Positions 1 to 46,135 of a stretch of 46,135 bases of DNA are shown piece after piece. This DNA comes from a virus, in IMG/VR virus record IMGVR_UViG_3300037628_000123, positions 1 to 46,135 of that record. One strand, given 5' to 3'. How positions within the stretch are numbered: the stretch's first letter is position 1; every line of letters starts with the position of its first letter. The position numbers and the translations under genes were made by a program. The notes beneath the pieces were generated by a model. The model was not told where the DNA came from, made no database searches, and saw only the letters and a list, made by a program, of their open reading frames with translations.

Positions 1-127
1 GGTCTGACTTTGATATCTCATCACATACGGGTGCAGACACCGCGATAGCTGCTATTTGTTGGACTCAAAATAACTCATCATTAGTGCGTGGCATGGGCTT
101 TAGGGAAAAAGGCTCAACAGATAATTT
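1..127. repeat. Left copy of the 127-bp terminal direct repeat (circular contig)
   Basis: Bases 1-127 are identical to 46009-46135. Both copies lie inside one continuous reading frame, so the sequence is the same locus read twice and the unit genome is 46,008 bp. A repeat of exactly 127 bp equals a common assembler k-mer, so this is most likely an assembly overlap of a circular or circularly permuted molecule and not a real terminal repeat. Confidence 0.95.
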
Positions 128-917
128 TATAAACCCTGCAGGTTCAAATTCTTTTAATGGGACTCCAACTGTCGGGTGTGACGGTTCGGAAGTATTTCAG
201 GTTTACCGAGCAACGACTTCAGTTGGTGATATGTACTGTATTGGTTATGCTAAATCTGGCGTAACTATGAATACTAACGCAGTGGATAATTCTATAAGTA
301 CTGCTGCTGCATGGACTGACCTACCTGATGATTTAAAAAACGGTGCGTTCTTAGAGTTATTTTCACCTAATCTTGATGAGTTATGGGGCGTTAGACCTGA
401 TGGTGATACAGATTATACCTTTTACGATGAGATGAAGGGTAACCATACGTGGACACCTGTCGGCTCTGTTGCTGGAACAGTAGAAGCACAAATAGAAACT
501 ACAGATGTAGAGATACGGGTAAATGGTACGATAGACGACGCTGGTGGAGGTCCGACTACTACACCTGTATCTGCTACAGCATCAGCTGTCGGTACAGCGA
601 GTCTAGCTACTGTAGTAACCTACTCCCTTACTAACACCGCTACAGCGATAGGTACTAGCTCTATAAGTAAACTAATAGCTAAAACACTAGCTGTTGTAGG
701 TTTAGGTTCTGCCTCTATACAGAAAACTACAGGTAAGACACTAACAGCCAGTGCTACTGGTACAGCTACTGAGCAAGACGCTTTAGTGCTACCACAATCG
801 GCAAGTACCGGAGCTACTGGTACAGCCAGTTCAGTACAGAATTTTATAGCAGGTACAGGTGCAGCTTTACTTAACCTAGTTAAGCGAATAGCAATCAGAT
901 TAGGTTTAGGGTTATAG
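1..917 (+). CDS. Virion appendage / fibre-like protein, C-terminal part (gene continues from 45642)
   Basis: The frame is open from base 3 (codon TCT) and continues the gene that starts at 45642; joined across the circle it encodes 427 aa. The first half is beta-rich and holds two related modules: a block with KKGSTDDL and a later block with EKGSTDNF, preceded by similar segments, which suggests a duplicated domain. After a Gly/Thr-rich hinge the last about 130 residues are low-complexity Ala/Thr/Gly repeats of the type TATG and ASATGTA, ending in a short hydrophobic basic tail. Its place between small capsid/tail genes and the adaptor gene suggests an exposed virion protein such as a head fibre or tail appendage. 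I do not recognise the exact family. Confidence 0.8.
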   Translation, partial: SDFDISSHTGADTAIAAICWTQNNSSLVRGMGFREKGSTDNFINPAGSNSFNGTPTVGCDGSEVFQVYRATTSVGDMYCIGYAKSGVTMNTNAVDNSISTAAAWTDLPDDLKNGAFLELFSPNLDELWGVRPDGDTDYTFYDEMKGNHTWTPVGSVAGTVEAQIETTDVEIRVNGTIDDAGGGPTTTPVSATASAVGTASLATVVTYSLTNTATAIGTSSISKLIAKTLAVVGLGSASIQKTTGKTLTASATGTATEQDALVLPQSASTGATGTASSVQNFIAGTGAALLNLVKRIAIRLGLGL

Positions 918-938
918 CGGATTATAGGAAACAATCAC

Positions 939-1529
939 ATGACATTTGACGAACTAATAGCGGAAGTATATACATTAACTAACCGCCCTGACCTGACAGC
1001 TATGACTAGTAGTGCAGTTAAAGCTGCTACCCTTAAAGCTCATCAGTCAGACTTTTACAGTAAAGATATATTTGAAACAGGAGTTGAGTTTGATACTGCT
1101 GACTTTAGACAGAGTCTAGATTACATTAGCTTAATCTCTAACTTCCGCTCCTTTAAATACCTAAAGCGTGTAGATTCCGCTACTGACGATGTAGGTGCTT
1201 TTATAAAGATAGTAGCGCCGGAAGAAGTACTAGATTCCTATAACCAGAATCGCAGCGATATAGCTTATGTAGCTGGACGAGTCTTAGAGATTCGCTCAGC
1301 TGTTAGCTTTAGCAAAGCTCTACTGGGTTGTTATGTTAGACCTATAATCAGAGAAGGTGCTTATAACTCTTGGGTAGCTGAACAGTTTCCTTTTGTTATA
1401 GTCTATGAAGCTGCTAGAGTTATAATGAAAGTTATAGGTCAGGCGGAGGATTCTAACGGAATGGCTCAGTTACTAGCAGAAGAATTTATTTTATTTAAGA
1501 TGTCAGCTCTGTCTGATGTCGGATATTAG
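939..1529 (+). CDS. Head-to-tail adaptor protein (phage adaptor family, gp11-like role)
   Basis: This 196-aa protein begins MTFDELIAEV and is mainly helical, with a central segment and a C-terminal helical pair (PFVIVYEAARVIMKVIGQ). This is the pattern of the small podovirus adaptor proteins that bind under the portal ring and form the first ring of the tail. Size and position upstream of tailspike and nozzle genes match that role. An AGGAAAC ribosome site precedes the ATG by about 10 bases. The gene follows the appendage gene by 21 bases and the tailspike gene by 11 bases, so the three are co-transcribed. The family call rests on size, fold impression and order; sequence similarity was not tested. 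Confidence 0.65.
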   Translation: MTFDELIAEVYTLTNRPDLTAMTSSAVKAATLKAHQSDFYSKDIFETGVEFDTADFRQSLDYISLISNFRSFKYLKRVDSATDDVGAFIKIVAPEEVLDSYNQNRSDIAYVAGRVLEIRSAVSFSKALLGCYVRPIIREGAYNSWVAEQFPFVIVYEAARVIMKVIGQAEDSNGMAQLLAEEFILFKMSALSDVGY

Positions 1530-1540
1530 AGGGTATAATC

Positions 1541-3949
1541 ATGAGTGGTGAAGCTAACATTTGGCAACCGAGAAATATACTAGAAGCTGATGCGAACAGT
1601 AGAAGCTTAGAAGAGAAACTTACAGCCTCAATAGGCCAGACTCTTTTTACTCTTACTAGTTTTGCTTACACTATAAGTACAGGTTCTTTAGAGGTACATA
1701 AGAACGGATTACTTCTTACTAAAGGTACTGATTGGCAAGAGCAGACTACTACTACATTCAGTATAGTAGTACCTTGTAATGCAGGAGATATAGTAGTAGC
1801 TACGGGTATTATAGGTAATACAGCTAATGTAGATGTACGTGACACTGATATATTTATATCTAACTACCAAGCACTGCGTGACTACGTAGGTACCGAAGTT
1901 ACTATCTATGCTCAAGGCGCTGCAACTCACGCAGACGGAGGAGCTACGTTCTTTGGTCTTGTAACTAGCGAAGCTCCTGGTTTCTTTGTAGACGATAACG
2001 ATAGTATTATCGTACCTACAGGAGGCGATGGTTCTTTTGCATGGTTAAGACAAGGCAGTAAGCTTAAGGAAGGTGTCACCTTAACTAGTGTAGTTAACGA
2101 TAAGCGACTTAGATTAGGGGATATAAGAAAGATAAGCGATAGAGGTGACGGCTCTTTTACAGCTGTTCTAGCTTCAGGCGTAACACCTAATACTTTTGAT
2201 ATTATTCAGTGTGTCGGCGTAGCTACTTTAGCTTTAGTGTTACGCCCTTCTTATACTTTAGATGTAGACCACTTCGGTGCAGGTGTTGGAGGTATTGTTA
2301 CAGGAGCTATTCAAGCTGTATACACTAAAGCTGCAACCTTACCATTCGGTGCGCGGATAGAATACAACGGCGAAGAGTACATACACGGCGATATATTTTT
2401 TAGTTCTGACAACTCCGCTATCACTGTTAAAGGCAGAGGTAAACCTAAGATAACAGCCGCTGCAGGAACACATACACTATACTGGTTTGGTTTTACTGCT
2501 GCTGATGTTGTAGCTAATGTAGATACAAATATAGATATTAGAGACTTTAACTTCGATGGTGATAGTGTAGCTCAACGCACAATAATGCTGTATCGTTGCA
2601 GATTCAAACCCACCATCAAGCAAAGCGGTTTCGTAGGCTTCTTGGATGCCTGTATTAGAACTAGATTAGTAGGTGACCCCAACGCTGATGCTGGTTCTAG
2701 TAATGTAGTTAATTTAGATGCTTCTAACAATACATACCTAACTAGCGGGCCTGGTAGTAAAGCAATTGTTTTAGGTTATGACTGCCAACTAGTTAATGTT
2801 AGTCACAGCTATTTTAGAAACAATGATGCCAACCCTGACCATTTTATAATATGCGGACATACCGCAGGTCTGGCTATTGCTCATAACCAGATGTTTAGAC
2901 CCGCTAGTGGTGATTATACATTAGCTAAATCCTTTGTTATTTGTAACCATGGGTCAGGAGCGTTTAGATTTGACCATAACTCTATGGTTGCAAGCCACGA
3001 CACAGTCGAGGACTTACCTTCTTATTTAGAAATGGACGCGACAGGAGCTTCAAGTACCTCGTACGCTTCAATAGCAATCACTAATAACGACTGGCAAGAT
3101 GAAGGTAATCATTATCATCCTACTGGTTTTATTAAGTGGTCAGTTATGGGCGCAGGTACTTTAGACCTAAACAATAACAGATTTTCTACTCCTTACGACT
3201 ACAGCGCATCTGGCAAAGAAGCCTTTGCTCCACCTATAAGAATATTCAATAAGTTTAATTTCTTAATTGAGTCGTTTACTTGCCCGTCTAACAGCTGGGA
3301 TAACTTAGGAACAGTAGCAGGTACAGCTGATAGATTACTAATCGGTCAAGACGCCAGCGATGGTACAGCCAACTTTAGAATTAATGCCTTCTCTGGTATG
3401 TTAAGAGAAGGGTTCCATACCTCTGGGATATTTAACTTAAGTACTGATACTGATATCATCGATTTATCATTAAGAAATAGAGAGCTCTTATCTACAAAGT
3501 TTGTGGATAGGAGACGTATGTTTAAATATGACGCTACCACAGAAGATACATGGATAGAAGTCTTTACTGTTACGTTTGATACTGCAAGCACCTCGTATAT
3601 GGGTTTTGAGTTTAGTATGCTAATGAACTCTGAAACTGGGGGAGTTCAATTTTATAAGGTAGGTTATCAGCTGCAAGGTAGTACAGGAGTAGCTGGTGCA
3701 ACCGAAAAATGGACATTAGGAACTGTTCCTGCTGGTGACGGTGGAAGTGGCGCATTACCTGCTACTACTACAGATAATATCTGGTGGTTTGAAGAGGACG
3801 CAGCTAATGAGACGGTTAAGTTTTATGTTAAAAAAGACGACGTTACAGACGTTCTAATAACAGAAATGAACGTTATGGAATGCCCCAAGCAAAACCAAGC
3901 TGCGGGTTTGACATTTAGCTGGAATGAAGCGTTATTTTACGAATACTAG
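1541..3949 (+). CDS. Tailspike / tail fibre with right-handed beta-helix
   Basis: An 802-aa protein. Residues 1-110 hold a podovirus tail-fibre N-terminal domain: after IGQTLFTL comes a segment with LEVHKNGLLLTKGTDW and then VVATGIIGN, the small beta domain that docks fibres on the tail. After a linker the middle (about 230-600) reads as a parallel beta-helix in the pectate-lyase style: repeated short strands, many Asn and Asp turns (LDASNNTYL, ITNNDW, LNNNRF) and paired N-rich rungs. The C-terminus is a beta domain containing TEDTWIEVFTVTFDTA. Role inferred: receptor binding or surface glycan depolymerisation. Catalytic residues cannot be assigned by reading. It lies directly before the lysis block. 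Confidence 0.8.
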   Translation: MSGEANIWQPRNILEADANSRSLEEKLTASIGQTLFTLTSFAYTISTGSLEVHKNGLLLTKGTDWQEQTTTTFSIVVPCNAGDIVVATGIIGNTANVDVRDTDIFISNYQALRDYVGTEVTIYAQGAATHADGGATFFGLVTSEAPGFFVDDNDSIIVPTGGDGSFAWLRQGSKLKEGVTLTSVVNDKRLRLGDIRKISDRGDGSFTAVLASGVTPNTFDIIQCVGVATLALVLRPSYTLDVDHFGAGVGGIVTGAIQAVYTKAATLPFGARIEYNGEEYIHGDIFFSSDNSAITVKGRGKPKITAAAGTHTLYWFGFTAADVVANVDTNIDIRDFNFDGDSVAQRTIMLYRCRFKPTIKQSGFVGFLDACIRTRLVGDPNADAGSSNVVNLDASNNTYLTSGPGSKAIVLGYDCQLVNVSHSYFRNNDANPDHFIICGHTAGLAIAHNQMFRPASGDYTLAKSFVICNHGSGAFRFDHNSMVASHDTVEDLPSYLEMDATGASSTSYASIAITNNDWQDEGNHYHPTGFIKWSVMGAGTLDLNNNRFSTPYDYSASGKEAFAPPIRIFNKFNFLIESFTCPSNSWDNLGTVAGTADRLLIGQDASDGTANFRINAFSGMLREGFHTSGIFNLSTDTDIIDLSLRNRELLSTKFVDRRRMFKYDATTEDTWIEVFTVTFDTASTSYMGFEFSMLMNSETGGVQFYKVGYQLQGSTGVAGATEKWTLGTVPAGDGGSGALPATTTDNIWWFEEDAANETVKFYVKKDDVTDVLITEMNVMECPKQNQAAGLTFSWNEALFYEY

Positions 3950-3958
3950 GAGTAGTCA

Positions 3959-4330
3959 ATGAAAAATTACTTTAGCGAAGCTGAGCTTTCTTGCCCTTGT
4001 TGCGGAGTTAACGGATTTAAACCTGAGACTCTGGAGCGCTTTAATTTACTTAGAGCTTACTTAGACTTTCCTCTACCTATGTCATCTATGTATCGCTGTG
4101 CAGCTTATAATAAACTTCGCGGCTTTACTGATACTCACGAGACAGGTCAAGCAGGTGATACAGTACTATCTCATAAGAGAGCCTGGGCTGTATTAGCTGC
4201 TGCGCCTAAGTTTGGATTCACTGGTATAGGCGTTAAGCAGAAAGGTAAAGTAAGTGGTCGTATGATTCACTTAGATGATTTAGCTGAGTTGTTACCTAAT
4301 CGCCCTCGCCCTCACATTTGGAGTTATTAG
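3959..4330 (+). CDS. Endolysin: M15-type peptidoglycan endopeptidase (D,D-/L-Ala-D-Glu peptidase)
   Basis: The 123-aa protein is a minimal peptidase M15 (VanY/M15_3-like) domain. The zinc-site pattern is visible: SSMYRCAAYN then DTHETGQAGD supplies His60 and Asp67, and RMIHLDDL supplies His104. Such single-domain enzymes cut the cross-linking peptides of peptidoglycan at the end of infection. The N-terminus carries a Cys cluster (SCPCCG, Cys12, 14, 15) that is common in this phage subfamily. There is no signal peptide, so export should depend on a holin, and two membrane-protein genes follow within 4 bases each. The ribosome site AGGAG lies 6 bases upstream of ATG. Confidence 0.88.
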   Translation: MKNYFSEAELSCPCCGVNGFKPETLERFNLLRAYLDFPLPMSSMYRCAAYNKLRGFTDTHETGQAGDTVLSHKRAWAVLAAAPKFGFTGIGVKQKGKVSGRMIHLDDLAELLPNRPRPHIWSY

Positions 4331-4333
4331 ATT

Positions 4334-4699
4334 ATGTTTAGTTTTATTAAAGCTCTCTTCTCTGGAGGAGCTGTTAAGTCAATTGAGAACATAGCGTCTG
4401 AGTGGATTGAAACTGACATGGAGTCAGCAGAGGCTAAGGTGCTTATGGTTAAGACACTTGACCCTAACGGCTTAATGCGCAGAGACTTATCTAGTAGAGT
4501 TACTAATCTATACACCTTGTATATAGTAACCGCTCTAATACTGCTGATATGTGAGAGTTTCGATTTAGGTGATGCAGAAGCAATCGCTGTAGCTACCACT
4601 AAAGTAACTGAGTTATTTGTGCCTATAACTACCTTATTTGGTGTGATAGTCAGTGCAAGTTTCGGAGTTAACTATGCTAATACTAAGCAAGGTAAATAA
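4334..4699 (+). CDS. Putative holin (3-TM holin-like)
   Basis: A 121-aa protein with a cytosolic helical N-terminus (SEWIETDMESAEAK), a hydrophobic segment around residues 60-78 (NLYTLYIVTALILLICESF) and a second around 92-115 (TELFVPITTLFGVIVSASFGVNYA), ending in a basic tail. This resembles the GTA/phage 3TM holin family, where an acidic-basic helical region precedes the membrane helices. It starts 4 bases after the endolysin stop and is followed by another small membrane protein, forming a lysis cassette. A holin would form the inner-membrane hole that releases the endolysin. The holin call rests on topology and position. Confidence 0.65.
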   Translation: MFSFIKALFSGGAVKSIENIASEWIETDMESAEAKVLMVKTLDPNGLMRRDLSSRVTNLYTLYIVTALILLICESFDLGDAEAIAVATTKVTELFVPITTLFGVIVSASFGVNYANTKQGK

Positions 4700-4702
4700 C
4701 CT

Positions 4703-4957
4703 ATGAAAGAACTAATAGCTCAACACGCATCTACTGCTTTACAGAGTGATAAAATAGCACAGGGAGTAGCAGCGGTCACAGCTAGTACAGGGTTAGCGAC
4801 ATTTTTTAATTTGATTACTCCTGTAGTTGGCGTCTTAACTGGTGTGTGCGGTCTCATTCTCTCTGTTGTATTTATAATAAGTAAACGTAAGAGCGATAGA
4901 CGAGAAGAAGAAAAGCATCAGATTGAGATGGCTATCTTAAAGAAAGAGCTGGAGTAA
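4703..4957 (+). CDS. Small membrane protein of the lysis block (second holin or pinholin/antiholin candidate)
   Basis: An 84-aa protein with two hydrophobic stretches, about 20-40 (GVAAVTASTGLATFFNLI) and 43-62 (VGVLTGVCGLILSVVFIIS), and a highly charged C-terminal helix (KRKSDRREEEKHQIEMAILKKELE region) that could form a coiled coil. The two-helix hairpin with a charged tail is the class II holin layout; an inner-membrane spanin is less likely because the second helix is internal. It follows the 3TM protein by 4 bases and precedes the nozzle gene by 4 bases. No separate o-spanin lipobox was seen nearby. Confidence 0.5.
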   Translation: MKELIAQHASTALQSDKIAQGVAAVTASTGLATFFNLITPVVGVLTGVCGLILSVVFIISKRKSDRREEEKHQIEMAILKKELE

Positions 4958-4960
4958 CTA

Positions 4961-6487
4961 ATGGCACAGAGATTTTATACTATAAGCTTACAAGACACAG
5001 ACTTCCCTATGCTTAGCGAGCAGCAGGCTAGGACTACTATTGTCACCGAGGCAGGTAAAGTACCTTCGGCAGGTACAACTCCCGGTTTAGCTTACTGCCA
5101 TAATATGATGCCTTCTAAGTACGGTTTAGATTCTGTCGGATACCTGTCTGTAGTACCTGCGTTTGCTGGGTTACCTGAGAGTTTAACTATGGATGACGCT
5201 AGAGTAGCCTATGGCGATGCTAGGTCTAGACTCTATCTAGTCTGGGATTCTTTAGGTAATGTATACGCTTTACTTACAGGCGCTACAGTCTGGATTGCTT
5301 TACCTGCTACAGTACCAGCTACCGGAGGTGTAGGCTTCTCTGTAGAGTCAGTTACGATAGGTACAGTTAACGGTGTAAGTTATATCTTCTATTCCGGTAT
5401 AGGTGCCTTTACTTATAACGAAGCTACTAACACTCTTGATGAGGCTGTACTTACAGGTCTTACTATAGCAGATGTATTAGGTGTGGTAGCATCCAGCGGT
5501 TATCTTATAGCTTATACACTTGAAGCTATAGCTTGGAGTAGTACTATATTACCTACTGACTTCGTACCTTCGCAGGTGACAGGTGCCGGAGGCGGTAATG
5601 TAGCAGGTATAGCAGGGGCTATCTTATTCTGTACATCTAATACCTTAGGTATTTTAATCAGTACCTCAGCTAATACTATTGCAGGTACATATACTGGTAA
5701 CGCGCGCTTTCCTTTTAAGTTTCGAGAGGTAGATGACTCTAAGGGAGGTATTAGCTTAGACCGTGTAGCGTATGAAGCTAACAGTAAACAGCAGTTTATA
5801 TTTTCTAAAGCAGGGCTACAAACAATAACTTCTCAGAAGGCTGAGTCTATACTACCTGATGTAACAGACTTTCTGGCAGGTAGACGGTTTGAAGATTACA
5901 ACGAAGCTACCAGACTTTATGAGATAACTGAGTTAACACCTGCGGAGACTATGCTTAAGAAACTTAAGTTTATAGCTTCTAGGTATCTTGTAATCTCTTA
6001 CGGCTTACCTAGTGTAGGCTTTACTCATGCTCTGGTATTTGATACTATATTAAAGAAGTTAGGTAAGCTAAAGATAACTCACACTGATGTGTTTGAGTAT
6101 ATAGGTTCACAGACTGAGATAAGTAAGGAGTCAATAGCTTTTCTCTTATCTACAGGTGAGGTGCAAGTACTTAACTTCTCATCTAACGCTGTATCTAATG
6201 GTGTAGTTATACTAGGTAAGTTGCAGTTCTCATCTACTAGATTTATCGAACTACTAGGTGTAGAGATAGAGAATGTACAGGACGGAGTAGTCTTAGATGT
6301 ATCCTCTCAGTTGTCTCTTAACGGTAAGACATTTACTACTGTGCTTCCTACTGCTGCACCTATCGCAGCTACCGAGTATAGAGAGTACCCTTTCAGAGCT
6401 ACAGGTAAGAGTCACTCGCTTGCTATAGCAGGGCAGTTTAATTTAACTACTGTACTAGTGCGTTATAAAACTACAGGTCGGAGGTAA
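4961..6487 (+). CDS. Tail nozzle / tail tube protein (gp12-like beta-propeller candidate)
   Basis: A 508-aa beta-rich protein. It shows repeated blade-like segments of four short strands separated by Gly/Asp turns (RLYLVWDSLGNVYALL, GVSYIFYSGIGAFTYN, GAILFCTSNTLGILI, KQQFIFSKAGLQTI), as expected for the propeller of podovirus nozzle proteins (T7 gp12, P22 gp10 class). The C-terminal part is a beta sandwich ending in a strand before TTGRR. It probably forms the distal hexameric nozzle that the tailspike and ejection channel engage. Its position after the lysis block and before small tail proteins fits the tail module. No sequence search was possible. Confidence 0.6.
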   Translation: MAQRFYTISLQDTDFPMLSEQQARTTIVTEAGKVPSAGTTPGLAYCHNMMPSKYGLDSVGYLSVVPAFAGLPESLTMDDARVAYGDARSRLYLVWDSLGNVYALLTGATVWIALPATVPATGGVGFSVESVTIGTVNGVSYIFYSGIGAFTYNEATNTLDEAVLTGLTIADVLGVVASSGYLIAYTLEAIAWSSTILPTDFVPSQVTGAGGGNVAGIAGAILFCTSNTLGILISTSANTIAGTYTGNARFPFKFREVDDSKGGISLDRVAYEANSKQQFIFSKAGLQTITSQKAESILPDVTDFLAGRRFEDYNEATRLYEITELTPAETMLKKLKFIASRYLVISYGLPSVGFTHALVFDTILKKLGKLKITHTDVFEYIGSQTEISKESIAFLLSTGEVQVLNFSSNAVSNGVVILGKLQFSSTRFIELLGVEIENVQDGVVLDVSSQLSLNGKTFTTVLPTAAPIAATEYREYPFRATGKSHSLAIAGQFNLTTVLVRYKTTGRR

Positions 6488-6496
6488 GAAACTAAT

Positions 6497-6970
6497 ATGC
6501 CCGCTCCTATTAATACATACGATTCAGCTACTAATCTTAACTTAGGTCAAGTACCTACGGAGTTAGAGAGCGAGAACGAAGCACTGTATAGAGATTTACT
6601 AGATATACATAACGCGCTGGAGATACTGCTTACATCTAGCGATGACGGTGATGCGCTATTTCAAGCTTTTATAGATAAGTTCCGTAACTTCTCACAACCC
6701 GCAGTGGTTGCTGACTATACTGTACTAGTGACTGACGGTATAGTCCGTGTAGATGCTAGTGTTGGAGATATCACAGTTACTATGCACCCTGTAGCTAGCG
6801 GTGTAGGTTACAGATACCCGATAAAAAGAATAGATACAGTTACTGCTAATAAAGTTACCTTACTAGGTGATGGTACAGAGCTGATAGATGAAAGACCTAC
6901 CGGTATAAATCTAAGTACTAAAAGCAGTTACACTCTTAAAGCAAACGATACAGGTTGGGATATAATATGA
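6497..6970 (+). CDS. Small tail protein with helical N-terminus and beta C-terminal cap
   Basis: A 157-aa protein. Residues 1-65 are helical and acidic (VPTELESENEALYRDLLDIHNALEILL in part); residues 75-157 form a beta domain (DYTVLVTDGIVRVDASVGDITVTM, IKRIDTVTANKVTLLGDG region, ending LKANDTGWDII). That last motif recurs at the C-terminus of tail-fibre and needle proteins of podoviruses, where it caps trimers. Likely a tail accessory or needle component. A strong GGAGGTAAG ribosome site precedes it. Its TGA stop overlaps the next ATG (ATGA). Confidence 0.5.
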   Translation: MPAPINTYDSATNLNLGQVPTELESENEALYRDLLDIHNALEILLTSSDDGDALFQAFIDKFRNFSQPAVVADYTVLVTDGIVRVDASVGDITVTMHPVASGVGYRYPIKRIDTVTANKVTLLGDGTELIDERPTGINLSTKSSYTLKANDTGWDII

Positions 6971-7818
6971 GTTACGAGAACATACCTAAGAACGCAGCAG
7001 AGACAGCTGTACTGATTGAAGATATCAACCCTATAAAAGATTACCGTACTGAGTTAGCCTTAGGTAATATATTAGGTAAGAGTATAATGAGAGCTCTAGG
7101 AGAGCGAGATAACGTACAGACTACAGCGGCAGGAGAGGATATATGGAGAGGTAACGAGCTGTCTAATGTACCCGCAGCTTTAGCTTCTACTACTAGTATA
7201 CCTGTACCTAGCACCTCAGGGGAGCAGATGTCAGTTATATCAGAAAATGCGGCAGATAACTCCGCAGGTACAGGGGTACAGACACTTACTGTACAGTATA
7301 TAGACGCCGCAGGTGATGAGCAGATGACTACTGTAACTATGAACGGTATTACTGCTGTACCCCTTACACCTTCAAATGTCAGGTTCGTACAGGATTTACA
7401 GGCTCTTACTGTAGGGTCAGCTGGTGTAGCTATAGGTCATATAAGAATATTTAAAACCTCAGATGCTACTTTGGTGTATAGTATGATAGCAGCCGGAGGT
7501 AATCAATCACTAGTGCCTAGTAAGATGGTACCTCTAGGTAAGACTTTAGTACTTAAAAAGTGGGTTAGCTCTGAAGCATCTAAATCTAAGAGATGTAGAA
7601 TTAGACTTAGAGCTGACTGTAATAACGCAACCCCCCCTATAAGACAAGAAGGGGTATTCTTATTTAAGTCTGTCACTGCTTTAGATGGTAGTGCAGTACC
7701 TATGGATTTAGTTTATGATGTTCCTGAGCTGTCTGTAGTTAAGATAACTGCATGGGCTAAGGTATCAGGGGCAGAAGTAGGTATACACTGGTGGGGTGAG
7801 TTAGTTGATAACAGCTAA
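6967..7818 (+). CDS. Virion structural protein of unknown function (tail/head surface)
   Basis: A 283-aa protein starting MSYENIPKNAAE. I chose the ATG at 6967, which overlaps the previous stop as ATGA, over the in-frame TTG at 6955. A helical N-terminus leads to a beta domain with IWRGNELSNVPAALASTTSIPVPS pieces and the repeated Thr-rich strands VQTLTVQYIDAAGDEQM and TTVTMNGITAVPL. This resembles a domain widespread in podovirus and siphovirus virion proteins of unknown function. It lies between the nozzle-side genes and the gp13-like gene, so it is probably a late tail or head component. Confidence 0.55.
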   Translation: MSYENIPKNAAETAVLIEDINPIKDYRTELALGNILGKSIMRALGERDNVQTTAAGEDIWRGNELSNVPAALASTTSIPVPSTSGEQMSVISENAADNSAGTGVQTLTVQYIDAAGDEQMTTVTMNGITAVPLTPSNVRFVQDLQALTVGSAGVAIGHIRIFKTSDATLVYSMIAAGGNQSLVPSKMVPLGKTLVLKKWVSSEASKSKRCRIRLRADCNNATPPIRQEGVFLFKSVTALDGSAVPMDLVYDVPELSVVKITAWAKVSGAEVGIHWWGELVDNS

Positions 7819-7829
7819 GACAGGCAAAT

Positions 7830-7860
7830 CAATCCCCATACTGATTAAGTAGAGGGATTG
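7830..7860 (+). other. Hairpin upstream of the GNAT-like gene
   Basis: CAATCCC (7830-7836) pairs with GGGATTG (7854-7860) across a 17-base loop. No T-tract follows, so it is not a standard terminator. It sits in the 57-base gap before the gene starting at 7876, which lacks an obvious ribosome site, and could act as an mRNA processing or translation-control element. Confidence 0.4.
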
Positions 7861-7875
7861 AAGTATACTCTTATA

Positions 7876-8292
7876 ATGAAGCCTTCATATATACGACCAG
7901 CAACAGCTGATGAAACTATCTCTATCTTAAGTGAGTGGCAGATAGCTACTAAGTTAAGTAAGCCTGTAATGCAGTGCTTAGGTGTGAAACATAACTACAC
8001 CTTAGTAGTTATTCTAGGTTATAAGTTACTTATAAGTTATAGAAAGACTAAGAAGGCAGGGATGTTAGAGTTACATATAGCCTGCCCTAGAGCCAGCATT
8101 AAAGCATCTAGAATTCTAACTGCTGTGGCTATGCAGTGGCTCCTTACAGAACCTAAACTAAACGCAGATACTATAGTTGTATTTGCACCTAAAGGTAAGA
8201 TGAGTAACTTTGCTAAGCGGCTAGGGTTTAAAGAAGATAACAGCATTAAGAGTAAAGCTAATAAGCTTACTCTTACATTTAAGCGAGGATAG
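7876..8292 (+). CDS. GNAT-fold protein, gp13-like virion-associated
   Basis: A 138-aa protein from ATG 7876 (MKPSYIRPATADE). An in-frame TTG at 7858 would add six residues; neither start has a well-spaced ribosome site. The opening IRPATADE, the central hydrophobic strand LVVILGYKLLISYR and the late motif APKGKMSNFAKRLGFKED follow the N-acetyltransferase (GNAT) fold, in which the last motif is the acetyl-CoA-side FYEKLGF-type helix. T7-group phages have a GNAT-like protein (gp13) between the nozzle gene and the ejection protein genes, exactly the position here. Enzyme activity is uncertain; virion assembly is more likely. Confidence 0.6.
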   Translation: MKPSYIRPATADETISILSEWQIATKLSKPVMQCLGVKHNYTLVVILGYKLLISYRKTKKAGMLELHIACPRASIKASRILTAVAMQWLLTEPKLNADTIVVFAPKGKMSNFAKRLGFKEDNSIKSKANKLTLTFKRG

Positions 8293-8296
8293 TATT

Positions 8297-8668
8297 ATGG
8301 ACATAGGCGGCGCATTAGGTTTTAAGAAAGAGAAATCAAAAAGTAGCGGGAGTAGCGAAACTGTTCAAGCAGGTACTAAGACTGAACGTCTTAACCTAGA
8401 CCAGAATGCTATAGAGAAGATTATAGCAGATGTGCTTGGCAGCGAGAGTGGTTTAGCTAGTATCTTTGCAGGTGAGCAGCAGGCGGGTATCTTTGATAGC
8501 TCAGTAGCGGCTCAGGCTTCCGGTGATTTAGTAGCTAACCTGATAGGTGAACTTGCTAAGATTACAGGAGAGCGGGTGGTTACTACAGACGCCACTGAGT
8601 CTGTGAAAACTAAAGGTAAGACTAAAGGCTCTTCTTTTGCCGCTGACTTAACAGCTAAGCTAAGCTAA
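8297..8668 (+). CDS. Small internal virion protein candidate
   Basis: A 123-aa protein opening MDIGGALGFKKEKS and followed by a Ser/Lys linker, then a helical core (NAIEKIIADVLGSESGLASIFAGEQQ, in part) and a second helix with AAQASGDLVANLIGELAKI. It ends in a Lys/Thr-rich tail. The small Ala-rich core directly before the two large helical proteins mirrors the gp14-gp15-gp16 ejection-protein order of T7-like phages. Role inferred as a component of the internal core or ejection channel. A GAGGATAG ribosome site lies just upstream. Confidence 0.5.
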   Translation: MDIGGALGFKKEKSKSSGSSETVQAGTKTERLNLDQNAIEKIIADVLGSESGLASIFAGEQQAGIFDSSVAAQASGDLVANLIGELAKITGERVVTTDATESVKTKGKTKGSSFAADLTAKLS

Positions 8669-8683
8669 TACAGGAGATAAGTA

Positions 8684-10654
8684 ATGCCTCACACACAGAT
8701 TAATCCTATACTAGCTCAAGCTAGAAAGCAGGTAGGTGCAGAGCAAGCAGCTACTGCTACGCCTGAGACTGCTGCTGACCCTTTAGATATAAGCTCTGCT
8801 CTAGTGTCCGCACCTAGTGGCGGAGTTGCTTCTATATCTGCTAGTTTATTAGCTGTACAGGAAGCAGCGGGTACAGCTGTCACACGCTCTGTTAATGCTA
8901 TTATAGATTTAGAGATAGGAGCTAAGGAGTCTAAGCAAGCTTCTGATGTTATGATATCTGCTATAAGCGATGTAACAGCAGCTAACCAGATAATCCAACG
9001 CACTAAAGATACAGCAAACTTGCAGGCTCAGAACGCTACTATAGATGCCTTTGAGGTAGGTGGCGGGGTTGAAGGACAGACAGCTCTTATGGCTGAACTT
9101 ACAGCTGACAACGCTAGAGTAGATGCTATCGTAGAAGAGAATGTAATACTCTCTCAGGAAGATAGATTCGGTGAGGGTGTAGGTCTGCTTGATACTATCA
9201 TTAATAAGTTTAATACGAACCTGAACAGGAATCAGCTGGCGGCGGCGGTAGCTAAGCAAGCTAGTACCCAGACTAAGATAGCTAATATCACCGGAGCTAC
9301 TGAGGCTTTTGCTCGTGTTAACGCACTGACTAAGAAGACTCTTAATGAAGCTACCATTGAAGCTAACTATAAAGTTATAGTCGCTGAGGGTGATATTAAA
9401 GCATCGCAGGCACGGATACAGAATATAAGTACTAACGCTACCGCTATGCTTAATCTGATGCAGGCTGATAGTAGCGTTACCAGTAACCTATTACAAAGTT
9501 ACCGACTTGAAGGTGAGGCTGATGAACGCGCACTTAAAATAGAGAGACAAAAGTTTCTTAGAGAGCAGATGGTTCATGAACGCGAGCAGTGGGAGTTAAA
9601 AGCACCTAAAGCAGCGGCGGATTTAGAGAAGAGCTTGTTACTTCTGGAGCAGGCTCAAACCTTAGGTCCGACTCAGATAGCTCAGGCGGAGCTTAACTTA
9701 GCTCGTACTACTAAAGAACATAACGACACTATAGCACTAGAGGATAGCTTAGTTGAGTCAGTTCAGCGCGGTCAGTCTCTAGCAGGTGTACCTGTAGAAG
9801 ACAAAGAAACTGTTCTATTTGGGCTTAGAAATACAACAAGTAAAGCTAAGTACAGTAGACTGCAAGAGATGGGCGGAACCCCTGATGCAGTCTTAGGTCT
9901 TACTCCAGCAGAAGCTAAAGAGAGTATAGATGTAGTAGCACCTAGCGGTAATATTAAACCTAATAAAGGCACTAAGCTACTGGCTCAGATTGCTGAAAAG
10001 CAAGCCCAGAAGTACGCGAAGCCTGATGCTAAAGTACCTAGAGACCAAGTATCTCTTAACGCTGACTTTAACCAAACAGCCGATGAGTTTATAGCTGAGA
10101 AGGTAATCAGTATAGCTACAGGTGATGCTAGTAATCCATACTCTGCACCTCCGTTTACTGTACTAGAGCAGTCGGCAGACTTACAACTACAGCCTCTGTA
10201 CCGTAAGGTGCTACAGGCTATGCAGCTTAAAGAGACTAACCCGCAGACTATACTAGATGCAGCTATTGCAGGGGTGCTAGCTAAGACAGTCACTCCGGAA
10301 GAAGCTGCTGCTGGTATTACAGCTGTATTTGACTTAGCAGCTCTTATTAATAACACACAGGACGGTGGGTTTAGGAGAGTAGGTTTACCTAACCAGACTA
10401 CATATAATGCTAAGATTAATAGAGCGCCTACATTCTTCGAGCAGCTTAAGATAGTAGGTACTACAGTTAAACCTGATGCTGTCTTAGGTATTTTAGGCGG
10501 GGCTAAGTTAGCTTTAGCTCCTGACTCGGTACTGACTAAGACTCTAATTACTATAGACTTAATGGACGAGACTAAAGTACAGCAGTTGATTATTGAATCT
10601 CTTAGCTCTACACCAGCAGCTGCCCCTAGTACTGAAACTACTACTAATCCTTAA
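8684..10654 (+). CDS. Large internal virion / DNA ejection protein (gp15-like)
   Basis: A 656-aa protein, almost wholly alpha-helical and Ala/Gln/Glu-rich. It has a long heptad-like region at about 110-360 (QKFLREQMVHEREQWELK, LLLLEQAQTLGPTQIAQAE) and a low-complexity Ala/Thr C-terminus. There is no catalytic motif and no signal peptide. Long helical proteins in this position form the internal core and the periplasmic tunnel through which podoviruses inject DNA. It follows the 123-aa protein by 15 bases with an AGGAG ribosome site and precedes the 1650-aa protein by 20 bases. Confidence 0.65.
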   Translation: MPHTQINPILAQARKQVGAEQAATATPETAADPLDISSALVSAPSGGVASISASLLAVQEAAGTAVTRSVNAIIDLEIGAKESKQASDVMISAISDVTAANQIIQRTKDTANLQAQNATIDAFEVGGGVEGQTALMAELTADNARVDAIVEENVILSQEDRFGEGVGLLDTIINKFNTNLNRNQLAAAVAKQASTQTKIANITGATEAFARVNALTKKTLNEATIEANYKVIVAEGDIKASQARIQNISTNATAMLNLMQADSSVTSNLLQSYRLEGEADERALKIERQKFLREQMVHEREQWELKAPKAAADLEKSLLLLEQAQTLGPTQIAQAELNLARTTKEHNDTIALEDSLVESVQRGQSLAGVPVEDKETVLFGLRNTTSKAKYSRLQEMGGTPDAVLGLTPAEAKESIDVVAPSGNIKPNKGTKLLAQIAEKQAQKYAKPDAKVPRDQVSLNADFNQTADEFIAEKVISIATGDASNPYSAPPFTVLEQSADLQLQPLYRKVLQAMQLKETNPQTILDAAIAGVLAKTVTPEEAAAGITAVFDLAALINNTQDGGFRRVGLPNQTTYNAKINRAPTFFEQLKIVGTTVKPDAVLGILGGAKLALAPDSVLTKTLITIDLMDETKVQQLIIESLSSTPAAAPSTETTTNP

Positions 10655-10674
10655 GTGCTAAATAGGAAAACCAC

Positions 10675-13600
10675 ATGACTACAGCATACGAAGAAGCGTT
10701 AGCTAAGATACAGTCTGGCGCTGACCTAACAGGAGCTTCCGTTCCTAGTTACATTAATTCCGCAGATACACTAAATACAGCTAACGGGAATACTGGGTTT
10801 GTGGAGTCTGCTTTAAGTGTACTGGAAGATGTACCTAAGTTTATAGGTGTGTCTGTTATCTCTGGTGCGAATCAGTTATATAACATACCTGCTGATATAG
10901 GTAATCTGGTATTTGATTTAGATATAGAGCGTAGTAATACTGATGAAGTCATTACCTCTCTTGACTCTGACTTAGGTTCATTCTACCGTGAGCATCAGGA
11001 AGGTGCTGACTTAGTAGGCTTTATGATATCCAGCATAGTGCCTGGTTTAGGTGGGATTAAGATGCTTAATGCAGGGCAGAAGTCTTTGCGTACAGCTATC
11101 AGTGCAGGTAAGTTCGGAGAGAATACAGGTAAGGCTCTAGGTCTACTTGCTCCCTTAAAGAAAGTACACCTAGATAAAGCTCTACTGGAGGTTACTACTA
11201 ACAGCTCTGCAGCGTCCCTTTTAAACAGAAACGCACTTAAAGCTATAGGTGCTGGCTTTGGTCAGAATGCTTTAGAGGCTACTGCCTTTGAGATAGCTGT
11301 AGCTACCACACTGTTTAAGTCACCTATACTTGAGAACCAAGACTTCGGAGACTTTGTCTCTAATGTAGCTTGGGGTGCGGGTGTCTTTGGTTTCATAGGC
11401 GGTATAATAGATACTACTAAGATTAAATTCTCCCTTAAAGCTCTGGCAGATAAGTCTGCTATTGAAGCCCGCCCTTGGCAGTTTATAGACGAGGCAGCTA
11501 GTGCATCTCAGGGTTACGAAAAGATTGCGTTAGATTTCGCTCAGTTAAATGCTATACCTAAAGTACCTGCCGGACTTGAACCTAGTAGAGCTGCGTTCTT
11601 AGAGCAGGCTGCTGTTACTAAAGTTACTACACTAAATAACAGAATTAGAAAAGAGATAGGTGAGCTGTCTGGCGGTGACCAGGAAGTAGCTGAGACTCTA
11701 TTCCAGACCTTTACCCGTGCGTCTCTTAATGACCAGCACTCTGCTTTTATAGGCTTACAGACTGTGACTAAGCACGGTACTACCAGTGCTGTAGCTAAGA
11801 GAGCTGAGGTACTAGCTAAGAAGGTAGCTACTGGTAAGGCTACAGTTAAAGAACTTGATGAGTTTGCTGACTCTTCTATAGAGATAGCTTACGCTAAATC
11901 GTGGGGCGAGGGTGTAGGCGTGGTTACTACTGACCGTCCGATTATCACCAGTCTGGTAGATATACTTAAGAAAGGAGAGAAGATTAAAGTCACTCCTACT
12001 AAGGTAACTGCTGGCGCTAAGAAGTTTACATTCACTACTCACTTTAATACAGGTAAGAGAACTCTTATCCCTGGAGCTAGTAAGCCTTGGAACATATTAC
12101 AAGCTGACGCTCTCGAAGCTAATGCTAGATACATCTGGGCTAGTAAGCTACCTAAGTTTGAACCTACAGCGGCTAAGCCGTTGACTGTACATGTAAATGA
12201 TATCCCTCTTATGGAGAAGGTAATGCTAGAGCTGGCTGATACTCCTGCTATGGAGCATGTTAAGTTCGCTGGCTTAGCTAAGAATGAGTTCGTAGGTAGA
12301 AGCTTACAGGACTTCCTGGGTAAGAGAAAGGTCGCCCTAGCTAATAAGATGCTAGAGAATAAAGTACTTAAGCAGGATGAGATAGCTGCTATAGTTAATG
12401 TTAAGTCTAGCTTCCTTAGTGGGGAGGTTGTCAGAGACAGTGTAAGTGAGTACAGCTTGAAAGACTTACTGGCTATGCAAGACCACGCGGAAACATACAC
12501 TAAAGACCTTATAGCTAAAGGTGCTCGTCGTGAAGCGGAAGGTGTAGTTGATATTTGGAATATACCTCAGCACGTAAACCTTACTTACGACACCACTCCG
12601 TTTAAGACTCTTAATAACTTCACTACTGAGAACATGGTTATTATCAAAGAGCAGCAGAAGCTGTATCAGGAAGGTACTGCTAGAGCAGCAGCTAAGATAC
12701 TAGGTGACGACTATAATAAGCTGGAAGATATAACTTCCGGTAGAGTCTTTAGTGGTGCTGCTCCTAGTGGTGCCGGTGCTGGTTTCGCTACAGCTGCTAG
12801 TTCTAACTACGGTACGTTAGCTGCAAGTGTGGAAGGTATAGGTGCTAATGTATCTCGTATGATAGATAAAGGAAAGGCTAGAGCAAGAGAAGCTTTAGAG
12901 CCTCTACTATATAAGCTAGGTAACAGTAAACAAGCTTCTATTGAGTGGAGTACGCTTAACGCTCGTGTTCGTGGCATTGAAGGTGAGTACGGATTGAATG
13001 CAGCAGGCGATGCACTAGAGCCGCTGGCACTACTTCGCTGGAAGAAAGCTTCAGAGGAGGCTGTAGAGGCTGGACTTAAACCACCTAAGCGCCCTATACT
13101 TTCAAACCCTGCAATGGAGGCTAGGATTGAGCTGGTGTCACAGGAGGTACGTGACTTAGCTAAGGCTCATATTGAGATTAACGGTACTAGAACTAACGGG
13201 CTAGCAGGTATAAGAACAGCACAAGGTACACAGTTTAATCGCGCACCTGATGCTTTCTATCCTATACCTATTGACACTAAAGACTTCCCTCACTTCGCTA
13301 TCGTTACTGATGAGAGTATCACCTCCGGTAATCACAGTAAGACTCTATTCGCAGCATCTGCTGAAGAGTTAGACGGTATGATTAAGAAGCTTAAAGAGAA
13401 CCCTCAGCTTAGGATTAGAACTAAGAACGAAGCTGAGGATTACTTCCGCTCTCAAGGTACATGGGACTACGAGAAGACATTGAATAATAACTACCTAGAT
13501 ACAGAGGCTCACCGTAAGGGTGTTAGTTCTCCGTTCTTTGTAGCTACCGACCCTAATAAGATTACATCTGATATGCTTAACTGGCATCTACAGCGTGAGA

Positions 13601-15627
13601 CTGGACTGGTACGCGAAGCTGTAACTGCTAAGTATGAAGTACAGTTTAATGAACTAAGGCGCTTAGGTGATGAAGCAACCAATATAGCTACCTCTAAGTT
13701 CTCTAATGCTAATCTAGTAGAGTTCGCAGAGGATGCAGTTAAGAATCCTTTCGCAGATTATATAAAGACTGCATTGAATCTAAGAAAAACAACTGACTAT
13801 CCTTGGTGGGTGAAGACTAATCAAATGGCAGATAAAGCTGTAAGTACTTTACTTAAAAAGATAACTGCTATAGTGGATACGTCTACAGACCCTAAAGCTT
13901 TAGAGCAGGTAAATGATATGCTTACTAAAGCTGGTTATAAGGGAGCTGCTTACGATGAGTCTATGCAGATATTCGCTAACTCCGAACCAGCTAAAGGTGC
14001 ACTGACTGCTACTATACAGAAAGCTAATAGTATAATGGCTACTGTGGTACTACGCTGGGATGCATTAAATGCTGTGAACAATGCAGTTAGTGCGAATGTG
14101 CTGCTAGGCGCTGAGACTAAAGCTGTAACTCGTGCTATACTGCGCGGTGATAAGGAGGCTGTAGGTGCACTAAGTAAGTTGATGGATATTAAAGTCCCAG
14201 GTGTAGATGAACTTATTCGCGCACCTCAGAAGCTTGTATCTAATGCTATTATGAAGTTCAACCGTAACGGCTCTGAGATGAAATGGTTTAAAGATAATGG
14301 CTACGTCACATCTATTAGTGACCAGTACCGCTCAGCTCTAGACTCCTTAACCTTTACTGGTAAGGAATCAGTTAAGAACTGGGACGCTAGAGTTAATAAG
14401 CTACATACAAAGCTGCGTGACCTAGCTGACTCAGGTGAGAAGTGGACAGGTAACAGATTAGCTGAAGAGTTTAACCGCTTTGTAGCTGCTGACGTTATGA
14501 AGCAGATGACAGACATAGCTGTGACAAGAGGTCTAATGACTGGTAAAGAGCAGCTTGCTTATATCAACACCTTTGTCAATCGTACACAAGGTAACTACCT
14601 AGCTGCACAAAGACCTATGATGTTCCAAGGTCCGATAGGTCAGGCTATAGGTCTATTCCAGACTTACCAGTTTAACCTAATGCAGCAACTACTTCGTCAT
14701 GTGGGAGAGGGTCACGCTAAGGATAGCATGGTTCTCCTAGCATTACAAGGTACGATACACGGTATGAATGGCCTACCTGCATTCAATGCTATTAATACAT
14801 ATATAGTAGGTAACGCCTCTGGTAACACAGAACATAAGGACGCATTCAGTGCGGTGTACGGAGCGGCAGGTAAGGAGGCAGGTGACTGGCTTATGTACGG
14901 TATGGCATCTAATGCTACAGGCTTACTGCACCCAGACTTGAAAGTTAACCTATATACTCGCGGTGATATTAACCCAAGACAGGTGACACTGGTGCCTACT
15001 AACCCTGCTGATGTACCGTTTATCGCAGCTACAGGTAAGGTATTAAGTAATCTATTTAAGACAGCTGAGACTTTAGTTAATGGAGGCGATGTAGTTAATA
15101 CTATACTACAAGGTATAGAACATAACGGATTAAGCAGACCTCTGGCTGGCTTAGCTCAGACTCTGCAAGGCTTTGATAACCCGCAACAAGCATCATACAG
15201 TACCAGTAATCAAGGTAATGTGATTGCAGCTAACGATTTACTAAGCCTAACTAATCTGGCTCGTGTAGTCGGCGGTAAGCCGCTGGATGAAGCTATAGCA
15301 CTAGATGCTACGTATAGGTTTAAAGCTTATGGTTTGGTGGATAGTAAGAGAAGGCAGGTGTTAGGTAATGCAATTAAGACTACCATGATAGCTGGCGGTG
15401 ACCCTAGTCAGGAGCAAGTGGAAGACTTCGCAGAGAGTTACGCTAAGATGGGAGGTAGGCAGGATGAATTTAATAAATGGTTCGGTCAGTTGTATAAGAC
15501 TGCTAACCTCAGTCAGGCGAATAAGATACAACAAAGTTTAAGAAGTCCGTTTACTCAGAGTATGCAAAGGATTATGGGAGGTAAGGAGCTTAGAGACTTT
15601 AGCTCTATAGTGCCAGAGAAGGAGTAA
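10675..15627 (+). CDS. Giant internal virion / DNA ejection protein (gp16-like)
   Basis: The largest gene, 1650 aa. The N-terminal 250 residues have Gly-rich hydrophobic stretches (VGFMISSIVPGLGGIKML; FVSNVAWGAGVFGFIGGII) that could insert into the host inner membrane. The rest is helical, with many charged heptads and a Gly/Ala/Ser-rich loop near residue 700 (SGAAPSGAGAGFATAASS). This layout suits the membrane-crossing ejection proteins of podoviruses (T7 gp16 group, also large proteins in N4-like phages). I did not find the Glu-centred lytic transglycosylase motif that T7 gp16 carries at its N-terminus, so wall degradation is not supported here. It is the last late gene, ending 38 bases before the convergent terminator. 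Confidence 0.7.
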   Translation: MTTAYEEALAKIQSGADLTGASVPSYINSADTLNTANGNTGFVESALSVLEDVPKFIGVSVISGANQLYNIPADIGNLVFDLDIERSNTDEVITSLDSDLGSFYREHQEGADLVGFMISSIVPGLGGIKMLNAGQKSLRTAISAGKFGENTGKALGLLAPLKKVHLDKALLEVTTNSSAASLLNRNALKAIGAGFGQNALEATAFEIAVATTLFKSPILENQDFGDFVSNVAWGAGVFGFIGGIIDTTKIKFSLKALADKSAIEARPWQFIDEAASASQGYEKIALDFAQLNAIPKVPAGLEPSRAAFLEQAAVTKVTTLNNRIRKEIGELSGGDQEVAETLFQTFTRASLNDQHSAFIGLQTVTKHGTTSAVAKRAEVLAKKVATGKATVKELDEFADSSIEIAYAKSWGEGVGVVTTDRPIITSLVDILKKGEKIKVTPTKVTAGAKKFTFTTHFNTGKRTLIPGASKPWNILQADALEANARYIWASKLPKFEPTAAKPLTVHVNDIPLMEKVMLELADTPAMEHVKFAGLAKNEFVGRSLQDFLGKRKVALANKMLENKVLKQDEIAAIVNVKSSFLSGEVVRDSVSEYSLKDLLAMQDHAETYTKDLIAKGARREAEGVVDIWNIPQHVNLTYDTTPFKTLNNFTTENMVIIKEQQKLYQEGTARAAAKILGDDYNKLEDITSGRVFSGAAPSGAGAGFATAASSNYGTLAASVEGIGANVSRMIDKGKARAREALEPLLYKLGNSKQASIEWSTLNARVRGIEGEYGLNAAGDALEPLALLRWKKASEEAVEAGLKPPKRPILSNPAMEARIELVSQEVRDLAKAHIEINGTRTNGLAGIRTAQGTQFNRAPDAFYPIPIDTKDFPHFAIVTDESITSGNHSKTLFAASAEELDGMIKKLKENPQLRIRTKNEAEDYFRSQGTWDYEKTLNNNYLDTEAHRKGVSSPFFVATDPNKITSDMLNWHLQRETGLVREAVTAKYEVQFNELRRLGDEATNIATSKFSNANLVEFAEDAVKNPFADYIKTALNLRKTTDYPWWVKTNQMADKAVSTLLKKITAIVDTSTDPKALEQVNDMLTKAGYKGAAYDESMQIFANSEPAKGALTATIQKANSIMATVVLRWDALNAVNNAVSANVLLGAETKAVTRAILRGDKEAVGALSKLMDIKVPGVDELIRAPQKLVSNAIMKFNRNGSEMKWFKDNGYVTSISDQYRSALDSLTFTGKESVKNWDARVNKLHTKLRDLADSGEKWTGNRLAEEFNRFVAADVMKQMTDIAVTRGLMTGKEQLAYINTFVNRTQGNYLAAQRPMMFQGPIGQAIGLFQTYQFNLMQQLLRHVGEGHAKDSMVLLALQGTIHGMNGLPAFNAINTYIVGNASGNTEHKDAFSAVYGAAGKEAGDWLMYGMASNATGLLHPDLKVNLYTRGDINPRQVTLVPTNPADVPFIAATGKVLSNLFKTAETLVNGGDVVNTILQGIEHNGLSRPLAGLAQTLQGFDNPQQASYSTSNQGNVIAANDLLSLTNLARVVGGKPLDEAIALDATYRFKAYGLVDSKRRQVLGNAIKTTMIAGGDPSQEQVEDFAESYAKMGGRQDEFNKWFGQLYKTANLSQANKIQQSLRSPFTQSMQRIMGGKELRDFSSIVPEKE

Positions 15628-15640
15628 CCAGAGTAAGATA

Positions 15641-15649
15641 AGGAGGTGA
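15641..15649 (+). promoter_or_regulatory. Orphan perfect Shine-Dalgarno sequence
   Basis: AAGGAGGTG matches the anti-Shine-Dalgarno of 16S rRNA more fully than almost any gene in the genome, yet no ATG, GTG or TTG follows at proper spacing. The frame beyond it (from about 15651) is open for some 37 codons with an ATT or ATC start only, and it runs through the terminator. It is probably a remnant or chance match; a tiny noncanonical ORF is the alternative. Confidence 0.3.
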
Positions 15650-15664
15650 TTTTTATCTACAGAC

Positions 15665-15706
15665 TAAAAAGCCAGCGTCTCTTGTTAGAGATAGCTGGCT
15701 TTTTTA
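15665..15706. terminator. Convergent bidirectional terminator between late and early arms
   Basis: An A-tract and GCCAGC with TCTCT (15666-15682) pair with AGAGA and GCTGGC (15688-15699), followed by TTTTTT. Read on the other strand the A-tract also becomes a T-tract, so the hairpin can stop both the rightward late and the leftward early transcript. It lies exactly between the 3' ends of the two arms (15627 and 15724). Confidence 0.88.
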
Positions 15707-15723
15707 TTTCTAGTGGGTTAGTA

Positions 15724-16716
15724 TTAAGCTCCTTGCCCTGTATCAACTGCGCCTTTATCTGAGTACTTAGGTTTAACAGCGTAACGCTCACCTTCTTTCA
15801 TAGGTGTATGTGAAGGGAACTTGTCAGGTTGAGCTGGTTTATTGTTAGTACTGCGATGTAAACTACAGCCGTCAAATAAACCTAACGCTTTTCTCATTTC
15901 GTGCTGTGCTACCTCAGTCCCGTCCTTATAACCTTTGTTATACTGAACGACTCCTACATCTACCAGAGGTTTTCGCGGCTTAGCTATCTCAACCGCTGCT
16001 GCTTCTAACTGCTGGTCAGGTGTTTTAGGTTCAGTTATCTGTACAGGTCTACCTTGGTTATAGTCCTCTACTATAGTAGATACTACAGTAGATACTATAG
16101 TAGATACTACAGTATCTACATCCCAAGCTTCCTTATGTGCTAACAGCTCCAGTACATCATTCAGTACATGAGATTTAATTAACTCCTCTAACTGCTCCAA
16201 GTCATTACCATCATTAAGTATCTTATAATCACCATGTAAACAGTCGACTCCTGCTTCAGAGCTGTGAGCTTGTTCAGTATTACTAAGTTCAAGCTCGCTG
16301 TAGATTCTATCTACATGAATCATAATACCGTGCTTACGGCAGAACTCAGCTTCGTCATTAAAGCGTACATCAGAGATAATAGTAAGCTTACCTGCACAGC
16401 GATGTGATGCTATATCAACCCAGATGCTAGGAGAGATAAGGTTTCTACCCCACTCTGTACCTAAGGTCTGAGCTATGTGGCGATAAGTCTGACAGTACAT
16501 ACCTCCTGCTCTCGGGTCTTTATCTTCCAGACCTAAGCCCACTTTAATCATTTGTTTAAATGGAGTAGCAAAACTGTAGCGTTCGTACCTAGGGTCGGTA
16601 GGGAAAGCACAAGCTTGGCGATTCAGCGCTTCCTGTAAGAAGTCTGCTATAGTATCTTTACCAGAGCGAGCTAAGCCCGCTATACCAATTACGATTGTTT
16701 TCTGGTTATGGTTCAT
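15724..16716 (-). CDS. Deoxynucleoside monophosphate kinase (dNMP kinase)
   Basis: A 330-aa protein with an N-terminal P-loop, GLARSGKDT (residues 14-22, Lys20), the form typical of phage dNMP kinases of the T4 gp1 class. LISDVRF-type and ISPSIWVD-type segments and DVRFNDEAEF (about 118-127) fit the nucleoside-binding core. It would convert dNMPs from degraded host DNA to dNDPs for phage replication. Residues 1-195 cover the kinase; the last 130 residues are a nonconserved extension that includes a four-unit VST(I/V) repeat and a Pro/Lys-rich tail. A strong AAGGAG site precedes the ATG, which overlaps the stop of the 71-aa gene as ATGA. It is the last gene of the early arm. Confidence 0.85.
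   Translation of the reverse strand: MNHNQKTIVIGIAGLARSGKDTIADFLQEALNRQACAFPTDPRYERYSFATPFKQMIKVGLGLEDKDPRAGGMYCQTYRHIAQTLGTEWGRNLISPSIWVDIASHRCAGKLTIISDVRFNDEAEFCRKHGIMIHVDRIYSELELSNTEQAHSSEAGVDCLHGDYKILNDGNDLEQLEELIKSHVLNDVLELLAHKEAWDVDTVVSTIVSTVVSTIVEDYNQGRPVQITEPKTPDQQLEAAAVEIAKPRKPLVDVGVVQYNKGYKDGTEVAQHEMRKALGLFDGCSLHRSTNNKPAQPDKFPSHTPMKEGERYAVKPKYSDKGAVDTGQGA
16071..16118. repeat. Four-copy 12-bp tandem repeat inside the dNMP kinase gene
   Basis: Units CTATAGTAGATA and CTACAGTAGATA alternate through four copies. On the coding strand they encode VST-I and VST-V in turn. The unit is a multiple of three, so copy-number change would keep the frame. It lies in the C-terminal extension, outside the kinase core. 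Confidence 0.85.
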
Positions 16717-16928
16717 GATACTACTCCTTTACCTGTAAAGTGAATAGCTACTAACTCTACAGCTCTTTGTAGGGTTAACCGCCCTGTAGTATCGTACCCG
16801 TGATTAGTTGTCTGTACTTTAGCAGCTTCTATTAACTCATTTGCTTTACGTATATTTAATGGTTTAATAGCCGCCTCTTTAACAGCTAGGTATTCTTTAT
16901 ACTCTTGTTCGTTAAGTATTACTTGCAT
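16713..16928 (-). CDS. Small early protein, unknown
   Basis: A 71-aa protein of helical character (NEQEYKEYLAVKEAA, then KANELIEAAKVQ and LQRAVELVAIHF). GGAGTACTATC precedes its ATG. Its start lies 17 bases inside the preceding 63-aa gene and its TGA overlaps the dNMP kinase start, so all three are translationally coupled. No recognised domain; the function is unknown. Confidence 0.65.
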   Translation of the reverse strand: MQVILNEQEYKEYLAVKEAAIKPLNIRKANELIEAAKVQTTNHGYDTTGRLTLQRAVELVAIHFTGKGVVS

Positions 16929-17103
16929 GATAGTACTCCGGGTTATGTAGCACCCAGCTTATAGCTGATGCTATCTTACTGATGCTGTAAATATGTTTCT
17001 TCTTTGCCTCAGCTTTATCTTTAGCTAGCTTAATTACTAAAGCTTCTTTATCTGCTTTAGATTTAGCAAATAGCTGAGGTACAGTTAGTTTTGATTTCTC
17101 CAT
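16912..17103 (-). CDS. Small basic early protein, unknown
   Basis: A 63-aa, Lys/Ala-rich protein with a helical charged centre (KADKEALVIKLAKDKAEAKKK) followed by a more hydrophobic stretch (IYSISKIASAISWVL). A good AAGGAG site sits 8 bases before ATG. The basic amphipathic helix could bind nucleic acid or a protein partner, but there is no direct evidence. It overlaps the downstream 71-aa gene by 17 bases. Confidence 0.6.
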   Translation of the reverse strand: MEKSKLTVPQLFAKSKADKEALVIKLAKDKAEAKKKHIYSISKIASAISWVLHNPEYYHASNT

Positions 17104-17128
17104 GCGGTTACTCCTTATAACCTGCGGG

Positions 17129-17449
17129 TTAGTTAATTAAAATGATACCAGAGTTCGCGCTTAAGCGGGTATCTGTCATTCGCTTAGTTAGTTGTGGATA
17201 CAGCACTTCTAAATCATCATTACTATACACACCGTCCATAAATACATTACAGTAAGCTGCTATCTCACCTATCATAGAACCCCACTCAGGGTCTGCTCCT
17301 AGCTGGACTATCTGAGCTACCAGTACTGGGTGGCGGTCACACTCCTTAAGCATATGAACTCTAGCAGGAGTGAAGTGTACAATACTTACCTTAGATATAT
17401 CTTTCGGGTTAAACTCTTCTAAGCTCTTACCATTTACTTTCTTATTCAT
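17129..17449 (-). CDS. Early protein of unknown function
   Basis: 106 aa from ATG 17449 (MNKKVNGKSLEEF). I preferred this start to an in-frame ATG at 17488 because it overlaps the upstream stop as ATGA and has a GAGAGG site at suitable spacing. Visible features are mixed alpha/beta with LVAQIVQLGADPEWGSMIGE and a Tyr/Asp-rich stretch (GVYSNDDLEVLYPQL). No known domain recognised. It directly follows the DUF3987-like ATPase gene, so a replication-linked role is possible. Confidence 0.6.
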   Translation of the reverse strand: MNKKVNGKSLEEFNPKDISKVSIVHFTPARVHMLKECDRHPVLVAQIVQLGADPEWGSMIGEIAAYCNVFMDGVYSNDDLEVLYPQLTKRMTDTRLSANSGIILIN

Positions 17450-18783
17450 GATACCATTCCTCTCTCTTCTACTGTTAATAAACTCCAATCAATAGCACCT
17501 GCTACACCTTCTGATTTAACTTTCTTAACCGGAAGATAAGCCTTGCCTTTAACTACTTGTATCTTTTCTGCTGTCTGCAAGTTAGCTATTATATCTGCTA
17601 GCTGGCTAATCCTATCTAGGTCAGCTACTACTACTTTCCACAGCGCTTTAAATGTCATAGGTACATGTGTCTTATCTAGTGCAGCCATTATCTTATGTAT
17701 AACTTCACTAGTCTTACTCTTACCGAACTCACCTAATGCTTTAGGCATAAGATGCTCAGTAAAGGTTAGTACAGTAGAGGCTTCCAGTATATCTTCTACC
17801 TCTAGTACCATAGATAAACGACCCGCTGCTATTACCATAGCTAACTTTAAGAGATGGATTATACGTCTCCCTTCATAGCTATCAAAGCGCTGGTCGTCCA
17901 CACCTTCCCATTTATGGTAGATAGTATCCAGTAAATCATACGCTTCAGGAGCTATAGTAACCTTCCCTTTCATTACCTTCTTAATCTCATGCAGCTTGGC
18001 TATAAGAGCCAGCTCTATCTGCGGGTCAGGGTCGGGTGGTATAGTGTATATCCTGCCGCGCGGCTCTGCGTATATAAACAATGTACGAGAGAAGAAGCCT
18101 TGCTCTAAAGCTTCCGGCGGGAATAACTTACTAAAACCTACGAACGTATTACCTGCTAACATATTAATGGTAGGGTAAGGTATGAATACAGACTTACTGG
18201 TCTTAAGTTTGTAATCAAACACATCATCGAAGTCCCACAAGTCACCTAGTATAGACATGAAGTCCATGTTACCTACACCTATAAAGTTATTAACTTCATC
18301 TGCTGCTATGAAAGACTCCGCTGGAGGTCTATCTGTGTAGTTATCTATCTCGTCTAAGTCGTCGTCACCGAATAGGTTCTGGTCTAGTATATCAGAACCT
18401 CTACCGCCCCCTGCTGACAAGTCTTCCCCTGCTGCTCTGCTTGCAGCTCTCTCAGCCTGCTCTGCTAGGTCAGTTAGATACTTCTCTTGTCTGGTTTTTC
18501 GCGGGGCGAATGTTCTGTACCCTGCAAGTTTAATTACTTTAGCTCCTATCTTAATAGCTGTTGATTTCTTAGTGCCAGATAAACCCACTAACATTACATA
18601 CATGTTAGGGTGTATAGTCTGATGACCAAAAGAAAAATGTATGTCTCTACCAAGCCATGCCGCCAGAGTAGTTAGCCCGCACCAGCGATGATAGAAGGTA
18701 GGGCATTCAGTCTTAGAGGTGTACGCTAGGTACAGCGACATATAAGTATGAGCGGGCAGCTCCGGGCTATTAGCGCCAGCCAT
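17446..18783 (-). CDS. DUF3987-like P-loop ATPase (primase/helicase-associated)
   Basis: A 445-aa protein with Walker A GLSGTKKST (67-75), acidic Walker B-like FIAADEVNN (about 158-166) and the downstream motifs ILGDLWDF, PYPTINMLAGNT and LEQGFFSRTLFIY. This is the DUF3987 pattern known from helicase-like domains that follow prim-pol or D5-type primases. No primase domain is fused here. Between Walker A and B lies a low-complexity acidic/Gly insertion (about 118-150, with SAGGGRGSD and GDDDLDEIDNY). The C-terminus looks like a winged helix (LAALDKTHVPMTFKALW region). Likely a replication initiation or unwinding ATPase. It overlaps the 92-aa gene by 14 bases. Confidence 0.7.
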   Translation of the reverse strand: MAGANSPELPAHTYMSLYLAYTSKTECPTFYHRWCGLTTLAAWLGRDIHFSFGHQTIHPNMYVMLVGLSGTKKSTAIKIGAKVIKLAGYRTFAPRKTRQEKYLTDLAEQAERAASRAAGEDLSAGGGRGSDILDQNLFGDDDLDEIDNYTDRPPAESFIAADEVNNFIGVGNMDFMSILGDLWDFDDVFDYKLKTSKSVFIPYPTINMLAGNTFVGFSKLFPPEALEQGFFSRTLFIYAEPRGRIYTIPPDPDPQIELALIAKLHEIKKVMKGKVTIAPEAYDLLDTIYHKWEGVDDQRFDSYEGRRIIHLLKLAMVIAAGRLSMVLEVEDILEASTVLTFTEHLMPKALGEFGKSKTSEVIHKIMAALDKTHVPMTFKALWKVVVADLDRISQLADIIANLQTAEKIQVVKGKAYLPVKKVKSEGVAGAIDWSLLTVEERGMVS

Positions 18784-19048
18784 TGATACAGTCCCACTCT
18801 CTACCGTCTAAGAATTTAAGTGTATGTACACTTACTCTTATAGTACCTGCTTTAAGTCTTACGTTAACTACATTATATAAAGCTAAAGCACTCGCTAGCT
18901 GAGATTCTGTTATACCTTCAAGCGACCAAGGGTACCACTTACCTCCCTCTACTGTAGTATAAGCTGTAGGTCTTAATGTTTTAACTACAGTTCTACACTC
19001 GCAAAGTTGATAGTTATAACCGCAGCTTTCGCAAAATCTACTGTCCAT
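18770..19048 (-). CDS. Small zinc-binding protein
   Basis: 92 aa from ATG 19048 (MDSRFCESCGYNYQLCEC). An ATG two codons earlier (19054) is only 3 bases from the AGGAG site, so the second start is better spaced. The N-terminus has the CxxC and CxC cluster of a small zinc ribbon; the rest is a mixed alpha/beta domain with LASALALYNVVNVRLKAG. It sits between DNA polymerase and the DUF3987 ATPase, suggesting a replication accessory or DNA-binding protein. No closer family recognised. Confidence 0.6.
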   Translation of the reverse strand: MDSRFCESCGYNYQLCECRTVVKTLRPTAYTTVEGGKWYPWSLEGITESQLASALALYNVVNVRLKAGTIRVSVHTLKFLDGREWDCINGWR

Positions 19049-19064
19049 AATCATCTTCTCCTAA

Positions 19065-21503
19065 TTATTCTGTCTCTGACCAGTACTCTGCACACTTCTT
19101 ATCTAAGTGCTGTCCGTTCTTAACTCCGGCAGGTACTACGAATGTACGAACAACTCCATCATAAGCTTTGATAGTTAATGGTACTTCCATTCTCTCCTGT
19201 ACCATATCACACAGGTAATCGTGACCTATACGATACTGGAATAGAATACTATCATGTATCTGTGCTAGTAGTTTAAAGTTGCGGCTGTGTTTAGGGTTCA
19301 TAGCTACGTCATGGAATACTGACAGGTATGATTTGTTTAGAGTCTGCGCGTTAAGGCTTTGTGGGGGGTGTGCTATGTAAGCATTAAGCGCTGGTTTAGA
19401 TTTAGAAGGGTCTGCGAAACAGTAGCGTACCCAAGCTTTACCTACATGCTCGCTGTACTCTGCTTCGGCTCTCTCCATTAGCTCGTGCATCTTACCTGCG
19501 TGTGTCCAGCTGTGATGTACTGCTTGGCTTGCCAGCTTACTTGTAAGTCCTATCTCTGCAACAACTCCCTTATAGAATACTTTCTTAATATCTGGGTACA
19601 CTCTATGAAACTGCTCTAGCAAATAGTTAGCAACTTCTATGTAAGTCCAAAAGCGCGGTAGTTTTAATAGCTGTTTAGCTAATACTATGTTCTCTTCTCC
19701 CATAGTATCTATCAGTACGTAAGCTCCCATGTTATAGTTAGCGCCATGATTCACTGGTTTAAACAACTGTCTTAAAGCTTTAGTTATATCTTCAAATGGT
19801 ATACCTGAAAACATAGAGGCGTTAGATTTATGAAAATCTGGGCTGTGTTCTACATTCTCTATAAGCTGCTTATCGCCTGAGATATAACCTGTGTCTCTGG
19901 ACTCTGCTTGTTCCAAATCACACTCAGCTATTAGAAATCCAGGGTCAGCCTTATAGGTCTGCTTAACAATCTTACCGCGTGGTATCTTCTGTATGTTATC
20001 TCCGCACCAGAAGTGATGTGACTTACTGGCTAGGCGGGAGGTGTCAGTACCGTGAGGGTTAAGGGAGTATAAAGTTCTACAGCCTGTACCATCTAAGCGG
20101 CTGAATTCTTTACCTGCTGTTAGATAGTTACTGACTAGTGTACGAGCTTTCCTAATCTTAAGTACTAAGCCTAGCACTCGTGCGTTGAATGGGTGACGGT
20201 ATCTAGCTTTCTTTAAGTTCTTTTCATCCTGTGACTTTAAGTCTACACAACCTAAGATTTTAAACAGAGCTTTCATCTGAGGTGAGGACTTAACATTAAA
20301 GCACTCTCCCGCAGGTACATCTAATATAGTATTAAGCTTAGAGCTAAGGTTATCTACTATAGCTTGCTGCTCTGTGCGGGCGATTTCAAACTTACTCATA
20401 TCACGCGCTATCCCTGTCATCTCTGAAAGGTGACAAGGGAATGTAAGAGGGAATTCTAATAGGTAGTTATTAATTGCATAAGCTGGTGCTTCATGTAACA
20501 TAGCTAAGAAACAATTACCAGTACCCCAAGTATCGAGAGCATTGTAGCGGTAATATTCGTGTAGGTCATTAGTCTCTGCAAGGTCTTTCCAGTAGACTGC
20601 TTCACGGATGAAGAAGGAGTTAAGGAATCCGAGGTCTTTAGGTAGCTCACTATACCAGCAATGAAAAAGATTAGCTGTATCATATAGATAATTGTATACT
20701 GGAGCAGAGTAGCGGCATAGGTAGCTAATGTCATACTTACCATTTTGCATTATCTTAGGGGCTTTTAAGTCCCAGTTCCACTTCCGCATGATAGCTAGTG
20801 CATAGTCAGAATCTAGAGGTAGGACTACACTAGAGCTTCTATAAACTGCGTCTTCTTTATCATACTGAAATGATGTATAAGAGAGGCAGCGTATAGTTGC
20901 ATTCTCTTTAAAGGTTTCTATATCTATACAGATTAAGTCTGCACAAGCAAAACGGTTAAATAACCCTACTTCATTCTCAGGGGTTAGTAACTGCCAGCTA
21001 AACTCTGTGGGTTTATACCAAGTGTCCGGCTTGGTCAGCTTACCAATCAACCGCTTAGCCATGAACTTACCAAATGGTACAGTGATTAATTGCTTCAACG
21101 GCTGTATAAATACCAGCTCTATATCAGGTGAGTCAGGTTTAAAACCTTTCAGCACAAAGTGGGAGCCTGCGTAGTTAGCTAGGCTGGGTGCTTTTCTCTT
21201 ATCCCATTGCAGTACTTTCTGTAGTAAGCTGATACTGGTAGAGATAACACGAGTGATACCTTTCTGCCCACAGTACAGAGTGACCTGCGCTATAGTGGTG
21301 ACTGGCTCCATACGTAAGAACGTAGTAGCTCCGCCAACTAGAGGTTTAAGGTAAGGCAGGTAATCTTTATCACTACCGTAACCACCACTAGTACCCCAGA
21401 ACAGAATTACATCATCAGCCTTGCGAGGCTTAGCTGCTTCTTCCTTACGGAGTTTAGAGATGTAGGAGCTGATATCAATCTTTTTAGGTAGGGGTTTAAG
21501 CAT
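19065..21503 (-). CDS. Family A DNA polymerase with 3'-5' exonuclease
   Basis: An 812-aa replicative polymerase. Residues 1-180 are an N-terminal domain I do not recognise. The DnaQ-like proofreading domain starts at DIETF (Asp194, Glu196) and includes DTWGTGNCF. The polymerase domain has motif A at AECDLEQAESRD (catalytic Asp529), motif B RQLFKPVNHGANYNMG (Arg578, Lys582, Tyr590) and motif C QIHDSILF (His750, Asp751). Motif C is HDS rather than the usual HDE, and motif B has NHG in place of NFG. No 5'-3' exonuclease domain. It starts by a one-base TAATG-type overlap with the MazG-like gene. Confidence 0.93.
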   Translation of the reverse strand: MLKPLPKKIDISSYISKLRKEEAAKPRKADDVILFWGTSGGYGSDKDYLPYLKPLVGGATTFLRMEPVTTIAQVTLYCGQKGITRVISTSISLLQKVLQWDKRKAPSLANYAGSHFVLKGFKPDSPDIELVFIQPLKQLITVPFGKFMAKRLIGKLTKPDTWYKPTEFSWQLLTPENEVGLFNRFACADLICIDIETFKENATIRCLSYTSFQYDKEDAVYRSSSVVLPLDSDYALAIMRKWNWDLKAPKIMQNGKYDISYLCRYSAPVYNYLYDTANLFHCWYSELPKDLGFLNSFFIREAVYWKDLAETNDLHEYYRYNALDTWGTGNCFLAMLHEAPAYAINNYLLEFPLTFPCHLSEMTGIARDMSKFEIARTEQQAIVDNLSSKLNTILDVPAGECFNVKSSPQMKALFKILGCVDLKSQDEKNLKKARYRHPFNARVLGLVLKIRKARTLVSNYLTAGKEFSRLDGTGCRTLYSLNPHGTDTSRLASKSHHFWCGDNIQKIPRGKIVKQTYKADPGFLIAECDLEQAESRDTGYISGDKQLIENVEHSPDFHKSNASMFSGIPFEDITKALRQLFKPVNHGANYNMGAYVLIDTMGEENIVLAKQLLKLPRFWTYIEVANYLLEQFHRVYPDIKKVFYKGVVAEIGLTSKLASQAVHHSWTHAGKMHELMERAEAEYSEHVGKAWVRYCFADPSKSKPALNAYIAHPPQSLNAQTLNKSYLSVFHDVAMNPKHSRNFKLLAQIHDSILFQYRIGHDYLCDMVQERMEVPLTIKAYDGVVRTFVVPAGVKNGQHLDKKCAEYWSETE

Positions 21504-21862
21504 TAGTAGCTCTTACCATTAGTCTTTTCGCGGTTTTCTTTTTTATGGTCTGGACGGGTAGCGTTATACGCGAGTTTTTCAACGACCGCGCCCCCTAAAT
21601 CTAAATCTAAAGCCCCGGCTAAATCAGCAATACGAATCAACGCGTCAGCTAACTCAACTTCAATCATTTTTCTATGAGGTAGTTTATCATCCATCAAACA
21701 CTTACGGTCACCTTCCATAGCTTCGGCGATTTCAGAGACAATTAACATTAAACAACGAGGTACAGTCTCCCATGTTTTAGGTTTATCCCACCACCCAGCC
21801 TTTGCCGCAGCGCCGTGAGAAGTGTCTACTAGTTTCTGTATACAGTCTTTAAGTTCAGTCAT
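21503..21862 (-). CDS. MazG-like nucleotide pyrophosphohydrolase
   Basis: A 119-aa all-alpha NTP pyrophosphatase. The metal-binding pattern is clear: IVSEIAEAMEG gives Glu44 and Glu47, and EVELADALIRIADL gives Glu70 and Asp73. The enzyme would hydrolyse (d)NTPs to monophosphates, in house-cleaning or by lowering alarmone-like signals during infection. An AGGAG site lies before ATG. Codon use differs from its neighbours, with more GCC/GCG and ATT/ATC and little ATA, which may reflect high expression or recent acquisition. It is directly coupled to the DNA polymerase gene. Confidence 0.85.
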   Translation of the reverse strand: MTELKDCIQKLVDTSHGAAAKAGWWDKPKTWETVPRCLMLIVSEIAEAMEGDRKCLMDDKLPHRKMIEVELADALIRIADLAGALDLDLGGAVVEKLAYNATRPDHKKENREKTNGKSY

Positions 21863-21893
21863 TATACTATCTCCTGTTATCTGATACCAATAA

Positions 21894-21923
21894 AGCCGCT
21901 AGACCAGTTAAGGAGTAGCGGCT
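21894..21923 (-). terminator. Second hairpin in the gap between the ssDNA-binding and MazG genes
   Basis: AGCCGCTA (21894-21901) pairs with TAGCGGCT (21916-21923). On the leftward transcript the descending arm runs into a T-rich stretch (TTTATT). Together with the hairpin at 21931-21948 it forms a tandem terminator or attenuator before the MazG-like gene. Confidence 0.55.
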
Positions 21924-21930
21924 CTTAATT

Positions 21931-21948
21931 AAAAACCGCATGTGCGGT
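21931..21948 (-). terminator. Rho-independent terminator after the ssDNA-binding gene
   Basis: On the minus strand ACCGC and GCGGT pair around a short loop and are followed directly by TTTT. It lies 24 bases beyond the stop of the 141-aa gene, so it should partly insulate that gene from polymerase expression. Confidence 0.65.
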
Positions 21949-21971
21949 ACTACCTAAACTAAACTAACCTG

Positions 21972-22397
21972 TTAAAGTACACCTATCTCTTTAACGTCTA
22001 GGTAAGGCTTATCAGGGTCGTTAGTGTTTTTACGTAGACCTGTGATAATAACACACTCCACATCTGTTATCGCTTCGATAATCTCACGATTAGCTCTAGT
22101 ACCTGCAACTTCTGCAAAGGAAGCTAGTGCTATTTTAAGATTACCGCGACCGTAAATATTATCTAAGTTAAATAAGGTAGAAGAGGTATCACCCGCCGCT
22201 GGTATAGCATCGCTAGCGTTAGCCATTTCTACATTTTCAATGTATTTAAAGCTAAGCTCCACACTATCCTTACCGTTAATTTCTTTAAGCTCTAAAGAAG
22301 CTAGTACCTTGTGAACACCAATAGGGTAGGCTTGGAACGACGGTAAATCTTCTAAATCATCTAAGGTCGAGTCGAGTAAGTTATCTAGTTCTGACAT
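21972..22397 (-). CDS. Putative ssDNA-binding protein
   Basis: A 141-aa protein with an acidic N-terminus (SELDNLLDSTLDDLEDLPSF) and a beta-rich body: HKVLASLELKEINGKDSVELSF, STLFNLDNIYGRGNLKIAL and CVIITGLRKNTND. This resembles phage proteins annotated as ssDNA-binding (gp2.5/DUF669-like OB-fold group), where a strand-rich core carries aromatic and basic residues. The acidic tail is N-terminal here, unlike most SSBs. It has a long leader (22398-22624) rich in hairpins and is followed by tandem terminators, so it is its own expression unit. It lies between the Sak4-like ATPase and polymerase genes, as expected for a replication SSB. Not proven. Confidence 0.5.
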   Translation of the reverse strand: MSELDNLLDSTLDDLEDLPSFQAYPIGVHKVLASLELKEINGKDSVELSFKYIENVEMANASDAIPAAGDTSSTLFNLDNIYGRGNLKIALASFAEVAGTRANREIIEAITDVECVIITGLRKNTNDPDKPYLDVKEIGVL

Positions 22398-22460
22398 AAT
22401 ATATGTATCCTATATGTAGTATTGTATATAAAGTAAGTATATGTAATATGTATAGTTACT

Positions 22461-22554
22461 GTGTTGCTAGGTCGGTAGTGACCTAGCGAGATAGACTCTA
22501 GCCTAGAAAGAGCGCGACTCTTTTAGTGACTAAGCCAAAGCCTATCTCGATAGG
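22461..22554 (-). ncRNA. Structured leader or noncoding RNA candidate
   Basis: The 227-base gap before the SSB-like gene has no ORF but many strong stems. GCTAGGTC (22466-22473) pairs with GACCTAGC (22480-22487). Directly adjacent, GAGATAG (22488-22494) pairs with CTATCTC (22542-22548), enclosing AAAGAG-CTCTTT (22507-22523) and TTAG-CTAA (22523-22533; it shares T22523 with the previous stem). There is no T-tract, so it is not a terminator, and no T-loop, so it is not a tRNA. Likely a 5' leader element of the downstream gene. Confidence 0.5.
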
Positions 22555-22624
22555 TAGTATACTATTTGCTACGGTACTGTGTTAGCTGACCTGTGCGTGC
22601 GGTATACTAGCGCTGATAGAGCAG

Positions 22625-22936
22625 TTATAACTGCCTATTTAAGTTTTTCTCTTGTTCTACTATAGTAACTAAATCCTGAAGATGAAAACCTCTACTGTGT
22701 ATACTATCTCTAAAGTCAAAGTGCTGTGAGTCACTCATCTTCTTAAAGCTATAGTCTATATAGAGCTTGTAAGGTTTACTGCCTCTAAGAGAGCTAGGGC
22801 TGCTAGTTACTATTATCTTTTCTGTGTCTGCTTCGTTAATAAACACACTGTGAGCTACTTGCTTCCATTGTGTATTAACTCCGATAAAAACAACTGCGTC
22901 AAAGATTCGTTGACATATATAAAAACTAGTACGCAT
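22625..22936 (-). CDS. Early protein of unknown function
   Basis: A 103-aa protein with a hydrophobic N-terminal strand (FYICQRIFDAVVFIGV), a basic middle (SLRGSKPYKLYIDYSFKKM) and a charged C-terminus. A good AGGAG site precedes the ATG. It lies 15 bases downstream of the Sak4-like ATPase gene and before the structured leader. No known domain; not secreted as far as can be judged. Confidence 0.6.
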   Translation of the reverse strand: MRTSFYICQRIFDAVVFIGVNTQWKQVAHSVFINEADTEKIIVTSSPSSLRGSKPYKLYIDYSFKKMSDSQHFDFRDSIHSRGFHLQDLVTIVEQEKNLNRQL

Positions 22937-22951
22937 AGTAATCTCCTAGGG

Positions 22952-23863
22952 TTAAGTTTTCTGTGCTGCTTTCTTTGCTGCAAGCCTAGCTAATATACTA
23001 CCAGCCGCGCTCTTACCTGTACTTGCTGCCGCCTTAGCACCTACCTTACCTATCCCTACTACTGCCTTTGGTTCTGGCATAGGGTATTTCTCTGGCATAA
23101 ACAGCGGCAACAGACTGGGTTCGTCCAACCACTCTAAGCTGGCTCCTGTCTGACTCCCTGCAATTACAGTGTTGTTAGATGTAGTACTAGAGAAACATAC
23201 GTGCTTCTTATTCTTTCTCTCTAGATATACTACATCAGTGAAGTACTTAGTGATGTTCTTACTAAACGTCTTACTGCCTCCTACTGGGCGTATATCTAGC
23301 TTAGCACCGTCCGGCTGTACCTCAACGTCATGAGTAATACAAACTATATCACACTGAGCTGCTTGTATATGAGAGAACACCTTATCCATTAAGAACTTTA
23401 GCGCACCCCAGTCGTCAGTCTTAAGCTTATAGGTGTCCGCTTCGTCTTTAGTTATGTTAGCTAGAGCACTGACAGTTAGCTGAGATATAGTATCAAAGAT
23501 TAGTATAGTACCTTTCTTTATATTGTTTATATCTACAACTACTGTAGGTGCTTCTGCTCGCTTACATATCATACAGCTGACCTTACCGTGCTGTTCGCAT
23601 ATATCTACCTTACCTTTAACTAATTTCAATACAGTTTCTATAGCTACAGGGTAAGTACTACTATCCGGTAAGTCTACTACTTCGATACGCTCTTGGTAAG
23701 ATTCAGGTAGCTGGTACAGTACACCGTGACCTGCTTCCATATCTATCCAGATAAGGTCAAACTCCTGAGCTAACCTACCTGCAAGTAAAGACTTACCAGA
23801 GAAGCTCGGCCCGTACAGCATGACGCGCTTAAACTTAGATGCTTGTTTGTCGCTTAGTTTAGC
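22952..23863 (-). CDS. RecA-fold ATPase, Sak4-like (AAA_24) recombination protein
   Basis: 303 aa from ATG 23863 (MAKLSDKQASK), chosen over an ATG 11 codons earlier that lies deep in the upstream gene. Walker A is GPSFSGKS (19-26), followed by a DLIWIDME strand and a Walker B strand GTILIFDTISQL; CITHDVEVQ matches the sensor strand. Phage Sak4-like proteins of this family act with SSB as single-strand annealing or strand-exchange proteins. An unusual insertion, CEQHGKVSCMICKR, resembles a zinc knuckle between the ATPase strands. The C-terminus is Ala/Lys-rich. Neighbouring PD-(D/E)XK nuclease, helicase and SSB genes support a recombination role. Confidence 0.78.
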   Translation of the reverse strand, partial: AKLSDKQASKFKRVMLYGPSFSGKSLLAGRLAQEFDLIWIDMEAGHGVLYQLPESYQERIEVVDLPDSSTYPVAIETVLKLVKGKVDICEQHGKVSCMICKRAEAPTVVVDINNIKKGTILIFDTISQLTVSALANITKDEADTYKLKTDDWGALKFLMDKVFSHIQAAQCDIVCITHDVEVQPDGAKLDIRPVGGSKTFSKNITKYFTDVVYLERKNKKHVCFSSTTSNNTVIAGSQTGASLEWLDEPSLLPLFMPEKYPMPEPKAVVGIGKVGAKAAASTGKSAAGSILARLAAKKAAQKT

Positions 23864-24311
23864 CATTAGATAACACCTCTCTTCCTGCCAATACATTTTG
23901 AATAGTAAACTCTAACTCAGGTATCCACGCCATAGTATCTTGAGGGTATACTTCCTTGTACTCTCTGCCTTCATTAGGGTCTATAATATACCAACGCTTA
24001 CCGTCAGAAGATGTTTGTATTACTATATTGTGCATAGCTCCTTTAATATTAAGACTAGGTAAAGCTACTAAGTATATATAGTCAGGTTTTAGCTTACGTT
24101 CTACTGTTAAGCATTTACGAAAAGAGAAACCTAGCTTACGTAAGTAATCAGTAGGTTCTAACTCCATTCCTATATACTTATCATGGAACTCAGTTGTTAT
24201 TCTGTCTATATCTAAACCTGTAATCATAGCTATACATGCGCTAGTACAGTTAGTATCTAACGTCTGCTGCACAGGAGTTAGTATACACTCTTCTTCCTTT
24301 AGTTTAGCCAT
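23859..24311 (-). CDS. C39/papain-like cysteine peptidase fold protein
   Basis: A 150-aa protein. PVQQTLDTNCTSACIAMITG gives the Gln16-x5-Cys22 oxyanion and nucleophile spacing of C39-like peptidases, KGAMHNIVIQ gives His94, and WYIIDPNEGRE gives Asp111. The triad order and the length of one peptidase domain fit. Similar stand-alone proteins occur in many phages and are of unknown target. It is encoded in the early replication operon, overlapping the Sak4-like start by 5 bases, so it acts early and inside the cell; a host or phage protein substrate is possible. No signal peptide. Activity is inferred only. Confidence 0.6.
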   Translation of the reverse strand: MAKLKEEECILTPVQQTLDTNCTSACIAMITGLDIDRITTEFHDKYIGMELEPTDYLRKLGFSFRKCLTVERKLKPDYIYLVALPSLNIKGAMHNIVIQTSSDGKRWYIIDPNEGREYKEVYPQDTMAWIPELEFTIQNVLAGREVLSNG

Positions 24312-24607
24312 AACTTATCGTACTCCTTAGTTAATGCTAGGTAGTTATGAAACAAATCTACACAGTGTTCAGCATAGCGGATGTACTTCTTATTCACACC
24401 TGTTATACGACGTAGTAACTGCAAGCGTCTCTTACCTTGCCAGTCTTCTGTAAAGAAATCTTTAGGTAGCTTAGGTATTAACCTAGGCATATTTAAAGAA
24501 ACATTCTGCTGTATACAGCCTAAATCTAAAGCAGCGTTACCTGAATTAAAGTTGTTATGTATATAAGCACCTAGCATTACAGCTTGCTGCCCTGTTAAAT
24601 TAGTCAT
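24299..24607 (-). CDS. Early protein of unknown function
   Basis: A 102-aa protein with helical stretches (TGQQAVMLGAYIHNNFN, KRRLQLLRRITGVNKKYIRYAE). The second is strongly basic, so nucleic acid contact is possible. It starts in a TAATG overlap with the 150-aa gene at 24607 and overlaps the C39-like gene by 13 bases. No family recognised. Confidence 0.6.
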   Translation of the reverse strand: MTNLTGQQAVMLGAYIHNNFNSGNAALDLGCIQQNVSLNMPRLIPKLPKDFFTEDWQGKRRLQLLRRITGVNKKYIRYAEHCVDLFHNYLALTKEYDKLWLN

Positions 24608-25059
24608 TACATTCTGTATCCTTTAGGTATAAGGTCTGGCTTAGTATCTTCTAAAAACTTAATCCACACCCAAAATGTTTGTTCTATAGGATCTAAGTTA
24701 GAACAAATAGACTTAGGGAACCACTCGTCGTACCAACCTCCGTTAGTATAGTCACATACACGGAAACAGATAGCTTTATCAGACTCAGCAACTATATCAC
24801 CTACATACTTAAGCTTAGCTGCACTGCCTGTACGAGAGTCTACCTTAAGGCGTGTATCATACTGACCGATAGGGTCCTGCTCTCTGACCGGAGTTGCTAC
24901 TGTTAGTTCCTTAGCTGTCTGTGCTGTGTTCGCATAACGCTCAGCAGGGTCAGGGAAGTAAGCTTTAAACTCCTCACTCCAAGGATTAGCTGAACCAACA
25001 AAGCTACGATGAGTCTCTAAGCTAAGTACCTCTACAACTGTAGTAGGTGAATCATTCAT
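24607..25059 (-). CDS. Early protein of unknown function
   Basis: A 150-aa protein. The N-terminal 75 residues are polar and probably flexible; the C-terminal half is a compact beta domain with VGDIVAESDKAICFRV and GGWYDEWFPKSIC and several Trp residues, as in small binding folds. An AAGGAG site precedes the ATG, which overlaps the nuclease gene stop by ATGA. It contains one of only three GATC sites in the genome (24690). Position next to the RecB-like nuclease suggests a replication or recombination accessory. Confidence 0.6.
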   Translation of the reverse strand: MNDSPTTVVEVLSLETHRSFVGSANPWSEEFKAYFPDPAERYANTAQTAKELTVATPVREQDPIGQYDTRLKVDSRTGSAAKLKYVGDIVAESDKAICFRVCDYTNGGWYDEWFPKSICSNLDPIEQTFWVWIKFLEDTKPDLIPKGYRM

Positions 25060-26177
25060 TTCTCTGCTCCTTTATCTACCTGATTCTGTACTAAGTCATA
25101 GAAATCCAGTACAAAATCATAGTTATCATTATCTGCTTCTAACTTAGCCAGTATTTCCGTAGTCAACGGTTTAGTAAGGTTCTCGGTAGTCAGTGTACAT
25201 AAACCTAAGTACTCACACTCTCGAAAGAAATCAAAGCAGGACTCGCCGTGCATAGGATACACCTGATAGCTTTCGTATATATCTACTAGCTGTGTATCAA
25301 TAAGTAATTCCTGTAACCAAAGCGCCCGCTGTAGTAAGGACTTCTCAAATGGAAGCTCTACATAGCTAAAGCTTTTTGTCTCATATACTAGATATAAAAC
25401 TTCATAACTGTTTAAGCCAGGGAATAGTATATCTAATACCACACTGTAACCTAATGCCTGACCGCTGTTCTTAAACTGTGCTGACTGAGCTGTACCGGAG
25501 GATGTTTTATTCTCTAGTACTAATACCTCACCGCTAACCTTGTGTCTAAGTACTACATCAACAAACCCACGGTATTTATATCCGTTAGGTAATATAATCT
25601 GAAAGGCTAGCTCTACTGCTGGCTTACCTTTATAGTATACTAGCTCGTACTCTTCTAAGAATCCGTTAGCTAAGAGGGTAGAGAACTTTTGTACTGCATA
25701 CAACGCTAACCAGAATGACTTCTTCTGTCTAGGTGTTTCATCAAGCAGGTCTACGTCCCACTCTAGGAAGGTATCTAGTATTACCTGTGCTTCGTTCTTA
25801 CCTTCCAGTGCTGACTGTACTCCTACACCTACAGCTTTACCGTAAGCAAAGGTAACACCCTGCTCTAGCTCTGCTATATCATTAGAAGATATCTGCTCAG
25901 CATTAAGGCGGTACAGTTGGTACTTACGAGGGCATTTATGTAAGGTAGTACGACTGGAGTGGGATAGAAGCTTTAAGCGGGGGTCTGTCTCACCCTCTGG
26001 TAGATTAACTACTTCAATTAAGGTTTTAGCTTCTACAGTTTCGTCAAGAAATGATTTCCCTACTTCTACCTCGCAGTCTAAGAGAGACTGAGGACTAAGC
26101 TCAGCAGGTATAGAGCTGGGTGCTTTCTTAGCTGCTTGTCTAGCTAGTATCTCTTGTATGCGGGAAGGTAGTGCCAT
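25056..26177 (-). CDS. PD-(D/E)XK superfamily nuclease (RecB/Cas4-like exonuclease)
   Basis: A 373-aa protein. The N-terminal RecB-nuclease signature LHKCPRKYQLYRLN (about 77-90) is followed by the catalytic core: GFVDVVL (Asp207), VLENKTS (Glu222, Lys224) and the QxxxY-type GQALGYS. These match the PD-(D/E)XK exonucleases of the RecB/AddB type. Cys residues near the C-terminus (CFDFFRECEYLGLC) could bind an iron-sulfur cluster or zinc, as in Cas4/AddB relatives. It would resect DNA ends to feed the Sak4-like annealing protein or help degrade host DNA. It starts in a TAATG overlap with the 49-aa gene. Confidence 0.85.
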   Translation of the reverse strand: MALPSRIQEILARQAAKKAPSSIPAELSPQSLLDCEVEVGKSFLDETVEAKTLIEVVNLPEGETDPRLKLLSHSSRTTLHKCPRKYQLYRLNAEQISSNDIAELEQGVTFAYGKAVGVGVQSALEGKNEAQVILDTFLEWDVDLLDETPRQKKSFWLALYAVQKFSTLLANGFLEEYELVYYKGKPAVELAFQIILPNGYKYRGFVDVVLRHKVSGEVLVLENKTSSGTAQSAQFKNSGQALGYSVVLDILFPGLNSYEVLYLVYETKSFSYVELPFEKSLLQRALWLQELLIDTQLVDIYESYQVYPMHGESCFDFFRECEYLGLCTLTTENLTKPLTTEILAKLEADNDNYDFVLDFYDLVQNQVDKGAEK

Positions 26178-26326
26178 TATAACTGTCCATAAGTTACAGA
26201 GTTGTTTAAGTAGTTAATACTTACTACCATGAAGCGCTCGTCGCCTACTGTGTGAGTGTTACCTACCTCCGGTTTAACATCAAACTGCGCGCAGTACATA
26301 CTAACTGTTAGTGGTAATGTATCCAT
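26177..26326 (-). CDS. 49-aa early protein fitted by double TAATG coupling
   Basis: The 148-base gap between two genes holds a 49-aa frame, MDTLPLTVSMYCAQFDV to YGQL. Its ATG (26324-26326) overlaps the upstream TAA and its TAA (26177-26179) overlaps the next ATG, both as TAATG. Exact coupling at both ends is strong evidence that it is translated. A mid-gene VVSINYLNNSVTYG suggests a small beta fold. Function unknown. Confidence 0.75.
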   Translation of the reverse strand: MDTLPLTVSMYCAQFDVKPEVGNTHTVGDERFMVVSINYLNNSVTYGQL

Positions 26327-26751
26327 TAGTTTATTGCCTCTTCTAATATATGTCTAGCTGTATAGTATACAACCAGATTCTTTAAATAATCAACCTTAGC
26401 GAAGTACTCTTCTGTACTCATACCGTCTACTTGCACTAAACTCACAGGGTAGAATACAGTCTGTACTAAAGCACCTACTTCATAACCATGAAAGATAGCA
26501 GGTATAGCCAGCTTACTGAATCTGGTAGTATCTGGTATCTCTATCGGAGAGAGGTAAGCATACAACGCTCGCGCTCCTTCCATGTAATTTGTATAGCAAC
26601 TACCGCCGCCGTTCTCACTACCTTTAGCTTTATTATAAAGTCTTATATAGGTCTCTAGTGGTGTGGTGTTAGTTGCTTCGCTAAGAGGGGAGGTGTTAGT
26701 ACTCGCTCTTAGCTTAGCTATTCTTGCAGCCAGAGGTGTCAGCTCAGTCAT
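26326..26751 (-). CDS. Early protein of unknown function
   Basis: A 141-aa protein with a Thr/Ser-rich N-terminus, then a helical domain (TYIRLYNKAKG, YTNYMEGARALYAYL) and a C-terminal stretch that alternates aromatic and hydrophobic residues (VYYTARHILEEAI). A GGAG site lies before the ATG, which overlaps the next gene by 8 bases. No domain recognised. It lies between the 67-aa and 49-aa genes in the tightly packed early operon. Confidence 0.6.
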   Translation of the reverse strand: MTELTPLAARIAKLRASTNTSPLSEATNTTPLETYIRLYNKAKGSENGGGSCYTNYMEGARALYAYLSPIEIPDTTRFSKLAIPAIFHGYEVGALVQTVFYPVSLVQVDGMSTEEYFAKVDYLKNLVVYYTARHILEEAIN

Positions 26752-26947
26752 CAGACTCCGCCTGTTTAACTAACCACTGTTGAAAGTTAGGTCTATCATG
26801 ACCGTATACACGAGCGTCATAACCTAAGTTAATAGCATCCTCAACTAACTTAACTATATCTTGTGAGAGAGTTATCTGTAATGTAGTTTGTACACTTTCT
26901 AATGTAGCGGCTAACTTATTGACTCTTTTATTCATAGTTTTTTCCAT
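26744..26947 (-). CDS. Small early protein, unknown
   Basis: 67 aa from ATG 26947 (MEKTMNKRVNK), chosen over an ATG nine codons upstream because AGGAG lies 9 bases before this start. The protein is a single amphipathic helix region (LAATLESVQTTLQITLSQDIVKLVEDAI) and an aromatic tail (RPNFQQWLVKQ). No family recognised. Confidence 0.55.
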   Translation of the reverse strand: MEKTMNKRVNKLAATLESVQTTLQITLSQDIVKLVEDAINLGYDARVYGHDRPNFQQWLVKQAESDD

Positions 26948-26963
26948 TAGGTTTTCTCCTACC

Positions 26964-27236
26964 TTATAAATCACTCACTGTCATTTTACTTATAGCTTTC
27001 TTAGGCTTACGTTTCAGAGCAGTAGTAGCTATACTAGTACTAGTCTGGTGCTTAAGTCCACGAACTAAGATAGAGCAATCTTCCTCACTAAGGATAGTGA
27101 CTATATCTGGGTCAGCTTTAAGGTTACGGTGAATGTCTCGTAAGAGAGTAGCGATGTTAGGAGTAGTCTCTAATAGACCTGCTTCTAACTGCGCTAGCTT
27201 CTCTCTTACCTCGAATGCTTGATTATCATTACTCAT
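26964..27236 (-). CDS. Small early protein, unknown
   Basis: A 90-aa protein with an acidic helical N-terminus (FEVREKLAQLEAGLLE), an Ile/Leu core and a Lys-rich C-terminus (LKRKPKKAISKMT). AGGAG precedes the ATG; the ATG overlaps the upstream TGA as ATGA. The basic tail might contact DNA; nothing more can be said. Confidence 0.55.
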   Translation of the reverse strand: MSNDNQAFEVREKLAQLEAGLLETTPNIATLLRDIHRNLKADPDIVTILSEEDCSILVRGLKHQTSTSIATTALKRKPKKAISKMTVSDL

Positions 27237-27502
27237 TGTTTACTCCTGTAATTCTTACGCTTATCGCGCTTTTCAAACTGTCTGTAAGCACCATGTTGTT
27301 TAATTAGAGGGTTAGTTAAGCAGATAGGACTAACGAAAGGTTTAATTTCTATGTTATGTAACCCGTTAATAACTACTACCTCATACGTATCACCTAGTAT
27401 CTTAAGTAAACGACCTACCTCTATATTAGAGCAGTCATCTACTATAAGTAAGGTAGACTTACAGCAGCTTCTACCTCCTATACCTACTATCTCAGTACCC
27501 AT
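27233..27502 (-). CDS. Small early protein, unknown
   Basis: An 89-aa protein opening MGTEIVGIGGRSCCKSTLLIVDD. It looks like a degenerate P-loop (CKS in place of GKS), but at this length an ATPase is not plausible. The C-terminus is strongly basic (FEKRDKRKNYRSK). The GGAAGGAG site follows a 13-bp hairpin (27518-27530). It is coupled to the 90-aa gene by ATGA. Confidence 0.55.
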   Translation of the reverse strand: MGTEIVGIGGRSCCKSTLLIVDDCSNIEVGRLLKILGDTYEVVVINGLHNIEIKPFVSPICLTNPLIKQHGAYRQFEKRDKRKNYRSKQ

Positions 27503-27517
27503 AACTATCTCCTTCCT

Positions 27518-27530
27518 ACCGCTTAGCGGT
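27518..27530 (-). other. Leader hairpin 1 (GC-rich mini-hairpin before an early gene)
   Basis: ACCGC-loop-GCGGT just ahead of the ribosome site of the gene starting at 27502 and touching the upstream TAA stop (27530-27532). Same plan as the hairpins at 28715, 29409 and 35624. Confidence 0.55.
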
Positions 27531-27787
27531 TATAAACTGTCTATTCCTATACGTAACTGGTGAGATACATCTACTAGGTAAAAGACTATACACTTAGCAT
27601 CTACATCGTGCATCAGTGCATACTTCTCACCTCTTTCTAACATAAGCATCTTCCAGCCTAAGTCTTGAGACTTCTCTTTAGTTACAGCTTTAATAATTCT
27701 TTCGTGCATAGAGTACTCAGCCGCTAGAGAGACTGGTTTATTAGGGTTGTTCTTAACCTGCTCCCATATACGCTGATACTTTCTCAT
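27530..27787 (-). CDS. Small early protein, unknown
   Basis: An 85-aa protein, MRKYQRIWEQVKNNPN, with a helical N-terminus and a beta-rich second half (YALMHDVDAKCIVFYLVDVSHQLRIG). It is the first gene after the strong terminator at 27853-27924, so it needs its own promoter or readthrough; an AT-rich stretch with TATATAAA lies at 27807-27818 but no clear -35. No family recognised. Confidence 0.55.
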   Translation of the reverse strand: MRKYQRIWEQVKNNPNKPVSLAAEYSMHERIIKAVTKEKSQDLGWKMLMLERGEKYALMHDVDAKCIVFYLVDVSHQLRIGIDSL

Positions 27788-27852
27788 ATTAATTGTTACC
27801 TGTACTCTATTAGATTGATTTATATAAACATACTAGGTTAGTGTGCTTATAT

Positions 27853-27924
27853 AAAAAACCTAGCTATCTCGGTTACGCGCAGTACCTTATAAAGGTACCG
27901 CTTTGATTACGGGAGATAGCTAGG
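27853..27924 (-). terminator. Strong terminator with a 12-bp stem and inner hairpin
   Basis: On the leftward transcript CCTAGCTATCTC pairs with GAGATAGCTAGG (27913-27924 with 27859-27870), followed by TTTTTT (27858-27853). Inside sits a second perfect stem, GTACCTT-loop-AAGGTAC (27882-27898). It lies directly after the 248-aa gene and should end its transcript. Confidence 0.82.
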
Positions 27925-27943
27925 GAAAACTTACATGTAACTA

Positions 27944-28690
27944 CTATAAACTAGCTAGTAACTGTTCCGGTGTTACATTCAGATGCAACTCTGCTTTGTT
28001 AAGCAAGAACTCAACACAGCTTACGTACTCACCTACGTTAGGTGAATGCTCAGCATAGATAGCTAACTGCTCAACACACAGATTCAGTACATCTTTACTG
28101 GTACGTACACGGCTAAGCTTATCGCCTAAGATGTTAGCCATATTGGTAACAGCTTCCAGTGTCTTACCTGTAACTTCCGGCATAACAGCCACGTAGTCAG
28201 TAGTAAACGCATCCCAAACTTCTTTAGGAATACCGCCGCCGCGACGCTGTACTTTAGGAATGTTAGAGATAAACTCCCAGCTAAGCTTTTCAACAGGGAA
28301 CGTAGCCGCTGTGTAAGAGGTATCTTCGTATAAAAGTTCGCGTGCTTGAGTATTAATGATACCTTCCATAGCTTCGAGTAATAGCTCTAAGCCTTTACCT
28401 CCAGCTTCTAAGATATCCATAATACCCTGCATGTTAACATAAGGTACAGCTAAGTCAACAGGCTTACGGATAGTTTCAATACCTGTAGCTTTATCGACTG
28501 ACTTTTTAAAGTTAAAAGTAGCTTCTCTAACATCTACACTGTATTCAGTGTTCTTAGAGATATGCTCACGTAAGGCGACCATTTCTTCTTTGGTTGGGTT
28601 CTGTACTTGGATTACTACAGGTGTGTTAGCTTCGGTAACTTCTGAGCCTACACCTTCAGCGCTTAGGTTTTCTTGCATTTCTTGTGTCAT
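27944..28690 (-). CDS. Abundant-type early protein of unknown function (monocistronic)
   Basis: A 248-aa soluble protein, acidic at the N-terminus, with helical blocks (TKEEMVALREHISKN, LEAGGKGLELLLEAMEGI, LEAVTNMANILGDKL). I recognise no domain. What stands out is its insulation and codon use. It has a near-consensus promoter at 28767-28794, a leader hairpin, an AAAGG site and a terminator with a 12-bp stem. Isoleucine codons read ATT or ATC, while neighbours mostly use ATA, as also seen in the major capsid gene. These signs predict a highly made early protein, for example a DNA-binding or host-takeover protein. No further function can be assigned. Confidence 0.75.
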   Translation of the reverse strand: MTQEMQENLSAEGVGSEVTEANTPVVIQVQNPTKEEMVALREHISKNTEYSVDVREATFNFKKSVDKATGIETIRKPVDLAVPYVNMQGIMDILEAGGKGLELLLEAMEGIINTQARELLYEDTSYTAATFPVEKLSWEFISNIPKVQRRGGGIPKEVWDAFTTDYVAVMPEVTGKTLEAVTNMANILGDKLSRVRTSKDVLNLCVEQLAIYAEHSPNVGEYVSCVEFLLNKAELHLNVTPEQLLASL

Positions 28691-28714
28691 GTGATATACC
28701 TTTCTAGGTTGTTA

Positions 28715-28727
28715 GCGCTTAGTGCGC
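28715..28727 (-). other. Leader hairpin 2
   Basis: GCGC-TTAGT-GCGC upstream of the AAAGG ribosome site of the 248-aa gene. Four-base stem with a five-base loop; member of a recurring set. Confidence 0.5.
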
Positions 28728-28759
28728 GGTTAAATAAAGTTTGTATTTACTTAATAAGG

Positions 28760-28803
28760 AAAAACAATTTTAACACAAGGTAGAAAAGTGTCAAATTGTT
28801 TTT
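28760..28803. promoter_or_regulatory. 11-bp perfect inverted repeat framing a promoter (operator candidate)
   Basis: AAAAACAATTT (28760-28770) and AAATTGTTTTT (28793-28803) are perfect inverted arms with 22 bases between. The arms touch the -10 and -35 boxes of the minus-strand promoter at 28767-28794. A dimeric regulator could bind both arms and block the promoter; as RNA the arms could also form a weak AT stem. Confidence 0.55.
28767..28794 (-). promoter_or_regulatory. Sigma70-type promoter for the 248-aa gene
   Basis: On the minus strand TTGACA (28794-28789) is followed by a 16-base spacer and TAAAAT (28772-28767). It lies 77 bases upstream of the ATG at 28690. Confidence 0.75.
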
Positions 28804-28820
28804 ACCTCTAGGTAAGGGGA

Positions 28821-29114
28821 TTAAGATTTGCTCTGTCTCTTAGCTAAAATATCAGCTTTCTGCCGTTCATAATCAGCACGGATAGATTCTTTAAGCAACC
28901 ACTGTAATGCTTTTAGGTTCTCTGCTAGCTTATAAGTATCTGCGCTTAGGTTTAATTCGTGTAGTGCTGATATGTAAAAGTGCTGTATACGAAAGTGTAT
29001 AGCATACTGCACAGCTGAGTTAAGCCTCTGTAAGAGAGATTGCGGCGGACGCTGGTTACTGCTAATGCACCCAAACTTAGGATTACCGAACTTACTTCCG
29101 TCGTTCATAGTCAT
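28821..29114 (-). CDS. Early protein of unknown function
   Basis: 97 aa from ATG 29114 (MTMNDGSKFGNPKFGCIS). An in-frame ATG at 29168 has no ribosome site; 29114 is preceded by AGAGG and overlaps the stop of the 38-aa gene as ATGA. The C-terminal two thirds are helical (SLLQRLNSAVQYAIHF, ENLKALQWLLKESIRADYERQK) with a basic end. No family recognised. It is the last gene before the insulated 248-aa unit. Confidence 0.6.
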   Translation of the reverse strand: MTMNDGSKFGNPKFGCISSNQRPPQSLLQRLNSAVQYAIHFRIQHFYISALHELNLSADTYKLAENLKALQWLLKESIRADYERQKADILAKRQSKS

Positions 29115-29227
29115 AGTATTATTACCTCTATTAGTAAAATGATAGTTACTAGTCTTAGTATATTCCATAAGGTTAGACTAGTAACTGTTAGTATTTTAAT
29201 CACTCGCAAGCGAGTAGTCTCTTTCAT
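29111..29227 (-). CDS. 38-aa single-pass membrane protein
   Basis: A frame too short for usual gene finders: MKETTRLRVIKILTVTSL and then a hydrophobic run ending LLIEVIIL. The N-terminus is basic and residues about 13-38 are nearly all Ile/Leu/Val/Thr, so one membrane helix is likely. Its ATG overlaps the upstream TAA (TAATG, 29225-29229) and its TGA overlaps the downstream ATG (29111-29114). This double coupling supports translation. Possible roles include superinfection exclusion or membrane anchoring of replication; none is shown. Confidence 0.65.
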   Translation of the reverse strand: MKETTRLRVIKILTVTSLTLWNILRLVTIILLIEVIIL

Positions 29228-29394
29228 TAGGTCTCTATCTCCATTATAATATACTCTTTAAACTCTACCCACTCGTCTTCACCTGAGTGGTAATTTGTAT
29301 GTATCATTACACCTTCGTTAGGTTCAGTAAAGCTAACCTCGTAGTTATCTGCTTCTCGTGGGTGAACAGCTAACCACATCTTTTTAACTTTCAT
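29227..29394 (-). CDS. 55-aa acidic early protein
   Basis: MKVKKMWLAVHPREADNYEV to YIIMEIET. It fills the apparent gap after the helicase gene. AGGAG lies 9 bases before ATG, behind leader hairpin 3, and its TAA overlaps the next ATG (TAATG). A WLAVHPREADNYEVSF strand pair and a GEDEWVEFKEY acidic end suggest a small beta fold. Function unknown. Confidence 0.75.
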   Translation of the reverse strand: MKVKKMWLAVHPREADNYEVSFTEPNEGVMIHTNYHSGEDEWVEFKEYIIMEIET

Positions 29395-29408
29395 TTTCCT
29401 GTACTCCT

Positions 29409-29419
29409 GCGCTTAGCGC
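29409..29419 (-). other. Leader hairpin 3 with the helicase stop codon as loop
   Basis: GCGC-TAA-GCGC on the minus strand: the three-base loop is the TAA stop of the helicase gene (29413-29415). It precedes the AGGAG site of the 55-aa gene, so a terminating ribosome would open the stem. Confidence 0.55.
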
Positions 29420-31206
29420 CTTATCTTCTTATCTAATTTACCTTTAAAGAACTCAGCTTTCTCAGCCAGTGTGTTACCTTTAATCTTCTGGCTAATAATA
29501 CCTTTAGTAAAGGATTCTGGTTCACATATTACATACAGCTCCTCCCTAGCACGAGTGACTCCTGTATACAGTAACTCTCGCTGTAACATAGTAGCATGTG
29601 ACTGGTGCAGACAGAAGAATACTTTCCGCCACTCCGAGCCTTGTGCTTTATGTACCGTTAGTGCATAAGCAAGTAGTAAGCTGTTAACATCAGCCGCCTT
29701 AGTCACTGTAACTTCCTGTGCTGTATCATCTAACCTGATAACTAGCTTATGGCTAGCCTGAGTTACACGGTCTTCGCTAGAAGCTACCTGAGCTAGAAGA
29801 AAGTCTATATCATCACCTTCATCATAACTCTCAAAGCCTGATTCATTAGCTATGTTAGGGTTATGTCCCCAGTAATCTAATGTCTTAGACGGCGGCTGTA
29901 CTCTACCTCCGCTATATACAGGGTTAGGGGATATATCTATAATCTCCGCATCCTCGCGGTCATACAGTATCTTATCTCCCTGCGAGAAGTAGTGCTTATT
30001 AAAACCAGCCATTACTTCATAGGTGGTAGCTCCCCTCTTACGCGCTAAGTGGTTAGCTATCTGGTTGTTAACTTCAATAGTACCGCACGCTTTATTATAA
30101 GGTATAAGTATCATATCCTCACCAGGGTTATAGACTCCTTTATCTATAGCATTTATAAAGAAAGCCCCTAATGTAAGAGCTGCATGTTCGGCGCTAAGCT
30201 TCTTCTTCCAAGGATGAAGTTTAAGCTTACCTTCCTCATACCAGTCAGTATACTCTTCCACAGGTATAGGCTTACCGCTAAGAATGCGGTGTGCTAGACG
30301 AATGATAGGTGACTCTAAGGCTTGTCGGTATACCTGAGTTAGTTCTATTACAGGTAACTCTAACATCTTAAAACCTAGTATAGCTGAGCCAAATACTGGG
30401 GGTAACTGCTGTATATCTCCTATAAATACCCACTGTACCTCATGCTCTAAGGCAGCTAGTATCTCCGCATGAAGTTCTACACTAAGCATAGATGCCTCTT
30501 CCACTATAATAGCTGCTATGCTAGAAGGTAGTGGGTTAGATGCATTTCTGCTAGGAGTGAACCGCATAGTCTTCTTAGTTTGACCTGTCTCAGGGTCTTG
30601 TATGTCATAGTACTCTGGCGCATACTCTAAGAGCTTATGGCTAGTGATACAGTTATTACGCAAGTCAGCTGATTGTACCTTACGGATGTTATTAACAGCG
30701 CGGCGTGTATAGGAGATGATTAGTATCCCAGGTGTACCAGAGATTAGATGCTTATGACCGTCACTCTGTAAGACAGGGATTCTGTTAGCTGCTATTAAGC
30801 CTGCTATACCTCCCTGCGAGCAAGTAGTCTTACCTGTACCAGCCGCTCCTACGAGGACACAGGAAGCTCCGCTAGAGATAAGAGATATGAACTCGGCTTG
30901 CTGAGGGTTATAAGTTATCTGCTCACCGTGCATACCGGTTACATTGGAGGCGGTAGAGGCAGGTACAAGTTCTATCTTACAGGTAACTTCCTCCTTAGCT
31001 GTACTGAGCCTCTCACTTTCTTTCTCTGCTACCTTAGCCAGTCTAGCTCGCAGTGCTGCTACACCTCCTGACATCTTAGGTGCTTTAATAGCTACCTGCT
31101 CTATCTTAGCTAAGGTACTAGACTGCTCAGCGGTAAGTGTACCTTCCTTCTGTTTAGCGCGTGCGCGAGCAAGTAGCTCAGCCATATTTAGTTTTTTAGG
31201 TGCCAT
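29413..31206 (-). CDS. SF1B DNA helicase (RecD/Dda-like)
   Basis: 597 aa from ATG 31206 (MAPKKLNMAELL), chosen over an ATG 21 codons earlier because AAGGAG lies 10 bases before it. Motifs in order: QQAEFISL Q-motif region, Walker A GAAGTGKTT (120-128), motif Ia ISYTRRAVNNI, motif II VEEASML, motif III GDIQQLPPVFG, motif IV region LTQVYRQ, motif V HKAQGSEW and motif VI YTGVTRAREEL. Motif II reads EEAS where DEAS is usual. The N-terminal 100 residues are charged and helical. Likely the main replicative or recombination helicase, unwinding 5'-3' ahead of the polymerase. It overlaps the 121-aa gene by 11 bases. Confidence 0.9.
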   Translation of the reverse strand: MAPKKLNMAELLARARAKQKEGTLTAEQSSTLAKIEQVAIKAPKMSGGVAALRARLAKVAEKESERLSTAKEEVTCKIELVPASTASNVTGMHGEQITYNPQQAEFISLISSGASCVLVGAAGTGKTTCSQGGIAGLIAANRIPVLQSDGHKHLISGTPGILIISYTRRAVNNIRKVQSADLRNNCITSHKLLEYAPEYYDIQDPETGQTKKTMRFTPSRNASNPLPSSIAAIIVEEASMLSVELHAEILAALEHEVQWVFIGDIQQLPPVFGSAILGFKMLELPVIELTQVYRQALESPIIRLAHRILSGKPIPVEEYTDWYEEGKLKLHPWKKKLSAEHAALTLGAFFINAIDKGVYNPGEDMILIPYNKACGTIEVNNQIANHLARKRGATTYEVMAGFNKHYFSQGDKILYDREDAEIIDISPNPVYSGGRVQPPSKTLDYWGHNPNIANESGFESYDEGDDIDFLLAQVASSEDRVTQASHKLVIRLDDTAQEVTVTKAADVNSLLLAYALTVHKAQGSEWRKVFFCLHQSHATMLQRELLYTGVTRAREELYVICEPESFTKGIISQKIKGNTLAEKAEFFKGKLDKKIRR

Positions 31207-31561
31207 TGTCAGAGCGCTCCTTGATACAGTAAGCGCACTGACAGTCAGGTTTATCATATAAACCGCCAACTACAGGTACTACAGTAGCAGATTCTATAGC
31301 ACTGTCTAAGTCAGCTATATCTTTCTCTTCTGCTTCCTGCTCACTAGGTGTTTCAGGTTCTAAGCTTACAGTGTGCCAACCCATACCCGGAGCACCCTCT
31401 ACAAACAGACCTATGTTACGTAGCTGTATGTCACGTACATATAGGTAATGGCGAACAGTGAGGTTTACTTTATGTCTAGCCTCGCTGTTATCGCTAGCTG
31501 TAAAAGAGACTACTGTCTCACCTGTATTTAATGCATTAAAATTCATAAAATAGTTTTTCAT
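31196..31561 (-). CDS. Early protein with C-terminal CxCxxC
   Basis: A 121-aa protein. The N-terminal half is beta-rich (ETVVSFTASDNSEARHKVNLTVRHYLYVRDIQ in part), the middle is acidic (EPETPSEQEAEEKDIADLD) and the C-terminus carries CQCAYC, which may bind a metal. It starts 6 bases after the 400-aa gene and overlaps the helicase gene. No family recognised; helicase accessory is a guess from position only. Confidence 0.6.
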   Translation of the reverse strand: MKNYFMNFNALNTGETVVSFTASDNSEARHKVNLTVRHYLYVRDIQLRNIGLFVEGAPGMGWHTVSLEPETPSEQEAEEKDIADLDSAIESATVVPVVGGLYDKPDCQCAYCIKERSDNGT

Positions 31562-31567
31562 TAGATG

Positions 31568-32770
31568 CTATCCTTCCTCGTTATCATCAATTATAGTTAA
31601 GCCGTCTAAGTCTTCCGAGTCTAAGGTATAATCTTCTGTACCTAAGTTCTCTTCTAATACTTCGGCTGGTTCGCTGTAGCTGTCCGGTAGAGCTAAATCT
31701 ATATCAAGTAAAGATACTACAAGAGGCATACCTTTCTTAGCGTCTACCATAAGCTGTACCTTTGGCTTTGGCGCTGGCTCCTGCCCTGCTATAATACTAG
31801 CCGCTACCCTATAAGCTAACTTAGCTTTAAGAAAGTCTATAGCACTAGCGTAGTCCTTTCTCTGTGGATATGTCTCACTAGCCTTAGCTGCTATAGTAGC
31901 TACTTCTGCCTTACCTTTAAGCTCGCTTGCAGATATTATCTGCTTACCGAAATTATCTAAGGTAGGTAATAGAGTATACCCTAGAGCTAGCGAGCTACCT
32001 CCTAGATAATCCTCGTGCTTAGCTATACCTTCCTTGAGTACAGCACTTATAGAGTGAAAGTGGATGGAGCCTACTGGTATATTACACTCTATGTAATCTT
32101 TAATCTCCTTAAGTAAGGTTAGAGGTGTGTTAAACATCTTAGTTATAGAGAAACAGGAGCGTATAGTTTCTTTCCATAGGACTGCATCAGCGGCGGGGAA
32201 GTCAGCTGCCTTAGCTGCCCAGCTAGCTATAACACGGGCGTATTTCTCCGGTGGTTCAGCTCCCATTATATGGTAGGTTAGCTTATTCTCTAGCTTCTGT
32301 AGTTCTTCTATATCTAGCTGGTCAGCTTTCTTACTGTAGAAGTAAGAGATATTACTCTCCCAAGCTTCTATCCAGTTAGGTATCTGTCGTAGGTCGCTAG
32401 TTTCGAAGTACACCTTAAAGTCAGGCTGCTCAAAGTGAGGGTGGCTGATAAGGTCTGTTTTTTCCAGTACTGCTATTAGCTGGGACAGGTTGTGTTCTAT
32501 TAGCTGTCGTACCTGCGGTAGTTGTGGGTTACAGCTAGCAGGATACTTCCAAGTTATCTTCTCACTGGAGTGGAGGAAGGCTAGAAAGAGTAGGTAGCTG
32601 TCTACTGCGGTAAGCTTACCTAAGCAGTGTTCGCGATAGTAAGGGTATAAGAGCTGACGGTCTACCGCGAAGATAGGGTGAATGTACCCTTCTGTATGCT
32701 GGAGGTTTAAGCTGTCGAAGTAGCTAGCAGTGAACTTAATGCCAGATATAGCGCAAGTTACGCGAGCCAT
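31568..32770 (-). CDS. 400-aa early protein of unknown function (phage-specific family)
   Basis: 400 aa from ATG 32770 (MARVTCAISGIKF). An earlier ATG at 32839 was rejected since it has no ribosome site, while AGGAGG lies 6 bases before 32770, which also makes a TAATG overlap with the 38-aa membrane gene. The N-terminus CAISGIKFTASYFDSLNL with HPIFAVDRQLL resembles a family seen in replication regions of other podoviruses, but with no known function. The middle is helical with many Trp and Tyr; the C-terminus is strongly acidic (LDSEDLDGLTIIDDNEE). The acidic tail and position upstream of the helicase suggest a replication partner. Confidence 0.65.
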   Translation of the reverse strand: MARVTCAISGIKFTASYFDSLNLQHTEGYIHPIFAVDRQLLYPYYREHCLGKLTAVDSYLLFLAFLHSSEKITWKYPASCNPQLPQVRQLIEHNLSQLIAVLEKTDLISHPHFEQPDFKVYFETSDLRQIPNWIEAWESNISYFYSKKADQLDIEELQKLENKLTYHIMGAEPPEKYARVIASWAAKAADFPAADAVLWKETIRSCFSITKMFNTPLTLLKEIKDYIECNIPVGSIHFHSISAVLKEGIAKHEDYLGGSSLALGYTLLPTLDNFGKQIISASELKGKAEVATIAAKASETYPQRKDYASAIDFLKAKLAYRVAASIIAGQEPAPKPKVQLMVDAKKGMPLVVSLLDIDLALPDSYSEPAEVLEENLGTEDYTLDSEDLDGLTIIDDNEEG

Positions 32771-32886
32771 TAGCTGCCTCCTATAGATAAGTAGACTGTA
32801 GCTATTAGATAGGTAGAGACGCAGTAGATTATAGCACAAGCTACAGCTACTATCTCTGCTATTAGTAGTTTAGTACTAGGTTTCAT
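32770..32886 (-). CDS. 38-aa single-pass membrane protein
   Basis: MKPSTKLLIAEIVAVACAII then a Tyr/Cys-rich end of the helix and LSIGGS. One predicted membrane helix at about 7-34 after a short basic N-terminus. GGAG lies 8 bases before ATG 32886, and the TAA overlaps the next ATG as TAATG. It overlaps the upstream 64-aa gene by 11 bases. The second such 38-aa membrane peptide in the early operon; the two do not look homologous. Confidence 0.7.
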   Translation of the reverse strand: MKPSTKLLIAEIVAVACAIIYCVSTYLIATVYLSIGGS

Positions 32887-33070
32887 TAGGTAGCTCCCTA
32901 AGAATGGTTACTTCGCTAACAGTAAAGGCACAAGCTAAACCTATTACCCAATACACTCCTTCACCGTGACGAGTCTCTAGTTTTCTTATCTGTCCTGCTT
33001 TAATACCTGCTTTAATAGAGTTAGATGTAAGAAGGGCTGATTTGTTTATTCTAGCTAGTACTATTTTCAT
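32876..33070 (-). CDS. Small early protein, unknown
   Basis: A 64-aa protein, MKIVLARINKSALLTSNSIK, with a basic centre (KAGQIRKLETRHGEG) and a hydrophobic strand pair (VYWVIGLACAFTVSEVTI). GGAAG precedes the ATG, which lies 20 bases inside the 147-aa gene. No family recognised. Confidence 0.6.
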   Translation of the reverse strand: MKIVLARINKSALLTSNSIKAGIKAGQIRKLETRHGEGVYWVIGLACAFTVSEVTILRELPNET

Positions 33071-33494
33071 GGTCTGCTTCCTCTTCTGGTGTCATTAAGT
33101 CGTTAAGATAGCGATGCTCTTGTGCAGCTTCTATCTCTGTTAAGTTACAGTTAGCTGGGTTAGTCTTATACATAGCATAACACACCTCCCAGTACTCTTC
33201 CTTAGTCATATCATTAGGATTAACTGAGCTAGTAGGAGCTGCACCTAAGCCTTCCATACTAGTAACAGATGGTTTGTTAGCCATAACATGACTAGCTTGT
33301 ATACCAGCATTCTGTATCTTAGCTTGGAAGGGAGCAAGAGTACTAATTAAGCTAAAACTAAGTTCACTAATAGGTGACTCGGTTTTAGCTAAAGCTAGTA
33401 TATGATTTACCTGTTCTGCTGTAAGAGAAGGGCGGTACTTAGGTATAGCTCTGCGGTTTACTGCTGGTTGATTGTAATCTACATTTTGTTTCAT
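33051..33494 (-). CDS. Early protein of unknown function
   Basis: A 147-aa protein with a Pro/Arg-rich N-terminus (AVNRRAIPKYRPSLT), a helix (AEQVNHILALAKTESPI), a Ser/Pro linker and an acidic C-terminus (MTPEEEADHENS). AAGGAG lies 10 bases before ATG, which overlaps the upstream TAA as TAATG. No domain recognised. Confidence 0.6.
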   Translation of the reverse strand: MKQNVDYNQPAVNRRAIPKYRPSLTAEQVNHILALAKTESPISELSFSLISTLAPFQAKIQNAGIQASHVMANKPSVTSMEGLGAAPTSSVNPNDMTKEEYWEVCYAMYKTNPANCNLTEIEAAQEHRYLNDLMTPEEEADHENSTS

Positions 33495-33706
33495 TAGCTG
33501 TTATCTCCTTCTTTGATTAATTTAGCTATTAATTTAAGTGTAGCTGTTAAGCTTTTTGCTGCTGTAGCAAACTCAGGTACAGAAAGAACTACAACAGGCT
33601 GTGAAAAGATAGGCTTAGTAAGAACTGTATTCTCTAATACATCAACAGCAGGGTCTAAGGCACGCATCAACTTAACTAGGTTATTTGTGGTTATATCTGT
33701 GCTCAT
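33494..33706 (-). CDS. Small early protein, unknown
   Basis: A 70-aa protein with two helices (TTNNLVKLMRALDPAVDVL and FATAAKSLTATLKLIAKLIK) around a strand (PVVVLSVPE). Coupled by TAATG on both sides (33494 and 33706). Function unknown. Confidence 0.6.
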   Translation of the reverse strand: MSTDITTNNLVKLMRALDPAVDVLENTVLTKPIFSQPVVVLSVPEFATAAKSLTATLKLIAKLIKEGDNS

Positions 33707-33921
33707 TAACCCTCTCCTTTATTAGGTACTGCCCGCGCATCACTAGTTGATTTAACAATTACTGTACAGTAAGGGTGTGCTTTAATAAATGGTACGATAA
33801 GCTTAGCGTCTAAGACTTTTAAACCATAGAATGCTGGCTTAAGTATGCTTAGCTCTTGTAGCTTGCGTAGTGTGACTGGTTTATCATTCTGGTCTAGAAT
33901 GGTTATGTTAAGTAAGTGCAT
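33706..33921 (-). CDS. Small early protein, unknown
   Basis: A 71-aa protein, MHLLNITILDQNDKPVTL, with a compact alpha/beta look: strand, helix (LRKLQELSIL), strand, helix (LDAKLIVPFIKAH), strand (YCTVIVKST). GGAG precedes the ATG and the stop overlaps the next ATG. No family recognised. Confidence 0.6.
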   Translation of the reverse strand: MHLLNITILDQNDKPVTLRKLQELSILKPAFYGLKVLDAKLIVPFIKAHPYCTVIVKSTSDARAVPNKGEG

Positions 33922-33955
33922 TATAGATGTACTCCGATGTTAGGTGTTAGGTAGT

Positions 33956-34273
33956 TTAGTAGTCTGATAAACTAGCTGGCTTATAGCCTTTAGGTGTACT
34001 TATTTTCGCTTCTCCTAACTTAATTATATAAGTATAAGCTACTCGCTCATAAACAGAAGCTAGAGCTGTATTTATTAGATAGTTCGCTAAATAACCTACA
34101 ATTTTATTAATTACAGGTAAGAAACTCTTATCTATTCTTTTCATCTTAAGTAGCTCTATTACATTATTAGCGTTAGAGTTACTTAACAGTTGAGTAACTG
34201 TTAAGTAAAGGGTAAAGTTACGTAAAAAAGCTTCTCGCTCTTTAAGTTCTGTTTTAATTCTATTACCTGTCAT
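33956..34273 (-). CDS. Early protein of unknown function, first gene after the inverted-repeat region
   Basis: A 105-aa basic, helical protein: KELKEREAFLRNFTLYLTVTQLL type N-terminus, NNVIELLKMKRIDKSFL, then a hydrophobic amphipathic region (IVGYLANYLINTALASVYERVAYTYI). AGGATAC precedes the ATG. It is the first gene downstream of the promoter and TTGGCAT boxes at 34310-34373, so it is a candidate product of a regulated early operon, possibly a DNA-binding or membrane-associated protein. No domain recognised. Confidence 0.6.
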   Translation of the reverse strand: MTGNRIKTELKEREAFLRNFTLYLTVTQLLSNSNANNVIELLKMKRIDKSFLPVINKIVGYLANYLINTALASVYERVAYTYIIKLGEAKISTPKGYKPASLSDY

Positions 34274-34309
34274 TAGATGTATCCTGTTAGTTAGTATTCA
34301 ATAAATAAA

Positions 34310-34373
34310 TTGGCATTAATTGGCATTCCTTGCCATTATACCAAAATGCCAATTGAAAAAAAGGGTATTTGTC
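34310..34373. repeat. Left arm of a long imperfect inverted repeat with TTGGCAT boxes
   Basis: Contains TTGGCAT at 34310 and 34320, a TTGCCAT variant at 34330, TACCAAAATGCCAA (34339-34352) and AAGGGTATTTGTC (34361-34373). The last two recur inverted in the right arm as perfect 14-bp and 13-bp matches. Confidence 0.75.
34335..34343 (-). promoter_or_regulatory. Extended -10 promoter (TGGTATAAT) for the 33956-34273 operon
   Basis: On the minus strand TGGTATAAT fits the TGnTATAAT extended -10 form, which works without a good -35. It lies about 65 bases upstream of the ATG at 34273 and is flanked on both sides by TTGGCAT/ATGCCAA boxes, the layout of an operator-controlled promoter. Confidence 0.6.
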
Positions 34374-34627
34374 ACCCTCTGAATATATATTCTTCCCTCT
34401 CTCACCTAGCTACTGCCAATATCACCGCCTGCTAAGCCTAGATATAAGGGTCTTAGTCTACTAGTAGCTAAAGGGTATTAGTAGTGGATTGATGTATGTT
34501 TAATAGGGTGTATATTATTTAATACTTAATACTTTATTACACTCTTACATACATTCACTAATAGATACTTACAGCTAACTACTCTAATACTGATACTGTT
34601 AGATACAGACAAACACCAAAATACATG

Positions 34628-34692
34628 GACAAATACCCTTCAAAAACACCTTTGGCATTTTGGTACTTTGGCAAATTGGTATTTTATGCCAA
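34628..34692. repeat. Right arm of the long imperfect inverted repeat
   Basis: Contains GACAAATACCCTT (34628-34640), TTGGCATTTTGGTA (34652-34665), TTGGCAA (34668) and ATGCCAA (34686). It is the diverged reverse complement of 34310-34373; the place of the left arm's TATAAT is TACTTT here, so the promoter is not kept. Confidence 0.75.
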
Positions 34693-34725
34693 ATTACCTG
34701 AACTACTTATTAGATTGTAGATAGC

Positions 34726-34748
34726 AAAAAGTCTCAGTTAAGAGACTT
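34726..34748 (-). terminator. Rho-independent terminator after the 274-aa gene
   Basis: On the minus strand AAGTCTC (34748-34742) pairs with GAGACTT (34735-34729) around a six-base loop and is followed by TTT. It lies 31 bases beyond the stop at 34779. Confidence 0.8.
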
Positions 34749-34778
34749 GCTTTGCAGCTGCTTAGGTTTACCGGTTTA

Positions 34779-35603
34779 TTAAAGTACTAACAACAAATCA
34801 TCGACCTTTTTATTCATCTCACCAAGCTTAGCTGTAAAACGAATACCTAAGATACTTTCCCGCGCATCTGGAATACTAGCGATTACTTTAATCATAGCCT
34901 GACAATCTTCCTCTTTAAGATAGCTTTTCGGACTTGCCAAACTAGCGAACTTAGCTTTATAAGCATTAAGCACTGCTTCTAACTTACCTAATTCATGCTC
35001 GCTACTTACTTCACTGATTCCCATCTTAGCACCAAATAGTTCCGCAAGCTCACCTTCAATCTTATCAGTGAACCAAGCTTCAATCTTATCTTTATTAAGT
35101 CTACTGCTTTCAAGACTAGCTTCTAACTGCTCAACTAGTTTATCCATACTTAAGTATTCAGTAAATACCTGTAAACTGCCTTTTCTTCTATCAGCTACAA
35201 TTGCTTTACCTTCCAAGTCTTGCATCCAAGCTAGAATGAAAGGACTAAGCTCAACAATACGGCTAACAATATGTTCTTCTGTTAAGTGCTTAGTTGGTAC
35301 ACGAACATAACAGTTTTCAACTGGCTTCTTACCTGTTTTCTTATCTATTTGATACAGACATTTAATAACTCTTGTACCTGCGATTTCAGCAATAGGTAAT
35401 TGACTGTCATAGCTTTTAAATTCACCTAATACCTCACCTAACCGCGCTAATTCATCAGCTACACCTAAACTATTCGTATGTGGAGTTGGTTTAATACTCT
35501 CATTCTGTGAAATCATAGCCGCATTCATTGCTTGTGCTTGACTGCTTACTTCTACACTTTGTGTTGTGCTTTGTGCTGTGTTATTCAATGTTAATGTGTT
35601 CAT
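34779..35603 (-). CDS. Early protein of unknown function, capsid-like codon use
   Basis: A 274-aa protein with a Gln/Ser/Asn-rich disordered N-terminus (residues 1-45), then a mainly helical body with CYVRVPTKHLTEEHIVSRIVEL in part, KDKIEAWFTDKIEGELAELF and a C-terminal helix (ARESILGIRFTAKLGEMNKK). I recognise no domain. Ile is mostly ATT, unlike the ATA-rich neighbours; this, a leader hairpin, the AAGGTG site and a dedicated terminator predict high early expression. It is the first large gene of the early arm, so takeover of the host or DNA binding is plausible, but unproven. Confidence 0.7.
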   Translation of the reverse strand: MNTLTLNNTAQSTTQSVEVSSQAQAMNAAMISQNESIKPTPHTNSLGVADELARLGEVLGEFKSYDSQLPIAEIAGTRVIKCLYQIDKKTGKKPVENCYVRVPTKHLTEEHIVSRIVELSPFILAWMQDLEGKAIVADRRKGSLQVFTEYLSMDKLVEQLEASLESSRLNKDKIEAWFTDKIEGELAELFGAKMGISEVSSEHELGKLEAVLNAYKAKFASLASPKSYLKEEDCQAMIKVIASIPDARESILGIRFTAKLGEMNKKVDDLLLVL

Positions 35604-35623
35604 AATAGTTCACCTTGTCTTAT

Positions 35624-35634
35624 GCGCTAAGCGC
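35624..35634 (-). other. Leader hairpin 4
   Basis: GCGC-TAA-GCGC read on the plus strand, directly beside the TAA stop of the 69-aa gene (35635-35637) and ahead of the AAGGTG site of the 274-aa gene. Confidence 0.5.
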
Positions 35635-35844
35635 TTAAATTGTATGATTGATTACATTATGCTTAATATCTTCTATTTCTTTCCTTGCCGCTCTTACCTG
35701 AAACAATAAAGCTAAGTTAAGCTTAGTCTTAATAGTAAAGCTAGTGCCGTTAAACCCGCTAACTAACACATACTTAGTAATATGCTTAATATCGCTTGTA
35801 TCTGTAACTAAGCTTACCTTGCTTATAATGTTTACCTTATTCAT
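35635..35844 (-). CDS. Small early protein, unknown
   Basis: A 69-aa protein, MNKVNIISKVSLVTDTSDIK, beta-rich at the start and with a basic helix at the end (LALLFQVRAARKEIEDIKHN). A very good GGAGGAC site precedes the ATG. It is among the first genes transcribed from the early promoter. No family recognised. Confidence 0.6.
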   Translation of the reverse strand: MNKVNIISKVSLVTDTSDIKHITKYVLVSGFNGTSFTIKTKLNLALLFQVRAARKEIEDIKHNVINHTI

Positions 35845-35927
35845 CTGGTTTAAGTCCTCCAGTAATGTACTGATTATTCAGCGGTTAGTTACCTGTTATC
35901 TAAACCAAGTAACTAACAAATGATTAT

Positions 35928-36050
35928 CTAGCTGTTTTGTCCTTTATAGCTGTGATGAGGATTTCTACCGTACATCATAGACTTACTAGCTACTTTCTTA
36001 GCGTACGTGTTTTTGTTCTTACTTGTCTTATCTTGGCTACGTCTTTTCAT
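35928..36050 (-). CDS. 40-aa basic protein, first early gene
   Basis: A short frame, MKRRSQDKTSKNKNTY then a C-terminus with MMYGRNPHHSYKGQNS. About a quarter of its residues are Lys or Arg. GAGG lies 9 bases before the ATG at 36050. It is the first gene after the early promoter at 36095-36121 and the operator-like palindrome. Phages often place small basic host-takeover or RNA/DNA-binding proteins here, but nothing identifies its role. Confidence 0.6.
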   Translation of the reverse strand: MKRRSQDKTSKNKNTYAKKVASKSMMYGRNPHHSYKGQNS

Positions 36051-36078
36051 CTGGTCTTACCTCTTATTTAGTGTGAAC

Positions 36079-36092
36079 GACCACAAATGGTC
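36079..36092. promoter_or_regulatory. Palindrome at the early transcription start (operator or 5' hairpin)
   Basis: GACCA (36079-36083) and TGGTC (36088-36092) with a four-base gap cover the predicted start of the leftward transcript. It may bind a repressor or cap the 5' end of the early mRNA as a hairpin. Confidence 0.45.
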
Positions 36093-36094
36093 TA

Positions 36095-36121
36095 CTTATA
36101 TACTTGCAAGTCTAGTGCCAA
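36095..36121 (-). promoter_or_regulatory. Leftward early promoter
   Basis: On the minus strand TTGGCA (36121-36116), a 15-base spacer and TATAAG (36100-36095), about 45 bases before the 40-aa gene. The -35 box is the same TTGGCA core as the boxes at 34310-34692, so one regulator might act on both. Confidence 0.5.
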
Positions 36122-36577
36122 GTTTCACCTTGAATCTGAGGTAAGCACACTGGATAATCATGGTGAATAGGGCTTGCAGGGTAGGTATCCCACCGTAGGT
36201 AGGTATCTGGGTGTGTGTAAAGAAAGTTGACAGTTTACCGCACCATTTTAAAGGGCTGGAGGGTAGGAGGGTGTAAGGTATTGATATGTATAGGTATATC
36301 TAGGGAGGTAGTGTAAAGAATACCGACACTGTATGTATACCCAGTACTTACTAGGTAGCTCCCTGCCTACAGTATACCTACCGTCTGTATACTGTATACA
36401 ATTTAGGGGCGGGGTAGGCGGCCTTTTTACGATTGGGCGCGTGCTGTATCCTAAGAAGCTCACTTTAATTTCCTAAACTTTTTATAGAAGGTAGGTTGTA
36501 GCTTAGAAGGTTGGTGTAGAGGAGGTAGCGTAGAAGCAAAAAGCAATCCCCGCATTCTCCCTAAGAAGGGTCTATAC

Positions 36578-36583
36578 TATAAT
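36578..36583 (+). promoter_or_regulatory. Late promoter -10 box before terS
   Basis: A perfect TATAAT ends 8 bases before the terS ATG; the -35 region (TTCTCC, 17-base spacing) is weak. Transcription would begin at or beside the ATG, giving an almost leaderless terS mRNA. Confidence 0.45.
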
Positions 36584-36590
36584 AGCTACT

Positions 36591-37310
36591 ATGACATATA
36601 AAAAACAACTTACTGCGGAAAGCACTGCGCAGATAATGGCTTCGCTAGGCGCAAATGATATAGAAGTTAGCATACCGACAGATGCTAGCGCGGCGCAGGT
36701 AGCTCCGGTAGCATCTGCACCTACTGCTTTTGTACAGAAGAAAGGTATAAGCGGCTCTGGCGGTGTTACTACCTCTGTAGAGGATAGAGCACTAAGCCTC
36801 TTAGGTAGCGGTATTGCAGCTGAGCAGGTAGCGGCGGCACTAGGAGTAACTCCTAGCCGTATAGCACAGCTCTTATCTACGGAAGTCTTTTCCCGACAGG
36901 TAGCCGACCTAAGATATACTAACTTACAGAAACATAATGTAAGAGATGAAGCTTACGATAACTTAGAGGATAGGTTATTAACTAAGCTTAATAACGCTAT
37001 GCCTCTACTTATGAAGCCGCGCGATATCATAGACGCTCTTACTAAGGTTAACGCAGCTAAGAGAAGAGGTCAGTCAGCTCCAGCTCAGGTTAATAATCAG
37101 CAGAATGTAGTTAACTTAATATTACCTGCTATAATAGTAGAGAAGTTTGCTATAGATATAAATAATCAAGTAACTAGAGCAGGGAAGCAGGACTTACTTA
37201 CTATGCAGTCAGGTAACTTACTTAAGCAGGTAGAGGACGCTACAGCTAAGAGATTAGAAAACTTACAGGAACCCGTAACTAATGGCTTACAAGAAGAGCA
37301 CAGCAACTAG
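36591..37310 (+). CDS. terS: Terminase small subunit
   Basis: A 239-aa protein. After a disordered N-terminus (with SLGANDIE at 18-25) it carries a helix-turn-helix, ALSLLGSGIAAEQVAAALGVTPSRIAQLLS, the DNA-recognition domain of small terminases. A helical oligomerisation region follows (DNLEDRLLTKLNNAMPLLMKPRDIIDAL). It would recognise the packaging start and load TerL. The gene lies directly upstream of terL, as usual. No ribosome site is seen before the ATG; the TATAAT box 8 bases upstream suggests a leaderless or nearly leaderless message. It overlaps the 68-aa gene by 29 bases. Confidence 0.85.
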   Translation: MTYKKQLTAESTAQIMASLGANDIEVSIPTDASAAQVAPVASAPTAFVQKKGISGSGGVTTSVEDRALSLLGSGIAAEQVAAALGVTPSRIAQLLSTEVFSRQVADLRYTNLQKHNVRDEAYDNLEDRLLTKLNNAMPLLMKPRDIIDALTKVNAAKRRGQSAPAQVNNQQNVVNLILPAIIVEKFAIDINNQVTRAGKQDLLTMQSGNLLKQVEDATAKRLENLQEPVTNGLQEEHSN

Positions 37311-37488
37311 TAGTTTAAAGGATATATTAGCTAGAGTTAACGGTGAGACTGTTATTCATAAGCCTGTAGTATACTGTGCCGCAGATATCTCCCGTGCTAA
37401 AACTGTCTTAGATAGGTTGCTAGCTCAGGCTAATAGCTGTGAAGTGTCTTATATTAAACAAGCTGTGAATAAGGTGGAGGAGCTTTAA
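37282..37488 (+). CDS. Small protein between terminase subunits, unknown
   Basis: A 68-aa helical protein, MAYKKSTATSSLKDILARV, with SRAKTVLDRLLAQANSCEV as a second helix. AGGAA precedes the ATG, inside the end of terS, and the terL ATG follows 3 bases after its stop. Expression with the terminase genes suggests a packaging accessory, but no family is recognised. Confidence 0.6.
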   Translation: MAYKKSTATSSLKDILARVNGETVIHKPVVYCAADISRAKTVLDRLLAQANSCEVSYIKQAVNKVEEL

Positions 37489-37491
37489 CCG

Positions 37492-39075
37492 ATGTCGAAG
37501 CCTACAGAGCCTACCGAAGGTATGGATTATAATAAGGAGGACTTAATAAACTCCTTAGGTGCAGCTGACATAGAGAATAAGACTCAGGCTGTAGCTCCTA
37601 CAGAGAATATAAAGCAGCTAGGAGCTAGCTCAGATGAGATACAAGCTCTCGCTAAGCAGGACTTAGATTTCTTAGCTGCTCTTATAATGCCTCTTATATT
37701 TACTTACTGCTTCCCTTCTGTATTTCAGTCGGTGTGGACGTGGTTATTAAGTTATGTGAATCAAGAGCGTACATTCCCTCAGTTAGCTCTTGGCTTACCT
37801 CGCGGCTTCGGTAAGACTACATTGATGAAAATCTTTTTAGTCTACTGTATCTTATTTACTAAACGTAAGTTCATTCTAGTAATAGGCTCTACAGCTAAGA
37901 AGGCAGAAGCTATATTAGCGGATGTAATTAAAATGCTGGAGGAGCCTAATATAGTAGCTACCTTTGGTGACTGGAAGTTAGGTGTAACTAAAGATACACA
38001 AGCTATTAAGCAGTTTGGCTTTCGTGGTAGAGATATCTCCTTTGTAGCAGCTGGTGCGGAGACTGATGTTCGTGGTCTTAACTTAGGTAATGAGCGCCCC
38101 GATGTTATTCTTATGGATGATATACAATCTAAGGAGTGCGCTAAGTCAGAAGTACAGTCTGAAACTCTTATCGACTGGATGACTTCTACCTTAATGAAAG
38201 CTAAAGACCCTAAAGGCTGTATGTTTATTTTTATAGCTAACATGTACCCTACTAAGCTTAGTATACTACGCAAACTAAAGACTAACCCTACGTGGCTTAA
38301 GTTTATAGCTGGCGGTATCTTAGCAGACGGTACTAGCCTATGGGAAGAGCTACAACCTATTAAACAACTTACAGCTGAGTTTGAAAATGATTTAGCTATG
38401 GGTAGACCGGAAGTATTTTATTCTGAGGTTCTTAACGATGAGAATATACAAGCTAATAATCTTATTGACCTTTCTAAGCTGCCTGATGTTCCTTATACTG
38501 AAGGCGACATTGCAGCTGGTAACTTCATCATTATTGACCCGGCTACGGATAAGCTTGGCTCAGATGAAGTCTCGGTAGGTTACTTCGAAGTACACGACGC
38601 ATCTCCTATAATGATGAAGCTAGAGGAAGGTAGATTTAGCCCGGGGGATACTATAAGAAAGGCGTTAACTTATGCGCTTACTTATAACTGTAGGTTAATA
38701 GCTGTAGAAGCTAATGCTTACCAATACTCCCTACTCTACTGGTTTGATTTTATCTGTGAGCAGATGGGTATACAGGGTATAGAAGCTGTACCTATCTACT
38801 CAGGTGCTCGCTCTAAGAACTCTCGTATACTAGATATGTTTAAAGGCTACGCTGCTGGTGAGATATACTGTCACCAAGACTGTAAGCTAGAGCTGCACTT
38901 ACAGATAGTACAGTTTAACCCTATGCGCAGAGACAACACTGACGGACTGCTAGATTTAATGACTTACGCCCCTAGAGTTGTACAGGAGTTTGGTGAGTTC
39001 GTAGTCGCATCTAATATTATTGAATCCCAAGAGTTTGAAGGTATAGAAGTACCTGACTACAATTCAAGCTTCTAG
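37492..39075 (+). CDS. terL: Terminase large subunit
   Basis: A 527-aa packaging motor. Walker A GLPRGFGKTT (101-110) and Walker B VILMDD (205-210) form the ATPase; the C-terminal RNase H-like nuclease has the first Asp in IIIDPATD (Asp349), a strand with LIAVEANAY and a later DGLLDLMTYAP (Asp484, Asp488). ATPase coupling motif IFIAN(M)YP lies between. It pumps DNA through the portal and cuts concatemers. The N-terminus has SLGAADIE (21-28), matching SLGANDIE in terS. GGAG precedes the ATG at 10-base spacing. Confidence 0.95.
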   Translation: MSKPTEPTEGMDYNKEDLINSLGAADIENKTQAVAPTENIKQLGASSDEIQALAKQDLDFLAALIMPLIFTYCFPSVFQSVWTWLLSYVNQERTFPQLALGLPRGFGKTTLMKIFLVYCILFTKRKFILVIGSTAKKAEAILADVIKMLEEPNIVATFGDWKLGVTKDTQAIKQFGFRGRDISFVAAGAETDVRGLNLGNERPDVILMDDIQSKECAKSEVQSETLIDWMTSTLMKAKDPKGCMFIFIANMYPTKLSILRKLKTNPTWLKFIAGGILADGTSLWEELQPIKQLTAEFENDLAMGRPEVFYSEVLNDENIQANNLIDLSKLPDVPYTEGDIAAGNFIIIDPATDKLGSDEVSVGYFEVHDASPIMMKLEEGRFSPGDTIRKALTYALTYNCRLIAVEANAYQYSLLYWFDFICEQMGIQGIEAVPIYSGARSKNSRILDMFKGYAAGEIYCHQDCKLELHLQIVQFNPMRRDNTDGLLDLMTYAPRVVQEFGEFVVASNIIESQEFEGIEVPDYNSSF

Positions 39076-39099
39076 CTAACAGGGATTTCGCCGCGTATG

Positions 39100-39239
39100 A
39101 GTTGACCGTGCGTAGCAGCTGTGGGGTATAGCAGGGTTCCCTTGTCATAGAAGTTTCGTGAGAGACTAGCGAAGCGGCTCGACCTAAACTACTTGACAGA
39201 GGGTGCGCGCCCCTTAAGCTTGCTTAGCGGTCAGCTAAG
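39100..39239 (+). ncRNA. Structured RNA candidate between terL and portal
   Basis: The 220-base gap 39076-39295 has no ORF. Nested stems: AGTTGACC (39100-39107) with GGTCAGCT (39229-39236, one G-U pair); AGC-AGCT (39114-39120) with AGCT-t-GCT (39217-39224 with one unpaired T at 39221); GGGG (39123-39126) with CCCC (39210-39213); CCCT-TGTCA (39139-39147) with TGACA-g-AGGG (39194-39203); and an apical AGTTTC-GTGA-GAGACT hairpin with a GNRA loop. An alternative hairpin CTTAGC-GGTCA-GCTAAG (39223-39239) competes with the outer stem. It may be a leader of the portal gene, a processed RNA or a packaging element. Confidence 0.6.
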
Positions 39240-39295
39240 GAGCATAGAAAGACCGAACCTATTACATCTTATTTTAAATTACAAGGACTAATCTA

Positions 39296-41293
39296 ATGGC
39301 AGCATCAACAGTAGTACCTTTAAAGCCCGCCCAGAAAGCTGCTTTTCTTAGTTACTATAAAAACATACAATCTAACCAGCAAGGTGTTATGGGTCTGCGT
39401 AGGTCTAGATTCCAGCTTATAGATAAGAATTATCAGCGTGAGTTAGACCGTACCCAAGAGAATCAAAGAGCTAAGGCAGCTAACACTAACGGAGATCCTA
39501 CTAGATTTCAAAACATGGTAGTTCCTGTAGTTATGCCACAGGTAGAAGCAGCTGTAGTTCATCAGACCTCAGTCTTTCTAACTGGTAGCCCTATATTTGG
39601 TGTAGTAGCTGGACCTGCTTTTATAGATGAAGCCTTACAGATGGAGTCAGTCTTAGAAGCTAACAGTATTCGCGGCGGCTGGGCTAGACAGCTTATGATG
39701 TCTTTCCGTGACGGAGCTAAGTATAACTTCATGCCTATTGAAGCTTCTTGGGGTAGAGAGGTTACTTGGGCAGTAGAGACTAGTGTACAGAAGAACCTAA
39801 AGGAAGGTACACCTGTAGAGGTTATCTGGACAGGTAATACACTTACCAGACTTGACCCTTATAATACATTCTATGATAATAAGGTAGCTGCTGCTGATGT
39901 ATACCGTTATGGAGAGTACGCAGGCTATACGCAGTTCTTCTCTCGTATACGTCTTAAGTCTTTTATAGCAGAGCTACCTGATAAGATTATATCTAGTATA
40001 GTACCTGCCTTTGAGTCAGGTAAGACTTCTGCCCCTAGTGGCGGCGGCGAGACTTTATCTTACTTTGTACCTGATGTTAACCCGGCTATTTTAGACGATA
40101 ACTTTGCTTTAGGTGAAACTGACTGGTTAGCTTGGGCTAATTTAGCAGGCGATAAGAAATCTAAGATTGACTATAAAGACAGTTATGAAGTAACTACCTT
40201 ATACTGTAAAATCTTACCTTCTGAGTTTGGCTTAGTTGTACCTAACAGCAATACACCTACTATATATAAGATTATACTGGTTAATCACGAGCATATTATA
40301 TACGCAGAACTTCAGACTAACGCTCACAACTGGTTACCTATCTTAATAGGCGCACCGCAAGAGGACGGCTTAGATACACAGACTAAGTCTCTAGCTGAGA
40401 ACGGGATACCTTTCCAGCAGCTAGCTACCTCTTATATGACTTCTATCATAGAGAGTCGCCGCCGTGCTATTAATGACCGCGTACTATTTGACCCTTCTCG
40501 TATAACCGCTGCTCATATTAACTCACCTAATGCATCAGCTAAGATACCTGTACGTCCGGCAGCTTATGGTAAGAAGATATCAGACGCTGTCTATCAGTTC
40601 CCTTTTAGAGCTGACCAGGACGCAGGAGCTATGCAGCAGATACAAGGTATAGTAGCTCTAGCTAATGTTACTAATGGACAGAACCAAGCACAACAAGGTC
40701 AGTTCACTAAAGGTAACAGAACCTTAGAAGAGTTTGATACTATCATGCAGAACGCTAACGGTAGAGACCAGTTAGTTTCTATCCTAATAGAGCATCAGAC
40801 ATTTATGCCTATGAAGCAGATATTTAAGCTTAATATACTCCAGTTCCAAGGAGGTACTACAGTATATAATCGCGATAAGGATGTAGCTGTAGAGATAGAC
40901 CCAGTTAAGCTAAGATTAGCAGTGCTTGACTTCCGTGTATCTGACGGATTAACTCCTGCTAGTAAGTTACTTAACTCGGAAGCGTTTGGTGCAGCTATGC
41001 AGGCACTAGGTCAGAACCCTCAGTTAGGAGCAGGTTATAACATGGCTCCTATGTTCTCTTACTTTATGAAAACTCAAGGTGCTAAGATTAGTGAGTTTGA
41101 GAAGTCTCCTGAGCAAGTAGCTTACGAGCAAGCAGTAACTCAATGGCAGCAGATAGCTCAGTTTGCTATAGAGAATGAACAGCCATTTACACAACCCCAG
41201 CCGTTACCTGAGCAGTTCGGTTACGACCCAGCAGGTAATACACCCTCAACCAAACCAACAGAGCCAGCCTCTAACACACAAGGAACAGCCTAA
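39296..41293 (+). CDS. Portal protein
   Basis: A 665-aa protein directly after terL in packaging order. N-terminus RRSRFQLIDKNYQRELDRT and the block MVVPVVMPQVEAAVVHQTSVFLTG match the opening of podovirus portal proteins, where the helix-strand wing meets the adaptor. The middle has long helices and the conserved-looking DRVLFDPSRI; the C-terminus is Gln/Pro-rich and likely disordered. A dodecamer of this protein forms the DNA channel and binds TerL and the adaptor. AAGGAC precedes the ATG. One GATC lies at 39494. The stop overlaps the next ATG as TAATG. Confidence 0.85.
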   Translation: MAASTVVPLKPAQKAAFLSYYKNIQSNQQGVMGLRRSRFQLIDKNYQRELDRTQENQRAKAANTNGDPTRFQNMVVPVVMPQVEAAVVHQTSVFLTGSPIFGVVAGPAFIDEALQMESVLEANSIRGGWARQLMMSFRDGAKYNFMPIEASWGREVTWAVETSVQKNLKEGTPVEVIWTGNTLTRLDPYNTFYDNKVAAADVYRYGEYAGYTQFFSRIRLKSFIAELPDKIISSIVPAFESGKTSAPSGGGETLSYFVPDVNPAILDDNFALGETDWLAWANLAGDKKSKIDYKDSYEVTTLYCKILPSEFGLVVPNSNTPTIYKIILVNHEHIIYAELQTNAHNWLPILIGAPQEDGLDTQTKSLAENGIPFQQLATSYMTSIIESRRRAINDRVLFDPSRITAAHINSPNASAKIPVRPAAYGKKISDAVYQFPFRADQDAGAMQQIQGIVALANVTNGQNQAQQGQFTKGNRTLEEFDTIMQNANGRDQLVSILIEHQTFMPMKQIFKLNILQFQGGTTVYNRDKDVAVEIDPVKLRLAVLDFRVSDGLTPASKLLNSEAFGAAMQALGQNPQLGAGYNMAPMFSYFMKTQGAKISEFEKSPEQVAYEQAVTQWQQIAQFAIENEQPFTQPQPLPEQFGYDPAGNTPSTKPTEPASNTQGTA

Positions 41294-41586
41294 TGTCAGG
41301 ATCTTTAGTACCTAACAGCTTTTCTAGTTACTTCTTAAGTGACGATGACGCACTAGAAGGTTCTATATTATCTTCCGTGCAGAAGAAAGTAATACAGAAC
41401 AGATTAGCTATAAGAGCAGAGCAGAAGATAAACTTAAAGATAGACGCTACCGACCCTCTTAGTTCGTTACAAGAGGAAGCAGCCTTAGCTGGAGAGATAC
41501 TAGCTTACAGAACTATCTTAGAAGATTCTGTTACATCTGATGAAATCAAAAATCCACCAAACCCAGCAGAAGACAACAACCAATAG
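41293..41586 (+). CDS. Small protein between portal and scaffold, unknown
   Basis: A 97-aa protein, MSGSLVPNSFSSYFLSDDDALEG, then a basic helical stretch (SSVQKKVIQNRLAIRAEQKINLKI) and an acidic, Pro/Asn-rich end. Coupled to portal by TAATG. It may be a head assembly accessory; no family recognised. Its second codon region holds the third GATC (41300). Confidence 0.6.
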   Translation: MSGSLVPNSFSSYFLSDDDALEGSILSSVQKKVIQNRLAIRAEQKINLKIDATDPLSSLQEEAALAGEILAYRTILEDSVTSDEIKNPPNPAEDNNQ

Positions 41587-41598
41587 AGAGATACAATC

Positions 41599-42348
41599 AT
41601 GAGTATATTAGATATATTTAGAAGTACACCAGCACAGCAGCCAGCAGTTGACCCTAGCCAGCAACAGCAGCAGGTAGCAGTTCCGCCTAACCAAGGAAAC
41701 ATACCTGCCGTACCTACAGTAGCCGTAGACGCAAACGGTATACCTATCGTACCTGCTGTAGTTGAACAAAAAGATGAATCCCCGCTTGCGCAGTTTAAGG
41801 ACTTATGGGAAACTGCTCCTGTAGACCCTAACAAAAAAGACGAACCCGCAGCTTATGTACCGCCTACCGCAGAAGAGATTCAGAAGGCAGTAGGTAAGGT
41901 AGACTTCACTAAGAACTTCACCTCTGAGCAGTTAGCAGCAGTTACAGCAGGCGGCGAAGAAGGACAAGCAGCATTACTACAGTTACTTAATACAGTAGGT
42001 CAGCAGTCATTAGCTCACTCTACTGGTATTAGTACTAAACTAAACGAACAAGCTATGAGTGCAGCTATAGCTGAGCAAGTAGCTAAAATACCTGCTCTAG
42101 TAAGAGCACAGAGTGTACAAGCCCACGCAAAAGATACAAACCCTTTATTTGACAACCCTGCAATTCAACCTTTTATACAAGCCTCCCAAGAACAGCTCCA
42201 AATTAAATTCCCTAATGATACACCTGCCCAGATAACTGAAAAGGTTCAGGCTTATATTACAGCTATGGGTGAGCATTTCGCACCAGCTCCTGTAGTAAAG
42301 GGAGGTGTAGCAGCGGATGATTGGAGTGACTACTTAGAAAAAGGCTAA
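41599..42348 (+). CDS. Scaffolding protein
   Basis: A 249-aa, mostly disordered or helical protein with a Pro/Gln/Ala-rich first 80 residues, followed by a predicted coiled region (TKNFTSEQLAAVTAGGEEGQ; AIAEQVAKIPALVRAQSVQAHAKDTN in part) and a short C-terminal helix (DDWSDYLEKG), the usual site that binds the capsid shell. Size, composition and place just ahead of the capsid genes identify it as scaffold. AGAG precedes the ATG. It would be released after DNA packaging. Confidence 0.75.
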   Translation: MSILDIFRSTPAQQPAVDPSQQQQQVAVPPNQGNIPAVPTVAVDANGIPIVPAVVEQKDESPLAQFKDLWETAPVDPNKKDEPAAYVPPTAEEIQKAVGKVDFTKNFTSEQLAAVTAGGEEGQAALLQLLNTVGQQSLAHSTGISTKLNEQAMSAAIAEQVAKIPALVRAQSVQAHAKDTNPLFDNPAIQPFIQASQEQLQIKFPNDTPAQITEKVQAYITAMGEHFAPAPVVKGGVAADDWSDYLEKG

Positions 42349-42430
42349 TATAGCAGGTTAATCTTGCAGCTTAGTTTACTTAATTATTACTTACTAACTT
42401 AAGCAGTCACAGGCTGCAGGAGATTTACCT
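42349..42430 (+). other. Gap between scaffold and decoration genes
   Basis: An 82-base gap with a strong AGGAG site before the next gene. GCAGC (about 42369) can pair with GCTGC (about 42413), a weak long-loop stem. No gene or promoter seen. Confidence 0.4.
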
Positions 42431-42844
42431 ATGTTTATACGTGCTTTAGTTTCACCTAACTCACATCTACCTCAGCCTATGCGTGCAGGAGACGGCTTGT
42501 TAGCTAACTTCGCTCCGGACGCAAGAGCTGCTGAGACAGATGAAACACTTACAGTTGCTAATATTAGTGGAGGTCTTGTTCATCAAGGCACTACTCTTAC
42601 TAGTGATGTAGTTTATACCTTACCTACCGCCGCTCTTATCGCAGCTGCATTTGATACAATGGATATAGGCGACGCCTTTTCTTTCCTTGTTAACAACTCG
42701 CAGGCAGCAGCCTTTGATGTAGTAATTGGTGCAGGTGCGGGTAACACCGCTGTCGGTGCTAACAACTCTTTATCAGTACCACCTCAGTCTACTAGAATCT
42801 TTACTTTAGTTAAGACTGCAGCGGCTACTTTTGATTTATACTAG
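42431..42844 (+). CDS. Capsid decoration / head stabilisation protein
   Basis: A 137-aa, beta-rich protein with alternating short strands (GGLVHQGTTLTSDVVYTLPT, AFSFLVNNSQAAAFDVVIGAG, STRIFTLVKTAAATFDLY). Positioned between scaffold and the major capsid gene, where podoviruses and siphoviruses encode decoration or head-stabilising proteins. The jelly-roll-like pattern suits a trimer sitting on the capsid surface. AGGAG precedes the ATG. It is followed by a 16-bp palindrome at its stop codon. Confidence 0.65.
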   Translation: MFIRALVSPNSHLPQPMRAGDGLLANFAPDARAAETDETLTVANISGGLVHQGTTLTSDVVYTLPTAALIAAAFDTMDIGDAFSFLVNNSQAAAFDVVIGAGAGNTAVGANNSLSVPPQSTRIFTLVKTAAATFDLY

Positions 42845-42857
42845 TAGCTAGCTACTA
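42842..42857. repeat. 16-bp perfect palindrome at the decoration gene stop
   Basis: TAGTAGCTAGCTACTA begins at the TAG stop (42842-42844). As RNA it could form a short stem with a tight loop that pauses ribosomes or polymerase ahead of the capsid leader; as DNA it may bind a dimer. No T-tract follows. Confidence 0.5.
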
Positions 42858-42897
42858 TCTTTACTTAAACTTTAAACCTTTAATACTAACCTATAAG

Positions 42898-42913
42898 GCA
42901 GTCGTAAGACTGT
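42898..42913 (+). other. Leader hairpin of the major capsid gene
   Basis: GCAGTC-GTAA-GACTGT forms a six-pair stem (one G-U) with a GNRA tetraloop, ending just before the AAGGAAT ribosome site. Stable 5' hairpins protect abundant mRNAs; here it marks the most strongly expressed late gene. Confidence 0.5.
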
Positions 42914-42925
42914 AAGGAATACATT

Positions 42926-44155
42926 ATGACTGTTGGAATTTTTAATACTGGTAACTTTACTACCGACTTAGCTAAGAAATCGTTCTCTGCTATGATTACT
43001 CGCTTGATGCCTAATGGCTCAGCTCCTCTATTCGCATTAACTTCTATGTTATCTGACGAAATTGCGGATGCTACTGAGCATGGCTTCTTTACTAAAACCA
43101 CTGTTTTCCCTGAAGGTAAGATTAACTTAGGTGCAGGTTACACAGCCTCTGCTGTTAGTTTCGAGCTTGATACTACAGTTAACTTACTGCCTGGTATGCT
43201 TATGCGTATTGAACGCACCGGAGAAAACGTTATTATTAACTCTGTGTTAGGCGCTACTACTATTACTGTCACCCGCTCTACAGGTACAGTTGCCGCAGCC
43301 GCTATCTTAGATGACGATGATTTATATCAGGTAGGTACAGCGTTTGAAGAAAGCTCTACGCGTCCTTCTGCTAATAACATCGTCCCTGTACGTGTAACTA
43401 ACCTTACACAGATTTTTCGTAATACATGGGCTATCTCTGGCTCAGCTGCTGCTACGCAAGTTATCGCAGGTGACACTACGGAAGCAGAGAATCGCCATGA
43501 CGCCGCCGCGTTCCACGCAACTAATATCGAGTCAGGTATTATCTTTGGTCAGAAGTCAGAAGGTACTCGTAACGGTCAGCCTTTCCGTACTATGGACGGT
43601 CTAATCAGTATGATTGAGCAGCCTGCCTTCTACCCTCCTAGCTACGGCGGAGCTACTAACAGCTTTACTGCTGGCGGTACTACTAACTGGACTCAGTTGT
43701 TAGGTTTCTTAGACCCTGTATTTGACCAAACTACTGACCCTAAAGGCGCACGTGAACGCGTCCTGTTTGTAGGTGGCTCAGCTAAGTTAGTTATTAACGA
43801 GATTGCTCGTTTAAACGGTCAGACTCAGTTATTAGATGGTCAGACTAACTTCGGTATGGAGTTTAGTACTCTTACTACCCCTCGCGGTAAGTTCCGTCTT
43901 ATTGAGCATCCGCTGTTTAATACTAATGCTATATGGTCTAAGATGGCACTGGCTGTTGATTTACCTACGTTTAGACTTGCTTATCTTAAAGGACGTAAGA
44001 CTAAGAGCATGGAGTTTAACACCTCTGGTAGTCAGGCACAAGATAACGGTATTGATGCGATAGGCGGTACATTAACTACAGAGATGACTACTCTAGTTAA
44101 GAACACCCCTGCTAACGCTGTTATTCGTAACCTTACAGCAGCCGCAGTTGGCTAG
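42926..44155 (+). CDS. Major capsid protein (DUF5309 / SU10-type HK97 fold)
   Basis: A 409-aa protein matching the DUF5309 (SU10) capsid family in length and layout. N-arm (VGIFNTGNFTTDLAKKSFSAMITRL), an inserted beta domain (LPGMLMRIERTGENVIINSVLG), and the spine helix/P-domain with RNTWAISGSAAATQVIAGDTTEAE and ESGIIFGQKSEGTRNGQPFRTMDG. The A-domain follows with TTPRGKFRLIEHPLF. Codon use is optimal: Ile is ATT or ATC, with ATA rare, unlike neighbours. A leader hairpin and AAGGAA site precede it, and a terminator follows at 44173-44207. Confidence 0.9.
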   Translation: MTVGIFNTGNFTTDLAKKSFSAMITRLMPNGSAPLFALTSMLSDEIADATEHGFFTKTTVFPEGKINLGAGYTASAVSFELDTTVNLLPGMLMRIERTGENVIINSVLGATTITVTRSTGTVAAAAILDDDDLYQVGTAFEESSTRPSANNIVPVRVTNLTQIFRNTWAISGSAAATQVIAGDTTEAENRHDAAAFHATNIESGIIFGQKSEGTRNGQPFRTMDGLISMIEQPAFYPPSYGGATNSFTAGGTTNWTQLLGFLDPVFDQTTDPKGARERVLFVGGSAKLVINEIARLNGQTQLLDGQTNFGMEFSTLTTPRGKFRLIEHPLFNTNAIWSKMALAVDLPTFRLAYLKGRKTKSMEFNTSGSQAQDNGIDAIGGTLTTEMTTLVKNTPANAVIRNLTAAAVG

Positions 44156-44171
44156 TCTAGAACCTAAGATA

Positions 44172-44207
44172 CAAGCCTACTCTCCTTAATCGGTCAGTAG
44201 GCTTTTT
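44172..44207 (+). terminator. Terminator after the major capsid gene
   Basis: AAGCCTAC (44173-44180) pairs with GTAGGCTT (44197-44204), followed by a T-run. It should stop much of the transcript after the capsid gene, lowering expression of the genes beyond. Confidence 0.85.
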
Positions 44208-44249
44208 AGGTAGTAACAAATCACCCACATAACTTAAGAGTAGCCTCCC

Positions 44250-44690
44250 ATGACACAAACACAAGCACAAACATCAGCAGCAGCCTTACAGGCAAACAAA
44301 ACAACAGAGATAAAACTAGAAGAAAAAGGAACTCTAGTAAAAGAAGAGAAGTTTCAAGAGTATAAATCATCTCTTACTTCTATACGTCTTATTACTAAAG
44401 GAGGTATAAAGATTACCTTCACTAAGTTTAAGTTATATACACAGAGCCCAGCTGTTATAGCTTACCTAGACGACGAAATTAAAAACGGCTTACCAGGCAT
44501 TACTAAAGGAGCTCTTCTTACTTTAGATGAGGTTAACCCTATGGCGACCTTACGCCGTGAAGTTAAAGCTGAGTTACTTGAAGAGCTTAAGCAGGAAGCG
44601 GCTGACAACGCAGCAGGTGTTACACGTAACATGGGCGAGACTGCGTTACAGAATCTTAAGGCACTGAACGCTAGTCAGGTAGCTAAGTAA
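44250..44690 (+). CDS. Small virion or assembly protein, unknown
   Basis: A 146-aa protein with a Gln/Thr/Ala-rich N-terminus, a beta stretch (SSLTSIRLITKGGIKITFTKF), then an Ala/Leu helical C-terminus (RREVKAELLEELKQEAADNA). No ribosome site is strong (GAG before ATG) and it follows the terminator, so expression is probably lower. Likely a capsid or head-tail accessory protein. No family recognised. Confidence 0.55.
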   Translation: MTQTQAQTSAAALQANKTTEIKLEEKGTLVKEEKFQEYKSSLTSIRLITKGGIKITFTKFKLYTQSPAVIAYLDDEIKNGLPGITKGALLTLDEVNPMATLRREVKAELLEELKQEAADNAAGVTRNMGETALQNLKALNASQVAK

Positions 44691-44708
44691 GGTAGTAGTT
44701 AATTTATA

Positions 44709-44739
44709 TTAAGATACAAGGTAGCTTCTAGTATCTTAA
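44709..44739 (+). other. Hairpin with a 9-bp stem between small late genes
   Basis: TTAAGATAC (44709-44717) pairs with GTATCTTAA (44731-44739), with an inner AAG-CTT pair in the loop. Its 3' side is not T-rich, so it is a weak terminator candidate or an mRNA processing stem before the gene at 44770. Confidence 0.5.
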
Positions 44740-44769
44740 CTCAAGTTAACTAATATAGGAATACAGGAT

Positions 44770-45048
44770 ATGACCAGAAATATAATGACAGACCCTAGCG
44801 ACTTTAGTTCAAGTGGCGCTCAGACTCCTGGAGCTCTTGCAGCAGAGATAACTAAAGCTGACTCTGATTTAGGTTACACTACTCGCTCTATCTACGTAGG
44901 CGGTACAGGTGACTTAGCAGTTAAAATGGCTGGAGATGGTGCTATAGTTGTATTCGAAAGTGTACCTGCTGGAGCTGTGTTGCCTATTAGAGTTACTCAG
45001 ATTAGAAGTACAGATACTACAGCTACTTTAATTGTAGCTATACGCTAG
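44770..45048 (+). CDS. Small virion protein, unknown
   Basis: A 92-aa protein ending in a beta domain, TRSIYVGGTGDLAVKMAGDG and VESVPAGAVLPIRVTQIRST, a module often found in small phage structural proteins. AGGAT precedes the ATG. It sits between capsid and appendage genes and is probably a head or tail component. No function can be assigned. Confidence 0.6.
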   Translation: MTRNIMTDPSDFSSSGAQTPGALAAEITKADSDLGYTTRSIYVGGTGDLAVKMAGDGAIVVFESVPAGAVLPIRVTQIRSTDTTATLIVAIR

Positions 45049-45057
45049 GAGTCTATT

Positions 45058-45273
45058 ATGAATATAATTAGAAAGGTCGGGGAGTAGTTTAAAGCTTGGC
45101 GTAGAGATGAGGTAATGACTAAAGGAGCTAGCCGAGGTCGTTGTTTTCAGAAGAAAGCAGATATCTCTAAACCCGCTGGTGACAATATTAAACGCGCTAA
45201 GGTAACACCTAAAGTAAAACTAGTCGGTATACGAGTTATTAGAGCTGACGGTACTATAGAGGAGATACAGTAA
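45058..45273 (+). pseudogene. Small late gene interrupted by an in-frame amber codon
   Basis: From ATG 45058 the frame reads MNIIRKVGE, a TAG at 45085-45087, then FKAWRRDEV and an internal ATG (45115) with MTKGASRGRCFQKK to EEIQ and TAA at 45271. The first ATG has a well-spaced AGGAG site; the internal one has GAGG only 3 bases away. The peptide sense continues smoothly across the TAG, so this looks like one 71-codon gene with a nonsense codon. Alternatives: a downstream 52-aa gene from 45115, suppression in an amber-suppressing host, or a sequencing error. The TAA overlaps the next ATG, showing the frame was coupled. Confidence 0.6.
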
Positions 45274-45632
45274 TGGCTGATATATTTACAGATGCAGGTG
45301 AAGAGCTTGTAGCAGATATCTTAGATGGTACAGTAGCAGTTCCTACGTGGCGCTCTGCTTGGGGTACAGGTGCAGGTACAGCAGGTAAGACTGATACTAC
45401 CTTATTTACCGAAGCTGCGGAAGCTCGTGTATCTACCGCACAGACCCAACCTAGTGCTAATATAAATCAATTCAAAGCTACTATGACCTCAGCCAGTGCG
45501 CAGACTATCACTAACGCAGGTATCTTTGATGCAGCTAGTAGCGGTAATATGTTACAGAAGAGTGACTTCGCAGGTATAGCGTTAGCTAACGGAGATAAGA
45601 TAGAGTTTACATTCCAGATAACTTGGAGTTAA
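45273..45632 (+). CDS. Small virion protein (tail appendage/baseplate-like)
   Basis: A 119-aa beta-rich protein: WRSAWGTGAGTAGKTDTTLFTE, AEARVSTAQTQPSANINQF and ALANGDKIEFTFQITWS. This pattern, with a trailing FTFQITW strand, resembles small structural proteins that bind tail or head fibres. GGAG precedes the ATG, which overlaps the preceding TAA. The next gene (45642) starts after 9 bases and is the fibre-like protein. Exact role unknown. Confidence 0.6.
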   Translation: MADIFTDAGEELVADILDGTVAVPTWRSAWGTGAGTAGKTDTTLFTEAAEARVSTAQTQPSANINQFKATMTSASAQTITNAGIFDAASSGNMLQKSDFAGIALANGDKIEFTFQITWS

Positions 45633-45641
45633 GGCTAGAAA

Positions 45642-46135
45642 ATGGCTGCTTTTACTCAGTTACCGACGCCTGTAGATATAACACCTGCGGATGACGGAAC
45701 GTACAAAGACATTGATGTAACGGCTGATGTATCTAATGCTAGTGGTGTTTTAATACGCATAAGAAAAGTAAGTGCATCAGCTAATGATTTCTTTGTTCGT
45801 AAAAAAGGCTCAACAGATGATTTAACTTTTCAGTCAGGAATAGGAAAGCATCAGTATATCGCGGTAGGTATAGATGTTGATGATGTACTTCAGATAAAAC
45901 TACAGTCATCGGGCGCTGTATGGGAAGTTGACTTAATAGGTTACTACAACTCTGATGATTTTGTATTCTTTGATGAAGTAAAAACACTAGCCCCTACCGC
46001 CGGTGTCTGGTCTGACTTTGATATCTCATCACATACGGGTGCAGACACCGCGATAGCTGCTATTTGTTGGACTCAAAATAACTCATCATTAGTGCGTGGC
46101 ATGGGCTTTAGGGAAAAAGGCTCAACAGATAATTT
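45642..46135 (+). CDS. Virion appendage / fibre-like protein, N-terminal part (gene continues at base 1)
   Basis: Start of the 427-aa gene that runs over the contig join. The ATG at 45642 follows AAGG at 10-base spacing. It begins MAAFTQLPTPVDITPADDGT, then beta strands (SGVLIRIRKVSASANDFFVRKK, HQYIAVGIDVDDVLQIKL) and repeats a GSTDDL block that recurs as GSTDNF in the other half. The frame continues in register: codon TGG at 46008-46010 equals base 46008 plus bases 1-2, so the join is correct. See the entry at 1-917 for the C-terminal half. Confidence 0.8.
   Translation, partial: MAAFTQLPTPVDITPADDGTYKDIDVTADVSNASGVLIRIRKVSASANDFFVRKKGSTDDLTFQSGIGKHQYIAVGIDVDDVLQIKLQSSGAVWEVDLIGYYNSDDFVFFDEVKTLAPTAGVWSDFDISSHTGADTAIAAICWTQNNSSLVRGMGFREKGSTDN
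46009..46135. repeat. Right copy of the 127-bp terminal direct repeat
   Basis: Identical to 1-127; see that entry. Remove one copy before circular analysis to avoid counting bases twice. Confidence 0.95.

Follow-up and report, generated by a model that had tools for sequence, protein, structure and literature searches.

A conserved RNA structure beside the portal gene of a podovirus-like phage and its relatives

The terL-portal locus

The stretch of DNA analysed here (the window, 46,135 bases) is an IMG/VR virus record from an uncultured podovirus-like phage. By terminase large subunit (TerL), its nearest named relative is Aeromonas phage P5 (37% identical), and further named relatives are the Pseudomonas 119X/PaP2 group (~32%) and Polaromonas phage Tiera (28.5%). 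The phage group carries a family A DNA polymerase, and the MAG labels of matching genomes disagree with one another as to the host. The terL gene of the window lies at 37492-39075 (plus strand; PHROG 38, E 2.5e-47) and the portal gene at 39296-41293 (plus strand; PHROG 15554, E 7.4e-65). An earlier note on this DNA had pointed to the 220 bases between them as free of open reading frames and as the site of a nested RNA structure. The first of these claims holds, since no credible ORF was found in the 220-nt gap.

No terminator belonging to the element was found, and no convincing promoter; the single match to a promoter, 9/12 at 39035-39063, compares with a chance expectation of 0.8. The ribosome-binding site of the portal gene is not part of the fold and sits in an A/T-rich linker. 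Among the proteins checked, none was recognised as a phage RNA polymerase, and therefore the host polymerase presumably makes the transcript.

Folding of the intergenic RNA

The segment 39100-39239, for which the earlier note proposed a structure of about 140 nt, folds at -56.6 kcal/mol (z -2.94), dinucleotide shuffles giving -45.06 ± 3.93 and 1 of 200 of them being as stable. When the unstructured flanks are included (39070-39300, the interval that the note had suggested folding against shuffled controls), z is just -0.69; folding energy by itself is therefore a weak argument and leaves the matter open. The proposed fold is present at the proposed place, and its extent had been underestimated, the closed domain in the folded gap covering 39082-39254 (~173 nt, plus strand; outer pair probability 0.98).

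The domain is closed by an outer stem, P1, whose 5' strand (39082-39094) pairs with 39242-39254 at probabilities of 0.98-0.99. Stems resembling P1 are seen by eye in relatives L053 (GGAAU-UCCGG/CCGGACA-UUCC) and L033 (GGGAU-UCCGG/CCGGACA-UCCC). Inside it, helix P2 joins 39100-39109 (AGTTGACCG and the next base) to 39227-39236 (CGGTCAGCT) with pair probability 0.9-1.0. Folding of the gap places the 5' strands of P3 and P4 at 39114-39127 and their 3' strands at 39209-39224, and the 3' side of P3 carries the motif TAAGCT (39215-39220), which is the most conserved 3' sequence of the element. The pairing model continues with helices P5 and P6, formed by 39139-39156 (CCCTTGTCATAGAAGTTT) and 39186-39203 (AAACTACTTGACAGAGGG). 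The apical part (39157-39185) consists of tandem G.A mismatches, P7, a bulge and the cap GCGAAGC (39169-39175). The tip had been read as a GNRA hairpin and is instead a GAA triloop of the GNA type within this cap. All of these 5' strands and motifs are on the plus strand. The overall predicted shape is a rod, in which the outer stem P1 is followed by P2-P7 stacked via internal loops and by the GCGNAGC cap.

A second, competing state had also been suggested, in which the descending outer strand joins a local hairpin at 39223-39239. This hairpin has a pair probability of 0.00, and a fold constrained to contain it is less stable by 7.4 kcal/mol (-60.0 versus -67.4). A riboswitch or cis-regulatory leader was considered and rejected on this lack of a competing structure, together with the lack of a constant downstream gene.

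Covariation and family members

Relatives were collected by TerL and portal scans, giving ~70 loci. A structure-blind MAFFT alignment of the arm in 8 sequences contains 83.2% standard pairs, with changes to both partners at 11 of 24 pairs. Its covariation score is 0.321 against 0.123 ± 0.025 for shuffled alignments (reached in 0 of 500), and pairing with slid partners gives at most 0.113. Three covariance models were built, R1 on the arm (8 sequences), R2 on the core (14 sequences) and R3 (21 sequences). With E-values that come from a shortened calibration, R2 matches the window at 39098-39238 (6e-20) and finds the held-out members L106 (5.8e-12), L006 (6e-11), L082 (3.6e-13), L036 (7e-4), L257 (7.9e-15), L372 (6.5e-15) and L311 (5e-4). 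L024 and L036 are weak with R1 and clear with R2, L024 being part of the R2 seed. R3 adds L309 and L313.

The outcome that the earlier note had set against a structure, unpaired changes in the stems with no covariation, is not what the relatives present. In the model-based alignment of 21 sequences, 32 of the 40 modelled pairs vary at both partners with pairing retained (125 such cells), including all six in P2, all four in P4 and 16 of 18 in helices P5 and P6. Covariation reaches 0.387, a value that none of 500 shuffles attained (0.167 ± 0.012), with slid partners at or below 0.145; this alignment is fitted to the structure, and the independent support comes from the MAFFT-based results and the held-out matches. 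Pairwise identity among the aligned copies has a median of 43% and a range of 28-96%. Beyond the window, covariance models recover this fold from 24 distinct sequences, which come mainly from metagenome contigs; one of them, a weaker match, is in the cultured Aeromonas phage P5. Covariation is decisive here and, together with the shared fold, shows on comparative grounds that the element is a real RNA structure under selection for its pairing. The nested structure claimed for the gap is thus confirmed.

In Aeromonas phage P5, the R3 match is on the minus strand at 25343-25226, with E 3.1e-4 when that genome is searched alone and 0.0024 in a 365-kb search. It is located at the end of the portal gene (25328-27190) and before the next gene (25215). 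This copy has a GCGUAGC cap and an arm containing GUCA. TAAGC is missing where it would be expected, and the copy itself folds with a z of just -1.44; the genomic site therefore carries much of the weight in judging it a probable member of the family.

In 19 of 22 copies the sense strand gives the more stable fold of the two strands, which points to an RNA of the head-gene strand. G.U versus A.C counts are 13 versus 7 (A5) and 48 versus 47 (A6), and alone they do not decide between RNA and DNA. The bias in folding bears on the idea that the inverted repeats matter as DNA, for example as a site where packaging starts or as a replication or recombination site. The terminase genes are nearby, and GCGNAGC also gives very stable mini-hairpins in DNA. 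A DNA-level site is nevertheless the least probable of the explanations weighed, given the better folding of the sense strand, the retention of internal loops and asymmetric bulges, and the existence of close relatives with the same terminase type that lack the element.

Conserved motifs

Several short motifs are kept while the helices diverge. TAAGC is found in 16 of 21 sequences, and four of the six TAAGCT positions are invariant columns (T39215, A39216, C39219 and T39220). The cap GCGNAGC is present in 18 of 21 and GTCA at the base of the arm in 19 of 21. A bulged C between helices P5 and P6, tandem G.A pairs under P7 and internal loops of the GNA/GNA type recur by eye. That unpaired motifs are fixed points to recognition. 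A UAA/GAN motif in P3 was tried as a description of the TAAGC region and not retained; it is clear in L098, L053 and L011, but TAAGC is paired or bulged differently in L031/L032, L094, L082 and L106. The claim is therefore limited to the TAAGCT sequence.

In L002 and L372, extended apical helices replace the part bearing the GCGNAGC cap, with one more helix resting on internal loops of the G.A type. This suggests that the apex tolerates insertions that preserve the G.A module.

Position relative to the portal gene

Among relatives, the terL-portal gap is often empty and 10-46 nt long, or it contains small genes; in several, 215-280 nt of non-coding sequence lie there and share recognisable motifs. 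In L009, L010, L011, L015, L021, L074, L088, L257 and L372, this gap is a hot spot at which optional genes occur, among them peptidase-like genes ending in HIE.QPKR and small holin-like genes. Whole-genome cmsearch found one copy of the element per carrier genome, always close to the portal. In the clade of the window it is mostly in front of the portal, sometimes one accessory gene away, and in more distant carriers it is behind; the switch between front and behind requires 3-4 changes on the TerL tree. The copy follows a small gene in L051 and L032, precedes a peptidase-like gene in L011, and lies after such a gene and before the portal in L257 and L372. It is directly behind the portal in L106 and L022 and one gene further on in L006.

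The gene downstream of the element is thus the portal, the peptidase, the gene after the portal or another head gene. Control of portal translation, which the earlier note had listed among its ideas, is therefore unlikely. A leader controlling the portal fits poorly with this variable neighbour, with a ribosome-binding site left free outside the fold and with the lack of a second state.

A cis-acting role of a broader kind is the main rival to the RNA-gene reading given below, and we regard it as possible though rather unlikely. As a rigid domain in the mRNA of the head operon, the element would serve as a landing or blocking site for a nuclease, or as an insulator that separates portal translation from that of the adjoining genes and so keeps the portal scarce, and could do so from either side of the portal. 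Such a role agrees with its constant place in the head operon near the portal, on one side or the other, with its having neither promoter nor terminator, and with its spacing, the model match starting 13-60 nt past the upstream stop codon and ending 45-90 nt before the next start codon. An RNA gene that moved freely would also have no need to stay near the portal in every carrier, and this proximity could reflect a cis or portal-linked role. However, a cleavage or insulator hairpin needs no conserved loops, fixed cap or TAAGCT; the L011 copy precedes the peptidase gene and the L006 copy is one gene past the portal; and many close relatives manage without the element. RNase III processing sites of the T7 type are likewise structured RNAs between genes of a late operon. 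Those sites are simple stems, whereas the element has conserved internal loops, a cap and single-stranded motifs, and occurs once per genome.

Presence and absence among relatives

Carriers cluster on a TerL tree of 96 rows, on which presence and absence change 13 times, or 11 times without the unproven remote candidates; the first count took in L049, L318 and L319 and the second left them out. In the first count, 69 of the 96 members have no recognised copy around the portal. Absence means no match to the present models, and very divergent copies could be missed. The L313 copy was found by cmsearch after being missed by the initial genome search, and absences were re-checked by whole-genome cmsearch, which found no copy in eight near-complete relatives (G003, G005, G007, G009, G018, G020, G021 and G023). 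The element is likewise undetectable in many phages whose TerL is ~60-78% identical.

A first pattern scan returned just known members and apparent chance matches in other contigs. A pattern scan of IMG/VR yielded 79 contigs, and among the 72 new ones searched the sole true member was L257, from the same phage group. G008, G010 and G011 have a structured region near the portal that the models do not match, possibly that of remote members. In more distant phages, L049 (6930-7160; the same phage as L317), L318 (8800-9016) and L319 (9065-9320) have highly structured gaps after the portal or one gene later. These gaps have a similar rod shape and are found by no model; they may be remote members and are uncounted. 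No protein family tracks the carriers. Co-evolution with the portal was also examined, and the portal columns that best separate carriers from non-carriers fail an independent-pairs test.

The patchy distribution, with its 11-13 changes and its setting in a hot spot for accessory genes, is what a remnant of a mobile element, ribozyme or intron might leave. This origin is very unlikely, because the element has no associated enzyme, matches no ribozyme or intron in Rfam, occurs in one copy only, is never found away from the portal, splits no gene and has a structure under selection. A self-splicing intron or ribozyme was rejected in the same way, as there is no Rfam match and the element stands between intact genes.

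Comparison with known phage RNAs

No Rfam family reaches its gathering score in the window, no pRNA appears around the element up to E 10, and 12 loci around members give nothing up to E 1. The literature searched holds no description of it, with a 2017 study of 224 candidate RNAs covered through those families that entered Rfam. The earlier statement that no such element was known in this position accordingly stands as far as Rfam and this literature reach. We give about even odds to the reading that this domain (39082-39254) belongs to a new family of discrete RNA genes; about 25 members of the family are recognised.

To our knowledge, the pRNA of phi29 is the only packaging RNA known. It is a structured RNA encoded by the phage that keeps its shape while its sequence diverges (PMC12670572). 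The element resembles this RNA (Rfam RF00044) in size, in the conservation of shape over sequence, and in sharing a genome with portal and packaging ATPase genes. In contrast to phi29 pRNA, it is unbranched, with no three-way junction (R1 has 0 branch points, and R2 and R3 are single nested rods), has no Rfam match, belongs to a different phage group and is absent from many close relatives.

A packaging RNA would belong to the portal-terminase motor or take part in assembling the portal, and would be comparable to phi29 pRNA but unrelated to it. The single copy adjoining terL or the portal in every carrier, the distant Aeromonas phage P5 included, agrees with such a part. At the base of the long arm, most copies show by eye an AGG..CC sequence that is complementary to itself, part of which is paired within the arm in L309-type members. 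It could permit RNA-RNA contacts, of the kind by which complementary loops of phi29 pRNA interlock into a ring. The missing three-way junction and pRNA match weigh against it, as do the failure of the portal columns in independent pairs and the absence of the element from the eight near-complete relatives and from many shorter ones with closely homologous TerL and portal. With so many absences among closely related motors, an essential packaging RNA does not fit, and a packaging function as a whole appears improbable. A second, independent packaging or portal-assembly RNA, unrelated to that of phi29, dispensable and lost many times, is similarly doubtful.

The GOLLD and ROOL RNAs are structured phage noncoding RNAs that were discovered by covariation, and GOLLD expression rises in lysis (PMC12286853). 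The element is likewise a structured phage RNA found through covariation and with no assigned function. GOLLD is often longer than 800 nt, and tRNA islands are frequent neighbours of both RNAs, whereas the element is ~175 nt, lies beside the portal and has no Rfam match. Phage T4 encodes two small stable RNAs, RNA C and RNA D, that have no assigned function. The element is similarly small and phage-encoded, but it differs from them in place and phage, the comparison having been made via Rfam alone. Strongly covarying phage RNAs are rare.

Proposed mode of action

Judged from the aligned sequences, the element is a conserved RNA fold, present in single copy, linked to the portal and optional among relatives. 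The reading we favour, because it leaves the least unexplained, and to which we give about an even chance, is that of an optional RNA gene, transcribed as part of the late operon and acting as RNA or RNP. It takes up the free RNA that the earlier note had listed among its ideas. The element would be carried on the late head-gene transcript and then released, or used, as a stable folded domain. It may act in trans during late infection, as RNA or as an RNA-protein particle, with the TAAGCT internal loop and the GNA cap as candidate points of recognition. As such an RNA gene it would be a useful but dispensable addition to the phage, not a switch for the portal.

About 25 members, a fold model and patchy presence set up a comparison of carriers with non-carriers. 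With a probable cultured member in Aeromonas phage P5, these make the role directly testable, whether in packaging, in head-gene expression or toward the host.

Other non-coding regions of the window

Other structured gaps of the window do not match the models and resemble terminators and repeats. On the minus strand, the non-coding gap 22398-22624 has a long hairpin (CGAGATAGGCTTTGGCTTAG.../...CTAGAGTCTATCTCG) followed by a second one, with no model match. Two very strong tandem hairpins at 27788-27943 (z about -6 to -7 on either strand) are probably inter-operon terminators. A non-coding region of 505 bases at 34274-34778 contains many TTGGCA/TGCCAA repeats in both orientations and is possibly a replication origin or regulatory region.
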